A stretch of 64,000 bases of DNA from Enterococcus hulanensis (GTDB lineage Bacteria > Bacillota > Bacilli > Lactobacillales > Enterococcaceae). The notes under the pieces are model-generated. The model searched no databases. It was not told the DNA's origin and worked only from the letters and a program-made list of their open reading frames with translations. The stretch is taken from assembly GCF_005405485.1 (NCBI RefSeq), contig NZ_BJED01000008.1, forward strand, positions 1 through 64,000, read 5' to 3'. Both the position numbers and the translations under genes were made by a program. Below are positions 1 through 64,000 of the stretch, one piece after another (positions within the stretch are counted from its first letter, which is position 1; every line of letters starts with the position of its first letter).

Positions 1-10
1 TTTAGAAAAA

Positions 11-77
11 TAAAAACTGTGAAGCCACCACCTACCTAGGATTAGCGGTTACTTACACAGTTAATATTACACTCTCG
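11..77 (-). repeat. Hairpin repeat, copy 1 (terminator-like on the minus strand)
   Basis: This is the first of two related units; the second is at 186-253. By hand alignment they match at 56 of 67 positions with one 1-nt gap. The right part is best kept, with GGTTACTTACACAGT at 47-61 followed by TTAATATTAC and then TCTCG. On the minus strand the unit reads as ACTGTG...CACAGT followed by a T-rich run, the layout of an intrinsic terminator. Here the left arm has decayed (AAGCCACC instead of TAAGTAACC on the plus strand), so only the outer 6 bp and part of the middle can pair. Confidence 0.6.
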
Positions 78-185
78 AAATATTGTCTATCTTTTTACCT
101 AGCAAAAAAACAGACTTTTTCAACCTCTAGATTTATTTTCTCTCTAATCGTACTAAAATCACCTCCTAATCTCATTTAAGGGAAA

Positions 186-253
186 GAAAAACTGTGTAAG
201 TAACCACCTGTTTAGGTTTATCGGTTACTTACACAGTTAATACTACGTTCTCG
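186..253 (-). repeat. Hairpin repeat, copy 2; probable licT-operon terminator
   Basis: Perfect 15-bp arms ACTGTGTAAGTAACC (191-205) and GGTTACTTACACAGT (223-237) flank a 17-nt loop. Read on the minus strand, downstream of licT, the hairpin is followed by TTTTTCTTT, so it can end the bgl transcript. The conserved block extends past the hairpin to TCTCG at 249-253, matching copy 1. A terminator alone would not need that extension. It could be a duplicated small RNA gene or an intergenic repeat family, and this window alone cannot decide. Confidence 0.65.
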
Positions 254-350
254 CTTCTTTCTATTTCCCTTGCCTTATATCAAACTATTGATTCAAATTT
301 TTAGTTCACAAATTATATAAAAATCAGCTTTTCGAATTAATAATTCATGA

Positions 351-1226
351 TTAATCTATATCCTTATTATCAATTTTGGATTTATCAATCACTTCACTGT
401 TCATCAAGCGGTTGATATGGACCGTCAAATAGGCGACTTCTTCTTTAGTTATGGCCGTTTTATGCAACAACTCTACATAATCCTTAACATTAAAAGCGAT
501 TGTTAGAGCTTTCGGATATAAGGTCGCAATTTGCTCAAAGAAGGCTCGATCTTCCTCAACAATCATTTTTCCTTCAAAAAATCGTTCAACAAAAAATTTT
601 AAGTGCGTTAGGAATCTTTGATAATGAATATCACTTTTATCAAATTCTATTCCTAGTTGGTATCTCACAATATCAGAGATACCAGATACCAGTTTAGCGT
701 ATTCCATCCCTTTTCGATTAGAATAATCACTACTTTGAGCATTGATAATATGAAAGGCAATGTTTGCAGCTTCCTCTTCTGGTAGAACAACACCCAACTT
801 CTTTTTTAGAATCTTCAAAGCAAAAACTCCCACAGCAAACTCTTTAGGATAGTAGTTTTTGATTTCCCAAAAGACACGATTCATAATTTGAACATCATTT
901 TTTTGACGCTCTATGGCAAAATTCAAATGATCACTTAGTGTAAAATATACACTGGAATTCAGCGTGCTGCCCAATTCTTCCTCTGCCTTTTCAACAATAC
1001 TTTGAGTAATTTCAAGAAATACTGCTGGAATAGATTCCAACAGTTTTATATACTCCTGTATTTGAGAATTCTCAACAGGAATGAATACCTTATTTATCTC
1101 ATCTTTTTCTACATTCTGACCTGTCTTTCTTCCGTACCCGATTCCTTTTCCAAAAAAGACATATTCTTGATGTTCTTCATCTTCAGCCAAAATAGTATTC
1201 GCGTTCAAAACTTTCTTAATTCGCAT
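351..1226 (-). CDS. licT: BglG/LicT-family transcription antiterminator
   Basis: This is a 291-aa RNA-binding antiterminator for beta-glucoside genes. The N-terminal co-antiterminator domain is about residues 1-56, starting MRIKKVLNAN and including the FFGKGIGYGRK stretch. Two PTS regulation domains follow, about 65-170 and 175-285. The usual phosphorylatable histidines are in place at about H100 and H159 (PRD1) and H208 and H270 (PRD2). In this family the sugar-specific EII phosphorylates PRD1 to switch the protein off, and HPr acts on PRD2. It is the last gene of the bgl operon, 11 bp after the GH1 gene, and a matching RAT site lies ahead of bglP, so it should control its own operon. Length is normal for the family. 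Confidence 0.93.
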   Translation of the reverse strand: MRIKKVLNANTILAEDEEHQEYVFFGKGIGYGRKTGQNVEKDEINKVFIPVENSQIQEYIKLLESIPAVFLEITQSIVEKAEEELGSTLNSSVYFTLSDHLNFAIERQKNDVQIMNRVFWEIKNYYPKEFAVGVFALKILKKKLGVVLPEEEAANIAFHIINAQSSDYSNRKGMEYAKLVSGISDIVRYQLGIEFDKSDIHYQRFLTHLKFFVERFFEGKMIVEEDRAFFEQIATLYPKALTIAFNVKDYVELLHKTAITKEEVAYLTVHINRLMNSEVIDKSKIDNKDID

Positions 1227-1237
1227 ATTGAAAGCTC

Positions 1238-4533
<3,296 letters not shown>

Positions 4534-4553
4534 TACAACCTCCTGTTTTTTCT

Positions 4554-4607
4554 AATAAAAAAAACCGAACTAGACTTCCAAAAATTTTTGGAAATCCAAT
4601 TCGGTTA
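4554..4607 (-). terminator. Conditional terminator of the bgl leader
   Basis: On the minus strand a long stem starting AACCGAATT and ending AGTTCGGTT is followed by eight T residues. Its 5' edge overlaps the 3' end of the RAT element, the classic arrangement in which antiterminator binding blocks terminator folding. Confidence 0.88.
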
Positions 4608-4635
4608 TGCCTGTAATTAAATACAGTTACATGCC
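4603..4635 (-). promoter_or_regulatory. RAT (ribonucleic antiterminator) site for LicT
   Basis: On the minus strand the element begins GGCATGTAACTG and ends CAGGCATAACC, very close to the known Bgl/Lic RAT pattern (GGATTGTTACTG...CAGGCAAAACC). It sits between the promoter and the leader terminator and overlaps the latter, as expected for a LicT switch. Confidence 0.88.
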
Positions 4636-4652
4636 TTTTATTAAGTTGACTA

Positions 4653-4682
4653 ATTATAAACACAAAAAAATGAAAACGTCAA
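4653..4682 (-). promoter_or_regulatory. SigA promoter of the bgl operon
   Basis: On the minus strand -35 TTGACG (4677-4682), an 18-bp spacer and -10 TATAAT (4653-4658). It lies just upstream of the RAT element. A cre-like site overlaps its -35. Confidence 0.85.
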
Positions 4683-4684
4683 CA
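4670..4684 (+). promoter_or_regulatory. cre site (CcpA) over the bgl -35 box
   Basis: ATGAAAACGTCAACA fits the cre consensus WTGNAANCGNWNNCW at 14 of 15 positions. It covers the -35 of the bgl promoter, so CcpA binding should repress the operon in the presence of glucose. Confidence 0.7.
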
Positions 4685-4705
4685 TGAATTTTTATCAAAT
4701 ATTTT

Positions 4706-5602
4706 TTAGGTCAGTGATTCAGAATAATGATGACTCAGCATTTCAACAAAATCTTGCAAAACTGGATCGAAAGGAATATCACCACGATAAGCTAATCCTA
4801 ACTTCTGTTTACTCAAGTCATCCTCAATTTTGATTTGCTTTAACTCTTTTGTCATTCCTATTGAGTCAAGCTCTTCGAAAAATGATTTGGACACTATGCC
4901 AACACTATCTGTAATTTTTACAATATCTAAACAGCTTTGATAGGAACTGACTTCATACATGAAATTTGATAATAGTAGCTTTTTTTGTAAAGCCGTATCC
5001 AATATATTTCTAACAAAGTATTGGGAGTTAAGAACAACTAAAGGTACGTTTGACAATTCTTCAAGAGAAATCGTGGTCAATTTTGAAAATTCGCCTGACT
5101 CCTTTATGACTGCAATAATTTCTTCGTCAATAAGAAACTTGTATGATAAATCAAACTCTCCAATTGGCAAATAAACTATACCTAAATCTATTTCACCTCG
5201 TAATAACTTTTCCTTCGTTTCTAAAGAACTATATTCTTCTAAAGATATTTTTACCTGAGGATGATTGTTCTTAAATTCCTTTAAAATTGGATATATGAAA
5301 TGGTACCCAGAAACTCCCAGCTTAATAGTTGATCGTTCATTTCCCCCAATAATTGCTAAGTGCATCTCAGTTTCTCTAACTTTTAAAAGAATCTCTTTTG
5401 ATTTTGAAACTAATAATTTACCTCCAGAAGTCAGTTTGATTCCTCGCTTCTCTCTTTCAAAAAGCTGACAACCTACCTCTATTTCCAATGCACGAATTTG
5501 ATTGCTCAACGAAGGCTGAGAAATATAGAGTCTCTCTGCAGCTTTCCGGTAATTCATCTCTTCACTCAATATCAAAAACGATTCCAAATGATTGATTTTC
5601 AT
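4706..5602 (-). CDS. LysR-family transcriptional regulator
   Basis: This 298-aa regulator has a normal LysR layout: an N-terminal winged helix-turn-helix (about residues 1-60, with the AAERLYISQPSLSNQIRALE-type recognition region) and a C-terminal effector domain of two periplasmic-binding-like lobes (about 90-295). The start has a good AAGGAG site 8 nt upstream. It is divergent from azlCD with 129 bp between starts, so it most likely controls these branched-chain amino-acid exporter genes. The effector is unknown. A perfect inverted repeat at 5618-5636 lies in its own leader. Confidence 0.9.
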   Translation of the reverse strand: MKINHLESFLILSEEMNYRKAAERLYISQPSLSNQIRALEIEVGCQLFEREKRGIKLTSGGKLLVSKSKEILLKVRETEMHLAIIGGNERSTIKLGVSGYHFIYPILKEFKNNHPQVKISLEEYSSLETKEKLLRGEIDLGIVYLPIGEFDLSYKFLIDEEIIAVIKESGEFSKLTTISLEELSNVPLVVLNSQYFVRNILDTALQKKLLLSNFMYEVSSYQSCLDIVKITDSVGIVSKSFFEELDSIGMTKELKQIKIEDDLSKQKLGLAYRGDIPFDPVLQDFVEMLSHHYSESLT

Positions 5603-5617
5603 ATCAAATTCTCCTTT

Positions 5618-5636
5618 GATAGCCTTTTGCTATCAC
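5618..5636. promoter_or_regulatory. Inverted repeat, candidate LysR operator
   Basis: TGATAGC, a 5-nt gap, then GCTATCA form perfect 7-bp arms immediately upstream of the LysR ribosome site and upstream of the azlC promoter. This position suits autorepression by the LysR protein. There is no experimental support here. Confidence 0.45.
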
Positions 5637-5655
5637 CATCATAGCATATCGATTA

Positions 5656-5684
5656 TTGTTTACATTCATTTCTCAAAGTATAAT
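5656..5684 (+). promoter_or_regulatory. Promoter of azlCD
   Basis: -35 TTGTTT (5656-5661), a 17-bp spacer and -10 TATAAT (5679-5684), 48 bp before the azlC start. Confidence 0.7.
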
Positions 5685-5731
5685 TTTTGAATTAAAGAAG
5701 CTATTAAAACTATGGTCAAAGGTGGAATTTC

Positions 5732-6433
5732 ATGAGTTTTCATAAGGAAAGTCTAAAGCAAGCTTTTATCTCAACGATGCCGTTATTGGCGGGATTCTCA
5801 TTCATGGGGGTAGCGTACGGTGTGTATTTAAATAGCGCCGGTTTTAATTTTATATTCGCTTTTCTTATGAGTTCTACTATTTTTTCTGGATCAATGGAAT
5901 TCTTAACAGTTTCATTATTGTCTCAATCTTTTAATCCATTAGCTGTATTAATCTTGACCTTGATCATCAACTTCCGTCATATATTTTATGGGAACTCTAT
6001 GTTAAAGAATTTTGAAGTCAGAAGTTTGTGGAAGTACTACTTGATCTTTGGGCTATGTGATCAAACTTTTGTCATTAACTACAACGCCCGCCTCTCTCCA
6101 GATGTTATTAAAGAAAAATTCATGCTGTATGTTACTCTATTGACTCACGTATATTGGGTAGGTGGCGCAACTATAGGAGGACTTATCGGTTCGTTTTTTA
6201 AAGTTGAAATTAAAGGGCTGGATTTTGTCATGACCGCTCTATTTCCTGTTATGTTTGCAACACAATTTATGGACGAAGATCATCATGTTAGTTCTATTAG
6301 CGGGCTAATTATCGCGTTAACATCTTTGTTACTATTTGGAAAAGATTTTTTCTTGATTGCTACTCTCATTATTTTGGTGATCCAATTTTCCATAATTTTT
6401 AGAAGGAGTGTTTCATATAATGAGTCTGACTGA
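5732..6433 (+). CDS. azlC: AzlC-family branched-chain amino-acid exporter, large subunit
   Basis: This 233-aa polytopic inner-membrane protein matches AzlC/YgaZ: an early TMPLLAGFSFMGVAYG segment, the FRHIFYG motif near residue 85-90, and several hydrophobic helices. Family members export branched-chain amino acids or analogues together with a small AzlD partner. AzlD follows and overlaps by 14 bp. A GGTGG ribosome site precedes the start. Substrate is inferred from the family only. Confidence 0.92.
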   Translation: MSFHKESLKQAFISTMPLLAGFSFMGVAYGVYLNSAGFNFIFAFLMSSTIFSGSMEFLTVSLLSQSFNPLAVLILTLIINFRHIFYGNSMLKNFEVRSLWKYYLIFGLCDQTFVINYNARLSPDVIKEKFMLYVTLLTHVYWVGGATIGGLIGSFFKVEIKGLDFVMTALFPVMFATQFMDEDHHVSSISGLIIALTSLLLFGKDFFLIATLIILVIQFSIIFRRSVSYNESD

Positions 6434-6743
6434 GCAAATAGTCACCATTTTTATCGTATCTGCAGCAACTTTTTTTACACGATTTCTTCCATTTGTAATT
6501 TTCTCAAATAGCAATGAAACTCCTCACTTCATCCTTGAATTAGGGGAATTCTTACCATCAGCGATCATAGCAATGCTGGTAATATATTGTTTTAGAGACA
6601 TTACCTTCGCTACATTTTTAGATAATTGGCCTTATTTTCTTGCAAGTATTATTACCGTTGTTATTCATATATGGAAAAGAAACATGCTGATGTCAATTCT
6701 ATTTGGTACAGCTGTTTATATTGTAATAGTGAATTTTCTGTAA
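6420..6743 (+). CDS. azlD: AzlD-family transporter subunit
   Basis: This 107-aa small membrane protein has about four hydrophobic spans, with the FFTRFLPF motif near residue 20 that marks AzlD. The ATG at 6420 is preferred over the in-frame GTG at 6408 because the GAAGGAG site (6402-6408) sits about 11 nt from the ATG but would overlap the GTG. It overlaps the end of azlC, which signals coupled translation of the two-subunit exporter. Confidence 0.9.
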   Translation: MSLTEQIVTIFIVSAATFFTRFLPFVIFSNSNETPHFILELGEFLPSAIIAMLVIYCFRDITFATFLDNWPYFLASIITVVIHIWKRNMLMSILFGTAVYIVIVNFL

Positions 6744-7110
6744 ATGTAAAGTACTGTCTCATTCTTTTAGTCAATATAACTTATGTCTAGTGTGCATCAT
6801 GTTGTGTTCAAAACGCACAAATAAAATAGCGCCCAGAGGAAAAGTAATCATTCTTTATATACACAGGGTATAGAACTATTTCAATAATCGTCACACAATC
6901 AGTTCCTGTGACATTCGCGGACCCAACTACTGTCAATTAACTAACCTTTTTGGATTCAGGGAATGATGAAGATCAAAACATTCCGTCCACAGTTGCACTT
7001 GAAAAAAGACCGATCACTAATCCTCTAGATCAATTTTTTAAATATTGTACATTTCGAAAACCAATTACTACGCAAGTGGTTTTGTAGTGTTCCCATCGTA
7101 GTATAAAAAA
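6744..7110. other. Non-coding, apparently decayed stretch
   Basis: No intact gene is seen. Short open stretches occur on both strands. Examples are about 47 codons on the plus strand ending near 7087 and about 42 codons on the minus strand within 6790-6930. Stops interrupt all of them and none has a ribosome site. Taken with the broken gene at 7111-7338, this looks like the remains of a lost locus. Confidence 0.45.
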
Positions 7111-7338
7111 CTAAAATTGATAGACCGATGTTGGTTTCTCGATCATAATTTCAAAAACATTTTCTACAAGAGTGTAATTTTCGTTTCACATATCGTGGTT
7201 ACCTCTTACACCAACTTTTCCAACAATAACTTGGCCTTTCGTTTTTCTATTTCGCTGCGTCAGAGTAATAGTAGTATCTCCTTTACAAAGTTCCTCATAT
7301 TGAGATAGTTTGTGTTCGATTTTAACAAAGCTCCGCGA
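7111..7338 (-). pseudogene. C-terminal remnant of an unidentified gene, in-frame TGA
   Basis: On the minus strand one frame reads about 50 codons, then TGA (7186-7188), then 24 more sense codons to TAG (7111-7113) without a frame shift. The peptide sense is good on both sides of the TGA (KTKGQVIVGKVGVRGNHDM, then NENYTLVENVFEIMIEKP), so a single TGG-to-TGA type change would explain it. Upstream the frame is closed by another TGA at 7339-7341 and a terminator at 7351-7375, so the N-terminal part is gone. I do not recognise the family. Confidence 0.4.
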
Positions 7339-7345
7339 TCAGACA

Positions 7346-7378
7346 TGAAAAAAGCATCTCCTTATGAGATGCTTTCTT
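7346..7378 (-). terminator. Intrinsic terminator, probably of lepA
   Basis: Arms AAAGCATCTC (7351-7360) and GAGATGCTTT (7366-7375) with a 5-nt loop. The minus strand continues with TTTTTTC, so it suits lepA, whose stop lies about 165 bp upstream. The plus strand also has a short T run. Confidence 0.75.
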
Positions 7379-7541
7379 CATACGCAGACACTTAAAAATC
7401 TTCAAGAAAAAGATTCCTTTTTTGCCCTTTTTTATTAAGCTGTGACAACTGTATTACAGTTTAAACTATTCCAAACGGTTAAATCACACTTTTTCACCAC
7501 TCGAAAAGATTGATATGATAAGGTTTTATCGTTATAACAAG

Positions 7542-9377
7542 CTATTTCCCACCATCTTGTTCATCCATTTTCAGCACAGCCATAAATGCTTCCTGTGGGA
7601 CTTCAACAGAACCGATTTGTTTCATGCGTTTCTTACCTTCTTTTTGCTTCTCTAACAATTTACGTTTACGAGAAACATCCCCGCCGTAACATTTAGCTAA
7701 TACATTTTTGCGCAAAGCCTTAATATCAGTACGGGCAACGATCTTCGTACCAATCGTTGCTTGGATCGGCACTTCAAATTGTTGTCGTGGGATTAACGTC
7801 TTCAATTTATCAACGATTGCGCGACCGCGCTCTTGAGCGAACTCACGGTGAACAATAAAGCTCAGGGCATCGACTTTTTCCGCATTCAGCAAGATATCCA
7901 TTTTCACTAGACGGCTTTCACGATAATCAGCCATTTCGTAATCTAATGATGCATAGCCTTTCGTGCTGGATTTTAATTTATCAAAGAAGTCAAACACGAT
8001 TTCCGATAATGGGATATTGTAGACAACATTCACACGATAATCATCTAAATAATCCATGGTGATAAATTCACCACGTTTACGCTGTGAAAGTTCCATGACA
8101 GCACCTACGTATTCATTTGGGACCATGATATTGGCCTTCACAAATGGTTCTTCAACGTTTTGGATTTTTGATGGATCAGGAAAATCAGATGGATTGTCTA
8201 CCACTAATTGAGTGCCATCGGTCAGGTTCACATGATAAATAACTGATGGCGCAGTCGTGATCAGTTCCAAATTGAATTCACGTTCCAAACGCTCTTGAAC
8301 CACATCCATGTGCAGCAAGCCTAAGAATCCGCAACGGAATCCGAAGCCCAACGCTTGGGAAGTTTCTGGTTCAAACTGTAATGCCGCATCGTTCAGCTGT
8401 AATTTTTCTAAGGCTTCACGCAAATCATTGTACCGAGACGTATCGATCGGATACAAGCCGCAGAATACCATTGGATTCATTTTGCGATAACCGTCCAACG
8501 CTTTTTCTGCTGGATTATTAGCAAGTGTAACGGTATCCCCGACACGCGTTTCCTGAACAGATTTGATACTGGCAGTAATATAACCAACATCGCCTACCAT
8601 TAAGTAATCCCGTTGAACAGCTTTTGGTGAGAAGACACCAACCTCTGTTACATCAAAGGTTTTCCCATTACTCATTAGTTGGATTTTATCGCCTGGGCGA
8701 ACAATTCCATCAGTGATGCGGACATTCAATACAACACCGCGATAGCTGTCATAAATCGAGTCAAAGATCAAAGCCTTTAACGGTGCTTCTAAATCCCCGC
8801 TTGGAGCCGGAACATTTGTGACGATTTGTTCTAAAATCTCACTGATACCAATCCCTGTTTTTGCACTGGCTAGGACAGCATCTTCTGCGTCGATCCCGAT
8901 TACGTCTTCAATTTCTTTACGGACTCGCTCTGGATCAGCAGCCGGTAAATCGATTTTATTGATGACCGGCAGGATTTCCAAATCATTATCTAAAGCTAAA
9001 TAAACATTGGCTAATGTTTGAGCTTCAATCCCTTGGGCTGCATCTACGACCAAGACTGCACCTTCGCAGGCAGCCAAGCTCCGTGAAACCTCATAAGTGA
9101 AATCGACGTGTCCAGGAGTATCGATCAGATGAAAAATATAATTCTGTCCATCTTTTGCAGTGTAATGTAGTTCTACCGCATTTAATTTAATTGTAATTCC
9201 GCGTTCACGTTCAAGATCCATTGAATCTAACAACTGCTCTTGCATTTCACGGGAACTTACGGTATTAGTTTGTTCTAAGATCCGGTCAGCCAGTGTCGAC
9301 TTGCCGTGATCGATATGCGCGATGATCGAAAAGTTTCGAATCATTTTTTGGCGTTTCTGCATTTCTTCTATATTCAT
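7542..9377 (-). CDS. lepA: Elongation factor 4 (LepA), ribosome back-translocase GTPase
   Basis: This 611-aa translational GTPase has the G domain at the N-terminus: G1 AHIDHGKST at about residues 20-28, G3 DTPGHVDF, and G4 NKID. Domain II, the EF-G-like domains III and V, and the lysine-rich LepA C-terminal domain follow. EF4 binds stalled ribosomes and helps remodel or back-translocate them. The ATG at 9377 is preferred to the TTG at 9380 because the GAGGA site is then 6 nt away. It is transcribed alone from an extended -10 promoter at 9412-9417. Confidence 0.97.
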
Positions 9378-9411
9378 CAAAGTTCCTCATTTCTTTTAAT
9401 CAGCACTGTCA

Positions 9412-9417
9412 ATTATA
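9412..9417 (-). promoter_or_regulatory. -10 box of the lepA promoter (extended)
   Basis: On the minus strand TTGGTATAAT gives TATAAT preceded by a TG dinucleotide. No strong -35 is visible at 17 bp, which the extended -10 may offset. Confidence 0.6.
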
Positions 9418-9490
9418 CCAACGTTTCTAATAGAAAAAAAGTCTTTTCACCTATTTCCCAAAGTCGGTAAGAGAAAAATAATCCTGCTTT

Positions 9491-9499
9491 TGCTATACT
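9491..9499 (+). promoter_or_regulatory. Extended -10 promoter of the Eis-like operon
   Basis: TGCTATACT is an extended -10 box. The -35 region is weak. Transcription would start near 9506, giving a leader of about 110 nt that contains the hairpin at 9525-9580. Confidence 0.5.
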
Positions 9500-9524
9500 T
9501 AGAATATAAACGAGAAAAAGAGAT

Positions 9525-9580
9525 CAGATTGCCCTCTTTACTCTTGCGTTAAAAGGGTTTTCTCTATTAGAGGGCATCTG
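9525..9580 (+). promoter_or_regulatory. Structured leader hairpin of the Eis-like operon
   Basis: TGCCCTCT (9530-9537) pairs with AGAGGGCA (9569-9576). CAGA (9525-9528) pairs with TCTG (9577-9580) across one bulged T. This gives a 12-bp stem closing a 31-nt apical region. There is no T run after it, so it is not a plain terminator. It could be a regulatory RNA element or a stabilising 5' stem. I cannot assign it to a known riboswitch class. Confidence 0.5.
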
Positions 9581-9617
9581 TGATTAAATTCAGCAACAAT
9601 ATCTAGGAGATGAAAGA

Positions 9618-10835
9618 ATGGATAGTGACTTTAAGAAACAATTAGTCTTGAAGCCCGTTGGTGAAGAACATTTGGCTCAGTATGATGAACTGCTCAGCTA
9701 TGTTTTTCAAGTAACAGAAAGCGATATTGAAAATAGCGGATACGAAAACAAGCGTGAAATGGTCCGCGCGAAGAAACCTGTTTTGGAGCAATCAAAGGTT
9801 TTTGGCTGGTTTCACGATGAGAACTTGATTTCTCAAATTGCTATTTATCCTTGCGAAGTGAATATTCATGGGAAACTTTTTCAAATGGGCGGTGTAACTG
9901 GTGTCGGTACTTATCCAGAGTATGCCAATCATGGATTAATGAAGGATTTGATCGAGAAGGCCTTGATCCAGATGCGTGAAGACCAGCAATGGATTTCCTA
10001 CCTATATCCTTACAATATTCCCTATTATCGGCGCAAGGGCTGGGAAATCATGTCTGACAAGCTCAGCTTCAAAATCAAAGATACGCAGTTGCCTAAGCAA
10101 GTTGAGGTGCCTGGTATCGTGGAACGCAAAGAAGTTGACGATCCGGATGTTTATCAAGTCTATCATGAGTTCGCCTTGAATAATCATGGGGCGATGATCC
10201 GCAAGGAGTTGAATTGGGAAGAATATTGGCGGTTTGAAAATGAGGAAGAACGCATCGCCGCAATCTACTATGATGCGGATAAGCGGCCGACTGGTGTACT
10301 TTTTTATTGGATCTCTGACGAGGTTTTCCATATTAAAGAAATGTTTTATTTAAATCAGGAAGCGCGAAACGGTTTATGGAATTTTATCAGTGCTCACTTT
10401 TCAATGGTTTATTGGGTCAAAGGCGATATTTTCAAAAATGAACCGCTGTCCTTCCTGCTTGATGATAGTGAGATCACAGAAACAATTGCGCCGTTTTTCA
10501 TGGCGCGGATTGTCGACGTAAAAGAATTTTTATTGGAATATCCCTTTGAAAAAACTGTCGAGCCTTTCTATTTTGAAGTCGATGATCCGATCGCTGATTG
10601 GAATAATGGAATTTTTGCACTCAGTTGGAATACTGATGGTGAGTTGACTATCTCTGATCAACCGAAAGGCAGACGTATTAAACTTAACATTCAAACCTTG
10701 ACTTGCATGCTGATGAATTATCGCCGGGCTGCTTATCTTGCTCGGATTGAACGGCTGGACGCCGATAAAAAAGCAATTGAACTATTAGAAACAACAATAC
10801 CTGACATGGAGGCTTATTTTAGTGACTACTTCTAA
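9618..10835 (+). CDS. Eis-like GNAT N-acetyltransferase with SCP2-like C-terminal domain
   Basis: This 405-aa protein has the Eis layout: a GNAT acetyltransferase domain (about 5-140, with the VTGVGTYPEYANHG acetyl-CoA region near 95-108), a second GNAT-like fold, and an SCP2-like domain from about 290. The chain ends in Phe. In mycobacterial Eis the C-terminal Phe carboxylate acts as catalytic base, together with a tyrosine that could correspond to those in YPYNIPYYRRKGW. Homologues acetylate aminoglycosides or other amines, but the natural substrate here is unknown. An AGGAG site precedes the ATG. The end overlaps the next gene by 14 bp. Confidence 0.85.
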   Translation: MDSDFKKQLVLKPVGEEHLAQYDELLSYVFQVTESDIENSGYENKREMVRAKKPVLEQSKVFGWFHDENLISQIAIYPCEVNIHGKLFQMGGVTGVGTYPEYANHGLMKDLIEKALIQMREDQQWISYLYPYNIPYYRRKGWEIMSDKLSFKIKDTQLPKQVEVPGIVERKEVDDPDVYQVYHEFALNNHGAMIRKELNWEEYWRFENEEERIAAIYYDADKRPTGVLFYWISDEVFHIKEMFYLNQEARNGLWNFISAHFSMVYWVKGDIFKNEPLSFLLDDSEITETIAPFFMARIVDVKEFLLEYPFEKTVEPFYFEVDDPIADWNNGIFALSWNTDGELTISDQPKGRRIKLNIQTLTCMLMNYRRAAYLARIERLDADKKAIELLETTIPDMEAYFSDYF

Positions 10836-11331
10836 ACATATTTATTTTGCTGCACCGTTATTTGCACAAAGCGACCTATTGTATAATCAACACTTAGTAA
10901 AAAAAATTCGTGAAATTGATGCGGATCTGACGATTTATCTACCACAAGAAAATGCGGGTATCAATGACAAATCAGCCTACGCTGACAGTAAAATGATCGC
11001 TCTGGCTGATACTGAGGAGGTCTTGAAGAGTGATCTGATGGTGGCCCTGCTGGATGGTTTGACGATCGACGCCGGTGTCGCTTCTGAAATCGGCGTGGCG
11101 TACGCCAAGGGAATCCCGGTCATCGCTTTATATACCGACTCTCGCCAGCAAGGTGCGGACAATCAACAGAAAATTGCTGCATTACAGACACCAGCTGAAA
11201 ACCAATTTCATTATTTAAATCTTTATACTGTTGGACTGATAAAGCTGAATGGTACGATCGTCAGCGATGAAGAAGCATTAGTGGATCAAATCAAATCTTT
11301 CTTAGAAGGTAGTGATTTCCGTGACTTATAA
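10822..11331 (+). CDS. Nucleoside 2-deoxyribosyltransferase
   Basis: This 169-aa cytoplasmic enzyme swaps nucleobases on 2'-deoxyribose for base salvage. The N-terminal YFAAPLFAQSD, the LLDGLTIDAGVASEIG region around residues 72-90 holding the catalytic Glu, and the length all fit the NDT family. It begins at GTG, with GGAGG 9 nt upstream inside the preceding coding region. It overlaps both neighbours, so the three genes form a coupled operon. The link to an acetyltransferase is not obvious. Confidence 0.88.
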   Translation: MTTSKHIYFAAPLFAQSDLLYNQHLVKKIREIDADLTIYLPQENAGINDKSAYADSKMIALADTEEVLKSDLMVALLDGLTIDAGVASEIGVAYAKGIPVIALYTDSRQQGADNQQKIAALQTPAENQFHYLNLYTVGLIKLNGTIVSDEEALVDQIKSFLEGSDFRDL

Positions 11332-11983
11332 AAAATATCGAATGGCGTTACTCATTTTCGGCGCTCTTTGTCTACTGTATAATATTTTTGAATTTGCAAC
11401 TGGTAAATATTCAACTAAACAAGGTGTGATTTTTGTAATCGAGTGTTTAGCAGGGATTGCACTGATTTTTTTACCAGAAATAATAGAAAAGTTATTCAAA
11501 ATTGTTTTACCGGAAAAAATCGTTTATTTCTATTGGTTCTTTTTGGTCATCTCGGTCTTTTTAGGAACTTCTCTGCACATGATCTCGATCATTTCTTTTT
11601 GGGATAAAATTCTGCATACCGTTAGCCCAATGGTCCTGACCGCATTAGGTTATGGCTTGATCGGCTTCTTGATGAAGGATGCCGATATCAGCAAAACATC
11701 TCCATGGTTATTCTTGCTTTTCGGTTTTGCTTTTGCTGGCGTTTGCGGTGTCTTCTGGGAGTTTTGGGAGTTTCTATGCGATACTGTAGCAGATATGAAC
11801 CTTCAACGCTATGCGACATCAGCGGGTGAATTGTTAGTCGGACGAGCTGCATTGATGGACACGATGGGCGATCTTTTGACCAATACGATCGGTGCAGTCT
11901 TAATGGGAATTTACGCGCGAGTTCAAAGCCGCGGAAATGCTGCTTATTTTGAAGAGTATCGCTTAAAGAAAGTCAAAAAGTAA
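11321..11983 (+). CDS. DUF2238/YjdF-like integral membrane protein
   Basis: About 220 aa with roughly six hydrophobic helices and the conserved FWEFWEFLCDT segment near residues 140-150 and DTMGDLLTN near 185, typical of the DUF2238 (YjdF) family, whose function is unknown. I chose GTG 11321 because AAGG lies 11 nt upstream; GTG 11312 is in frame but has the ribosome site too close. It overlaps the deoxyribosyltransferase end. A long palindromic terminator follows. Confidence 0.75.
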   Translation: MTYKKYRMALLIFGALCLLYNIFEFATGKYSTKQGVIFVIECLAGIALIFLPEIIEKLFKIVLPEKIVYFYWFFLVISVFLGTSLHMISIISFWDKILHTVSPMVLTALGYGLIGFLMKDADISKTSPWLFLLFGFAFAGVCGVFWEFWEFLCDTVADMNLQRYATSAGELLVGRAALMDTMGDLLTNTIGAVLMGIYARVQSRGNAAYFEEYRLKKVKK

Positions 11984-12023
11984 AAAAGATTCAAAACCGA
12001 AATTTCGGTTTTGAATCTTTTTT
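11982..12023. terminator. Perfect bidirectional terminator between convergent genes
   Basis: Two 21-nt arms centred between 12002 and 12003 are perfectly complementary (core GATTCAAAACCGAAA and its complement), with A and T runs on the outer sides. It can stop both the membrane-protein operon and the convergent minus-strand gene. Confidence 0.93.
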
Positions 12024-12515
12024 TTATTTGTCATCAGGATGTACGTTTTCCTTCATCGTATAAGAAGCTAAAGTTATTTTGATGATCCCTGTCCGTTTTA
12101 ACATGCCTTCAGGTATTTCATCAAAAGATGCTCCCTTAGCCGCATGGTCCATCAAAATATGCAATGCTCGTCTTTTCTCTTCTAGTTCCTCAATTATTTC
12201 GGCTTCGCCAAACCCGATCAAACTTTGATAGGCATAAGAATAACTCGACGCGTTCAATGTTCCTTGAACTAGCTTGTGATTGCCATCCATCTCGATGGCT
12301 ACTTTAGAGTCGTTTTTGATCATGGATACTTTTTTTCCTTCACTGGCTCCATGAACAAAAAGGGTTAATTTTTCTTCCTCCCACTCATACCCAAAATTTA
12401 CAGGCACAACATAAGGATAGTCCTCCCCGTTCAATGCGATTCGTACTACTTGCGATTTCTCTACTAAATTTTTGATTGCTGCTAGATCTGTTACCTGTCT
12501 TTTTTTTCTACGCAT
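12024..12515 (-). CDS. Pyridoxamine 5'-phosphate oxidase-like flavin-binding protein
   Basis: This 163-aa protein resembles the NimA-like branch of the split-barrel flavoprotein superfamily: VVRIALNGEDYPYVVPVNFGY near residues 20-40, then LFVHGASEGKKVSMI and a VAIEMDG strand. Such proteins bind FMN or heme and are often annotated nitroimidazole-resistance-like; true activity is unknown. The start is the ATG at 12515, which has GGAGG 7 nt upstream. A longer in-frame start at 12554 lacks a site. It is a single-gene unit convergent with the previous operon. Confidence 0.8.
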   Translation of the reverse strand: MRRKKRQVTDLAAIKNLVEKSQVVRIALNGEDYPYVVPVNFGYEWEEEKLTLFVHGASEGKKVSMIKNDSKVAIEMDGNHKLVQGTLNASSYSYAYQSLIGFGEAEIIEELEEKRRALHILMDHAAKGASFDEIPEGMLKRTGIIKITLASYTMKENVHPDDK

Positions 12516-12749
12516 ACCCTTACCTCCATCTATCCGATTCCTTCTTCTAATCATAATAGATTAGAATTCAAAAAGAAATCTTTTTTTTAGTTAAAAAAAC
12601 TGAAAATTGATAGACTGCGGTTTGTCTTTTTTAGTAGTAAAAACCTTTTCTAATCAACGATTTTCCTCTTTTTTTGTGTGATTTTTTGTACTAAAATAGC
12701 TACTGTAATTAAAATGAAAATTTGCTGAAAAATGAAAGGCGTGTCGATT

Positions 12750-13463
12750 TTGATTGAAACTGTCGTATTTGATATCGATGATACTATTTACGATCAACAA
12801 GAACCATTTCGCAAGGCGGTCCAAAAATTATTTCCTTTAGTAAGTGAAGAAGATATGCTTCCACTTTATACTCGTTTTCGTGTTCACAGTGATGCGAACT
12901 TCAACAAAGTAATCACCCAAGAATGGACTTTGGAGTATATGCGTTCTCATCGCATCAGCCAATCTCTGAAGGATTTGGATTATCCTCATATCACTGATGA
13001 AGAATCCCTAACCTTCCAAGATGTTTACGAAGCAGAACTTGATGCGATCACCATGCACTGTGAAGTTGAAAAAACACTAGAATTTTTGAAAAACAAAAAA
13101 GTTCCCATCAGCATCATCACCAACGGTCCAACAGATCATCAGTATAAAAAGATTTTGCAGTTAGGTCTATTGAACTGGGTCGATGAGGACAACATCATTA
13201 TTTCCCAGGCAACCGGTTATGAAAAACCTGATGTAGAAATTTTTGACCTAGGCAAGAAGCAGTTTGACTTAAATCCTGAGTGTTCTTTATATGTCGGCGA
13301 CAACTTTAATAACGATGTGATTGGTTCTAAACGAGCGGGGTGGCAATCTCTTTGGCTAAACCATCGCAATCGCCAGTTACCAAAAGGAACCTCGCAAATT
13401 CACGATATCGAATTAACTTCTTTCGATCAATTATTACCGACTTTCCAACATATTTTTGCATAA
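12750..13463 (+). CDS. HAD-family hydrolase (YjjG-like nucleotidase type)
   Basis: This is a HAD phosphatase of about 237 aa. Motif I is FDIDDTIYD close to the N-terminus, motif II is ITNGP, the Lys is in GYEKPD, and motif IV is VGDNFNNDVIG. The cap is helical (subclass I). The pattern resembles pyrimidine 5'-nucleotidases, but substrate range in this family is broad. TTG 12750 with AAAGG 10 nt upstream is the preferred start; an ATG at 12732 is in frame but has no ribosome site. A strong terminator follows. Confidence 0.85.
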   Translation: MIETVVFDIDDTIYDQQEPFRKAVQKLFPLVSEEDMLPLYTRFRVHSDANFNKVITQEWTLEYMRSHRISQSLKDLDYPHITDEESLTFQDVYEAELDAITMHCEVEKTLEFLKNKKVPISIITNGPTDHQYKKILQLGLLNWVDEDNIIISQATGYEKPDVEIFDLGKKQFDLNPECSLYVGDNFNNDVIGSKRAGWQSLWLNHRNRQLPKGTSQIHDIELTSFDQLLPTFQHIFA

Positions 13464-13466
13464 ACT

Positions 13467-13497
13467 AAAGACCCGGAGAACATTCCGGGTCTTTTTA
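13467..13497. terminator. Terminator after the HAD gene
   Basis: AAAGACCCGGA (13467-13477) pairs with TCCGGGTCTTT (13484-13494), followed by more T. The convergent gene stops at 13498, so it may serve both strands. Confidence 0.92.
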
Positions 13498-14262
13498 TTA
13501 GGCTAGATAAAGCGATTGACTGCCCATTTTCTTATAGGTCTTTTCAAAATCACTGCGCTTTACAATTCGATTTTTATAACCGTAAGGATCATTCACATAA
13601 ACATTTTCATCATCTACACCGGTGATAACTACCGCATGACACAATGGTGAGACGGTGACTTCTCCGCTCGTCGTTTCCCAAATCATATAATCACTGTTTG
13701 TGGGAATTTCATAGTTAACAGTTGTGATCACCCAGACAGGTGTTCCAGTCTGAACCAAATCTGCTAGCTCAGAGAATGGCGTATCACTGCTGGCAACGAC
13801 CTCCTGCCCTTCCTGAACTACTTCCTCAGCCACCTCCGCAATCGGCTCAACAGCGACTCCCATTGCGTCATAGCCTTCATAGATATTTCCCACAAAGCCG
13901 TCATGAGGATTTCCGCGAATACCCTCAGCTTCATTTTCGTAAACCGGAACATAATTCAACAGCTCGGCTAAATCATTCTTATTCGTGTCATAATCATAAT
14001 AGTTTAACAGCATTGATAACGCTGTGATCTCACAGCCGTTTTCAAGAGGAACAGAGCCAGTATTTTGGTTTTCTATCGGAACGTCTATTAATTGTGTTTC
14101 TGTGCTCTCTTTATCGGCAAGTACGATTTCTGTCTGATTAGCTGCATTTACTTCGCTGCTATCCACTTCCGATTGCTTATTTTGATAAAAAAAGATTAAG
14201 CAGCCGCCACAAAGGATACAAATAAAACTCGTCCATTTTATTAAGCGTTTGATTTTAATCAC
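13498..14262 (-). CDS. Exported C39-like cysteine peptidase-family protein
   Basis: This 254-aa protein has an N-terminal hydrophobic anchor or signal (about residues 9-27) and a linker rich in acidic and polar residues. A papain-like fold of the peptidase C39_2 type follows from about residue 60. The likely catalytic Cys is in ENGCEIT, the His in CHAVVITGVD and the Asn/Asp in NDPYG. Homologues are mostly uncharacterised surface proteins. The only start codon near the 5' end is a GTG that is itself part of the GAGGTG ribosome-like string, so the true start is uncertain. Confidence 0.8.
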   Translation of the reverse strand: MIKIKRLIKWTSFICILCGGCLIFFYQNKQSEVDSSEVNAANQTEIVLADKESTETQLIDVPIENQNTGSVPLENGCEITALSMLLNYYDYDTNKNDLAELLNYVPVYENEAEGIRGNPHDGFVGNIYEGYDAMGVAVEPIAEVAEEVVQEGQEVVASSDTPFSELADLVQTGTPVWVITTVNYEIPTNSDYMIWETTSGEVTVSPLCHAVVITGVDDENVYVNDPYGYKNRIVKRSDFEKTYKKMGSQSLYLA

Positions 14263-14315
14263 CTCGTTTTGTTGTATTCCAAGGTAAGTTTCTCAAAGCT
14301 AGCTTAAATGAACCT

Positions 14316-14358
14316 AAAAAAGATGTCGAAAATCATTAAGATTCTCGACATCTTTTTT
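14316..14358 (-). terminator. Terminator after the TIM-barrel gene
   Basis: AAAAAAGATGTCGA and TCGACATCTTTTTT flank a short loop. It abuts the stop codon at 14357. Confidence 0.9.
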
Positions 14359-15043
14359 ATTGATGATCTTCATCGTATTCCATTTTGCGGTATTTTTCCA
14401 TCTTCTTGCTGAACAACACACCATTTGAAGGCGGTGTATAAGTGATGGCATTGGCTCCCGCTTCGATCGTTTGCTCAATCGTCTCTTCATCTGGTCCGCC
14501 AGTCGCGATAATCGGCAGCTCTGGATATACTTTTCTAAAGTGCTTAACGGCTTCAACCGTATCTTTTCCAGCACTGATATTGATTATATCCACACCAGCC
14601 GCCAGTTTTTCTTCGATTTTTGAATACTTCGATGTAACTGTCGCAATTACCGGAACATCCACAACGTCATAGATTGCTTGGATCGTTTCTACTGGGGTCG
14701 GTCCGTTTACTACTACCCCTAAACTACCTTGAGATTCCGCAAACATCCCCATATAGGCCGAACGTGCTCCATGAGTAAGACCGCCTGCAACACCGGAAAA
14801 CACCGGAATATCTGCGGCTTCGATAATACTTTTGGTAATTGCCGGATGTGGCGTAAAAGGATATACAGCTATTACTGCATCCGCATCTGTGTTTCGGATA
14901 ATTGCGATGTCGGTCGTAAAGATTATCGAACGAATTTTTTTACCAAAAATGCTGATTCCTGATGCTTCTTGGATTACTTTTGGTACACGTACAATATCTT
15001 GTCGCAATTCAGTCATAATTTCAGGTACATATTTCTCTGCCAT
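14357..15043 (-). CDS. TIM-barrel protein of unknown function (NanE/HisA-like phosphate-binding fold)
   Basis: This 228-aa cytoplasmic protein shows repeating beta-alpha units and a C-terminal phosphate-binding pattern (ATGGPDEETIEQTIEAGAN near residues 180-198). This resembles ribulose-phosphate-binding barrels such as NanE, TrpF and HisA. It is often labelled simply hydrolase in enterococci. No catalytic set can be assigned from sequence alone. It is a single gene with its own terminator; an AGGAG-like site precedes ATG 15043. Confidence 0.6.
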   Translation of the reverse strand: MAEKYVPEIMTELRQDIVRVPKVIQEASGISIFGKKIRSIIFTTDIAIIRNTDADAVIAVYPFTPHPAITKSIIEAADIPVFSGVAGGLTHGARSAYMGMFAESQGSLGVVVNGPTPVETIQAIYDVVDVPVIATVTSKYSKIEEKLAAGVDIINISAGKDTVEAVKHFRKVYPELPIIATGGPDEETIEQTIEAGANAITYTPPSNGVLFSKKMEKYRKMEYDEDHQ

Positions 15044-15082
15044 TCAAACTCATCTCCTTATCAACTTCTTATGTCGATTTTA

Positions 15083-15697
15083 CTATGAATGATCGTATTG
15101 CTCCAAGTTATATGTTTCGATCACACTGATGATCTTATTCGCATAATCCGGATCAGTCGCATATCCGGCTGTCTGCAGTGCTTGAGCAGCTTGTCGATAG
15201 TCGGTAGCAGTTAGAACACCGGCATAGAGTTTGGAATCCCAGTTCGTTCCATTGACGAAAAGCATCGTATGATCGTCTAATGACTCATTCCAAGAATTAT
15301 ATACTTTGAAATCACCTTGAATGGTGACCCATTGCTCGTTCACATATTCCTTCGTCTCGAGAGTCACCTTTGGCTGATTCCCAGAAGCTTTAATACCAAA
15401 AAGGTTTTTATACTGACTGGCAAGCTGAGATTGTCCCCAATTAGATTCCAAGATGGCTTGGCCTAAAATGATACTAGGCAAAACGCCATATCCTTGCTGC
15501 AGTTCCTTTGCATGGGGAGCCAAAGTATCAATAAATTCCTGACGAGAAACAGTTTCCTCTTTTTGTTCAGTTTCAACGCCAAAATCCGATAATGTATGTA
15601 AAGAAAAAACGAAAGCCAACCCAATCACTAAGATCCCCGCAAAAATAAGCGGGATCGAAGTTTTGGACTTTCGTTTTTGATAGGTTTTTTTAGGCAT
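15083..15697 (-). CDS. Membrane-anchored peptidoglycan glucosaminidase, GH73
   Basis: This 204-aa protein has a basic N-terminus, one transmembrane helix (about 15-33), and a GH73/FlgJ-type glucosaminidase domain (about 50-200). The catalytic Glu is probably in AILESNWGQS (about residue 88). The NLFGIKA, YNSWNESLDDHT and YATDPDYANKI motifs are standard. It cleaves the GlcNAc-MurNAc glycan backbone outside the cell. There are no LysM or SH3 cell-wall-binding repeats, so it is a compact form. It lies 9 bp after the M15 carboxypeptidase gene, forming a two-gene wall-remodelling unit. Confidence 0.88.
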   Translation of the reverse strand: MPKKTYQKRKSKTSIPLIFAGILVIGLAFVFSLHTLSDFGVETEQKEETVSRQEFIDTLAPHAKELQQGYGVLPSIILGQAILESNWGQSQLASQYKNLFGIKASGNQPKVTLETKEYVNEQWVTIQGDFKVYNSWNESLDDHTMLFVNGTNWDSKLYAGVLTATDYRQAAQALQTAGYATDPDYANKIISVIETYNLEQYDHS

Positions 15698-15706
15698 AGT
15701 AACTCC

Positions 15707-16492
15707 TTACTTAGCTGACAACTCTTTTAAAAACTCTTCTAGTGTCAGATCGTGTTTGGTAATATACTCGGCATTTTCTTTACCAACATAGCGAATATGC
15801 CATGGTTCATAAGTGATACCGGTAATATCTTGGCGATCTTTTAGATAGCGGATGATAAAGCCATATTTCGGTGCATTCTCCGCGATCCATTTTGCCCCCG
15901 GTTGATCACCATAAGAAGCATCCAATACTTGTGATGAATAAGTGTTATACCACTCTTGGTCAACGACATCAATCGCAAGTCCCGTATGGTGCTCGCTATA
16001 TCCAGGTTCGGTGATGGTTTCTTTAGTTTTTGCGATCGCGTCCTCTTCTGACATACCGTTTCCATTGACCAATCCGCTCACATTCGTGTTAAATACTTCA
16101 TTTTGTGATTCTACTGAACGAAAAGCTGAAATAACTACTAAAGGAAAACCAGCCTTGGTTGCTGCTTCAGAAAAAGCTTCATAGTCTGCAGCTATTCGGC
16201 TGTCGACTTGATGGCTATTATCTGACAGCGTAGATAACTGACTTTCAGCGACTTCATTTTCAATTTTATTTTTAGGTCCAACCAATACAAGGTTCCAATC
16301 CTTCGCATTAGAATCCGGCAATGCCTTTTGGACAGCATTTTTCTTCTTAGAAGTAGTCGTCTTATTTTCAAATGAATAAGTCGTAGCTGTTGCTTTTTTC
16401 GCATCTGATTCTGCAGGTGCGCTGTAAAAAAGCGAATAGGCGGTCATTCCAAACATGATAATGACTGAAAGTAGTCCTACAGTTTTTTTCAA
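15707..16492 (-). CDS. VanY-like D-alanyl-D-alanine carboxypeptidase, peptidase M15B
   Basis: This 261-aa exported protein has an N-terminal signal anchor (about 5-24) followed by a Ser/Lys-rich linker and a zinc-peptidase domain (about 70-255). The zinc ligands and catalytic residues are visible in SEHHTGLAIDV and EPWHIRYVG. Homologues trim the terminal D-Ala (or act as L,D-type LdcB) from cell-wall stem peptides. No vanH, vanC, vanT or two-component genes lie nearby, so a housekeeping role is more likely than glycopeptide resistance. It is cotranscribed with the GH73 gene. Confidence 0.88.
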   Translation of the reverse strand: MKKTVGLLSVIIMFGMTAYSLFYSAPAESDAKKATATTYSFENKTTTSKKKNAVQKALPDSNAKDWNLVLVGPKNKIENEVAESQLSTLSDNSHQVDSRIAADYEAFSEAATKAGFPLVVISAFRSVESQNEVFNTNVSGLVNGNGMSEEDAIAKTKETITEPGYSEHHTGLAIDVVDQEWYNTYSSQVLDASYGDQPGAKWIAENAPKYGFIIRYLKDRQDITGITYEPWHIRYVGKENAEYITKHDLTLEEFLKELSAK

Positions 16493-16508
16493 ATTAAAAA
16501 TCCTCTCG

Positions 16509-17042
16509 TTAATCGTCTAATGACGTATAGGTTTCCGTTAGGTTCTCGTTTACCCAATCAAGAAGCGCCGTCTTTTTATGGGCACTGGCGATTTGATTTT
16601 GGATATGGGCCGGCAAGCGAAAGCTTAGTATATCACTATAGCCCCAACTATTATAATCGATGGTTACGCGCAGATCGATAAAGTCATGATTCTCTTCTTC
16701 ATTTTTATTTTTAAAAGGAATCATCTCGACTTGAGCTAAGCCGCTGGCGATCCATTTCTGTGCCACAATTGTCTTCATTTCGCGATATTCAGCAACTGCC
16801 GTCGGACGCTTTTCCGGGAACAAAAAGGTTTGGCGAATGACTTTTTGACTCAGCATCCATTCATAGTCGCTAAATAAATTCTTGATTTTTTGATTCGCTT
16901 CGGGTGATAAATTGTTTTGGCCTGCTTTCCACTGCTGCCATTGAATTTCGTTGACGCCTAAATAATCTTGATAAAAATCTTGTTCGGTATGAAATTGTTC
17001 AAAAATTGCACTCATTACTAAATCTAAATAAATTTGATTCAC
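16509..17042 (-). CDS. Conserved hypothetical protein
   Basis: This 177-aa soluble protein has no signal or membrane helix. The first 60 residues look helical and Gln/Trp-rich (WQQWKAGQNNLSPEANQKI), recalling a small DNA-binding or adaptor helix bundle. The rest is mixed. I do not recognise the family. The GTG start has GGAGGG 7 nt upstream. It sits 16 bp before the carboxypeptidase gene and probably heads the same transcript; it is divergent from the oxidoreductase. Confidence 0.75.
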   Translation of the reverse strand: MNQIYLDLVMSAIFEQFHTEQDFYQDYLGVNEIQWQQWKAGQNNLSPEANQKIKNLFSDYEWMLSQKVIRQTFLFPEKRPTAVAEYREMKTIVAQKWIASGLAQVEMIPFKNKNEEENHDFIDLRVTIDYNSWGYSDILSFRLPAHIQNQIASAHKKTALLDWVNENLTETYTSLDD

Positions 17043-17106
17043 GAAAAATCCCTCCTCTCCTATTCTACTGAATTTTTAGAAAAAAAACAGTCCTTTGGCA
17101 AATGGA

Positions 17107-17136
17107 TTGAAATATTTTAATATTTACTGCTATACT
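17107..17136 (+). promoter_or_regulatory. Promoter of the Gfo/Idh/MocA oxidoreductase gene
   Basis: -35 TTGAAA (17107-17112), an 18-bp spacer and an extended -10 TGCTATACT (TATACT at 17131-17136). Confidence 0.8.
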
Positions 17137-17148
17137 TTGAACAAACCT

Positions 17149-17186
17149 GCTGTTTTACTTATACTTTTAAGTATAGTGAGCAGCTG
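17149..17186. promoter_or_regulatory. Palindrome just downstream of the transcription start
   Basis: CTGCT and AGCAG form the outer arms. TTATACTT and AAGTATAG form the inner near-perfect arms around a TT centre. It starts about 12 bp after the -10 box, so it is either a repressor operator or a 5'-UTR hairpin. Confidence 0.5.
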
Positions 17187-17244
17187 AAAAATTAACTGTA
17201 AAACTTGAAAAACAAATACATCCACACGAAATAGGAGGAGCATT

Positions 17245-18201
17245 ATGACTGACTTACAATGGGGCATCGTCGGATTAGGCGGGATCGCCCATGATTTTGC
17301 CGAAAATTTTGACCAAACCACCAGCAAACTGACCGCTTGTGCGTCACGCACCATAGAAAAAGCTGAAAAATTCGCCCAACAATACGATTTACCAAAAGCG
17401 TACGGCAGCTACGAAGAGTTGCTGGCTGACGAAGATATTTCTATTATCTATATTGCAGTTCCCAACCGTCAACATCATCAGCACATTATGGCCGCACTAG
17501 CAGCAGGTAAACATGTTTTGTGTGAAAAAGCCATTACGATGAATGTAACAGAATTACAAGAAGCTGTCGAATTAGCTGAGCAAAAGCACTTGATCCTAGC
17601 AGAAGCTATGACGATCTTCAATATGCCTTTGTACCACGAACTGCATGCGTTAATGGATAGCGGACGACTGGGTAAATTAAAAATGATTCAGGCTCCTTTC
17701 GGCAGTTTTAAAGATCCTGATCCAACCAATCGCTTCTTTAATCCTGAATTGGCCGGAGGCGCCTTGCTAGATATCGGAACCTATGCTGTTTCCTTTGCTC
17801 GTTGGTTCTTAACCGAACAACCAGAAGTCATTGCTTCAACAATGATTCCCTTTTCAACTGGGGTGGATGAGCAATCCGTGACTATTTTGCAAAATAAAAA
17901 AAATGAATTGGCAACCGTCAGCCTAACTTTCCAAGCTAAAATGCCGAAAAAAGGCATCGTCGCTTTTGAGAATGGCTACCTGACTATTGATAACTATCCG
18001 AGAGCTGATAAAGCGGAGCTGTTTTTCAACGATGGGACGACAGAATTGATCGAATCTGGCTTCAGAGGAAACGCGATGAACTATGAGATCGAAAACATGG
18101 TGAAAATGATCCATGGTACGCTTCCTAATAAATCCCTCTTCTTTACAAAAGATGTCATCGAAATTTTAGACCAAATGCAGCAAATTTGGCAGCAGCAATA
18201 A
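17245..18201 (+). CDS. Gfo/Idh/MocA-family NAD(P)-dependent oxidoreductase
   Basis: This 318-aa cytoplasmic dehydrogenase has an N-terminal Rossmann domain (about 1-120) with GIVGLGGIAHDFAE for the dinucleotide. The CEKAITMN segment near residue 95 carries the conserved EKP-like lysine, although here the proline is replaced by Ala. The C-terminal alpha/beta substrate domain follows. Family members act on sugars, inositols or biliverdin-like substrates, and the substrate here is unknown. An AGGAGGAG site precedes the ATG. It is a single gene with promoter, palindrome and terminator. Confidence 0.87.
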   Translation: MTDLQWGIVGLGGIAHDFAENFDQTTSKLTACASRTIEKAEKFAQQYDLPKAYGSYEELLADEDISIIYIAVPNRQHHQHIMAALAAGKHVLCEKAITMNVTELQEAVELAEQKHLILAEAMTIFNMPLYHELHALMDSGRLGKLKMIQAPFGSFKDPDPTNRFFNPELAGGALLDIGTYAVSFARWFLTEQPEVIASTMIPFSTGVDEQSVTILQNKKNELATVSLTFQAKMPKKGIVAFENGYLTIDNYPRADKAELFFNDGTTELIESGFRGNAMNYEIENMVKMIHGTLPNKSLFFTKDVIEILDQMQQIWQQQ

Positions 18202-18211
18202 AAAATTCTAG

Positions 18212-18248
18212 CAAAAGGCATGGCTTAGGCGATGCCTTTTGTTTTTTT
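18212..18248 (+). terminator. Terminator after the oxidoreductase gene
   Basis: CAAAAGGCAT (18212-18221) and ATGCCTTTTG (18232-18241) followed by a run of T. Confidence 0.93.
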
Positions 18249-18299
18249 GTCAAACTTCCGCTAAACTATTATATATAAAGAAAAGAAAGAGGGATAAAA

Positions 18300-18896
18300 T
18301 TGCAAATTGGTCGCTTTCGTTTGGGCATGCGGACGATGAAAACGGCATTAGCTGTCATGCTGTGTATTCTCCTGTTCCATGTGACCGACCGCGGATCACC
18401 TTTAATTGCTGCACTAGCCGCTGTCTTTTCATTGCGGCAGGACTTGACTACGAGTATTTCTTTCGGTCGTTCACGAGTCTTAGGTAACTCTCTCGGCGGA
18501 TTGTTGGCATTAATTTTTTACTACGTTCAGGCATTTTTCAATAATGATTTTTTTGTAGAATTATTTGTTTTACCTTTATTCGTTGTTTTGGTAATCGTGG
18601 TCTCCGATGGACTCAATAACAATTCAGGGATCATTTCAGCTATTGCTACGATGCTTTTGATCGCTTTAAGTATCCCTCAAGGTGAATCCTTCCTCTACGC
18701 ACTAAATCGAGTGCTAGATACCTTTATCGGAACGATCATCGGGATTTCCTTAAACGGAGTTATTTCTCCGCAAACGGATGAAAAAGAAAAGCAAATCAAA
18801 GAAGATCTAGTTGAACTGCGCAAAAAAGAAGCGGATCTAAATAAAATGCTTTATGATGTGCGCAAACAAATAAAGGATCAGTCTCAACAAAAATGA
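18300..18896 (+). CDS. Aromatic acid exporter-like membrane protein (ArAE/FUSC type)
   Basis: This 198-aa protein has four or five hydrophobic helices in the first 160 residues (including TALAVMLCILLFH and an SGIISAIATMLL segment) and a charged coiled-coil tail (about 165-198). This is the short Firmicute version of the aromatic acid exporter domain (YgaE/DUF939 type). It is about half the length of full exporters, so transport would need oligomers. The start is TTG 18300 with AGAGGG upstream. A terminator overlaps the stop codon. Confidence 0.75.
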   Translation: MQIGRFRLGMRTMKTALAVMLCILLFHVTDRGSPLIAALAAVFSLRQDLTTSISFGRSRVLGNSLGGLLALIFYYVQAFFNNDFFVELFVLPLFVVLVIVVSDGLNNNSGIISAIATMLLIALSIPQGESFLYALNRVLDTFIGTIIGISLNGVISPQTDEKEKQIKEDLVELRKKEADLNKMLYDVRKQIKDQSQQK

Positions 18897-18911
18897 GGCT
18901 GATCCTTTTTT
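18872..18911 (+). terminator. Terminator overlapping the exporter-like stop codon
   Basis: AAGGATCAG and CTGATCCTT pair, with inner CTCA/TGAG, followed by six T. The hairpin includes the TGA stop at 18894-18896. Confidence 0.9.
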
Positions 18912-18918
18912 CATATTT

Positions 18919-21534
18919 TTAATCATTCGCTTTCAGCGCTTCAATCATATCGATCTTTTTCAATCGGAAATACATAATAATTCCCACGATCAACGTGAAA
19001 AATAAAGTAATCAGACTAGCGTAAATATAGCTCAATGGTTGAATATCTGGTGAAAACATCGTCATATCTAATTCAACTGTCTGTAAAATATAGCCGTGCT
19101 CGATTTTTCCGAGGAATAGTCCAAAGAAGATTCCCATCAACGTCAGCAGGATGTTCTCGCGATAAACATAACGAACCACTTCATTATCATAAAAGCCTAA
19201 TACCTTGATAGTGGATAATTCGCGAATTCGCTCCGAGATATTGATATTCGTCAGATTATACAGCACGATAAAGGCCAATAGACCTGCTGATACAATCAGC
19301 ACCCACATAATGATATTGAGACTTTGAACGGTATCCTTCAACGCATCACGGGACTTCGACATAAAACTGACATTGGCAATTTCCGAATTTTCCATTAGCT
19401 GTTTGGCCATCCGGTCTTCTGTCCGCTTGCTCGGCTCTTTGCTGAAAAGCAAAAGATCCGTGTTGTACTCCGGCTGCTTATCAAAGGTCTTTTGATAATA
19501 AGACGGCGTCATATAAATAAAGTGTCTCACATAGTTTTCCGCAACAGCCGCGACTTTTACCGAATACACTTCACCAGAAATAGATTTGATTTCTAATCTG
19601 CTGCCCTTTTTCAAGTCGAATAGCTTGGCAAGTTTTTCATTTATGATCACACCCTCGTCAGTCAGAGAATAATGTTGATCTGTTTTACGATCTCTGAAAG
19701 ACAAAAATTCAGCCAGCTGGTCCTTCTTTTTAGGAACAGACAAACTAATTTCTTGTTTTGAAACACCTTCCTTTTGTGCGGTAAAGGTTTCTAAAGAAAC
19801 AAACAAGTGGTCTTGATAGTTTGAGAAAGTTTTTAATTCATCGACATATCTTTGTTCTTCTTCAGCAGAAGGCGCAGCTTTGAAAACTGTAGTTCCCTGA
19901 TAATGCCAAAGCTTATCAAATTGCAGCGTAACAATATCTCCAATCGAATCCCGCAATCCAAATCCCGTTATGATCATCGACATGCAGCCGGCGATTCCTA
20001 TTACGGTCATCAACATGCGCTGCTTATAGCGGAATAAATTACGCAAAGTCACCTTTTGGCTAAAAGAAAGCCGCCGCCAGATAAATGTCATGCGTTCTAA
20101 GAAGATTCGTTTCCCTTTTTTAGGTGCCTTTGGCTGCATTAAAATCGCAGGTGCAGCTTTCAAATCATAGCGCAAAACAAACCATGCAGAACCTGCCGAA
20201 CAAGTTAATGCGACTACTAAAGCAATTAAACTATAAGACAAATACCACGGTGTCACAACATTTTCTAAATTATACAGCTGTCCATAGGCATTAAATATGA
20301 TGATCGGCAGCAAATAGAAGCCAACTGCAAGTCCCAGCAGTGTTCCACTCCCGCCTGCCAAGGTCGCGTAAAGTAAATACTTTTCAGCAATTTCTCCATT
20401 GCGATAGCCCAATGCTTTAAACGTACCAAGCTCACTTCGTTTTTCCTCTACCATTCGAGTCATGGTCGTCAAGGTTACCAAAGCAGCGATCAAAAAGAAA
20501 ATCCATGGAAATACAGAGGCCAATGATGAGATGCGTTCCGCATTATCCTTATACTCGCTGTAGCCCGGATTATCGGAACGAGCAAAAAGATGATACTCTG
20601 GTGCAGCTAAAGAATCTATTCGCTGTTGCTGTACTTTCAAGGTTTCTAGTTGCTTCGGCAATTCAGGATTGAGAGCAGTTAGTTCTGCGAGCTGTTCAGA
20701 AGAAAGCTCGTCTAGATTGAGAGATGTCCGCTGCTGAAATTTGGCTTTTTCTTGATCAAGCAGTTTTTGCTGCTCTTTTTTTCTATCGTCTAAACTAACA
20801 GCAGCATTTTGTTTCAAATACTTCTTCAATTTCTTCTCATCTTTTTTGAGTCGATTTTCATATTGCGTTGAATAAGCATCGCTATTTGCTAAATCAGCAT
20901 ATTTCACTAATGCCTCCGAATAAGCTGGCTGAGTAAAATTTTCTGACAAAACTAAAGCGAAACAATCAATTGAGCCTTTTCCAATAGTCGTATTCCCACG
21001 AGAAATATTTTCGATAAACTCAGGACTCTTAACAAAACCAACTATTTTGAAGGTCTGGCGCTTAAACGCTTTTGCGGAATCATCTACGGAAAAATCAAAA
21101 GCTTGGTTTAATTTGTAGCCCTTTTGCCTAGCAAAATCATCTAAAACAATTTCATTTGGCTTACTCGGCAAACGCCCCTTGGTAACCACGACTCTATTTA
21201 GCGTTTGTTTTGAGTTATAACTCAATATTCGAAAAACCTGATTTTCTTGGCTCAGGTTGATGTCTTGAAAGTAGCGTCCTTCTACCTTTACACCTTCAGT
21301 TTGTTTAATAATGTCAATATCTTTATCTGTCAATCCCAACGTAGAGACGACACGCGTATCCGCTAAATTCTGCTTCCGATAATAGCTTGCCGCAGTTTCC
21401 AGCATATCTGGTCCCGTAGCACGCAGTCCAACATAAAAAGCGACGCCTAAGAAAATAATGCTTAAAATTGAAAAAAATCGCGTTTTTGATTGCCAAATCT
21501 CACGCCAATTGGAACGCCTCATCGCTTTTTTCAT
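18919..21534 (-). CDS. ABC transporter permease, FtsX/MacB type
   Basis: This 871-aa membrane protein has an N-terminal helix and a large extracytoplasmic region (about 45-330) that includes a charged coiled coil near 225-290. A first FtsX helix bundle (about 335-460), a second helix, another outer domain (about 520-730) and a final FtsX bundle complete it. Such proteins do not move substrates through a pore in the usual way but transmit ATP-driven motion to export or extract lipids, peptides or lipoproteins. The ATG 21534 with GAGG 8 nt upstream is preferred. It lies 12 bp after its ATPase gene. Substrate is unknown. Confidence 0.9.
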   Translation of the reverse strand: MKKAMRRSNWREIWQSKTRFFSILSIIFLGVAFYVGLRATGPDMLETAASYYRKQNLADTRVVSTLGLTDKDIDIIKQTEGVKVEGRYFQDINLSQENQVFRILSYNSKQTLNRVVVTKGRLPSKPNEIVLDDFARQKGYKLNQAFDFSVDDSAKAFKRQTFKIVGFVKSPEFIENISRGNTTIGKGSIDCFALVLSENFTQPAYSEALVKYADLANSDAYSTQYENRLKKDEKKLKKYLKQNAAVSLDDRKKEQQKLLDQEKAKFQQRTSLNLDELSSEQLAELTALNPELPKQLETLKVQQQRIDSLAAPEYHLFARSDNPGYSEYKDNAERISSLASVFPWIFFLIAALVTLTTMTRMVEEKRSELGTFKALGYRNGEIAEKYLLYATLAGGSGTLLGLAVGFYLLPIIIFNAYGQLYNLENVVTPWYLSYSLIALVVALTCSAGSAWFVLRYDLKAAPAILMQPKAPKKGKRIFLERMTFIWRRLSFSQKVTLRNLFRYKQRMLMTVIGIAGCMSMIITGFGLRDSIGDIVTLQFDKLWHYQGTTVFKAAPSAEEEQRYVDELKTFSNYQDHLFVSLETFTAQKEGVSKQEISLSVPKKKDQLAEFLSFRDRKTDQHYSLTDEGVIINEKLAKLFDLKKGSRLEIKSISGEVYSVKVAAVAENYVRHFIYMTPSYYQKTFDKQPEYNTDLLLFSKEPSKRTEDRMAKQLMENSEIANVSFMSKSRDALKDTVQSLNIIMWVLIVSAGLLAFIVLYNLTNINISERIRELSTIKVLGFYDNEVVRYVYRENILLTLMGIFFGLFLGKIEHGYILQTVELDMTMFSPDIQPLSYIYASLITLFFTLIVGIIMYFRLKKIDMIEALKAND

Positions 21535-21546
21535 GCTCATCACCTC

Positions 21547-22248
21547 TTACCATTGAATATCTTCAATTGATTGAGGTTGGTCATTCAACTCTTCGTTGCG
21601 AACACGGGCATCATTGATTCGAATGACCCGATCCGCCATCGGTGCAATGGCTGAGTTATGCGTAATGATCACGACTGTTGTGCCATTTTCTCGCGCCGTG
21701 TCTTGCAGTATTTTCAAAATTTGTTTGCCTGTCTCAAAATCCAGCGCACCTGTCGGCTCATCACACAGCAGCAACTTTGGTCTTTTCGCTAAAGCCCGGG
21801 CAATCGTTACCCGTTGTTGTTCTCCACCAGATAATTGAGCAGGAAAATTATCCATGCGCTCTCCTAAACCTACCGATCGCAAGACCGCTTCAGGTTCCAG
21901 CGCATCTGTAACGATTTGCGAAGCCAGTTCAACATTTTCTTTTGCCGTCAAATTCGGTACCAAATTATAAAATTGAAAGACAAAGCCAACATCATTTCGA
22001 CGATAGGTGGTTAATTCTTTATCAGAAAAGGTCGCGATATCTGTGCCGTCCACCACTACTTTTCCTTCATCGCAACTGTCCATGCCCCCTAAAATATTTA
22101 ACACGGTTGATTTTCCGGCGCCGCTGGGACCAAGAATCACCGCAACTTCTCCTTTTTCGATTGAAAAATTAATTTTTTCATTCGCTTTGATGACCGTTTC
22201 ACCCATTTTATAATGCTTGCTCTCATCAATCACATCAATATAAGCCAT
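21547..22248 (-). CDS. ABC transporter ATP-binding protein (MacB/LolD type)
   Basis: This 233-aa ATPase has Walker A GPSGAGKST, Q-loop FVFQFYNLVPNLTA, signature LSGGEQQR, Walker B LLLCDEPTGALD and H-loop IITHN, with DEPTGALD typical of the FtsX-partner class. It powers the adjacent permease. The start is ATG 22248, with GGGGGA 6 nt upstream; a longer in-frame start at 22269 has no site. No regulator or sensor kinase is adjacent, unlike the bacitracin-sensing Bce systems. Confidence 0.94.
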   Translation of the reverse strand: MAYIDVIDESKHYKMGETVIKANEKINFSIEKGEVAVILGPSGAGKSTVLNILGGMDSCDEGKVVVDGTDIATFSDKELTTYRRNDVGFVFQFYNLVPNLTAKENVELASQIVTDALEPEAVLRSVGLGERMDNFPAQLSGGEQQRVTIARALAKRPKLLLCDEPTGALDFETGKQILKILQDTARENGTTVVIITHNSAIAPMADRVIRINDARVRNEELNDQPQSIEDIQW

Positions 22249-22359
22249 ACTAAATCCCCCAATTTCCATAAACTATTTTATGCTCTTTTTAGTTTAACAT
22301 AGCTTAAAAAAAAGCCAACGAGAGATGTCGTCGGCCATGAAAATAATTCTTTTTTAAGA

Positions 22360-22388
22360 TTGAAAATAGCAGTTTTTGAATAGATAAT
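22360..22388 (+). promoter_or_regulatory. Promoter of the Cys-rich protein gene
   Basis: -35 TTGAAA (22360-22365), a 17-bp spacer and -10 GATAAT (22383-22388), 22 bp before the start codon at 22411. Confidence 0.65.
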
Positions 22389-22410
22389 AGATGACAAAGG
22401 AGGATTCATT

Positions 22411-22851
22411 ATGACAGAATGTATCGAATGCTATGCAGCTAATAATCGCGCGACACCAATACTCGGTAAACGAGCGTGCTTAGAAAATCATGAACAGTAC
22501 ATTTGCGGAACCTGCGGCAGATGTATTTGCAGCCAAAAAGATAATAAACGGCAATTACGCCGAATTGATTTTCCTTTTAAAAGCTTAGAGATTGCACAAC
22601 TATACTTACGTGTTGCTGACCATCTTCATCAAGAAACCTGCGGAATTTATGAAATCATCAGTCACTCAAATCGAAAGTCTTATAAAATTTTTCCTGATAA
22701 TGCGAGCTTCACTGAATATTTAGCAAAAAACAAAAATAAGTACGCCGAGATGCATCAAGCACTATATAGTCGCACAGACTTTCAAGAATTTTCAAAAACA
22801 GAAGTAAGAAAATTACATTCGCAAGAAATAGAAGCTTATTTAAAAAGTTAA
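22411..22851 (+). CDS. Small Cys-rich (zinc-ribbon-like) protein of unknown function
   Basis: This 146-aa protein has seven cysteines in its first 40 residues (C4, C7, C23, C32, C35, C38, C40) in CxxC pairs, suggesting one or two zinc sites. A mixed helical domain (about 50-146) without membrane segments follows. I do not recognise the family. A strong AAAGGAGG site and a promoter lie ahead. It is alone on its strand between the ABC exporter and the nucleotidyltransferase. DNA, RNA or protein binding is possible, but nothing fixes it. Confidence 0.75.
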   Translation: MTECIECYAANNRATPILGKRACLENHEQYICGTCGRCICSQKDNKRQLRRIDFPFKSLEIAQLYLRVADHLHQETCGIYEIISHSNRKSYKIFPDNASFTEYLAKNKNKYAEMHQALYSRTDFQEFSKTEVRKLHSQEIEAYLKS

Positions 22852-22889
22852 GTCATTTATATCAAAATCCATTACAGCTATTTTTGCTG

Positions 22890-23405
22890 CTATTCTATCT
22901 CTTGCGGGAAAGCAGCATTCAAATTTTTCAAATCGGCATGATCCACTGCCCGTAACTCATAGCCGCTATGAAAAATTTTCTGTCCTTCAACAGACACACA
23001 CGGGATGACCCGATCTTCAAATAGACTTTGTGAAAACCATTTTGCCTCTAACTCAAACCAGCCGCCCTCAGGATTCGCTTGTCGAATATTCCCCGAGTCA
23101 TTGATGATAAATGGATGAATATCAATATATCCATGCTCAGGATGGTACAGTTCTGCACGCGTTGGCCGCTGATCTAGTGTAAACTGATAGCCCAACCCCA
23201 TTAGCTTTTCAAGTAATACTTCCTCAACGGCGGCATCAAAATCAAGGTCAATATCTCGATGCAACCGTGTTTGTCTTCCAATCAGAGCATCGATCCCCCA
23301 ACCTCCCTCGATCCAATATCGGATATTCAACTCATTCAACAAATCGATAATCATTAAAAAACTTTTCTTACTCGCTATGGTGACTTTCTCAGAATTCGAT
23401 TCCAT
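22890..23405 (-). CDS. Lincosamide nucleotidyltransferase-like protein (Lnu(A)/LinA family)
   Basis: This 171-aa nucleotidyltransferase has the nucleotidyltransferase-fold signature GGWGIDALIGRQTRLHRD with the metal-binding DIDLDFD (about residues 35-60), DIHPFIIND near 100, and a tail (IPCVSVEGQ, FHSGYELR, DHADLKNL). This tail matches the Lnu(A) pattern as I remember it, through to the C-terminus. Lnu enzymes adenylylate lincomycin and clindamycin. Whether this chromosomal copy does so is not known. ATG 23405 with GAGGAG 8 nt upstream is the preferred start. It sits between the nagA terminator and a convergent gene, with no mobile element in sight. Confidence 0.8.
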   Translation of the reverse strand: MESNSEKVTIASKKSFLMIIDLLNELNIRYWIEGGWGIDALIGRQTRLHRDIDLDFDAAVEEVLLEKLMGLGYQFTLDQRPTRAELYHPEHGYIDIHPFIINDSGNIRQANPEGGWFELEAKWFSQSLFEDRVIPCVSVEGQKIFHSGYELRAVDHADLKNLNAAFPQEIE

Positions 23406-23435
23406 GCAAAACACTCCTCATATATATCATTAAAA

Positions 23436-23464
23436 AAATAGCTCGGCCAAGTTGACCGAGCTTT
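23436..23464 (-). terminator. Terminator after nagA
   Basis: AGCTCGG (23440-23446) and CCGAGCT (23456-23462). On the minus strand it is followed by ATTTTTTT. Confidence 0.9.
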
Positions 23465-23480
23465 GAATAGATAAAATTAA

Positions 23481-24626
23481 TTAAGCGTGATAACGTTCAA
23501 CACCATCAAGATAAGTAGCCACTAGATCCATATTAGGTTCTAGGACGATGAAATCAGCCGCACGGCCTTCAGCGATCATACCGCATTTGTCATCAATTTT
23601 ACAGCTGACAGCTGGTACGTATGATGCCATCATGATTGCTTGTTCAGGTGTTGCAATATCCCAATCAACCACATTTTTGATTGCTTCTTTCAATTTCAAA
23701 ATACTGCCGGCTAAGTTACCAGAGTCCAGACGTGCAGTTCCTTCTTTCACGACTACCGGGAATTCACCTAAATTGTAATTACCATCAGGCATGCCGCCAG
23801 CCATCATACAGTCAGTAATCAATGCTACATGATCATGTCCAGCTTTTTCCATTAGTACTTCAGCAGCTTGCGGATGTACATGATGACCATCGCAGATCAA
23901 TTCAGAAAAGACGTGCTGCAATGTTAATAACGCACCGACCATTCCAGGTTCACGGTGATTCAATCCACGCATTCCGTTGTAGGCATGAACGAAGACACTC
24001 GCACCTGCTTCGACCGCTTCTTGTGCTTCTTCTAAAGTACCATTTGAATGCCCTAATGAAACAACCACACCTTCATCAGTCACTGTTTTAACAAATTCTT
24101 TTACGCCTTTACGTTCAGGAGCCAATGCGATTTTTTTGATCAAGCCGCCTGAAGCTTCCTGCCATTCATGAAAAGTATCCAAATCAGGATCGCCAAAGTA
24201 GCTAGGATTTTGTGCTCCCTTATGTTCTTCAGTGAAGAAAGGTCCTTCGAAATAGATTCCTTGAATTTTCGCGCCGTCAACATCTTGGTATACTTTACCA
24301 ATCGTTTCAGCAACATCTTTCAAGCGTTCCTTTGAAGAAGTCAATGTTGTTGGTAAGAAGCTTGTAACACCACAAGATAACAATGCTTCAGACATAACTT
24401 TGATTCCATCAGCATCGTTGTCCATAACATCATGGTTTTTATACCCATGGATATGAGTGTCAACTAAGCCAGGAGCGATCCATTTTCCAGTTTGGTCAAT
24501 GATCTCTGCACCTTCTGGCTTTTCTTTCGTATATGTTCCAAAAATGCCATCAGTGACATCTAGATAGCCTGCGCCTTTAACACCAGAGTTTAAAAAGAAT
24601 TTGTCAGCATAAATAAAAGTTTTCAT
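23481..24626 (-). CDS. nagA: N-acetylglucosamine-6-phosphate deacetylase
   Basis: This 381-aa cytoplasmic amidohydrolase converts GlcNAc-6-P to GlcN-6-P and acetate. Family markers are GLVDTHIHGYKNHD at about 53-66, GPFF near 128, the metal-binding Glu in that region, the His in SLGHSNGT and VHAYNGM, and the catalytic Asp in ALITDCMMAGG. The start has GGGAGAG upstream. It has its own promoter with a NagR-type operator just upstream of the -35. nagB is not in the window. Confidence 0.96.
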   Translation of the reverse strand: MKTFIYADKFFLNSGVKGAGYLDVTDGIFGTYTKEKPEGAEIIDQTGKWIAPGLVDTHIHGYKNHDVMDNDADGIKVMSEALLSCGVTSFLPTTLTSSKERLKDVAETIGKVYQDVDGAKIQGIYFEGPFFTEEHKGAQNPSYFGDPDLDTFHEWQEASGGLIKKIALAPERKGVKEFVKTVTDEGVVVSLGHSNGTLEEAQEAVEAGASVFVHAYNGMRGLNHREPGMVGALLTLQHVFSELICDGHHVHPQAAEVLMEKAGHDHVALITDCMMAGGMPDGNYNLGEFPVVVKEGTARLDSGNLAGSILKLKEAIKNVVDWDIATPEQAIMMASYVPAVSCKIDDKCGMIAEGRAADFIVLEPNMDLVATYLDGVERYHA

Positions 24627-24658
24627 CGTGAGCTCTCCCTTTTTTTCTTAGTACTTTA

Positions 24659-24687
24659 AAGTTACTCCTGAATCCACAATAAGTCAA
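24659..24687 (-). promoter_or_regulatory. nagA promoter
   Basis: On the minus strand -35 TTGACT (24682-24687), a 17-bp spacer and -10 TAACTT (24659-24664). Confidence 0.65.
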
Positions 24688-24688
24688 G

Positions 24689-24704
24689 AATGGTGTAGAC
24701 CATT
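24689..24704. promoter_or_regulatory. NagR (GntR-family) dre-type operator of nagA
   Basis: AATGGTGTAGACCATT is a near-perfect palindrome that fits the NagR/YvoA operator pattern TGGTNTANACCA. It lies 1 bp upstream of the nagA -35 and directly after the preceding regulator gene's stop codon. NagR binding would be relieved by GlcN-6-P or GlcNAc-6-P. The nagR gene itself is not in the window. Confidence 0.75.
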
Positions 24705-25529
24705 CTATAAATCTTTTATCTTTTCAATAGCACGTAGCATTTTTCGATAATTAATTATCGAATGAATCTCATCTCGAGCTTCTAACATAAGAATCTTCAA
24801 TTCCAAAAGCTCTCTTAGTTTATAGTAGCTGCATTGCTGTCTATTCCACTTCAAGCCCATATCAACGACCTTCTCGGCTAGATCCAAACGCTCTTGTTTC
24901 ACCAGAAAAGTCCCATAATTAACAAAAAGATTGCTTAATTCACTGCGTTCCGAATAATCCGCCATCATCGTTTGAAACAGTTCAAAACTTTGATTGTAGT
25001 AATTTTGAGCATCATTCATCCTGCCCAAGATCGCGCTCATTTTACCAGCAAAATTTAGCAGCAATATTCGACTGTCAAAGTACCCTGTATATTTTTTCGA
25101 TACACAGATTGAAAGACCTTGAACAATCTGTTCCAAGGCTGATTCTGGATCTTTATCGATAAAGTAGGCACAGACACCTTTAAAGAAACAAGCCAGCTGA
25201 CGATCCTTATCAAGGTGCGTGATCTGCCGTTCATCTAAATAATCTAATGTAGCTCGAATCTCTAAATATTTTCCGATTCGTAAATACATAAACATTTTAT
25301 TGAAATATTTGCGCAAAAATAATTCTTCCGGCAAAAAGTCCAGCATCAATTGGTCAATCGTGATTCCCAGTCGATGACATAACTGCTGAATCACAATGAT
25401 ATTAGGGATTTCTTCATTGTTTTCGATACGACTTAAGACACTTTGAGAACAAATCCCTTTAGAAAGATCTTTTTGTGTCATGCCATGTTCTTTCCTGAAC
25501 TCTTTTAAGACTTGACCAATTGCTTCCAT
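24705..25529 (-). CDS. XRE-family regulator with TPR-like C-terminal domain (Rgg/PlcR-like)
   Basis: This 274-aa protein has an N-terminal HTH (about 6-60, GMTQKDLSKGICSQSVLSRIE) and a long all-helical TPR-like region (about 70-270). This layout is shared with Rgg and PlcR-type regulators that sense small peptides. No pheromone-like peptide gene could be found close by, and the recognition helix is the common XRE form. The start has GGAGG about 9 nt upstream. It is followed directly by the nagA operator, so cotranscription with nagA is possible. Target genes are unknown. Confidence 0.82.
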   Translation of the reverse strand: MEAIGQVLKEFRKEHGMTQKDLSKGICSQSVLSRIENNEEIPNIIVIQQLCHRLGITIDQLMLDFLPEELFLRKYFNKMFMYLRIGKYLEIRATLDYLDERQITHLDKDRQLACFFKGVCAYFIDKDPESALEQIVQGLSICVSKKYTGYFDSRILLLNFAGKMSAILGRMNDAQNYYNQSFELFQTMMADYSERSELSNLFVNYGTFLVKQERLDLAEKVVDMGLKWNRQQCSYYKLRELLELKILMLEARDEIHSIINYRKMLRAIEKIKDL

Positions 25530-25680
25530 TTACCGTTTCCTCCAAAATATGCAAATTCACATTTTAATACTTTAATTTTAGCTGATGACTGATGGACAAG
25601 CAACTCTTGTGATTGAAACATCTAAAAGGATTGAATAAAAATGAAAAGATGCAACCGCAATTTCAACTTTTTTTGTCCAA

Positions 25681-25710
25681 AAAAAAGAATGTACCAAAAA
25701 TGGTACATCC
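25681..25710 (-). terminator. Terminator after the tRNA-Leu gene
   Basis: ATGTACCA (25689-25696) and TGGTACAT (25701-25708) with a short loop, followed on the minus strand by eight T. Confidence 0.92.
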
Positions 25711-25713
25711 AAG

Positions 25714-25797
25714 TGCGGCGAATGGGACTCGAACCCACACGAGATTGCTCTCACATGATCCTTAGTCATGCTTGTCTGCCAATTCCAACACCACCGC
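25714..25797 (-). tRNA. tRNA-Leu (anticodon AAG)
   Basis: On the minus strand the gene starts GCGGTGG and ends TCGCCGCA. The anticodon stem CATGA/TCATG holds loop CTAAGGA, giving anticodon AAG. A long class II variable arm (TGAGAGCAATCTC) and a GGTTCGAGTC T-loop confirm Leu. CCA is not encoded and must be added by the CCA enzyme. It stands alone and is followed by its own terminator. Confidence 0.96.
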
Positions 25798-25843
25798 AGA
25801 ATCCTTTTTCATGATAGCGGGCTAAAATGAAAAAGTCAATAGT

Positions 25844-26029
25844 CTAAACGATCGTTGTATCGTAGACGTAAGTAATATTGCCCTTCAATCCTGCAATACC
25901 GCGGAAAAATTTCTTGTCTTCTTGTTTGATCCACGCTTCGCGAAACAAGAAAAAGTCATCCTTGGTTACTTCAATTTTATCAATTTCTCCTGCTCGTAAT
26001 TGACTGATTTTTTCTTCAAATGGATTCAT
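25844..26029 (-). CDS. Small conserved-looking hypothetical protein, 61 aa
   Basis: Starting at ATG 26029 with AGGAG 11 nt upstream, this short acidic soluble protein has an N-terminal helix (FEEKISQLRAGEIDKIEV) and a C-terminal strand-like part (RGIAGLKGNITYVYD). A start at 26053 is possible but would place the ribosome site inside the gene. There is no recognised family. It follows a longer disordered protein gene by about 60 bp and may share its transcript. Confidence 0.65.
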   Translation of the reverse strand: MNPFEEKISQLRAGEIDKIEVTKDDFFLFREAWIKQEDKKFFRGIAGLKGNITYVYDTTIV

Positions 26030-26089
26030 GTTTCTTTTCTCTCCTATCATCATAAAGCAACAGAAGGCCGCCTATTGGCACCTTCTGCA

Positions 26090-26695
26090 TTAGTCATGAA
26101 AATATTTACTATTTTCGATACTCGAATTCTCTTCTTGCATAATACCTCGTAATGAACGATCCAAACGTTGACGTGAATTCTTTCTTTCGATCGCCGGTTG
26201 CTTCTGTTCATTCTCTGGTGCAAACAAAATATAGGATTGACGTGATTTTTCCATTCGCTGCATCAATTCTCTCGGCGAGATCGCATCAGCCGGTTCATCA
26301 GGAATCAATGAAGAAGGCACAAATTTTGGTGAAAACGGTGTTGCGCTGCGGCCATTTCGCGTATTAAACGTCGACTTAGGTTTTGCAGACTCTTTTGGTT
26401 TGTGTTCTTCAAATAATTTTACTTTTTTAGATTCTTTTCGTTCACCTTGATACATCGGCAAATTGGCCTTATGATGATCTAATTCTCTACGTGGTTCTTC
26501 ATCTAAGTTAACACGCCGCGTCCGTTTTGTTTTTGGCATTGGTCGTTCAAAAATATCTTTGGCTTCCAAGCGATAACTTGTGATCAAGTCATCCTGTCCA
26601 TCAAACAAGACACGCTGATTGGTTTGTACTAATTTAACACCTGCTTCATCATCAAAAGCAGGAAAACGGCTCTTTTTTCTGCTATAGGTTTGCAT
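26090..26695 (-). CDS. Hypothetical disordered basic protein, 201 aa
   Basis: Starting at ATG 26695 with GAGG about 8 nt upstream, the protein is rich in Lys, Arg, Glu, Pro and Ser, lacks long hydrophobic stretches, and appears largely disordered. Arg-Lys clusters (KTKRTRRV, RKESKKVK) suggest nucleic acid or membrane-surface contact. The only helix-like piece is about 145-165. There is no signal peptide. I do not recognise it. A good ribosome site and an open frame over 600 nt support it as real. Confidence 0.7.
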   Translation of the reverse strand: MQTYSRKKSRFPAFDDEAGVKLVQTNQRVLFDGQDDLITSYRLEAKDIFERPMPKTKRTRRVNLDEEPRRELDHHKANLPMYQGERKESKKVKLFEEHKPKESAKPKSTFNTRNGRSATPFSPKFVPSSLIPDEPADAISPRELMQRMEKSRQSYILFAPENEQKQPAIERKNSRQRLDRSLRGIMQEENSSIENSKYFHD

Positions 26696-26796
26696 AACAT
26701 CATCCTCATCGTTCTGATATAGCATAGTTTAGCATAAATGCTGAAAAAATGCTTTTAAATTCCCAAACAACAGGCAGACAGATAAGAATCAACCGA

Positions 26797-28629
26797 TTAA
26801 TTTGATTCAGACATGAACAAACTGCCCTTTGGAGCAAGTACCTCATCATCTAAAATACGCTCCAAGACATCATAATCCCCTTTGTAAGCACGAGGACTAG
26901 ACAGCTCGCCAACATTCAGACATTGCTCTTGATCGGATAAATTAAGTGCATAGATCACATACGCCTCTTCTGTATAGCGAATGATCCCAAAAATTTGTTG
27001 TGTTTGAGAGTAAAATGGGAAAAAGTGTCCATGCTTCAACACATTGTATTTTTTTCTCCGTTCGATCCATTTCTGACAATTTTTGAAAAGTCTTTGATCA
27101 ATTGATTGCCAAGGGAAAAACTTTCGATTGTCCGGATCTTTACCGCCCGTTAAACCAGCTTCATCCCCATAATAAACACAAGGAATCCCCGGCATCATGA
27201 ACATTAATCCCCATGCCTGATCCAAAGCCTCGAGAGAACCATCCAGCATCGTCAGGATACGCTCAGTATCATGAGTACCAATATTATTTAATTGATTATA
27301 ATAAAAATCTGCTGGATAATTTTCCTGATAACGAATCATTTCTTCGCAAATATCTTGCAATGAACGTGATTGATTTAAAAGATCTAAAATCTGCTGACGT
27401 AACGGATAATTCATGACCCCTTGTAAATGATCACCGAAAACATATTTGCGCCGTGTATCGTAAGCAATTTTGTTTGACGCATCTTCCCAAACTTCACCAA
27501 TCAGGATTTTTTCTTGATAAGACAGAAGATTTTTTCGAATACCGGCAATAAAATCATCGGTCAATTCATCGGCCACATCTAAACGCCAACCATCGACTCC
27601 CATTGAGGTCCATTTCGACAAGACACTGTCTAAATCGCCGTAGATAAATTCTTGATAGGAAGGATTTTCTTTACGCACCTCAGGCAGATCGGCTACTCCC
27701 CACCATGATTTATAGTCATCCGGATAGTGATTGAAGGTGAACCAGTCGCGATATTCACTTTGCGGATCACGAGCAGCGCCTGAATCTTCTCCATAAAATC
27801 CGGAAATATTAAAATAGCGGCTATTCTTTCCCACATGTGAGAATACTCCATCTAACACGACAGCGATCCCAGCTGTATGCAAAGCAGCAATCAAACTTCT
27901 AAAATCCTCTTCGGTTCCTAAAACACTATCCACCATAAAATAATCATTCGTATCATAGCGATGATTGGAGCTGGCTTCAAAAATCGGATTTAGATATAAA
28001 GCGGTGATTCCCAGTTCTTGCAAATAAGGAATCTTTTCTTCAATTCCTTTAAAATTCCCGCCAAAAAAATCCCAACGAGCGATTTCACCATTCTGATCCT
28101 TAATATAAAATGGTTCGTCTTCCTCTGTTGCATAAATAAATGAATTCTTTTTAGGCTGATTGATTCTCTTATCAGAATTCCCGTTAGCAAAACGATCAGG
28201 AAAAATTTGATAAAAGACAGCATTCCGATACCATTTAGGGGCGATCTCAGGTTTTTGATAGCAGGTCAATTGATAGGGAACCACTTCTCGTTCGGAACCA
28301 TATATTTTCCCTTCGCCACCTTGTCCATTGAAGCCATAGTATTGGATCGTTTCGTAGCCTTCTGATTCATGGATCACTTTAAAATAGTAAAAGTAAAGGC
28401 CCCAGCCTTGATCCATGATCGACTGAAAGTGAAAACGATCTTCTGATGCTGGTTCCATCATAAATATCTTTTGACCGACGGAACTTCCTTCTTTACGTAC
28501 GATCAATTGAACTTTGGTATTTTGCTGTTCTGGAACCGATAGCCAAATCTTGACCATCGTTCCTTCTTGAACAGCACCAAATGGTTGTTTATAGCGTTCC
28601 AGCCATGGATTAAAGTAAATATGAGTCAT
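26797..28629 (-). CDS. GH13 alpha-glucan hydrolase (neopullulanase/cyclomaltodextrinase type)
   Basis: This 610-aa enzyme has an N-terminal CBM34-like beta domain (about 1-125), the catalytic barrel (about 140-520) and a C-terminal beta domain. Motifs I to IV are visible: DGVFSHVG, DGWRLDVADE with the nucleophile Asp, LIGEVWED with the acid/base Glu, and NIGTHDTERI. No signal peptide, so it works on internal glycogen fragments or imported maltodextrins. ATG 28629 with GAGGTG 9 nt upstream is chosen, overlapping glgP by 20 bp, which implies translational coupling. It completes the glycogen set as the debranching or trimming enzyme. Confidence 0.88.
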   Translation of the reverse strand: MTHIYFNPWLERYKQPFGAVQEGTMVKIWLSVPEQQNTKVQLIVRKEGSSVGQKIFMMEPASEDRFHFQSIMDQGWGLYFYYFKVIHESEGYETIQYYGFNGQGGEGKIYGSEREVVPYQLTCYQKPEIAPKWYRNAVFYQIFPDRFANGNSDKRINQPKKNSFIYATEEDEPFYIKDQNGEIARWDFFGGNFKGIEEKIPYLQELGITALYLNPIFEASSNHRYDTNDYFMVDSVLGTEEDFRSLIAALHTAGIAVVLDGVFSHVGKNSRYFNISGFYGEDSGAARDPQSEYRDWFTFNHYPDDYKSWWGVADLPEVRKENPSYQEFIYGDLDSVLSKWTSMGVDGWRLDVADELTDDFIAGIRKNLLSYQEKILIGEVWEDASNKIAYDTRRKYVFGDHLQGVMNYPLRQQILDLLNQSRSLQDICEEMIRYQENYPADFYYNQLNNIGTHDTERILTMLDGSLEALDQAWGLMFMMPGIPCVYYGDEAGLTGGKDPDNRKFFPWQSIDQRLFKNCQKWIERRKKYNVLKHGHFFPFYSQTQQIFGIIRYTEEAYVIYALNLSDQEQCLNVGELSSPRAYKGDYDVLERILDDEVLAPKGSLFMSESN

Positions 28630-31048
28630 GTTGTGATACACCTCGATCATCCTCATGGGCGTAGACAGGTTCTATTTGCCAAATATCGTCTGCATAACGC
28701 TGAACCGTATTGTCTGAAGAAAAGCGCCCTGCATTAGCAATATTTCGTAAACTTATTTGCTGCCAACGACGTTTATCTTGATAGGCTTGATTGATTGATT
28801 CTTGCGCCAAGCAATAATCTTCAAAATCACGTAAAACAAAGAATTCATCATTGTACTTGATTAATGAATCAAATATTTCTTGCCCCTCAGCAATAATATT
28901 CGGGATCGTCCCATCAATCAATGTCTTAACCACTTTGTGTATAACGGCATTCTCCCGATAAATATCTGTCGAAGAATAATTTTTATTCTCATAGTATTGG
29001 TAAACTTCAGATTCAGTTAATCCGAAAATCGCAATGTTCTCATCACCAACAGTATCACGAATTTCAACATTCGCTCCATCTAAAGTTGCTATCGTCACGG
29101 CTCCATTTAACATTAATTTCATATTAGATGTGCCGGATGCTTCTTTTGATGCTAAAGAAATCTGTTCACTAACATCAGCAGCAGGAATGATTCGTTCCGC
29201 CAAACTTACATTATAGTTCTCTAAAAAGACGACCTTTAACTTATCATTGATTGTAGTGTCTTGATTAATTAAATCGGCTGTTTCATTAATTACTTTAATA
29301 ATTGATTTGGCATAATGATAACTCGGCGCCGCTTTTGCTCCAAAAATGAATACCCGCGGTTCGATAGGCAGATCAGGATTTTCTTTCAAATCTAAATACA
29401 ACTTGATTATATGCAGCAAATTCAATAATTGGCGTTTATAGGCATGCAATCGTTTGATTTGAACATCAAAAATCGCCTGAGGATTCACTTCAATTCCATA
29501 ATGATCTTGAATATAAGCAGACAAACGTTTTTTATTCTTCAGCTTTGCCTCTGTCAGCATAGCAAGAACTTGATCATCATCCTCATAATTCAGCAATAAT
29601 CGTAGATCGCTTGGTTGTTTTCGCCAAGAATTTCCAATCGTCTCATCCAACACCTTGCTCATCGCAGGGTTAGCTAACTGGGTCCAGCGACGCATCGCAA
29701 TACCATTGGTCTTATTATTGAAGCGCGCTGGATAAATCAGATAAAAGTCATGCAGAACGACTGATTTTAAAAGATCTGAATGCAATTTTGCTACACCATT
29801 TGTCGAATGAGAACCGATAATCGCAAGATGAGCCATGTGCACTTGATCATTTTGAATAATTCTAGTTCGTTGGATCAAATCAAAATCATGAACGCCAGTC
29901 ATTTCCTCAACGAAACGCCTATCGATTTCTTCGATAATTTGATAGATCCTAGGACAAACACTTCTCATCATATTAATCGACCATTTTTCTAAAGCTTCAG
30001 CCATGATGGTGTGATTGGTATAACTCATCACTTCCTGAGTCAAATTCCAGGCACGTTCCCAACCCATTTCTTCTTCATCAACTAAAAGGCGCATAAATTC
30101 AGCAACGCACATCGCCGGGTGAGTGTCGTTAATATGAATTGCAACATATTGATTGATATCATCGATGGGCTTCTTAAGCTGCTTGTAATAACGCAAGATA
30201 CTTTGAACACCAGCCGAAACAAAAAAGTATTCCTGTGATAAACGTAATTTCCTACCAGCCTCATTAGAATCATCTGGATAAAGTACTGAAGTCATATCTT
30301 CTACTGCTCGTCGATCCTCAATGCTGCGATAGCGGTCTTCTTCCTCTGGAGAAATCTCTACTGACCACAGTCGCATAGTATTAACCGTACCATTTTGATA
30401 GCCGACCATTCCGGTATCATACGGAACAGCTCGCAACATCATTCCGCCATGATAATTCGGCTTGAGATTGCCAAACTCATCATGACTCATGTAAACATCT
30501 CCGCCAATTCGTACATCGACAGCTTTACTTTCCTTGCGAACTTCCCACAGATTTCCATTTTGAAGCCACTCATCGGGCAACTCTACCTGATAGTTATCAA
30601 CGAAGCGTTGTTTGAAAAGTCCATACTTGTATCGAATCCCATTACCATTTCCTGGCAATCCCATTGACGCTATCGAATCCATGAAACAAGAAGCTAAACG
30701 GCCCAAGCCGCCATTTCCTAAAGCCATGTCAGGCTCGACTTCTGCTAAATCCTCTAAATTGATACCTAACTCCGTTAAACCTTCTGTCACCATGTCTAAC
30801 CAGCCCATGTTCAGAAGATTGCTCTTCAGCATTTTCCCTGGTAGAAATTCGATAGAGAAGTAATAGGATTGTTTTTGCTCTGCCTCTCGATAGTCTTTCC
30901 ATGTTTGCTGCCAGTTTTGTGAATATGCCGAAGTCATCAATGAACCTAACGTTTGATAAAGCTCGTTTGGCGAAGCATCTGTAACACTCATAGCGAATTT
31001 TTCAGCCAAACGGCGACTGAATGATTGTTTAAATTCTGTTTTGTTCAT
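28610..31048 (-). CDS. glgP: Glycogen/starch phosphorylase
   Basis: This 812-aa GT35 enzyme cleaves glycogen with phosphate to glucose-1-phosphate. The pyridoxal phosphate site EASGTSNMKLMLNGA (Lys near residue 660), an early GNGGLGRLASCFMDS segment and the overall length match the family. A terminator (31115-31165) separates it from glgA, so it may be read by read-through or from its own weak promoter. It overlaps the GH13 gene downstream. Using the same transcript for synthesis and breakdown is normal in Firmicute glg clusters. Confidence 0.95.
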   Translation of the reverse strand: MNKTEFKQSFSRRLAEKFAMSVTDASPNELYQTLGSLMTSAYSQNWQQTWKDYREAEQKQSYYFSIEFLPGKMLKSNLLNMGWLDMVTEGLTELGINLEDLAEVEPDMALGNGGLGRLASCFMDSIASMGLPGNGNGIRYKYGLFKQRFVDNYQVELPDEWLQNGNLWEVRKESKAVDVRIGGDVYMSHDEFGNLKPNYHGGMMLRAVPYDTGMVGYQNGTVNTMRLWSVEISPEEEDRYRSIEDRRAVEDMTSVLYPDDSNEAGRKLRLSQEYFFVSAGVQSILRYYKQLKKPIDDINQYVAIHINDTHPAMCVAEFMRLLVDEEEMGWERAWNLTQEVMSYTNHTIMAEALEKWSINMMRSVCPRIYQIIEEIDRRFVEEMTGVHDFDLIQRTRIIQNDQVHMAHLAIIGSHSTNGVAKLHSDLLKSVVLHDFYLIYPARFNNKTNGIAMRRWTQLANPAMSKVLDETIGNSWRKQPSDLRLLLNYEDDDQVLAMLTEAKLKNKKRLSAYIQDHYGIEVNPQAIFDVQIKRLHAYKRQLLNLLHIIKLYLDLKENPDLPIEPRVFIFGAKAAPSYHYAKSIIKVINETADLINQDTTINDKLKVVFLENYNVSLAERIIPAADVSEQISLASKEASGTSNMKLMLNGAVTIATLDGANVEIRDTVGDENIAIFGLTESEVYQYYENKNYSSTDIYRENAVIHKVVKTLIDGTIPNIIAEGQEIFDSLIKYNDEFFVLRDFEDYCLAQESINQAYQDKRRWQQISLRNIANAGRFSSDNTVQRYADDIWQIEPVYAHEDDRGVSQHDSYLL

Positions 31049-31114
31049 TTTTTCATCTCCAACCCATACTTTATAAATTCAACTTACACTACTCATCATA
31101 GCATTAATCTATGA

Positions 31115-31163
31115 TAGAAAAAGCCAAAATCCACAGCTCGAGGCTTAGATTCTGGCTTTTCGA
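31115..31163 (-). terminator. Terminator between glgA and glgP
   Basis: On the minus strand AAAAGCCAGAATC (from 31148-31160) and GATTTTGGCTTTT (from 31119-31131) pair across one mismatch and are followed by T. It would reduce expression of glgP relative to the synthetic genes. Confidence 0.85.
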
Positions 31164-31166
31164 ATC

Positions 31167-32594
31167 CTACATTTGTTTGTATAGTTCTAAATATTGTTGA
31201 CTAGACCCATCCCAGCTAAAGTCACGCGACATCGCTTCTGCCATCATCTTTTGCCAAATATCTTGATGATCTTGATAAAGCTCAATTGCTTGTTTTAGCG
31301 CATTCATCAAATAGAATGGTTCAAAAATATTAAATCCAAAGCCAGTTCCTTCATCCGTAATCGGATTATATGGTTGGACTGTATCTTTTAAACCACCGAT
31401 TTCATGCACGATCGGCAATGTTCCATAACGCATAGAGATCATTTGCGACAAGCCGCATGGTTCAAACGCTGAAGGCATTAAGAACATATCGACACCTGCA
31501 TATACTTTTTGCGCCAAGGTTACGTCGAATGCAATATGGATGCTGGTCCTATCTGGATATTTCCCTCCAAAATAATGGAATTGGTTCTCAAAATTCGGAT
31601 CACCAGTTCCGATTAAAACTAATTGCACATCAAACTGCATCAAATTTTCCATCTCTTGCAATAATAAATGGAATCCTTTTTGATACGTTAAACGACTGAC
31701 AATTCCGATCAAAGGAACATCTGGCCTTACGGGTAAATCCAACAATTTTTGCAATTGAACTTTATTTTCTGTCTTTTTGTCAAGATGCTTTATATCATAG
31801 TTAGCGAAAATTGCTGGATCTTTCGCTGGATCAAAGGCTTCATAGTCAATCCCATTGAGTATTCCATGCAATTTTCCGCTCTCCATCCGCAAGATCACAT
31901 CTAACCCTGCACCAAATTCAGCGGTTTTGATTTCCTCAGCGTAAGATGGACTGACCGTTGTTACACGATCTGCATAAAGAATACCGGCTTTCATAAAGTT
32001 CACACAATCATTGAATCGAATCGTGCCATCATCATAACGTTCACTGCCCATGCCAAAAAGATCATACAAAACTTCTCGATCATATTGTCCTTGAAATTCT
32101 ATATTATGGATGGTCAAGACTGTCCGAATCTGACTGAATTTATTAATCCAACGATATTTTTCCTTCAATAAAAATGGTATGAAGGACGTATGATAATCAT
32201 TCAGATGCATCACATCAGGAATGAAGTCGATTTTTTCCATTAACTCGATGACTGCTTGCTGATAAAAAGCGAATCGCTCCCCATCATCATAATAGCCATA
32301 CAATTCCGGACGATTGAAGTAGTAAAGATTATCTAAAAAGTAATAATCGATCCCGTTCATTTCCAGATATTTTACACCGCAATATTGTTTACGCCAGCCA
32401 ACATAAACCTCATAAGAGAATAAATCCTCTAATTGTTCTTTATAACGATCTGGCATTTTCGTAAAATACGGCAAAACAACTTTTATATCTGTCCCTTTTT
32501 CCTTTAACGCTTTTGGCAAAGCACCCGCAACATCACCCAATCCTCCTGTTTTAAAAAAGGGTGCACATTCCGCCGCTACAAATAATGTCTTCAC
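31167..32594 (-). CDS. glgA: Glycogen synthase, ADP-glucose type
   Basis: This 475-aa GT5 synthase transfers glucose from ADP-glucose to glycogen ends. The N-terminal KTGGLGDVAGALPKAL (about 16-31) binds ADP-glucose. The C-terminal PSAFEPCGLSQMISMRYG (about 378-395) carries the GT-B donor site. Length is standard. It starts with GTG, with GGAGG 9 nt upstream inside the glgD end; the two genes are 2 bp apart. Confidence 0.96.
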   Translation of the reverse strand: MKTLFVAAECAPFFKTGGLGDVAGALPKALKEKGTDIKVVLPYFTKMPDRYKEQLEDLFSYEVYVGWRKQYCGVKYLEMNGIDYYFLDNLYYFNRPELYGYYDDGERFAFYQQAVIELMEKIDFIPDVMHLNDYHTSFIPFLLKEKYRWINKFSQIRTVLTIHNIEFQGQYDREVLYDLFGMGSERYDDGTIRFNDCVNFMKAGILYADRVTTVSPSYAEEIKTAEFGAGLDVILRMESGKLHGILNGIDYEAFDPAKDPAIFANYDIKHLDKKTENKVQLQKLLDLPVRPDVPLIGIVSRLTYQKGFHLLLQEMENLMQFDVQLVLIGTGDPNFENQFHYFGGKYPDRTSIHIAFDVTLAQKVYAGVDMFLMPSAFEPCGLSQMISMRYGTLPIVHEIGGLKDTVQPYNPITDEGTGFGFNIFEPFYLMNALKQAIELYQDHQDIWQKMMAEAMSRDFSWDGSSQQYLELYKQM

Positions 32595-32596
32595 CT

Positions 32597-33730
32597 TTAT
32601 TCGCCTCCGTAAACGTCGCTTAATACATGCGTATTTTTCTTGATCACTACTGGCTGCTCTGCGGAACCGATAATCTTGATACCTGGTTCAACCACAACAT
32701 TTTTATCTAAGATCGCATGCTTGATAAACGCATTTTCACGAATACTGCAGCTTGCCATGATGATTGAATCCTCAACCTCAGCACCCTTTTCAATCACGAT
32801 ACTCCGAGAAATAAGCGAACCATGAACCTTACCATCAACAAGACAGCCTGTGGCGAATTGACTATTTTTCACCTCCGAGGTCGGAGAATAGTACGTAGCC
32901 ACTTCATTTTTCAATTTCGTGTAGATCTTTTGTTTAGAGTACAATAAAGATGTGAATTTTTTAGGGTCAAGCATTGCCATGTTGGCATCATAATAAGATT
33001 TAATATCAAAAATATTACTTAAGAAGCCTGTGTATTCATACGCAGAAGTCTTCACTTGATTCATCGCTAGCGTCAAGAAGTCGACTAATGCCACCGGACC
33101 ACCTAGATTTTGTCCCTCTTGCAATGCATTGATCAGCCAATCAGTACGGCAGATAAAGATTTTCATACCAAGATTTAGCACATCATCATTTGTTTTATCT
33201 TCTAAGAAGTTATGATGTCCTTTAATCAGACCGTGTTCATCCACTTCTAAGATTTCATCCTGACGATAAATTTGTTCTCTTGGCATTTTCTTATAAACGA
33301 CGGTCATCACACTATCGCTCTGTAAATGGATTTTTAGAACAGCCTCTAAATCAATGTTGCACAACATCCGATTGCCCATGAAAACCGTATATTCTGATTT
33401 TGATTTATTCAAATAATCGATCACAGATTCGAAATAAGGTCGTCCTTCTGCTTTCTTTTTCAAGAAATCTTGATAGAAATGGACAAAATAGCGGCTATCC
33501 ACGCTGTCTAGATGCCATTCACGTCCACCGCCGATATGGTCAAAAACTGACTTGGTCGTTCCCTGATTGAACACCATGTAGACAGACTTAATGTTAGCAT
33601 TGATAGCATTCGACAAATTGAAGTCAATCAGACGATACTTGCAGTCGAAAGGCAATGTAGCTAATGGTCTTTTTTCAGTTAACGGTAATAATTCTGGACA
33701 TTCGTAAACATTGCCCATAATGGCACACAT
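32597..33730 (-). CDS. glgD: Glucose-1-phosphate adenylyltransferase regulatory subunit
   Basis: This 377-aa protein is a paralogue of glgC. It keeps the nucleotidyltransferase fold and the C-terminal left-handed beta helix but lacks the [11 protein letters not shown] motif seen in GlgC (here it reads MCAIMGNVYECPELLP). In Bacillus and streptococci GlgD pairs with GlgC and raises activity. The start at ATG 33730, two bases after the glgC stop, is more likely than the in-frame GTG at 33745 that would overlap glgC. Confidence 0.94.
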   Translation of the reverse strand: MCAIMGNVYECPELLPLTEKRPLATLPFDCKYRLIDFNLSNAINANIKSVYMVFNQGTTKSVFDHIGGGREWHLDSVDSRYFVHFYQDFLKKKAEGRPYFESVIDYLNKSKSEYTVFMGNRMLCNIDLEAVLKIHLQSDSVMTVVYKKMPREQIYRQDEILEVDEHGLIKGHHNFLEDKTNDDVLNLGMKIFICRTDWLINALQEGQNLGGPVALVDFLTLAMNQVKTSAYEYTGFLSNIFDIKSYYDANMAMLDPKKFTSLLYSKQKIYTKLKNEVATYYSPTSEVKNSQFATGCLVDGKVHGSLISRSIVIEKGAEVEDSIIMASCSIRENAFIKHAILDKNVVVEPGIKIIGSAEQPVVIKKNTHVLSDVYGGE

Positions 33731-33731
33731 T

Positions 33732-34904
33732 TTATTCGCTCTCACTTGTCAACACTCCAATCACTTCTGAATAACCCACGACCGCGATTTCTTCTGATCC
33801 GTCGACTACGGCACCATCTCCGATAATCGCATTCTCCCCAATGATCGCTTTCGTGATTTGTACATTTTTTCCAATCGTCGCACCTGGCATAATAACGCTG
33901 TCGACCACCTTCGCACCTTCTTTAACCTGAACATCATCAGATAAAATACTGTGCTCTACATGTCCGGCGACGTAGCATCCATCAACAACTAATGAATTCT
34001 TTACATCTGCATTTTCAGTTAAGAAATGTGGTGGTGAAATCGTATTTTTTGCCAGAATCCGCCAATTTTTATCCCGAATGTTCAAACTATGCTCGGGATC
34101 GATAAACTCCATGCTAGCTTCCCAAAGAGAGTCAATCGTACCGACATCTTTCCAATAACCATCAAAGCGATAAGCAAAGACATTCTCGCCGCTTTCCAAG
34201 TATGCCGGTATCACATGTTTCCCGAAGTCCAACATTTGATCATCTTTTTTATAGCTGTTTAACAATACGCTGCGTAAACGACTCCAGTTGAAAATGTAGA
34301 TACCCATTGAAGCTAAGTTGCTTTTTGGTTCTTCTGGTTTTTCCTCAAACTCGATGATTCGATCATTTTCATCAGTATTCATGATTCCGAAGCGAGAGGC
34401 TTCTTCGATCGGTACTTCGATTACTGCGACTGTCAATGAAGCATTATTAGCTTTATGATCTTCCAGCATCGCTTCATAATCCATCTTATAAATGTGATCA
34501 CCTGATAATACTAAGACGTATTGCGGGTCCATTTGGTCAATGTAATCCATATTTTGATAGATTGCATGAGCGGTTCCTTCAAACCATTTACTTCCATCAT
34601 TGCTAGAATAAGGCTGTAAAATTGTTACTCCCGAATTTAACCCATCAAAGCCCCAGCTAGAACCATTTCCAATGTGATTGTTCAATGCTAATGGTTGATA
34701 TTGTGTCACCACACCAACGTTGTTGATACCAGAGTTGATACAATTGCTCAAAGTGAAATCAATAATTCGATAGCGACCGCCAAAAGGGACAGCAGGTTTT
34801 GCAATTTTTTGTGTTAGTTTACCGAGACGAGAACCTTTCCCGCCAGCTAGTATCATTGCTAAAATTTCTGTTTTCATTTTATTTGATGAAGGACTTTCCT
34901 TCAT
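33732..34904 (-). CDS. glgC: Glucose-1-phosphate adenylyltransferase, catalytic subunit
   Basis: This 390-aa enzyme makes ADP-glucose from glucose-1-P and ATP, the committed step to glycogen. The N-terminal [12 protein letters not shown] loop, [11 protein letters not shown] with the catalytic Asp, and [10 protein letters not shown] are all present, with a beta-helix C-terminus. GGGGAGG precedes the ATG. The first 19 nt (34886-34904) form a perfect inverted repeat ATGAAGGA/TCCTTCAT that could cover the start codon. Confidence 0.96.
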
Positions 34905-34915
34905 CGACCTCCCCT

Positions 34916-36817
34916 CTATTTCTTGCGTGTATTGATTGTTTCCGGTTTTAAAATGATGGCGCCTAGAGCTGGGACAGTCGTCTTGATCAACTGACCGTAC
35001 TCCTTAAATTTGATTGGTTCACTTTGACAATCCTCGTTATGTTTTGTCCAAGTACCACCAAATTCTTTCATTTCAGTATTCCAAATTTCTTTGTATGTTC
35101 CCTGATATGGAACGCCAATGTGGAACTCCCGACGTTCGATCGGTGTCATATTTAAAACGATGATTAAGAAATCTTTCTTGCGTTTGCCTTTTCGCATGAA
35201 GGTAAGAATCGACTCTTCAGTATTATCAGCATCAATAATTTCGATTGTGTCGTATGAGTCTTCCACCTCCCATAAAGCTGTTTGATTTTTATAGAAATCA
35301 TTCAGTTCCGCAGTAAAATGCTGCATGGAATGATTCAATGGATCATCCAAATCGACCCATTCAAGTCCTTTGTCAAACTTCCATTCCAGAAATTGGCCCC
35401 ATTCACTTCCCATAAACAATAATTTTTTACCCGGATGTGTCATGAAATAGGTGTATAGATTCCGCAACTGTGCAAATTGTTTGTAGCGATCTCCCCACAT
35501 TTTATGCATCAAACTCTTCTTGCCATGAACAACTTCATCGTGTGACAATGGTAAAATAAAATTCTCTTGCATCATGTACATAAATGAAAAAGTGATTAAG
35601 TTGAAATTGTCCTTCCGGTAAAGCGGGTCCATCTCATAAAAGCGTAAAACATCATTCATCCAGCCCATATTCCACTTAAAATCAAAACCTAAAGAGCCAC
35701 TTTCAATCATACCTGTCACAGGCGTCTCAGAAGAACTTTCTTCAGCGATCATTAAAATATTAGGATGCGCTAATTTGATAACGGCATTCAGCTTTTGCAA
35801 AAAGTAATATCCTTCAAAATTACGATTTCCGCCTTCATGGTTTGGTGTCCAAGGACCATCGTCATAATCCCGATAAATCATGCTTGAAACGGCGTCAACG
35901 CGTATACCGTCAATATGGAACATCTCGATCCAGTACATGGCACTGGAAATCAAAAAGCTTTGAACCTGTGGTTTTCCAAGATCAAAATTAATTGAGCCCC
36001 AGCGATTATTTTTAGCCCGATCTGGATCAGTATATTCAAATTGCGGCGTTCCATCATAATAAGGCAAGGTATCATCATTGATACAATAGTGGCCAGGGAC
36101 CCAGTCAACCAGCACGCCAATATTATTTAAGTGACAAGCCTCAACAAAATCCTGAAATTCTGCTGGTGTTCCATAATAAGAGCTCATCGCAAAATAGCCA
36201 ATCAATTGATATCCCCACGAACGTCCTAATGGATGTTCCATGAGCGGCATAAACTCCACATGGGTATAATTCATTTCAGCTAAATATGGCACTAACTCAT
36301 CCTTCAGATCAGCAAAGCTGTAAGGTGTCCCATCTTCATGATGCTTCCATGAACTCGCATGCATTTCATAAATATTCAACGGCCGTTTAAATGCATTCGT
36401 CCGTTTACTCCGTCCGCGCCACAGGCCATCTTTCCATTTCTTCTCAGGAAAGTTATATAGTTCTGCTGCATCGCCCGGTCTTTTTTCAAAACGAACGGCA
36501 AAAGGATCTATTTTCAAAATCTCTCGACCATCTGCTTGCTTTACTTTAAATTTATAGAGCTCTCCCTCATTTGCCTTATCTGTATAGACCTGCCAGATTC
36601 CGCTCGACTCATCTTTTTCCATCGGCAGATCCTGCCAATCATTGAAATCACCCACTAAAGAAACAGCTAGTGCGTTTGGTGCCCATACTCGAAAAATGTA
36701 CCCATCTTGTTCTTGGTGAGCACCTAGTAAATGTTGTGCATAAAAATTTTCTCCAGACAAAAATGTTCTCTTAGCATCATCCACTTGTTGCTTTTTTTCT
36801 TGTTTTGTATTTTTCAT
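34916..36817 (-). CDS. glgB: 1,4-alpha-glucan branching enzyme
   Basis: This 633-aa GH13/CBM48 enzyme builds alpha-1,6 branches in glycogen. The N-terminal CBM48 (about 25-115, [19 protein letters not shown]), the catalytic barrel with [18 protein letters not shown] (nucleophile Asp), AEESSS (acid/base Glu) and [12 protein letters not shown] are plain. ATG 36817 has AAAGGTGG just upstream. It is first in the operon, after a 400-bp divergent region. Confidence 0.96.
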
Positions 36818-37241
36818 GAGAACCACCTTTTTTGAGCGAACGGCGAAGCGCTCTTATATTACATTTCAATGTGCAAAGTTTAATAATAAAAACACCGAGT
36901 GTTCTATTATAATAACAGAAACGCTTAATAAATAACGCCTCAAGCGTTTTACATATTTCCCTTTGCATTATTAAATGCCCCTACCTAACATTATATTATA
37001 ATAAGATTTAAAATAGAAGATAAAATTTTCAATTCTTTAAAATAATTCATTTTTTCGTCAATAAATAACATTTATTATTTTCATAATCTGTTTTTTTGAC
37101 AAATAATAAAGAATTTCTTTTATGCTTCTTTCCTTATGTTTGCCTTTTGACAAAATAATCGTTAGGCTAATGGTGGTAAAGAAAAATGAACAGCAATGGG
37201 CTTTAAACAGTAAAAAATCACATGCTTTAGGAGGTCGAATA
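36818..37241. other. Divergent control region between glgB and the UPF0316 gene
   Basis: There is no gene over about 420 bp. It holds an inverted repeat AAACGCTT/AAGCGTTT, each arm having an AARCGYTW core like a weak cre or MalR site (about 36929-36960), and a smaller AACAC/GTGTT palindrome near 36890. On the minus strand there is a TATAAT box (36906-36911) suited to glgB but with a weak -35. The UPF0316 side has TTGACA near 37147 without a convincing -10. Confidence 0.6.
36906..36911 (-). promoter_or_regulatory. -10 box of the glg operon
   Basis: TATAAT on the minus strand, about 90 bp before the glgB start. The -35 is poor, which fits a promoter that needs an activator or is regulated by the inverted repeat just upstream. 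Confidence 0.5.
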
Positions 37242-37796
37242 ATGATTGATATAAAAATGCTGGCGATGATCTTTTTTATCAATTTTGCATACGTCACATT
37301 AAATACACTCCGTTTTATGCTTACAATGAAAGGCTACCGCATATTAGCGCCTTTGATGAGTATGGTTGAGATTACTATCTATATACTCGGACTTTCACTC
37401 GTTCTGGATCGCTTAGATAATCCCCTCAACCTGCTGACCTACGCATTGGGTTATGCCATCGGTATCAGTGTTGGAATAAAAATCGAGGATAAGTTAGCAT
37501 TAGGCTACATCATGGTCACAGTCATTTTACCGACAAATACGGATCAGGAAGCAAGCCTGCCGCGCTTTCTTAGGGAGAACGGCTATGGTGTCACGCAATC
37601 TTACGGTGAAGGACTAGAAGGCGGACGAATGGTCTTAGAAATTTTATCACCGCGTAAAAATGAACGCTCACTCTATGCCTTGATCAAAGAAGTTGAGGAA
37701 CGGGCTTTTATTATCTCTTATGAACCAAAATATATTTCCGGCGGATTTTGGACGAAAAAAGTTCGTAAACGGCAAAAAAACAGCTTGAAGCCCTAG
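37242..37796 (+). CDS. UPF0316/DUF2179-type membrane protein
   Basis: This 184-aa protein has three hydrophobic helices in the first 85 residues and a small cytoplasmic alpha/beta C-terminal domain (DUF2179-like, about 100-175). The family is widespread in Firmicutes with unknown role; the C-terminal fold resembles domains found in YitT-type membrane proteins. ATG 37242 has AGGAGG 9 nt upstream. A longer open frame runs back to 37122 but lacks a ribosome site. Confidence 0.85.
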   Translation: MIDIKMLAMIFFINFAYVTLNTLRFMLTMKGYRILAPLMSMVEITIYILGLSLVLDRLDNPLNLLTYALGYAIGISVGIKIEDKLALGYIMVTVILPTNTDQEASLPRFLRENGYGVTQSYGEGLEGGRMVLEILSPRKNERSLYALIKEVEERAFIISYEPKYISGGFWTKKVRKRQKNSLKP

Positions 37797-37811
37797 CTTC
37801 AAGCTGTTTTT
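37777..37811. terminator. Bidirectional terminator between convergent genes
   Basis: AAAACAGCTTGAAGC (37777-37791) and GCTTCAAGCTGTTTT (37796-37810) with a 4-nt loop. It includes the stop codon of the plus-strand gene and abuts the stop of the minus-strand gene. Confidence 0.95.
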
Positions 37812-38661
37812 ACCAGATAAATTTGATTAATTGTTTTTCCAACTTAGCGCTTTTAGTTATTGCTGAGTGCCCCCCGCTTTTTCCTGTAACCGTCAGCTCC
37901 TGATAACTTCTCGCATGTTTTTGGAATAATAGGCGCAAAGCAAAGGCACTGTGTGTGGATACTGAGCCGTCGCTTTCTGTCCCATCCTTCAAATCCCCAG
38001 CTACATCAAGCACATGCAGATCCGTCGGCAATTGATTCATCGCCTGATCAAAATATTGATAGATCGGGGTCTCCCCGCTTGGTCCTTTTTCTGTTAATTC
38101 ATAGGCAAAAATCTCTTCAGTATCCTCAGCGATCTCTAAATCATTGAAAGGTGCCGCAATCGCAACAAAATGCTCGGTAACCGGCGTCTTCTCTCCAGCA
38201 TACTCTAATAAGTAGCGTAACGAAGAAACGCCCCCCATAGAATGACTGACAAGATTGACGCGCCTAACCTTCTTTTTGTACAAGTAACGCATGACTTTAT
38301 CGATCCATTTACTCTGAGTAATTTCATCAGTCACGTCCTTTGCAAAAAGAACCATGATAGTTGGATTATCGTTCCTATTTTTCAACTCTCCTTCAACACT
38401 TAACTTGCCATCTGCTTGAACCACAATGGTCATTTCACGCTTCGCAACATTTTCTCGTTCAAATCGCCGCAAGAGCGGACCAAAAGAAAAAGAATTCCCT
38501 TCATAACCATGAATAAAAACGGTCGGAACATTTGAATAATGAACATCTTTTTGTTTTACCAGTGTGCCGGGACTAAAGTAACGTACCTTCGCATAATAAA
38601 TCCCCCCAAACACTAATAAAAAACTTACAATCAAAATGATTCCCTTAATAATTCGTTGCAT
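37810..38661 (-). CDS. Exported alpha/beta hydrolase, DUF915 type
   Basis: This 283-aa protein has an N-terminal membrane anchor or signal (about 5-25). Its hydrolase domain has the FIHGYEGN oxyanion region (about 49-56), the nucleophile in VSHSMGGVSS (Ser near 149), an acid in the DVAGDLKDGTESDG part (about 225-240) and a His in GGHSAIT near 270. DUF915 proteins are lipase or acyl-esterase-like surface enzymes, with unknown substrate. It starts 4 bp after the upstream gene's stop, so the two are coupled. Confidence 0.85.
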   Translation of the reverse strand: MQRIIKGIILIVSFLLVFGGIYYAKVRYFSPGTLVKQKDVHYSNVPTVFIHGYEGNSFSFGPLLRRFERENVAKREMTIVVQADGKLSVEGELKNRNDNPTIMVLFAKDVTDEITQSKWIDKVMRYLYKKKVRRVNLVSHSMGGVSSLRYLLEYAGEKTPVTEHFVAIAAPFNDLEIAEDTEEIFAYELTEKGPSGETPIYQYFDQAMNQLPTDLHVLDVAGDLKDGTESDGSVSTHSAFALRLLFQKHARSYQELTVTGKSGGHSAITKSAKLEKQLIKFIW

Positions 38662-38665
38662 TCAC

Positions 38666-39466
38666 TCATGCCTTCTTTTTCATTAAATAAGTAAAACTTT
38701 CCCTTTCGCCTAATAATCTTTCCGTTAATTGCTGAATAAAAAAGAAGCGTGTTCTCTTATCCATTTTCTGAACAAAATATGGTGAAATGGTCTTAGTATA
38801 AAACGGTATGTTCAACTGCCATTCAGGTTGAGAAGTAATCACCTGCGTTGTTAACAGACTATCCAAAAAGATCGATTCTCTTCTTGGTTTCTTCCCAATA
38901 ATCACTTGATCAAGAATCAAACTTAATTGATTGCTGAAAAATTCCGGATTCACATCGCCGATCAACGCTGCCAGATTCGGAAATAACTTTGGTTGATCTA
39001 TATTCTCAAAATAATTTGGCAAAGTTTCCGCGAGTTTTTCTCCGCGATTAATCGTCACCAATTGAAAGTTTGCATTTTCCAATCGATTAGATATCGGTAA
39101 CATGAAATCAATCGCTATTGTATCGTTTAACTCAGCAAGGCGCAGTTCTTCCCCTAACCAAACTAGTAATTCTTCAGTTGTGTACTTATTATTAGCTGTT
39201 TGAATAAATTTCTCAACTAATTTAGTCGTCGGATATTCTGTTACTATCGTTAAAGAAAGCTGGTAACGTCGATCTTGACGGGACACAATAATATTATCAA
39301 TCAAAAAATCTAAATTCTTATCTAGATGCTTTTGATTCGGAAAGTTTTTTCGAATCTTACGCAAGATCACCGGCTCTTGTAATTCTAGAAAGTAATTCAA
39401 CAATTCTTGGATTTCAGTACGCTGTAAAGATTGCTGAAGTTTTTTATTATAAGTATAGATTTGCAT
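38666..39466 (-). CDS. Hypothetical protein, possibly DUF1803 type
   Basis: This 266-aa soluble protein has a winged-helix-like N-terminus (about 10-75, ELQEPVILRKIRKNFPNQ) and a mixed alpha/beta remainder. From memory a DUF1803 gene often accompanies ppaC and pflA in streptococci, and the position here is the same, but I cannot check the match. The start is ATG with GAGAGGAG upstream. Function unknown. Confidence 0.6.
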   Translation of the reverse strand: MQIYTYNKKLQQSLQRTEIQELLNYFLELQEPVILRKIRKNFPNQKHLDKNLDFLIDNIIVSRQDRRYQLSLTIVTEYPTTKLVEKFIQTANNKYTTEELLVWLGEELRLAELNDTIAIDFMLPISNRLENANFQLVTINRGEKLAETLPNYFENIDQPKLFPNLAALIGDVNPEFFSNQLSLILDQVIIGKKPRRESIFLDSLLTTQVITSQPEWQLNIPFYTKTISPYFVQKMDKRTRFFFIQQLTERLLGERESFTYLMKKKA

Positions 39467-39605
39467 CTCAGGCTCCTCTCTCGTTGGTAATTTTTTTACG
39501 TAAAAACAAAAATAGTTTACAGGCCTCTGTTATTGTAGAAGGAAAAAATCTACTTAAAAAGCCAAGCATCCAAAAGCATTATAGTCCTATTTAAAAAAAT
39601 CCACA

Positions 39606-39633
39606 AAAAAGTGGACTTTCAAAAGTCCACTAA
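39606..39633 (-). terminator. Terminator after ppaC
   Basis: AGTGGACTTT (39610-39619) and AAAGTCCACT (39622-39631). On the minus strand it is followed by TTTTTTG. Confidence 0.93.
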
Positions 39634-39641
39634 TAATCGAA

Positions 39642-40571
39642 TTATTTTTCAAATGCTTCTGTCAATTGAGGCACGATTTGTTTCTTACGTGAAACAACCC
39701 CCGGTAAAAATGCTCGATCGTTTTCAAGATTTACATTGAATGCTTTCGTAATCTTTTCTCTCGGTTCACCAGCGACTAATAATTCTGAGTCAGAATCTAG
39801 TACGTTTGTAACAAGCAATAAGAATAAGTCATAACCATTCTTAACGTTTTCTGCTAGCATCGCGTCACGTAACGCATCTTGACGAGCAAAAACTTCATCT
39901 AAATCAACTGTGTTGACTTGTGCGATTCGAACAGTTTTGTCAGCCATCGGAAATGATTTGGCATCCAAGTCCAATAATTCCGCTTCAGACTTATCACTTA
40001 AATTTGTTCCGGCTTTCAAAAGATCCAAACCATAGTTGTCTAGTTCAACACCAGCAATCTTCGCTAACTCATTAGCAGCATCGATATCTTCCTGTGTACA
40101 AGTCGGTGATTTGAATAATAAGGTATCAGAAATGATTGCCGATAACATCATACCTGCAATTTTCGCAGGAACAGCAATATTGTTTTCTTTATAAAGCTTT
40201 AATACGATCGTTGATGTACAACCAACTGGCTCTGCACGATAATAAAGCGGGTTTGCTGTTTGGAAGTTCGCGATTCGATGATGATCAACCACTGCCAGAA
40301 TGTTCAACGCTTCAATATCCGCTGCACTTTGTTGGAATTCATTATGGTCAACTAACATTACATCATTCGTTTCAGCTGCCATTTTTTCTACTACACGTGG
40401 AGCTGTCAACCCAAAATGATCCAATGCAAATTGTGTTTCTTCATTTGGTGTTCCAAGTGCCACTGCTTCTGCGTCAACACCTAATTCTTTTTGTAAGCTA
40501 GCAAAGGCAATCGCCGCTCCGATTGCATCTGTATCAGGATTTTGGTGCCCAAAAATTAAAACTTTTGCCAT
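39642..40571 (-). CDS. ppaC: Manganese-dependent inorganic pyrophosphatase (family II)
   Basis: This 309-aa DHH-family enzyme hydrolyses pyrophosphate. Metal-binding motifs are in order: [12 protein letters not shown] (about 7-18), LVDHNEF (about 73), [10 protein letters not shown] (DHH near 96) and ISDTLLF (about 147). The C-terminal DHHA2 domain ends with [10 protein letters not shown]. It is typical of streptococci and enterococci. AAAGGAG precedes the ATG and a TATGAT box (40605-40610) may be its -10. It has its own terminator. Confidence 0.97.
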
Positions 40572-40611
40572 AGTTAATTCGCTCCTTTAAATTAGTTCTT
40601 CTTTATCATAT

Positions 40612-40650
40612 CAAAAAAAAGGAAAAGAGCAACAACCTGCTGCTCTTTTC
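40612..40650 (-). terminator. Second terminator after pflA
   Basis: GAAAAGAGCA (40622-40631) and TGCTCTTTTC (40641-40650). The minus strand continues with a T run at 40612-40620. Confidence 0.85.
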
Positions 40651-40707
40651 GATTATAAATTTCTTGTATTTTCTAAAATCCAAAATATATAAAATACCAC
40701 GCAAAGA

Positions 40708-40733
40708 ATCGGGCGAAGAACCTTCCGCCCGAT
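40708..40733 (-). terminator. First hairpin after pflA
   Basis: ATCGGGCG (40708-40715) and CGCCCGAT (40726-40733) with an inner AGG-rich loop. It is followed by TCTTTG, so the T run is weak and the second hairpin may finish the job. Confidence 0.7.
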
Positions 40734-40746
40734 CTATCTGTTCTTT

Positions 40747-41532
40747 TTAATTTCCACGTTTCAAATAGCCCTTATAATCTTCGGTATGCAATAATTTTTT
40801 CGCATTCTCCACTCGATCATCCGTTGGAGGTTCAATTCCTTCTAACGGATACTTCAGACCCATTTCTTCCCACTTGTATTTGCCCATTGTATGATAAGGT
40901 AAAATCTCAACTTTATCGACATTATTCAAGCTCTTAATAAATTTATCTAATCGAATTAAAAATTCGTCATAGTCGCTTCTAAAAGGTACTAACACATGGC
41001 GTATCCAAACGGGTTTGTTAATATCCGAAAGATATTTCGCCATTTCCAAGATATTATCATTGCCATGACCGGTTAATTCTTTATGCTTTTGGTTATCAAT
41101 CTGTTTAATATCAAATAAAATCAAATCAGTGTATTGCATTAATTCTTCAAACTTAGAAAAAAATGGTTCTTCAAAAGTAAATGGTTTTCCGCAACTATCT
41201 AATGTTGTATTGATTCCCATTTCCTTAGCCTTCTTAAATAAATCGATCAAAAAGTCGATTTGAAGTAAAGGTTCACCGCCGCTAACAGTGATTCCGCCTT
41301 TTTTCCCCCAATAACTCTTATAGTTCAACGCTTCCTTTAAAATATCATCAGCTGTTCTTTTCTTTGCTTTAGGATCATTTATTTTCCAAGTATCCGGATT
41401 ATGACAAAATTGGCAACGCATCCGACAGCCTTGCATGAAGACGATAAATCGTACGCCGGGTCCGTCAACAGATCCGAAACTTTCGATTGAATGGACATTT
41501 CCGACAATAGGTTGTTCAGTCACAGCAGACAT
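40747..41532 (-). CDS. pflA: Pyruvate formate-lyase activating enzyme
   Basis: This 261-aa radical SAM enzyme makes the glycyl radical of PflB. The FeS motif CRMRCQFCHNPD (about 35-46), GGEPL and an ISGGEPLLQ-type SAM region (about 83) are present. ATG 41532 has GAGGGGG just upstream; a longer frame to 41592 lacks a site. It lies 137 bp after pflB on the same strand and is likely expressed with it. Confidence 0.96.
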   Translation of the reverse strand: MSAVTEQPIVGNVHSIESFGSVDGPGVRFIVFMQGCRMRCQFCHNPDTWKINDPKAKKRTADDILKEALNYKSYWGKKGGITVSGGEPLLQIDFLIDLFKKAKEMGINTTLDSCGKPFTFEEPFFSKFEELMQYTDLILFDIKQIDNQKHKELTGHGNDNILEMAKYLSDINKPVWIRHVLVPFRSDYDEFLIRLDKFIKSLNNVDKVEILPYHTMGKYKWEEMGLKYPLEGIEPPTDDRVENAKKLLHTEDYKGYLKRGN

Positions 41533-41668
41533 AAACAGTCCCCCTCTTCTATATGTAAAAATTTCTCGCAAAATTTTTTTACGAATAACCAATGACTACC
41601 TTTAAAAAGTAAGGCGAATAGACTACCGTCCATCCGCCCTATTTTAGTATTCGCTTGTAAATCAGTTC

Positions 41669-43960
41669 TTACATTTTAGCATGGAATGTACGACTGATTA
41701 CATCTTCTTGTTGTTCACGAGTCAAGTCGATAAACTTAACCGCATAGCCAGAAACCCGAATTGTAAAGTTAGCATATTCTTCTTTTTCTGGATGTTCCAT
41801 AGCATCGATTAATTTTTCTTTACCAAAGACGTTCACGTTTAGATGATGTGCTCCTTGATCAAAGTAGCCATCTAAAACGTTTGTTAAGTTTTCAATGCGT
41901 TCATCTTCATCATGACCTAATGCATCTGGATTGATACTTTGTGTATTTGAAATACCATCCAACGCATATTCATAAGGTAATTTTGTTAATGAATTTAATG
42001 AAGCTAACAAACCATTTTGTTCAGCACCATAAGATGGGTTTGCTCCCGGAGCCAAAGGTTCACCAGCTTTACGTCCATCAGGCATTGTACCAGTTGCTTT
42101 ACCATAAACAACGTTTGAAGTAATTGTCAAAATTGATGTTGTTGGTTCTGAATTACGGTAAGTATGGTAATGTTCTAATTTTTCCATGAACGTTTTTAAT
42201 ACCCAAACAGCTAAGTCATCAGCACGAGCGTCATCGTTACCATATTTAGGGAATTTTCCATCGATCTTGAAGTCAGTAACAATACCATCTTCGTCACGAA
42301 TTGGGAAAACTTTTGCATATTTGATAGCAGCTAATGAATCAACTACGTGAGAAAATCCTGCGATACCTGTCGCAAAAGTACGCTTCAAGTCAGTATCCAT
42401 CAACGCTAGTTCAGCAGCTTCATAGTAATATTTATCATGCATAAAGTGGATCGCGTTCAAAGTATTTACATACATCCCAGCTAACCATTCCAACATGTCG
42501 TCATATTTAGCCATAACATCATCGAAATCTAGAGCTTCGTCTGATTCGATTGGACGGAAATCAGGTCCGACTTGTGCTTTAGATTTTTCATCAACCCCAC
42601 CGTTGATCGCATATAACAATGCTTTCGCCAAGTTTGCGCGAGCACCGAAGAATTGCATTTCTTTACCCGTTTGTGTAGCAGATACACAGCAGCAGATCGC
42701 ATAGTCATCTAGCCATACTGGACGCATTACATCGTCATTTTCATATTGAATTGAAGAAGTATCAATTGAAATCTTAGCTGCATAGTCTTTGAATCCTTCT
42801 GGTAAACGAGAAGAGTACAATACAGTCAAGTTTGGTTCTGGAGATGGACCCATGTTTTCTAGTGTGTGCAAGAAACGGAAATCATTTTTAGTAACTAATG
42901 TACGACCGTCCATACCCATACCAGCAATTGATAAAGTAGCCCAAACTGGATCGCCTGAGAACAATTCATTGTAAGAAGGAATACGAGCAAATTTAACCAT
43001 ACGTAATTTCATTACTAAATGGTCAATCAATTCCTGTGCTTGTTCTTCTGTCAAAATGCCTCTTTCAATATCACGTTGAATATAGATATCTAAGAATGTA
43101 GATACACGGCCGATTGACATCGCAGCACCATTTTGTTCTTTGATTGCTGCTAAGTAACCAAAGTATGTCCATTGAACCGCTTCTTTAGCATTCTCAGCTG
43201 GACGAGAAATATCGAACCCGTATGCTTCTGCCATTTCTTTAATGCGTTTTAATGCTTTATATTGATCGCTGATTTCTTCACGTAGACGAAGATCTTCTTC
43301 AGTGAATTGTCCGTGACCACAGTTTGCGTGGTCTTTTAGTTTTTCTTGCATCAAGTAGTCAATACCATAGAGTGCTACACGACGGTAATCACCAACGATA
43401 CGTCCACGTCCGTAAGTATCAGGAAGACCAGTGATGATCTTTGCACGACGAGCCGCACGAATTTCCGGTGTATATACATCAAAGACTGCTTGGTTATGCG
43501 TTTTATGATAATCATTAAAGATTTCAGTGAATTTAGGATTTGGTGTGTAGCCATAGCGTTCAAGAGATTCTTCTGCCATACGAATACCACCGTAAGGCAT
43601 GAATGCACGTTTTAACGGCTTATCTGTTTGGATACCGACGATCGTTTCTTTGTCTTTCAAATTTTCGTCAATATAGCCAGCACCATAAGCATTAGCTGCA
43701 GATACAATATCTGCCTCCATGTCTAATACGCCGCCGTTTTCACGTTCTTGTTTTTGAAGTTCTTGTAATTTTGCCCATAATGAATTTGTTGCGTCAGTTG
43801 GTTCAGCTAAGAAATCGGCAGCACCTTCATAAGGCGTGTAGTTAGCTTGGATGAAATCACGTGTATTGATTTCACTCTTCCATAAGTGCCCCTTAAAGCC
43901 TTCCCATGCAGACTTCTCAGTGTTTTTCATTTTTTCTAGTTCATTTGTTGCAGTTCCCAT
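41669..43960 (-). CDS. pflB: Formate C-acetyltransferase (pyruvate formate-lyase)
   Basis: This 763-aa glycyl-radical enzyme splits pyruvate and CoA to acetyl-CoA and formate during anaerobic growth. The active-site cysteines are in [10 protein letters not shown] near residue 415. The glycyl radical loop is RVSGYAV near 733. Length equals that of the family. TAAGGAGG lies upstream of ATG 43960. Its promoter is at 44017-44044 and a predicted CcpA site lies at 44086-44100, giving sugar control. Confidence 0.98.
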
Positions 43961-44016
43961 TCCGAAAGGACCTCCTTAGAATAATAAAAACTTAATTGCT
44001 ACAGCTTTACGAACAA

Positions 44017-44044
44017 AGTATAACACATAAATTCTTTTATGCAA
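44017..44044 (-). promoter_or_regulatory. pflB promoter
   Basis: On the minus strand -35 TTGCAT (44039-44044), a 16-bp spacer and -10 TATACT (44017-44022), 56 bp before pflB. Confidence 0.75.
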
Positions 44045-44085
44045 GCCTTTCCTTGTGAAAGATTAATTAGAAAACAAGAAAATTT

Positions 44086-44100
44086 TGTAATCGTTAGCAA
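44086..44100 (-). promoter_or_regulatory. cre-type CcpA site upstream of pflB
   Basis: On the minus strand TTGCTAACGATTACA fits WTGNAANCGNWNNCW at 14 of 15 positions. It lies 42 bp upstream of the -35, a location usually linked to activation rather than blockage, though the sign cannot be told here. Confidence 0.65.
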
Positions 44101-44181
44101 AGCTTTGTTTTCAAAGGTTTTTCAGGATAAATTAGATGCAAAATTTTTATCAAAAAGATAGAAATTTCGATATTTTGTGAT

Positions 44182-44217
44182 AAAAAAAACGGGCATCTGT
44201 TTTAATACAGATACCCA
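44182..44217 (-). terminator. Terminator after parC
   Basis: GGGCATCTGT (44191-44200) and ACAGATACCC (44207-44216) with one mismatch. On the minus strand a run of eight T follows. Confidence 0.92.
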
Positions 44218-44245
44218 ACTGTAACAATTTTATATAATACAGAGT

Positions 44246-46696
44246 TTAATCATCAGCAGTTAATTCTTGCGTCTGAACTACTGAGTACAACTCTCCTTCT
44301 TGCTTTTCATCAATCGCGAATGTACCATTTGAAATTCGATCACTGATTGCAACATTAGAAATCTCAAGCTCTTTTTCGATTCCTTTGCTAGTCGTTAAAA
44401 TAAGTTTTCCTTCTGTTTCAGTCGTCATGTAAGACAGACGATGCGGATTCTTCTTCAGTTCACGGAAAATCATCAAGCCGCGTTTTGCTCGACCTAATTG
44501 CGGCAATTCTTGTGCAAGCATCCGTTTGGCGGCTCCGCGCTGGCTTAGTAACAGAATTGGTGAGTCACCTTCAGATGGAACTAAAGCACCCGCTACTACA
44601 AAATCACCGTCTTTAAGGTTAATAGCCTTAACTCCTGCTGCTTTTGAGCCCACTACTGGGACTTCTTCTAACGGATATCGCAGTCCGAAAGATCGATGTG
44701 AAGCAATGAACACATCCATGCCACGAACTTCATCGGTTAGGAAGACTGATACGATTTGATCCGTATCACTTTTCATTTTCATAGCTGTGGTTGGTCGACT
44801 ACGATAGGTACGCCAAGGCGAAAACTCTGTCATTCGAGTTTGTTTGATCATACCTTCTTTGCTCATGAAGACAAAAAGTTTATTCGCATCAATTTCTTTA
44901 TAAGGAAACGCTGCGATTATTTCTTCGGTCATAGATAAATTAGTGATCGTTTGCGAGATGTGCTCGCCGACATCTTTCCACTTTAGCTCAGTGATTTCAT
45001 GAACTGGTCGATAGATCATATTTCCATGGTTCGTCAAGATTAGCAAATGATCCAGTGTATTCAACTTATCAATAAAAATAATTGAATCTCCATCTTTCAT
45101 ACCATGTTCATCAGGACGTGACGCATTGTATGAACGTAAGCTGCTGCGTTTTAAGTACCCTTCTTTTGTTAAGGTTACAATCACGTCTTCTTGAGCAATC
45201 AGTACTTCTGTCTCGATCTTGATTTCACTGATTTCATCCTCAATTTGCGTCATACGATCATTTCCGTAGTTCTTTTTGATTTGGCGTAATTCTTGCTTCA
45301 TAACTTTATGCAATTCTTTTTCACTATTTAAGATCAAGTGTAATTCTTTTATCTCACCAGCTAATTCTGCTGCTTCTTTTTCTAATTGAGTAATATCGGT
45401 ATTGGTCAGACGATACAATTGCAGAGTCACGATCGCTTCTGCTTGCTCTTCGCTGAATTCAAAACGTTTAACTAAATTAGTTTTAGCATCTTTTTTATCT
45501 TTACTGCCGCGGATCGTAGCTATCACTTCATCAAGAATCGACAAAGCTTTCTTTAAGCCTTCAACAATATGCTGGCGCTTTTCTGCTTTGTTAAGTTCAT
45601 ATTGACTGCGCTTAGTAATCACAGACTTACGATGTCCAATGTAGCTTTCCAAAATATGTTTCAAGCCCACTTGCCGCGGGGTCATATTATCAATTGCTAC
45701 CATATTGAAATTGTAATTAATCTGCAGGTCAGTATTTTTAAACAAGTAATTTAGAATACCTTCTGCATTAGCGTCCTTTTTAAGCTCAACTACTACCTGC
45801 AACCCAGTCCGGTCTGATTCATCTCGAACCTCCGCGATACCATCGATCTTTTTATTCAAACGGATTTCATCCATTTTTTTGACTAAAACAGCTTTATTCA
45901 CTTCATAAGGTATCTCATGAATGACAATTTGCTGTTTACCGCCTTTTAATGGCTCGATCGATGTTTTCGAACGAAGAATAACTTTGCCTCGGCCAGTTTC
46001 GTAAGCCTTTTTGATTTCCGCTTTTCCTTGCAAAATACCGCCAGTCGGAAAATCAGGTCCTGGAATATATTCCATTATTTTTTCTAATGAAGCATTCGGA
46101 TGTTCGATTAAATAAATCGCACCATCAATTACCTCAGATAAGTTATGCGTAGGGATTTCAGTCGCATATCCAGCCGAAATACCTGTTGAACCATTGACTA
46201 AAAGATTTGGATACGCTGCTGGCAATACTGTTGGTTCTTTTTCTGTATCATCAAAGTTCCAAACTAGATCAACCGTATCTTTTTCAATATCTTTCAATAG
46301 CTCACCGCTCAGTTGAGACAAGCGGGCTTCAGTATAACGCATCGCAGCCGGCGGATCACCATCCATCGAACCATTGTTTCCGTGCATCTCGATTAAAACT
46401 TGACGCAGCTTCCAATCTTGGCTCATTCGGACCATCGCTTCATAGATTGAGCTGTCCCCGTGAGGATGATAGTTACCCATGATATTTCCGACAGACTTGG
46501 CTGATTTTCGAAAGCCTTTATCGTAAGTATTGCCGTCTTTATTCATAGCAAATAAAATCCGACGCTGTACTGGTTTCAAACCATCACGAATATCCGGCAA
46601 AGCCCGCTCTTGAATAATATATTTTGAATAGCGGCCAAAACGGTCACCCATTACTTCTTCTAATGTTAATTCTTGAATTGAATGTTTAGTCTCCAT
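44246..46696 (-). CDS. parC: DNA topoisomerase IV subunit A
   Basis: This 816-aa subunit breaks and rejoins DNA to unlink daughter chromosomes. The active-site Tyr lies in RYTEARLS (about 122) and the coiled-coil gate and C-terminal beta-pinwheel follow. In the quinolone region NYHPHGDSSIYEAMVR (about 75-90) the usual Ser and Glu are kept, so no known quinolone-resistance change is seen. It starts 14 bp after parE and is clearly in the same operon. Confidence 0.97.
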   Translation of the reverse strand: METKHSIQELTLEEVMGDRFGRYSKYIIQERALPDIRDGLKPVQRRILFAMNKDGNTYDKGFRKSAKSVGNIMGNYHPHGDSSIYEAMVRMSQDWKLRQVLIEMHGNNGSMDGDPPAAMRYTEARLSQLSGELLKDIEKDTVDLVWNFDDTEKEPTVLPAAYPNLLVNGSTGISAGYATEIPTHNLSEVIDGAIYLIEHPNASLEKIMEYIPGPDFPTGGILQGKAEIKKAYETGRGKVILRSKTSIEPLKGGKQQIVIHEIPYEVNKAVLVKKMDEIRLNKKIDGIAEVRDESDRTGLQVVVELKKDANAEGILNYLFKNTDLQINYNFNMVAIDNMTPRQVGLKHILESYIGHRKSVITKRSQYELNKAEKRQHIVEGLKKALSILDEVIATIRGSKDKKDAKTNLVKRFEFSEEQAEAIVTLQLYRLTNTDITQLEKEAAELAGEIKELHLILNSEKELHKVMKQELRQIKKNYGNDRMTQIEDEISEIKIETEVLIAQEDVIVTLTKEGYLKRSSLRSYNASRPDEHGMKDGDSIIFIDKLNTLDHLLILTNHGNMIYRPVHEITELKWKDVGEHISQTITNLSMTEEIIAAFPYKEIDANKLFVFMSKEGMIKQTRMTEFSPWRTYRSRPTTAMKMKSDTDQIVSVFLTDEVRGMDVFIASHRSFGLRYPLEEVPVVGSKAAGVKAINLKDGDFVVAGALVPSEGDSPILLLSQRGAAKRMLAQELPQLGRAKRGLMIFRELKKNPHRLSYMTTETEGKLILTTSKGIEKELEISNVAISDRISNGTFAIDEKQEGELYSVVQTQELTADD

Positions 46697-46710
46697 TATT
46701 TGACCACCTC

Positions 46711-48750
46711 CTACTCATCAAACAAGCTGATTATTTTTACTTCATCAGTCGCTTCTTCTGATTCATGTTGCTCCGCTACTGGTACAACTGGCACATCTTC
46801 CTTATTATCTAGCAGACTGCCATCTTCTTCCAACGTAAATTGTACGTGATTTTCAATCCATTTACGGCGAGGTTCTACTTTATCACCCATTAACGTCGTT
46901 ACACGACGTTCAGCTTGCGCAGCATCATCGATCCGTACGCGGACAAGTGTGCGGTATTCAGGATCCATGGTCGTTTCCCATAACTGCTCCGCGTTCATTT
47001 CACCAAGACCTTTATAACGTTGCAGCATATAACCTTTACCCACTTTTTTCGTAACGTCCTGCAGCTCATCGTCTGTCCATGCATATTCAATGACTTGCTT
47101 GCGCCCAGCACCCTTTGAAACCTTGTACAATGGTGGTAAAGCTATATAGATTTTTCCATTTTCAATTAAAGGTTTCATATAGCGATAAAAGAAGGTTAAT
47201 AGCAAGACTTGGATATGGGCACCATCGGTATCCGCATCGGTCATGATAATTACTTTATCGTAATTACAATCTTCAATAGAAAATTCAGGTCCGACACCTG
47301 CACCAATCGTATAGATCATCGTATTTATTTCTTCGTTCTTTAAAATATCCTGCATCTTAGCTTTCTCGGTATTAATTACTTTTCCTCGTAATGGCAGGAT
47401 TGCTTGGAATTTCCGATCGCGTCCTTGTTTAGCAGAACCGCCGGCAGAGTCTCCTTCGACTAAAAACAGCTCATTTCTAGCTGCATTTTTCGATTGTGCT
47501 GGAGTTAGTTTTCCTGAAAGCAAAGACTCGCCTTTTTTACGTTTCTTGCCGTTTCGGCTTTCTTCACGAGCCTTGCGTGCTGCTTCACGAGCTTCACGAG
47601 CTTTGACCGCTTTACGAACCAGCATTTGGCTGTTCTCACTATTTTCTTGCAAGTAAAAGCCCATTTGTTCGCCAATAACGCTATCGACTGCACCGCGAGC
47701 CGCTGGTGTTCCTAATTTTTCTTTAGTTTGTCCTTCAAACTGCAGCAAGTTTTCTGGAATTCGAACAGATAATACCGCAGAGAGTCCTTCACGGAAATCT
47801 GATCCTTCTAAATTTTTATCTTTTTCTTTTAACAAACCTGTTTTTCTCGCATATTCATTGAATGCTTTCGTCATTGACGTCTTCATTCCTGATTCATGCG
47901 TACCGCCATCTTTTGTCCGTACATTGTTGACAAAGGAAAGCAGGTTCTCTGAATAACCATCATTGTATTGATAAGAAAATTCAACTTCAATCCCATCACG
48001 TTCACCAGAAAAATAAACAACGGGTGTCAATGTATCTTTATCTTCATTTAAGTATTCAACAAATTCTTTGATTCCTTCTTCAAAATGAAACGTTTCCGTA
48101 ACTTTTTCTTCACCACGCAGATCAGTCAAAGTAATCTTGACACCGCGTAATAGGAAAGCAGATTCTCGTAAACGTTCTGACAAGGTTTCATAAGAGAAGT
48201 TTAACGTGGAGAAAATTTGAGCATCAGGTAAAAAGTGTACAGAGGTCCCGTTTGGTTTACGAGTCTTTCCGATTTTTTCCAGCGTGCCTTGAGGTTTTCC
48301 GCCATCCTTAAACTCTTCACGATATTCGACACCGTCTCGAACGATCGTTACATTCAACCATTCTGATAAAGCATTTACAACACTGGCACCAACACCGTGC
48401 AGACCACCAGAAGTTTTATAGCCGCCCTCTTGTCCGAATTTTCCGCCAGCATGAAGAATCGTAAAAATTACTTCTACAGTCGGAATTCCTGATGCATGCA
48501 TACCAACTGGCATACCACGACCTTTATCACTCACTTCTACGCTATTATCCTGATGAAGTGTTACTTCAATCTCACTACCATAGCCGGATAATGCTTCATC
48601 GACAGCGTTGTCGACGATCTCATAAACCAAATGATGCAAACCGCGACTATCAGTCGAGCCAATATACATCCCTGGTCGTTTTCTAACCGCCTCTAATCCC
48701 TCTAAAACTTGGATCGAAGCGTCATTGTATTCGTTGTTCATCTTAGCCAA
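46711..48750 (-). CDS. parE: DNA topoisomerase IV subunit B
   Basis: This 679-aa ATPase subunit has a GHKL fold with RPGMYIGSTD (about 25-34), EIVDNAVDEAL, the GLHGVGASVVNALS loop (about 115) and a TOPRIM domain with LVEGDSAGGSA and MTDADTDGAHIQ. It forms the heterotetramer with ParC. The start is TTG 48750 with AAGGAG 8 nt upstream; ATG appears three codons later. A 260-bp leader region precedes it. Confidence 0.97.
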   Translation of the reverse strand: MAKMNNEYNDASIQVLEGLEAVRKRPGMYIGSTDSRGLHHLVYEIVDNAVDEALSGYGSEIEVTLHQDNSVEVSDKGRGMPVGMHASGIPTVEVIFTILHAGGKFGQEGGYKTSGGLHGVGASVVNALSEWLNVTIVRDGVEYREEFKDGGKPQGTLEKIGKTRKPNGTSVHFLPDAQIFSTLNFSYETLSERLRESAFLLRGVKITLTDLRGEEKVTETFHFEEGIKEFVEYLNEDKDTLTPVVYFSGERDGIEVEFSYQYNDGYSENLLSFVNNVRTKDGGTHESGMKTSMTKAFNEYARKTGLLKEKDKNLEGSDFREGLSAVLSVRIPENLLQFEGQTKEKLGTPAARGAVDSVIGEQMGFYLQENSENSQMLVRKAVKAREAREAARKAREESRNGKKRKKGESLLSGKLTPAQSKNAARNELFLVEGDSAGGSAKQGRDRKFQAILPLRGKVINTEKAKMQDILKNEEINTMIYTIGAGVGPEFSIEDCNYDKVIIMTDADTDGAHIQVLLLTFFYRYMKPLIENGKIYIALPPLYKVSKGAGRKQVIEYAWTDDELQDVTKKVGKGYMLQRYKGLGEMNAEQLWETTMDPEYRTLVRVRIDDAAQAERRVTTLMGDKVEPRRKWIENHVQFTLEEDGSLLDNKEDVPVVPVAEQHESEEATDEVKIISLFDE

Positions 48751-48933
48751 ACCTACAACTCCTTACTTCTACTTTTAAACATAATTATTTTCCCAATGGA
48801 AAAAATAGATTTCTTGTTCGTACTGGATACCCTCCAATTCCCCTATCTGAATCAATTTAAGTATTTTTAAATTAGTCAGTTGTGAAAATTAGCTAGATTC
48901 CTTTTCTAAAGTACATCATTTGTATGATACGCT

Positions 48934-48993
48934 AAAAAAGCTCAAAAAAAAAGCCTATCCTGTTTCTGAAAAGGCATTTTAAGCTTTTTTTTT
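48934..48993. terminator. A/T-rich terminator between the CoA-binding gene and parE
   Basis: AAAAAGCT with an inner AAAGCC pairs with GGCATTTT and AGCTTTTT, with T runs on both strands. It probably ends the minus-strand CoA-binding gene at 49013. Confidence 0.75.
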
Positions 48994-49012
48994 AATAAAA
49001 TCAACTTAGAGA

Positions 49013-49435
49013 TTACACTTTTTTGTTCAATTCGATCTTCACACAGCGGTCCATGACAATATCGTTGCGTCCTTGACTTTGCAACGTTTTAGCCGCTTCT
49101 TCGCTGCTTAAACCAAGCTGTGCCCAAAAAACTTTCGCGTCCGTCTTTAAAAACTCTTCTGCTATGGCCGGTAAAAATTCACTTCGTCTGAAAATATCCA
49201 CGATATCAATTGTTTCTGGTACTGCAGCTAAATTCTCGACAACTGGAATCTCATTAATTTTTTGACCAGCTAGTTTTGGATTTACACCATATAATTTATA
49301 CCCATGAGATTTTAAGAACTCAGCAATTTGATAACTAGTTTTTTCTGGCTTATCACTTAAACCAACGATGGCAATTACTTTTGCTTCAGTTAAATACTGG
49401 AAAATTTTCTCTTGACTAGGATTTTGAAAACTCAT
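49013..49435 (-). CDS. CoA-binding domain protein (YccU type)
   Basis: This 140-aa Rossmann-fold protein has AIVGLSDKPEKTSYQIAEFL (about 21-40), typical of YccU/CoA-binding domains, and a Cys near the end in MDRCVKIE. Homologues bind CoA or CoA thioesters with unclear roles. ATG 49435 has GAGGG 7 nt upstream; an extra in-frame GTG or ATG at 49453 is less likely. It is divergent from plsY. Confidence 0.85.
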   Translation of the reverse strand: MSFQNPSQEKIFQYLTEAKVIAIVGLSDKPEKTSYQIAEFLKSHGYKLYGVNPKLAGQKINEIPVVENLAAVPETIDIVDIFRRSEFLPAIAEEFLKTDAKVFWAQLGLSSEEAAKTLQSQGRNDIVMDRCVKIELNKKV

Positions 49436-49502
49436 ATGATTTCCCTCGCTCAATTTAAATTTTTAATTATTCACGATATTCAGTATATCATGTGATTAGA
49501 AT

Positions 49503-49531
49503 TTGTTCACTCTTTTGAAATCTGATAAAAT
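49503..49531 (+). promoter_or_regulatory. plsY promoter
   Basis: -35 TTGTTC (49503-49508), a 17-bp spacer and -10 TAAAAT (49526-49531), 30 bp before the plsY start. Confidence 0.7.
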
Positions 49532-49561
49532 AGCCTTACTAACTAAGAAATGAGGATTCAT

Positions 49562-50191
49562 ATGAAAACCGCTATACTTTTGATCCTAGCTTATCTTCTA
49601 GGCTCTATTCCATCTGGTATTTGGATTGGAAAACTTTTTTTTAAGAAAGACATTCGTGAATTTGGTAGCGGCAATTCAGGAACTACCAATACATTTCGGG
49701 TGTTAGGAAGAACAGCAGGATTTGTTGTTTTTGCTATGGATTTATTGAAAGGCTCTCTGGCAACCGCTCTGCCTATAATTTTTCATGTAGATATTAATCC
49801 ATTGTGGTTTGGTTTGGTCGCAGTCATCGGACATACATTACCTGTTTTTGCTGGTTTTAAAGGTGGAAAAGCCGTTGCAACTAGCGCAGGAATGCTGCTG
49901 GCATTTGCGCCTTTATTCTTTTTCTATTCTTTGATCTTTTTCCTGATTGTTCTTTATATCACTAGTATGGTCAGTGCAGCAAGTATTGCTTCGGCTATTT
50001 TTGTCACACTATCTTCTATCATTCTGCCTTACATCTGGCCAACGATTCTACCGACACACAACTGGCTGCTGACGATAATCTGTTTTGTCTTAACTTGCTA
50101 CATTGTTTATCGTCACAAGGAAAATATTCAGCGGATCAAAGCTGGAACAGAAAATCGGGTTTCTTTTGGATTGAATAAGAAGGAGAATTAG
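49562..50191 (+). CDS. plsY: Acyl-phosphate:glycerol-3-phosphate acyltransferase
   Basis: This 209-aa inner-membrane enzyme transfers acyl from acyl-phosphate to glycerol-3-P in phospholipid synthesis. Five hydrophobic helices and the motifs GSIPSG (about 14-19), GSGNSGTTNTFRVLG (about 34-48) and GHTLPVF..GFKGGKAVAT (about 90-108) fit PlsY. ATG 49562 with GAGG upstream is preferred to 49550. It ends immediately before the NUDIX gene and is cotranscribed with it. Confidence 0.96.
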   Translation: MKTAILLILAYLLGSIPSGIWIGKLFFKKDIREFGSGNSGTTNTFRVLGRTAGFVVFAMDLLKGSLATALPIIFHVDINPLWFGLVAVIGHTLPVFAGFKGGKAVATSAGMLLAFAPLFFFYSLIFFLIVLYITSMVSAASIASAIFVTLSSIILPYIWPTILPTHNWLLTIICFVLTCYIVYRHKENIQRIKAGTENRVSFGLNKKEN

Positions 50192-50806
50192 ATGGAAGAA
50201 CAACTCTTAGACTGGGCAATCGAACTTCAAGCTTTGGCACAAGCAGGACTAGCTTATACAAAGGATCCTTTTGACCAAGAACGATTCGAACGTATTCGCA
50301 CCATCGCTACAGAGATGTTAGCAGTCCAATCTCCAATTCCTGTTCCGAAACTAAGAAAACTCTTTGCTGAAGATTTCGGATACCCAACTCCAAAATTAGA
50401 TACACGAGCAGCCATATTTGAAAATAATAAAATTTTGTTAGTACAAGAAAAAAATGAACTTTGGTCCTTGCCTGGCGGCTGGGTTGATTTCGATCAATCG
50501 ATTAAAGAAAATGCTGTTAAGGAAACGTTAGAAGAGACAGGATTGACCGTCGAAGCGTTGAAGGTAATTGCTATTCAAGACCGCAACAAACATAATCCAC
50601 CACGCTATGCATATAATATTTGTAAAATCTTTATTGAATGTCGGGTGCTTAGCGGTGACTTTGTCGAGAATATTGAAACAATCCAAATTGACTGGTTTGA
50701 TGAAGACACTCTGCCTCAGTTAGCTGAGGAAAAAACTACAAAAGAGCAAATAAAGCTATGCTTTGAAGCTCATAAAATGAATCAATGGTCTGTGCCCTTC
50801 GATTAA
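50192..50806 (+). CDS. NUDIX hydrolase with N-terminal NUDIX_N-like domain
   Basis: This 204-aa protein has an N-terminal helical segment (about 1-60) similar to that of Firmicute YjhB-like proteins and a NUDIX fold (about 65-200). The box GGWVDFDQSIKENAVKETL, then EETGL, keeps the metal-binding ETLEE core, though the first Glu and Arg are changed to Gln and Lys. The substrate is probably a nucleoside diphosphate derivative and is not known. Its ATG directly follows the plsY stop (TAGATG), with AGGAG upstream. Confidence 0.88.
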   Translation: MEEQLLDWAIELQALAQAGLAYTKDPFDQERFERIRTIATEMLAVQSPIPVPKLRKLFAEDFGYPTPKLDTRAAIFENNKILLVQEKNELWSLPGGWVDFDQSIKENAVKETLEETGLTVEALKVIAIQDRNKHNPPRYAYNICKIFIECRVLSGDFVENIETIQIDWFDEDTLPQLAEEKTTKEQIKLCFEAHKMNQWSVPFD

Positions 50807-50826
50807 AATCGCTAGTTTTTCACGAA

Positions 50827-50872
50827 AAATAAACCGCTCTGAAATTTATAATTTTCGGAGCGGTTTATTTTA
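50827..50872. terminator. Bidirectional terminator between convergent genes
   Basis: AAATAAACCGCTC (50827-50839) and GAGCGGTTTATTT (50858-50870). It lies between the NUDIX gene and the minus-strand epimerase-like gene. Confidence 0.92.
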
Positions 50873-50881
50873 TCAACTTTT

Positions 50882-51751
50882 TTAGCTAACAGTAATTGAA
50901 AATTCTGTTTTGAAGTTTTCATTTACAGCTAAACGATTCATACCTTCTTTATCCTCTAGTCGTCCAGTGCTGTCTACTGTGTCCGCAAAGCCCCACCAAG
51001 GCTCGATACAAACAAATGGTGCTTCAGTCGGATATGGAGACCATAGGCCTACATAAGGAATATTATTATAAGCTAAGGTCACACTATGTGAAGACTCTTC
51101 ACTTCCTAAGGTATAGGCATTTAGACCACGTGTTTCAAAAATTAAGGCGTCTTCTTTAAACAATTCACGGCTTAATTGGATATTTGTATTAGTTTGACCA
51201 ATCGTTTTTTGATCCAAATTTGCATAAGGCCCCTCTAAAGGTATTTTCACTCGTGATTTTTGAGGAGAAAAAGCGATAAAGTAATCTTCAAAACTTAAAT
51301 CATTGGTTAATGGAATGTTGAATGCAGGATGGCCGCCAAGAGCAAAAATCATTTCTTCCGTCCCAGTATTTTCTACATTGAAACGAATACGTACACCTTC
51401 ACCCCAGATTTCATAACTGATAGTTAAGGCGAAATCAAACGGATAAACCTTTTTTGTTTCCTCGTCGCTTTCTAACAGGAAAGTCGCCTTATCCTTTGTT
51501 TGCTCGATAACTTGAAAATTCTTATCACGAGCAAAGCCATGTTGACCCATAGGATAAGTTTGGCCTTTATACGTATATTGATTATCCTTTAGACGACCTA
51601 CAAATGGAAATAGAAACGGTGCATGACGATTCCAGTATTTCGGATCCGCCTGCCAAATATATTCGATCTCATTGGCTCGTAAACTTGTAAGTTCCGCGCC
51701 TTTTTCATTGATCGTTGCTTGCAAGAAATCATTGCTGATTATCACTGACAT
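50882..51751 (-). CDS. Aldose 1-epimerase-like protein (LacX type)
   Basis: This 289-aa beta-sandwich protein of the mutarotase superfamily shows RHAPFLFPFVGRLKDN (about 42-57) and MGQHGFARD (about 69-77, likely catalytic His), and GGHPAFN near 140 (second His). The C-terminal VCIEPWWGFADT carries the conserved Glu. It matches LacX-like members, which interconvert sugar anomers or their phosphates; the physiological sugar is unknown. It is a single gene. Confidence 0.88.
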   Translation of the reverse strand: MSVIISNDFLQATINEKGAELTSLRANEIEYIWQADPKYWNRHAPFLFPFVGRLKDNQYTYKGQTYPMGQHGFARDKNFQVIEQTKDKATFLLESDEETKKVYPFDFALTISYEIWGEGVRIRFNVENTGTEEMIFALGGHPAFNIPLTNDLSFEDYFIAFSPQKSRVKIPLEGPYANLDQKTIGQTNTNIQLSRELFKEDALIFETRGLNAYTLGSEESSHSVTLAYNNIPYVGLWSPYPTEAPFVCIEPWWGFADTVDSTGRLEDKEGMNRLAVNENFKTEFSITVS

Positions 51752-51877
51752 AAATACCCCACTCCTTGCTTCTATTTAATTGTAATTATTCATACCATAT
51801 ATCATCCAACTAGACAAATTCAAGTCCCTTTGATTACTTTAGAGGTTGATCGAACTAAAGAAGTTGGATTAGCAACT

Positions 51878-52666
51878 TTACTTATGACGTACTAATTCAT
51901 CCTTAAACAATGGATTCAAAACTTTTAAATACGTTCCCTTCATCCCAAGAGAACGAGATTCAATAATCCCAGCAGATTCCAGCTTCCGCAAAGCATTAAC
52001 AATCACTGAACGCGTAATGCCAATTTTATCTGCGATATTTGAAGCAGTTAAACGACCTTCATCGCCTTCTAAAGCATCGAAAATCGCCTTAACAGCTTTT
52101 AATTCACTGTATGAAAGTGTACTAATCGCCATTTGCACAGCTGTTTGGCTGCGGATCTTTTCTTCCACATTCAAAAATTGCTGATATAGAACTTCCATCC
52201 CGATAACTGTAGCACCATATTCTGCCAAAACAAGATCATCATCATCAAACGCGCCTTCTGTTCGAGCTAGCACGATCGTACCTAAGCGCTCCCCAGATCC
52301 GAAGATTGGAATAACTGTCGTTAAACCATTAGGATAGAGCTCTGCCCGCTCCGTAGGAAATGCCGTCAACTCATTTGCCACAGGAATATTGGCCTCTGTT
52401 TTAAATACTTCCTTCATTTCCGATACATAGCTATCAGGAAACTGGCGATCAACTAAAAATGAACGAACACGATCGGTATTAATATCAATCTTTTCGTTAA
52501 GTCCCAACAATTTTCCTTCCGCCCCAATGATGTAGGTCAATGAGCCAAGGATGTCCCCTAAAATTCGCGCCATATTATTATAAGGTAATTCTGCAGCTGG
52601 CTCAAAGGCATTTTTCTGCTGCATTAATTTATTTATTTGGCGTGTTTTCTCTAATAATGTTTCCAC
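51878..52666 (-). CDS. codY: GTP-sensing global regulator CodY
   Basis: This 262-aa repressor responds to branched-chain amino acids (and in Bacillus to GTP). The N-terminal GAF domain is about 1-155, with the isoleucine pocket around residues 60-100. The C-terminal winged HTH includes ASNIADKIGITRSVIVNALRKL (about 205-226). It is last in the xerC-hslV-hslU-codY operon, a conserved order in Firmicutes. A partial CodY box lies upstream of the operon. Confidence 0.97.
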   Translation of the reverse strand: METLLEKTRQINKLMQQKNAFEPAAELPYNNMARILGDILGSLTYIIGAEGKLLGLNEKIDINTDRVRSFLVDRQFPDSYVSEMKEVFKTEANIPVANELTAFPTERAELYPNGLTTVIPIFGSGERLGTIVLARTEGAFDDDDLVLAEYGATVIGMEVLYQQFLNVEEKIRSQTAVQMAISTLSYSELKAVKAIFDALEGDEGRLTASNIADKIGITRSVIVNALRKLESAGIIESRSLGMKGTYLKVLNPLFKDELVRHK

Positions 52667-52683
52667 TTTTTCCCCTCCATTTT

Positions 52684-54075
52684 TTAAAGAATGTAACGAC
52701 TTAAATCTTTATTTTGAGCGATGGATACCAATTTCTCATCCACGTATGCCTCTGTAATTTTAATTTCACCCATTTGCATATCAGGCGCTTCAAACAACAA
52801 ATCTTCTAGTAATTTTTCTAAAATCGTGTGTAGACGACGAGCACCAATGTTATCAGTCTCACGATTTACATCAAAGGCGATTTGAGCAATTCGTTCAATC
52901 GCTTCTTGCGTAAAGACGATTTTGACATTTTCAGTACCAACAAGAGCGATGTATTGCTTGATCAACGCATTATTTGGTTCTGTCAAAATCTTGACAAAAT
53001 CTTCCGCTGATAAATCACTCAACTCAACACGGATTGGAAAACGCCCTTGTAATTCAGGTATCAGGTCGCTTGGTTTTGATAGACTAAAGGCCCCGCTTGC
53101 GATAAATAGAATATGATCTGTCTGAATCGCACCATACTTAGTATTTACTTGTGAACCTTCAACGATCGGTAAAATATCTCTTTGAACACCTTCACGAGAA
53201 ACTTCGCCAGAATTTTGTTGCGATTTAGAAGTGATTTTATCAATTTCATCAATAAAGATGATACCGGAACTTTCTGCCAACTTGATTGCGGCAGTAGAAA
53301 TATCTCCCTCATTTACTAATTTAGCTTGTTCTTCTTTCACTAAAAGTTCTTGCGCTTCCTTAACAGTCACTGTCCGCTGAACTTTTTTCTCTGGTGTTAA
53401 GGCGCCTAATGTGTCAGACAGATCGATCCCCATCTGTTCTAAGCCGTTATTCATCGGCATCGCCTTTTTCGGTTCAGCAACTTCAATCGTAACTTCTCTT
53501 TGATCCAGCAACCTCTTTTCCAACTGCTCAAGCACAGTTTGACGATTCACTTTGATATCTTCAGTAACTTCTTCCTTAGATTCAGTTTGCGTTTGATTGA
53601 AGATGTTCATCATCTGTTCATAAGGATTGTTGCTTTGTTTTTGCTCTTTTTTAATCCCTGGAACTAATACTTTAACCAACCGCTTGTTAGCTCTTTTTAA
53701 AGCTTGAGAATAAACTTTTGAATATTGCTCTTTTTCAACAATCGTAATGGCGTTTTCAACCAAATCGCGAACCATTGATTCTACATCGCGACCAACATAA
53801 CCGACTTCGGTGAATTTCGTAGCTTCCACCTTCACAAAAGGAGCTTTGACAATTCGTGCCAAACGGCGAGCAATCTCTGTTTTCCCAACACCAGTTGGTC
53901 CAATCATTAAAATATTCTTAGGTGTAACTTCTTGCTGCATCGATTCTTCTAACTGCATCCGGCGATAACGATTACGTAAAGCAATCGCTACTGAACGCTT
54001 TGCTTCATCTTGTCCGATGATGTATTGATCTAATTCACTTACAATTTCTTTTGGTGTTTTATTAACTTCAGTCAT
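52684..54075 (-). CDS. hslU: ATP-dependent protease ATPase subunit HslU (ClpY)
   Basis: This 463-aa AAA+ unfoldase feeds HslV. Walker [10 protein letters not shown] (about 58-66), an intermediate I-domain (about 110-245), Walker [11 protein letters not shown] (about 275), GYVGRDVE pore loop near 91-98 and a C-terminal tail ending in L that docks with HslV. It lies 17 bp before codY and 73 bp after hslV. Confidence 0.96.
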
Positions 54076-54148
54076 CTTGATTCTCCTTACTTAATATGAT
54101 GGATTCATTCTTAGACAAATAAGTCGATTTAAAAAATGTTTTATCAAA

Positions 54149-54694
54149 CTACATTTCTTCAACAATAATGTTATGGTTTGTAAAGACACAAATATCTGCG
54201 GCGATATTTAACGCACTCTCTGCCATTTCCTTGGCACTCATCTCAGAATTATGCTTTTTCATGGCCCGAGCCGCAGCTAATGCATAATTTCCACCAGAAC
54301 CAATCGCTAAAATACCATCATCTGGTGCAATTACTTCACCATTACCGGAAACTAACAGCATCTCGTCCTCATTCATAACGATCAATAAAGCTTCTAAATT
54401 TTTCATTGCTTGTTGTGTACGCCATTCTTGTGCCAGCTCTACAGCTGCTCGTTGAAGATTTCCGTTATATTCGTTTAGCTTGCCTTCAAATTTCTCTTCT
54501 AGAGTAAAAGCATCTGCTACACTTCCGGCAAAACCCACAACAACTTTTCCATTATAGATCCGACGAACTTTCCGTGCCGTACCCTTCATGATAACTTGTT
54601 CTCCCATTGTAACTTGACCATCACCGGCCATAGCTAATTTTCCATCTTTTTCGATCGCGCAGATCGTAGTTGAATGAAATTGTGATTCAGACAT
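54149..54694 (-). CDS. hslV: ATP-dependent protease proteolytic subunit HslV (ClpQ/CodW)
   Basis: This 181-aa proteasome-like peptidase forms a double ring with HslU. The Thr pair sits at about residues 9-10, after MSESQFHS, instead of at position 2. So, as in Bacillus CodW, the mature nucleophile is uncertain (processing, or Ser near the N-terminus). [25 protein letters not shown] and [15 protein letters not shown] are normal. It is 31 bp after xerC. Confidence 0.96.
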
Positions 54695-54725
54695 TTTATT
54701 CTCTCCTTCGTATAAGTTTTAACTT

Positions 54726-55625
54726 CTAAGCTCTTGGATGAAATGAGCGATAACTTTTTTGTAAGCTTTCCTTTGTTACATGTGTATAAATTTGGGTGGT
54801 TGATAAATTAGCATGCCCCAATAATTCTTGTACAGTACGTAAGTCAGCACCATTATTCAACAAATGTGTAGCAAAGCTATGCCGCAGCATGTGGGGGTGA
54901 ATATCGCTAGTTAAACTGCTCTTTTTGATGATTTGATTGAGCACATATTCAATGCCAGTTGATGTAATCTGCTCCCCACGATGATTGACGAATAGATAGT
55001 CATGCTCTTTCCCGAAATGCTCCATCAATCTTTTACGTCCATCGTGAATATGTTCTTGGATCGCATCTGCTGCATAAGAACCTAATGGAACATAGCGATC
55101 TTTATTTCCTTTCCCATGTATCAGCATAACGCTATTATCAAAATCAATAACAGACAATCTGAGATTTGCACATTCACTGACACGAAGGCCTGACCCATAA
55201 AGTACTTCTAACAATGCGCGATTCCGTTGATCCAATGGTTCTGCCCCATCAACACTATTAAATAGTACCTCGATCTCTTTTTCATAAAAAAAGCGTGGCA
55301 GCCTTGCTTGCTTTTTCTTGAGGTGAACATAAGAAAAAGGATTTTCCTTGATTTTTTCATGTTTCAAAAGATATTGATAAAAAGATCGTAAACTAGCAAT
55401 CTTTCGACTGATCGTATTACGACTATATTTTTGATCGTTTAAAAAAGCTAAGTAGACACGAACGTCCAAATGATTTACGGTCATCAGCAGAGGCTCTCCT
55501 GAATTCTGTAAAAAGTCACAAAAGTCATTTAGGTCTCGCTGATAGGCTTCTTTTGTTTTTTCTGAATAGCCTCTCTCGGTTATTAAATAACCCATAAACT
55601 CTTGCATTGCTGCTTCATTTTCCAA
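54726..55625 (-). CDS. xerC: Tyrosine recombinase XerC
   Basis: This 299-aa recombinase resolves chromosome dimers at dif. The N-terminal SAM-like core-binding domain is about 5-90. The catalytic domain carries Arg in YGSGLRVSE, Lys, HxxR in HMLRHSFATH and Tyr in IYTHVTKE. The order xerC-hslV-hslU-codY is standard. I prefer TTG 55625 with GAGGTG 9 nt upstream over GTG 55637, which has no clear site. Confidence 0.93.
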   Translation of the reverse strand: MENEAAMQEFMGYLITERGYSEKTKEAYQRDLNDFCDFLQNSGEPLLMTVNHLDVRVYLAFLNDQKYSRNTISRKIASLRSFYQYLLKHEKIKENPFSYVHLKKKQARLPRFFYEKEIEVLFNSVDGAEPLDQRNRALLEVLYGSGLRVSECANLRLSVIDFDNSVMLIHGKGNKDRYVPLGSYAADAIQEHIHDGRKRLMEHFGKEHDYLFVNHRGEQITSTGIEYVLNQIIKKSSLTSDIHPHMLRHSFATHLLNNGADLRTVQELLGHANLSTTQIYTHVTKESLQKSYRSFHPRA

Positions 55626-55654
55626 ACTTTTTCTCACCTCACAAACATATCACA

Positions 55655-55683
55655 AATGTAGCATAAGAGCTTTTTAAATACAA
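55655..55683 (-). promoter_or_regulatory. Promoter of the xerC-hslVU-codY operon
   Basis: On the minus strand -35 TTGTAT (55678-55683), a 17-bp spacer and extended -10 TGCTACATT (TACATT at 55655-55660). Confidence 0.65.
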
Positions 55684-55686
55684 TTG

Positions 55687-55701
55687 AATTGTCAGAATTT
55701 A
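55687..55701. promoter_or_regulatory. Candidate CodY box
   Basis: AATTGTCAGAATTTA fits AATTTTCWGAAAATT at 11 of 15 positions. It is 3 bp upstream of the operon -35. Four mismatches make it a weak match, but the position is suitable for CodY autoregulation. Confidence 0.35.
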
Positions 55702-55793
55702 TTGACTTTTCACGAATATACTAACAATTCTTTACAGATATTTCATAATTGCTGTCAAATCAAACATGAATCCGATTTATTTTGTCCAAAATA

Positions 55794-55825
55794 AAAAATT
55801 CCATTGCTCAAGCAACGGAATTTTT
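55794..55825 (-). terminator. Terminator after trmFO
   Basis: AAAAATTCC, TTGCT and their complements AGCAA, GGAATTTTT form an interrupted stem around a 2-nt loop. It separates trmFO from the xerC operon. Confidence 0.92.
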
Positions 55826-55827
55826 CT

Positions 55828-57126
55828 CTAATTGTTCATTTCAGCTAGGGCGTTCAACGCTCTCTCAGCTAGCGCTTCATACCTCAATTTCTTATCACGA
55901 ATTCGCTCTGGTAAACTTGGAAATAAGCCAAAATTGGCATTCATCGGTTGAAAGTGTTTGCCTTCTGCATGAGTGATATAATATGCCATTGAACCAATCG
56001 CAGTTTCACGAGGGAACTCAATCAACTCTTCATCTTTCGCCAACTTAGCAGCATTCAAACCGGCTACCAGCCCGCTACTAGCACTTTCTACATATCCTTC
56101 AACACCCGTCATTTGACCAGCGAAGAATAAGTCAGCGCGCTTTTTACTTTGGTAGGTTGGTCGTAAAAGCTCTGGTGAATTCATAAAACTGTTGCGATGC
56201 ATAACTCCATAACGTAAGAACTCCGCATTTTCTAAACCAGGAATCAATCGGAAGACACGTTTCTGCTCGCCCCACTTCAAATGTGTTTGAAAGCCGACGA
56301 TATTGTACATTGAAGCTGCCGCATTATCTTGTCGTAACTGAATAACAGCATAAGGACGTTTACCAGTCTTTGGATCTTCTAAACCAACAGGCTTCATTGG
56401 GCCAAATAGCATCGTTTTAATCCCGCGTTTAGCCATAACTTCGATCGGCATACAGCCCTCAAAAAACTTTTCCTTCTCAAATTCTTTTTGCGGCGCAACT
56501 TCTGCATCGATCAATGCTTCGTAAAACCGCATGAATTCTTCTTCCGTCATTGGACAGTTCAGATATGCCGCCTCACCTTTATCGTAACGAGACTTCAAAT
56601 AAACCTTTTCACGATCAATGGTAGAACCATCTAGAATTGGAGCTGCTGCATCGTAAAAGTAAAATCCATGTGAGCCATTGTATTTTGCGATTTCTTCAGC
56701 AAGAGTTTCCGAAGTCAGCGGACCAGTCGCGATAACTGTGAGCCCTTCTGGAATTTTAGTGACTTCTTCGGAGTTAACTGTAACCAGCGGGTGTTCTTTT
56801 ACTTTTTTCGTAATTAATTCAGAAAAATTATTACGATCAACTGCAAGAGCGCCGCCCGCAGGCACTGCCGTCTCATCTGCCGAAGTAATTACAACAGAAT
56901 TTAATCGACGCATTTCTTCTTTTAATACACCGACTGCATTAGTCAGGCCGTTTCCGCGTAATGAATTACTGCAAACGAGCTCTGCAAAATTTCCAGTGTG
57001 ATGTGCTGGAGTAGATTTAATTGGCCGCATTTCATATAAATTTACAGGAACACCTGCCTCTGCTAACTGCCATGCAGCTTCGCTTCCGGCTAAACCGGCC
57101 CCGATAACATTAACTGTTTTTACCAT
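55828..57126 (-). CDS. trmFO: Methylenetetrahydrofolate-tRNA-(uracil-5-)-methyltransferase TrmFO
   Basis: This 432-aa flavoenzyme makes m5U54 in the tRNA T-loop with folate as donor. The FAD site [13 protein letters not shown] (about 6-18), LYEMRP and [19 protein letters not shown] (about 48-66) and the C-terminal [16 protein letters not shown] (about 330-345) are family marks. It lies 20 bp after topA, as in other lactobacillales. Confidence 0.97.
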
Positions 57127-57146
57127 CTATTCCTCACTTATAAAAA

Positions 57147-59225
57147 TTATTTTTGTACTGTTTCTTCGTAATCTCCATTAACACAGACAACCTGTTTGCC
57201 GCCTTTGACTTTTTTCTCAACTAGGTAGCCATCACATTTTGGACAGCTGCGGCCGACTGGTTTATCCCAAGAAGTAAAGTCACAGTCTGGATAGCGTGAA
57301 CAACCATAGAATAAACGATTTTTCTTTGATTTCCGTTCCACGACTTGTCCTTTATGACAAACTGGGCATTCAACACCAATTTCTTTAATAATCGGTTTTG
57401 TGTTGCGACAGTCAGGAAAATTACTACATGCATAGAATTTACCATAACGTCCTAATTTGATTACCATAGGGTGACCGCAAACATCACAATCAAAGCCGGC
57501 TGGTTCATCTTTGATTTGGATTTTTTCAATGCCTTCTTCAGCTTTTTCAAGCTCTACTGCAAATGGCTTGTAGAATCGGTCTACAACCTTAGTCCATTCT
57601 TCCTTGCCTTCTTCGACCTTATCTAGATCATTTTCCATTTCGGCCGTAAAGTTGACATCCACTATTTGTGGGAAGAAATCAACAATTAAGGTATTAACAA
57701 TCTCACCAAGCTCGGTTGGTTCAAATCGTCTTTGAGTTAGTTTCACATAGTAACGACGTTGGATCGTATCCAACGTTGGAGCATAAGTTGATGGTCGGCC
57801 CACTCCGTTTTCTTCAAGTGTCTTGATTAACGTTGCTTCACTAAAACGAGCTGGCGGCTGAGTGAAGTGCTGTTTCGGTTCGATATTGACAGATTGAACC
57901 ACTTCGCCTTTTTCAAGTTCCGGCAAAATGTTTTCCTTATCCTCTTTGCCATCGTCACGACCTTCGATATAGACTTGCATGAATCCTTTAAACTTGATTT
58001 TAGAACCATTAGCAATGAAAATCACACCATTTTGCTCCAAAGTCACTTTCATTGTATCCAGAATAGCCGCAGTCATTTGACTAGCAACAAAACGCGACCA
58101 AATCAAGGTATAAAGTTTTAATTGATCTTTATCTAAATATTGTTTCATCTCATCCGGTGTCCGTTGAACACTTGTTGGTCGAATTGCTTCATGGGCATCT
58201 TGCGCCCCTTGTGGATTTTTCGCTTTACGTGCATGGTGTTGCGAATACTCTTTACCGTAAGTTTTTTCAATAAATTCCGCTGCCTCAGTCTTAGCAGTAT
58301 CCGAAATACGAGTTGAGTCGGTACGCATATAGGTAATTAAACCTACTGTACCTTGCTTGCCCAAAGCGATCCCTTCATACAATTGCTGAGCAACCATCAT
58401 GGTTTTTCTAGTACGGAAGTTTAATTTACGAGCGGATTCCTGTTGCATGTTACTAGTAGTAAATGGCAATGCTGGATTCCGTCTTCGTTCCTTTTTCTCA
58501 ACTTTGGTTACTTCATAATCCTTACCATCAATCCTTGAAGTGACTTCTTTCACTGCTTCGGCGTTCGAAAGCTTTTTCTTTTTCCCATCAATACCCCAGA
58601 AGTTAGCCTTAAATTTCTTAGTTTTCTTCTTGAAATTTCCATCAATACTCCAGTATTCTTCTGGTATAAAATCACGAATATCCTGCTCACGGTCAATAAT
58701 CATCTTCAGAGCGATCGATTGAACACGTCCGGCACTCAAGCCTTTTTTAATTTTTTTCCAAAGAATTGGCGAAATTGAATAACCTACTAATCGGTCCAAT
58801 GCTCGTCGTGCCTGTTGAGCATCGACTAAAGAGACATCAATTGAACGAGGTTCTTTGAATGCTGCCTTAACAGCATTTTTTGTAATTTCATTAAAGACAA
58901 CACGATTTTTATCTTTTAAGTCTAACCCTAACAAATAGGCAAGATGCCATGCTATGGCTTCTCCTTCTCTATCCGGGTCACTTGCGAGATAAACTTTTTG
59001 CGCTTTTTTAGCTGCCTGCTTCAAACTTTTGATAACATCGCCCTTGCCACGAATCGAGATATAATGAGGTTCGTAATTATTCTCAACATCGATCCCCATT
59101 TTACTTTTTGGCAAGTCACGAACATGTCCAACACTTGCTACCACTTTGTAGTTTCTTCCTAAATATTTCTCAATGGTCTTTGCTTTTGCTGGTGATTCCA
59201 CGATAACTAGGTATTTATAGGCCAA
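57147..59225 (-). CDS. topA: DNA topoisomerase I
   Basis: This 692-aa type IA enzyme relaxes negative supercoils. [23 protein letters not shown] opens the chain; the active-site Tyr is in TYMRTDSTR (about 295); the C-terminus has zinc-binding modules CDVCGH..., CPVCHKG... and a shorter CPKCDGY one that lacks a full Cys4 set. The start is TTG 59225 with GAGGAGG 9 nt upstream; the in-frame 59243 start has no site. Confidence 0.96.
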
Positions 59226-59326
59226 ATGTATTTGCCTCCTCAATTTTTTCTTCTATTATATATCGGTAACTACTGACAAATCGTAGCCTATAATACGCTA
59301 TTCAAATTTTGTTTGTCAAGTCAGGT

Positions 59327-60181
59327 CTAGTGAATTTTATTCCATAAATCATAAGAATCAAAAATATCCTGTGTTTTTTCAACACAAATCGCACCATCTT
59401 GTATTAGCTGATGACACCCACTAGATCGCCCATCCAATATTGATCCGGGAACCACAAATACATCTTTTCCATATTCCAAACTTTGTTGAGCAGTGATTAG
59501 TGATCCGCTGCGTTTTTTTGCTTCAACTACCAAAACGCCGCTGCTCAGTCCTGCAATAATTCGATTTCTCATTGGAAAGTGAAATTTTGCCGGAGTCGTA
59601 CCATTTGGATATTCGCTCAAAACTAAATGGTGTTGACTCATTTCTATTTGTAAATTACCGCTAGATTTAGGATAACAAATATCCAAGCCAGTTCCAACTA
59701 CTCCAATCGTTTTTCCTTGATTGCTAATAGCAAATTGGTGAGCAAAACTATCAATCCCCTTAGCCAGTCCGCTAACTATTATAAATCCCCGTTTGGTAAT
59801 ATCTGGCAGCAATTCCTCTAAAACATGATAACCATAGTTTGTCGCATCTCGAGCACCTACGATTGCCAACATATTTCGCTTTAGTAAATTCAAATCACCT
59901 TTATAAAATAATACTAACGGCGGAGTTGGGACATACCGCAATGCATCTGGATACTCTTCATCTTCAATAGTGATGAACTGATGAGTCCTTTGGATCTCGC
60001 TTAATCGTTCCTCCGTCCACTCATTCCAATCGTTCGTTTTAGTGGTTTGTGCCAATAAACGTACTTCTAATCCATCAAATTCCCACCATTGATGCCTCTT
60101 AGCGAATTGATAAATCTGTTGCTTGCCAAATGCCCCGATTCCTTTTGTTAAACTTAAACGTAATAGAAAATTATTTTTCAA
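59327..60181 (-). CDS. dprA: DNA processing protein DprA
   Basis: This 284-aa ssDNA-binding protein loads RecA during transformation. The Rossmann-like fold spans about 70-280, with VGARDATNYG (about 107), SGLAKGIDSFAH (about 135) and VVGTGLDICYPKSS (about 155). Start is TTG 60181 with AGAGGG upstream. DprA alone does not show natural competence. Confidence 0.95.
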   Translation of the reverse strand: MKNNFLLRLSLTKGIGAFGKQQIYQFAKRHQWWEFDGLEVRLLAQTTKTNDWNEWTEERLSEIQRTHQFITIEDEEYPDALRYVPTPPLVLFYKGDLNLLKRNMLAIVGARDATNYGYHVLEELLPDITKRGFIIVSGLAKGIDSFAHQFAISNQGKTIGVVGTGLDICYPKSSGNLQIEMSQHHLVLSEYPNGTTPAKFHFPMRNRIIAGLSSGVLVVEAKKRSGSLITAQQSLEYGKDVFVVPGSILDGRSSGCHQLIQDGAICVEKTQDIFDSYDLWNKIH

Positions 60182-60238
60182 AAAAATCCCTCTTTTCAGC
60201 TCTTTACCAAAAGATACTCAAAAAAGAAGGATTTTATT

Positions 60239-61006
60239 TTATAAATTTTTAATTGGGGCAAAAGTTTTACGATGAATTGGCAGAATTCCTTGCGTTTCTA
60301 TGGCTAGCAAGTGCTCCTTAGTTCCATATCCAGCATTCTTGGCAAAACCATAAGCGGGATATTTCTCTCCATATCTTGTCATCCATTCATCACGATAGAC
60401 TTTTGCAATGATGCTTGCAGCGGCGATCGAAACTGATCGTGCATCACCTTTGATAATTTTTTCTTGCGGCAAACCATTATCTAGAACCATCGCATCAATC
60501 AACAAACAGTCCGGTGCAATTTCTAACTGGTCTATCGCACGTTGCATGGCCACTTTAGTCGCTTGGTAGATATTTAATTGATCAATTTCTTCTGCCGTTG
60601 CTTCACCAATACCAATTGCACGCGCATTTTTTTTGATTTCTGCAACAAGCTCTTCACGCTTATGTGCTGAAAGTTGCTTTGAATCATTCAAACCTAAGAT
60701 CTCATGTTCTTCATTTAAAATAACTGCTGCTGCAACCACTGGTCCAGCCAATGGTCCACGTCCAACCTCGTCAATGCCGCAAATTGCTTGAAAGCCAAGT
60801 GACTTCTTCTCATTCTCAAAAACTGACATTTCATGATATTTTTCAGCTAGTGCAGCTTGTTTTTCTTGCTGCTTTTGCCACTGGTTTAGCGCTTGTTGGA
60901 CACCTTTGCGGGGGTCTTGTCGAAATTCTGCTAAACGAGGATCATCTGACGAGATGATGTTCTTGATCTCTGCCTTCACTACGCTGATTGATAATTTTTC
61001 CATCAT
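60239..61006 (-). CDS. rnhB: Ribonuclease HII
   Basis: This 255-aa enzyme cuts ribonucleotides in DNA. Catalytic acidic residues are in [15 protein letters not shown] (about 77-91) and LIDAM (about 169-173), with the Asp/Glu set kept. The N-terminal helical extension (about 1-70) is the usual Firmicute form. The first ATG overlaps the rbgA stop by 4 nt, so translation is coupled. Confidence 0.96.
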
Positions 61007-61851
61007 TCACTCAGCTCCTCAAAACGATCCAGCGTGTAACGACCTAACTTACCTTGACGCAATTCAAGAATCAACATCTCACTTGCACGCTCATAATCAT
61101 CTTTAAACCCGCGTTTTTCAGAAATTAGTAATAATAATTCAGGCAGTGCCATAAATAAGTCTTCATCCGATAATTTATAACGAGACTTTAATTGCTCTGG
61201 ATAAAATCGGCAGAATACTTCTAGTTCATAAAGAGCCAAATCATCCAAGTGCAAAAGATCATCCTTGATTGCTCCTGTTAGAGCTAATTTCTTCCCGACT
61301 GCGGGGTCCTCGAATTTAGGCCACAAAATTCCGGGAGTATCTAACAGCTCTAATTGAGAACCAAAACGTAACCATTGCTGACCTTTAGTAACTCCAGGTC
61401 GATTACCGGTACTTGCAATTTTCTTTCCGGCTAAATGATTCAATAATGTAGATTTTCCTACATTGGGTATCCCTAAAACCATTGCCCGAATTGCTCGCGG
61501 CTTCAGCCCTCTTTCTTTATCACGAGCAATTTTTTCTGCTAAAACTTTTTTACTAGCAGGAACAATTTGTTTAACGCTTTTATCATCCTTAGCAGTCAAC
61601 GCAAGTACGTGATGTCCCTGACCTCGAAAATAGTTCACCCATAAATTGGTTTGGTTAGGGTCAGCTAAGTCAGACTTATTTAGCAGAATTAAACGGGGCT
61701 TTTGCTGTACAATTTGGTCTAGCATTGGATTACGTGATGATAGTGGCAATCGAGCATCAATCAGCTCAAAGACAATGTCGACAAATTTTAGCTTCTCAGC
61801 GACTTCTCGTCTAGCTTTAGCCATATGTCCGGGAAACCATTGAATAGTCAT
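61003..61851 (-). CDS. rbgA: Ribosome biogenesis GTPase A (YlqF)
   Basis: This 282-aa circularly permuted GTPase helps assemble the 50S subunit. The G motifs appear in permuted order: LNKSDLAD (about 58), then [12 protein letters not shown] (about 127-138), then [10 protein letters not shown] (about 171). The C-terminal ANTAR-like RNA-binding helices follow. AAGGAGG precedes the ATG. Confidence 0.97.
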
Positions 61852-62158
61852 ATATATTTCCTCCTTGAAAGTGATATTTGTCAGTCTAAAATTTCTGTTT
61901 CAATTTAAGTATACGTTTCTTGAACGCTTCGAAATTTGTAAATCATTAAAAGTAATAAAGTTTTATACCGCTTCTAACTTGTTGCATCTATAGGTTTAAG
62001 CTTTTATTTCCAACCGCTATTGTATCACAACTATCTTTTTTTGCGATGTCTCGCTTCTATTTTTTATGCAGAATCTGATTTTCTTACTGCTGTTTATGTA
62101 CGTAAAAACAGTCACAAAAGTTTTTGATCAGGCTTTTGTGACTGCTCTGCTTTTTAAA
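61852..62158. other. Intergenic stretch without a gene
   Basis: It holds the rbgA ribosome site near 61858-61865 and the terminator of the C45-type gene at 62109-62144. No open frame with a ribosome site is seen, and no clear promoter for rbgA could be picked out. Confidence 0.7.
62105..62146 (-). terminator. Terminator after the C45-type gene
   Basis: CAGTCACAAAAG (62109-62120) and CTTTTGTGACTG (62133-62144). The minus strand continues with TTTTTACG. Confidence 0.93.
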
Positions 62159-63166
62159 TTAGAAAGTAAAACGTGAATCTTCTTTAAATTTTTTTCGTGA
62201 TGGATTCCCTTCGCATCGATAAATCTGCTTATTTCTTAAATCATAAATCGAGGACCAAACTGTATCTTTTCCCGTTTTGCGATCATACTGACATAAAAAT
62301 CCATAACCGCCGCCTAATAATTTTTGCCCTTCAGATAAGCTCATATTTTGATAGTGCGTCGATAAATACTGTTCCAATGTTTGATAGCGCTCCTCTGCAA
62401 ACCAATCGTCATCCACTGTTATTTTTTGGTCCAGCATCTCTGGCAAATGAAAGCTATTTGTTGCACAACAATATCCTTTTTCCGTTAGAGAATGATGAAC
62501 CAGCTGATCATTCGTAAACTCAACTACACAAGCTTCTCCAGTAGTATCTGCCAGCACTAGTGTCCCAGCAGTACACCGTGGAATGGTCTCTAGCAGGGCC
62601 AAAGCCTCTTCCACACTCCGACATTTTTCTAACAGCATTCGTAAAATCATACCAACGTTCATTCCCGGCTTAATGCTGTCAGGAAAAACGGACGTAAGAG
62701 CGATCGCCAATCCCCATTGATTGATCCCATCTTCCATTTCCACAAAAGCTGTTGTATTACCAGAAAAAGAATAGGAATCAGTTTCTTTAAATGTATACAA
62801 ACAGTTCATATACAATTTCTCGATAGCCGTTAGAAAGTCGCTATTGCGGCCGAGCAAAAAGGTTTGTTCGTTTTTAACAATAAAACTAGAACAATTCGTT
62901 ACTCTGACAAGAGCATACATAGAAAAAAGGACAGGATACAACGAGGCTGGTTCGATTGATTGACCAGCGGCTATCCCTTTGATTTCATCAATAACCTCTG
63001 GGAAAAATTCTTTATAATAGGGGAGACAATTCTCTGAGAATTCTTCCATTTCCTTAGTAATTTCAAACGGAATATTGTCTAGCAAATTTTTATTATTCTT
63101 TTTCAAAAGCTCTCCCCACTTTTTTCCTATTTCATAGTGAGTGCCTTTAAATCTTGCATGATACAT
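62159..63166 (-). CDS. C45-family Ntn hydrolase (acyl-CoA:6-APA acyltransferase-like)
   Basis: This 335-aa protein shows the IAT/carcinine-hydrolase fold. The likely nucleophile is Cys92 in TNCSSF, which in the family becomes the new N-terminus after self-cleavage. The GRNSDF and YNN-like NTTAFVEMEDGINQWGLAIA segments and ATNSF near 245 fit. There is no signal peptide. Known relatives act on amides such as penicillins, carcinine or N-acyl amino acids. The substrate here is unknown. It is a lone gene with its own terminator. Confidence 0.82.
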   Translation of the reverse strand: MYHARFKGTHYEIGKKWGELLKKNNKNLLDNIPFEITKEMEEFSENCLPYYKEFFPEVIDEIKGIAAGQSIEPASLYPVLFSMYALVRVTNCSSFIVKNEQTFLLGRNSDFLTAIEKLYMNCLYTFKETDSYSFSGNTTAFVEMEDGINQWGLAIALTSVFPDSIKPGMNVGMILRMLLEKCRSVEEALALLETIPRCTAGTLVLADTTGEACVVEFTNDQLVHHSLTEKGYCCATNSFHLPEMLDQKITVDDDWFAEERYQTLEQYLSTHYQNMSLSEGQKLLGGGYGFLCQYDRKTGKDTVWSSIYDLRNKQIYRCEGNPSRKKFKEDSRFTF

Positions 63167-63283
63167 ATTTTTATCTCCTTTATATTTGTTAGGAGTCGAC
63201 TTCCTATCTCAAGATTACCCTAATAAAAATTTAACTTCAATTGAATAAAATGAGAACAGTTTTCATTTTTTATTTTGCTCAAA

Positions 63284-63309
63284 AAAAAGATGGAGCAATC
63301 CATCTTTTA
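63284..63309 (-). terminator. Terminator after lepB
   Basis: AAAGATGG (63286-63293) and CCATCTTT (63300-63307). The minus strand continues with a T run. It overlaps the lepB stop codon. Confidence 0.9.
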
Positions 63310-63855
63310 CGAAATAATTTTAATGTGGGTCAGTGGGTAATATACAGCCTGAGCCTTACCTAAAATATCTTTACTCTGAACCGTGCCGAATGATCGGCTG
63401 TCTTTAGAGATTCGCCGATTATCTCCTAATACGAAATACTCATTTTTCGGCAGTTGTCGTTCACCAAGCAGCTCTTCCAGTTGGAAATCCGTCGTATAGG
63501 GAGAAACTTGATGATCATGATTTCGGTTGTTGGTAAGAAAAGATTCTGAAACTTTCTCGCCGTTAATATAAAGTTGATCCTTGTCATAGCGAACCTCGTC
63601 GCCTGGCAGCCCAATTACACGTTTAATATAGATTGTTCCATCAGGTTGTTGAAAAACGATCACATCAAAACGCTTAACCTTGCTGAATTTTTCCATCAGA
63701 ATCATATCTCCTTGAGTCAGCGTTTGGTCCATTGAATTACCAGTTACAGGAACTGGAATCAATAGAAATCCGCGAACGATCACTCCTACAAAGAGGGAGA
63801 TTATAAAATATTTGACACCTAACCATAAATGGTTTTTCGTAAATAAATCTTTCAA
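63307..63855 (-). CDS. lepB: Signal peptidase I
   Basis: This 182-aa membrane peptidase removes signal peptides. One N-terminal transmembrane helix (about 11-33), the catalytic Ser in TGNSMDQTL (about 37-45), the Lys in YIKRVIGLPGDE (about 79-90) and the GDNRRISKDSRSFG box (about 150-163) are standard. TTG 63855 with GGGAGGGG just upstream is the start. The open frame continues back to 63999 without a ribosome site. It is 43 bp after the upstream gene. Confidence 0.95.
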   Translation of the reverse strand: MKDLFTKNHLWLGVKYFIISLFVGVIVRGFLLIPVPVTGNSMDQTLTQGDMILMEKFSKVKRFDVIVFQQPDGTIYIKRVIGLPGDEVRYDKDQLYINGEKVSESFLTNNRNHDHQVSPYTTDFQLEELLGERQLPKNEYFVLGDNRRISKDSRSFGTVQSKDILGKAQAVYYPLTHIKIIS

Positions 63856-63898
63856 CTCGTCCCCTCCCTGTAACAAAAAGCACCTGAATAAAACTCTG

Positions 63899-64000
63899 TT
63901 ACTTATTTTTGAGCGTTTCAATAGCTTTAGCATAGGCGACATCATTAGATTTGACAAGTTCGAATACTTTTTCTTGCAAAGCATCGATCGTTTTATCATC
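63899..64000 (-). CDS. C-terminal end of an unidentified gene (cut by the window edge)
   Basis: The minus strand reads 33 codons in frame from the edge to TAA (63899-63901). The visible tail is helical and charged (DALQEKVFELVKSNDVAYAK). The family cannot be named from this length. It lies 43 bp before lepB, so the two probably share a transcript. Confidence 0.6.
   Translation of the reverse strand, partial: DDKTIDALQEKVFELVKSNDVAYAKAIETLKNK

Follow-up and report, generated by a model that had tools for sequence, protein, structure and literature searches.

The window analysed here is a 64,000-nt stretch of Enterococcus hulanensis DNA, from a genome of 4.74 Mb in 47 contigs, and it starts at base 1 of contig C8. 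Near that edge lies a licT-type antiterminator gene with genes for a family 1 glycosidase and a PTS permease upstream, and all of them read toward two similar hairpin units placed between licT and the contig start, called copy 1 (the unit nearer the start) and copy 2 in the following (Table 1). A sequence-only reading had described these units, positions 11 to 77 and 186 to 253, as matching at 56 of 67 positions, and the count was reproduced with one 1-nt gap (10 + 46); the ungapped comparison gave 50 identities out of 67. The aligned blocks, 22 to 77 against 198 to 253 (82%) and 1 to 21 against 176 to 196 (81%), are offset by one base. The T-runs 3' of both hairpins on the minus strand were also found as described, as was the perfect stem of copy 2, the arms of which are 100% complementary over 16 nt (15 in the earlier account). 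The minus-strand folds had energies of -25.8 kcal/mol (z -7.0) for copy 2 and -20.9 kcal/mol (z -4.4) for copy 1, and neither value was reached in 200 shuffles. Copy 1 had been thought to have lost half of its left arm, which it has not: its inner arm has the form found in intact elements, and copy 2 is the unit that has diverged.

Table 1. Features at the left edge of the window, with the basis of each assignment.
Feature	Positions	Strand	Basis
IS256-family element left end, tip at 76; remainder off contig start	1..76	-	identical to the copy in contig C23; 47-76 exact match
Copy 1, U-run of the terminator-shaped hairpin	6..16	-	9 T in 10 in locus L004 (same sequence)
Copy 1, inner arm, imperfect inverted copy of the repeat core	15..32	-	relatives, fold
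Copy 1, outer arm, left terminal repeat core	47..62	-	sequence comparison, fold
-10-like hexamer of the left tip (element bp 8-13), possible half of a circle-junction promoter	64..69	-	position as in ISCth4 (available text of PMC7780238); putative function
8-bp target duplication of the window's copy	77..84	.	same 8 bp follow a right end at C7:231854-231865
Relic, diverged left end	117..252	-	79% over 136 bp to element positions 2-136
Relic, remnants of ribosome site and transposase start region, start codon lost	149..167	-	sequence comparison
Copy 2, U-run	183..191	-	terminator-shape scan
Copy 2, inner arm, perfectly complementary	190..205	-	complementarity, fold
Copy 2, outer arm	223..238	-	complementarity, fold
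licT-type antiterminator gene, reads toward the relic	351..1226	-	CAT_RBD and PRD domains

On the basis of sequence searches of the genome, positions 1 to 76 are the left end of a multi-copy IS256-family insertion sequence, inside which the contig begins. Exact matches to this stretch occur at four other places, namely the ends of C35, C31, and C19 and the interior of C23, and partial or diverged copies occur at three more (99% over 69 bp, 84%, and 81%), so that the unit is scattered through the genome and not confined to this pair. Contig edges that fall in one shared stretch would be expected from a collapsed repeat. In the C23 copy the same left tip is followed by the hairpin and then by a transposase ORF of 423 aa, which matched Pfam Transposase_mut when taken from an inner start (E 1.5e-103) and scored 376 bits with the NCBIfam IS256 model (cut-off 150); the window's own transposase lies off the contig. 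The right end of the element reads ...GTTGACAAACCC and has seven exact matches in the genome. A subterminal TGTAA motif is present as GTGTAAG in the left end, with an imperfect counterpart in the right ends. In the annotations inspected, close relatives (80-90% identity, in 248 Enterococcus plasmid records) appear only as IS256 family transposase or transposase, with no element name.

The 8 bp before the left tip recur after a right end for four of the five intact left ends in the genome, and these duplications pair C8 (the window) with one end of C7, C31 with the start of C7, C35 with C41, and C19 with C27. No matching duplication for the C23 copy was found among the genome's right ends, and the right ends in C6 and C36 had no partner among its intact left ends. 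Over all loci, the duplication matched at 7 or 8 of 8 bp in 34 of 64 complete copies, and 8 of the 64 were without a flank. From the paired duplications it follows that the rest of the insertion sequence and then contig C7 lie to the left of the window; a CpsB/CapC-type gene begins some 400 nt into the C7 side beyond the element. The copy shared by the end of C35 and the start of C41 (L002, L090) is adjacent to, or inside, a gene encoding a GHKL sensor-kinase domain, next to a regulator-like ORF, and has its 8-bp duplication. The right end of the C23 copy adjoins an ORF (L023:1737-1922) without a matching duplication, which suggests recombination between copies; we take that ORF to be IS3-type OrfA-like.

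Two proposals of the sequence-only reading thus stand in part. A mobile intergenic repeat was correct insofar as the unit is the end of a multi-copy mobile element, and incorrect insofar as it is not free-standing; a search for a MITE-like structure, with both ends around a short core, found no right end in the window with up to three mismatches allowed. A leader of the next gene to the left is also right in a sense, that gene being the element's transposase gene, off the contig.

By its homology, copy 2 derives from the left end of a related element and has decayed. Tip, hairpin, and ribosome site are still recognizable, but the start codon has been lost and the homology comes to an end. Among the loci compared, the nearest to the full-length relic was L034 (80% over 136 bp). 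The sharing of sequence outside the stem, pointed out earlier, is real: the homology of copy 2 to the element passes the hairpin and continues to the relic's far boundary, and the two units have common flanks because they descend from a common element end. The fresh copy at positions 1 to 76 landed about 32 bp past the relic. Other partial or diverged left ends were found in C10, C14, and C6, and at L008:1501-1729 a 57-bp left-end relic directly precedes a fragment of the element's own right end in inverted orientation. The position and direction of the units after licT would also suit a double terminator of the licT operon that arose by duplication and has no relation to mobile DNA, but the four other exact copies, the homology that runs past the hairpin into the transposase start, and the paired target duplication make this explanation barely credible. 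They refute it as regards the origin of the units; licT may still make use of copy 2.

The hairpin was then compared among related left ends. The best 80 of 161 loci from a scan of genome contigs were kept, searches of relatives added more, and 59 distinct left ends selected from these loci by a motif were reduced to 40 by removal of near-identical ones. Judged by record titles, the hosts of the best 80 of the 161 loci include Enterococcus, Listeria, Oceanobacillus and its relatives, Erysipelotrichaceae, and Clostridia-type bacteria. In 32 of the 40 non-redundant left ends the repeat core pairs with a more internal inverted copy of itself, and in 30 of these 32 at least 6 of the 10 bases after the last G/C of the arm are T. 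The terminal-repeat stem was absent in five of the 40 (L039 at 677, L057, L149, L153, and L189), and only weak stems were present in L165, L167, and L177. The leaders of L132, L137, L160, L164, L166, and L168 contain a second motif resembling the repeat core, GTGTG/GTATG, just before an internal -10-like motif; this second copy is perhaps a self-repression site.

Covariation was assessed in 33 sequences, the 32 hairpin-bearing left ends plus the relic of the window, with the other 8 of the 40 left out. These rows were chosen for having the hairpin and are mutually related, so the figures support pairing and do not prove it: 92.1% of the cells were paired in comparison to 27.8-46.9% when the partners were slid, changes on both sides were seen in 7 of 16 pairs (2 of 500 shuffles as high), and the covariation score was reached by none of 500 shuffles. 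The number of further pair types was unremarkable (49 of 500 shuffles as high). A free consensus fold picked 12 of the 16 pairs.

We then asked which molecule carries the pairing. Within the 7-bp outer block, where the partner was placed only by identity to the perfect complement and 38 of the 40 sequences could be used, the deviations comprised 13 T.G and 5 G.T combinations, that is, 18 wobbles in transposase-sense RNA, no wobbles of the antisense type (A.C or C.A), and 13 other mismatches. The sense RNA had the better fold in 31 of the 40 left ends and the antisense RNA in 9. Because the wobbles fit only the sense RNA and the sense folds are lower, this strand bias points to the sense transcript over a DNA site. 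The inner arm might otherwise be a second, inverted DNA site for the transposase, used in self-repression or end assembly, with RNA pairing as its by-product. It does resemble the core of the terminal repeat, the sequence that the transposase must bind, and a co-evolving binding site would likewise change on both sides; the excess of sense-RNA wobbles (18 versus 0), the U-run that follows on one strand, and the lack of such an inverted copy in the right ends inspected by eye render a DNA site unlikely.

The hairpin is positioned between the left tip and the transposase start, on the sense strand of the transposase, and has the shape of an intrinsic terminator, a stable hairpin directly followed by a U-run. 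The stems are A/T-rich; that of copy 2, with 6 G-C among 17 pairs, is A/T-rich for a terminator. Neither hairpin was listed by a terminator scan that allows loops of 3-8 bases only, and the loops here are longer. The locus comprises an IS256-family left end and a relic left end, and we consider it likely that the hairpin is an intrinsic terminator that shields the transposase and that may also end the licT operon. Most likely the hairpin stops outside transcripts before the transposase gene: such transcripts would contain both arms, the outer of which is the terminal repeat itself, and would stop at the U-run, and therefore insertion into transcribed DNA would not switch on the transposase.

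A hairpin in this position could also act on the translation or stability of the transposase mRNA by masking the ribosome site in the manner of IS200 or ISPpu9, without any termination. Such leaders exist (available text of PMC12594629 and PMC8450116), and IS256-family members of the ISEf1/ISEfm2 type do have a hairpin at the ribosome site, but in the present element the stem does not reach the ribosome site, from which it is separated by the U-run, and we judge this explanation very unlikely. The suggestion that the units are a pair of small RNA genes was unsupported, in that a consensus scan of positions 1 to 595 showed no promoter-like site (weak evidence) and no Rfam match lies near the hairpins; the one match in the Rfam search was below threshold and inside licT. 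Termination of a transcript from outside or from the junction would yield a short RNA, much as processing does in IS200 (available text of PMC12594629), but given also that the homology follows the boundaries of the element, a small RNA gene in each unit is highly improbable.

As for the licT operon, the relic hairpin was the one terminator-shaped site within 280 nt of the licT stop, at about +112 to +113. Among four licT homologues in relatives (51-90% identity), two had a terminator-shaped site soon after the gene, and the same scan gave a hairpin without a T-run for the other two. In the relic the transposase gene is dead, and use of its hairpin as the terminus of the licT operon, for which it may have been retained, is plausible.

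The tips of the element carry sequences that resemble the two halves of a promoter. Of 35 right ends examined, 27 have TTGACA close to the tip, and where a duplication fixes the tip the motif lies five bases from it; among the other eight, one has TTGACT, two were truncated by the search span, and the motif search missed five. According to the available text of PMC7780238, ISCth4 has a -35-like hexamer at bp 6-11 of its right end and a -10-like hexamer at bp 8-13 of its left end, which would make up a promoter with a joint of 5 or 6 bp between them, and for IS256 circles joints of 5, 6, 7, and 19 bp are cited there. The accessible parts of two further papers list IS256 among the families with junction promoters (PMC9330008) and describe two start sites and antisense RNAs for IS256 itself (PMC10266640). 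By arithmetic, a 5-bp joint gives a spacing of 17 between the half-promoters of the present element.

Joining of the right end (-35) to the left end (-10) in a circular intermediate would thus create a promoter, with a start predicted near base 20, inside the left arm. When the 32 hairpin-bearing leaders were folded from base 20, the mean hairpin energy changed from -20.8 to -9.5 kcal/mol and the base of the stem shifted 1-7 nt back from the U-run. As a start near base 20 drops the outer part of the left arm, a junction transcript would escape the terminator. TACAAT/TAGAAT-like motifs past the U-run in many leaders suggest an internal promoter as well, and a transcript begun at this -10-like motif would be a second one to escape. 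Both promoters, junction and internal, are putative and drawn from sequence resemblances, as is the junction start site, and the half-promoters fit copy-out/paste-in movement through a circle. We tentatively propose, as possible rather than probable, that throughout a Bacillota-wide branch of the IS256 family the terminal repeat senses where a transcript originates: outside RNA would be terminated, junction RNA would read on, and much transposase would be made only when a circle is ready for insertion. The predicted sparing of junction-started RNA by the hairpin is possibly a new point.

The sites of insertion were examined for structure of their own. The 70-nt target segment folded better than segments 110 nt away (Wilcoxon p 0.013, 33 sites), z was at or below -3 at the target center in 8 of the 33, and several empty sites resemble hairpins split by the element. 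In a stricter scan, 5 of 34 sites had a terminator no more than 30 nt away, versus 0-2 of 29-34 at shifted positions, a result superseded by an intergenic-gap control for which 38 sites were reduced to 12 by removal of 17 that fall within a called ORF and 9 that lack a called gene on the flank. Compared with positions sampled at 8-nt steps across those gaps, the sites showed no excess (3 of 12 versus 2.4 expected), and terminators as insertion targets were rejected. Flank genes, called by plain ORF heuristics for this control and for the orientation counts, read toward related elements in 47 cases on the left (11 away, 30 not called, n = 88) and in 46 on the right (8 away, 16 not called, n = 70). 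IS256 is among the families over-represented between convergent genes (available text of PMC9208149).

One of the most closely comparable systems is ISCth4 (IS256 family; transposase structure 6xg8), the transposase of which is homologous to that of the element (E 3.1e-114). The IS200 leader was reportedly the subject of a 1999 study by Beuzon. ISCth4 shares the half-promoter positions and 8-bp duplications of the window element, and in the available text of the ISCth4 report (PMC7780238) the word terminator is absent and hairpin occurs once. In IS200, too, an inverted repeat in the transposase leader lowers expression, although there the ribosome site is hidden and the transposase belongs to a family other than IS256 (available text of PMC12594629). 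Terminators at the 5' side of insertion sequences are already known from IS200 and from the "mobile attenuators", class 1 of which has a terminator upstream of the transposase, as proposed here, described as preventing expression when the insertion sequence lies in a transcribed region (available text of PMC2965389). That text rests the idea on cited Tn10 and IS200 work, proposes reuse by the host as well, and names the families ISBma2, IS3-type, and ISL3; by word count IS256 does not occur in its main text. In searches of open-licence papers, no title or abstract listed described a 5' terminator in this IS256 branch, which is weak evidence of novelty.

Eight other IS256-family elements were compared by eye. 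The ISEf1/ISEfm2 branch is similar to the window element in left tip and transposase family, whereas its hairpin overlaps the ribosome site and has no U-run ending; in L185, L186, L191, and L192 (ISEfm2, ISEf1, and two unnamed Gram-positive elements) the right arm of the hairpin extends into the ribosome site immediately upstream of the transposase start. IS1542, ISXax1, ISAba26, and ISRm5 showed no clear counterpart hairpin. The IS256 family may therefore mute outside transcripts in more than one way.

What the window holds is an ordinary insertion-sequence end and a relic. If the reading of the hairpin as a terminator is true, it would explain how an IS256-type element can reside in transcribed DNA without being switched on, and it would connect terminal repeat, terminator, and circle-junction promoter in a way that can be tested. 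A dead element, moreover, may leave a working terminator to a host operon.
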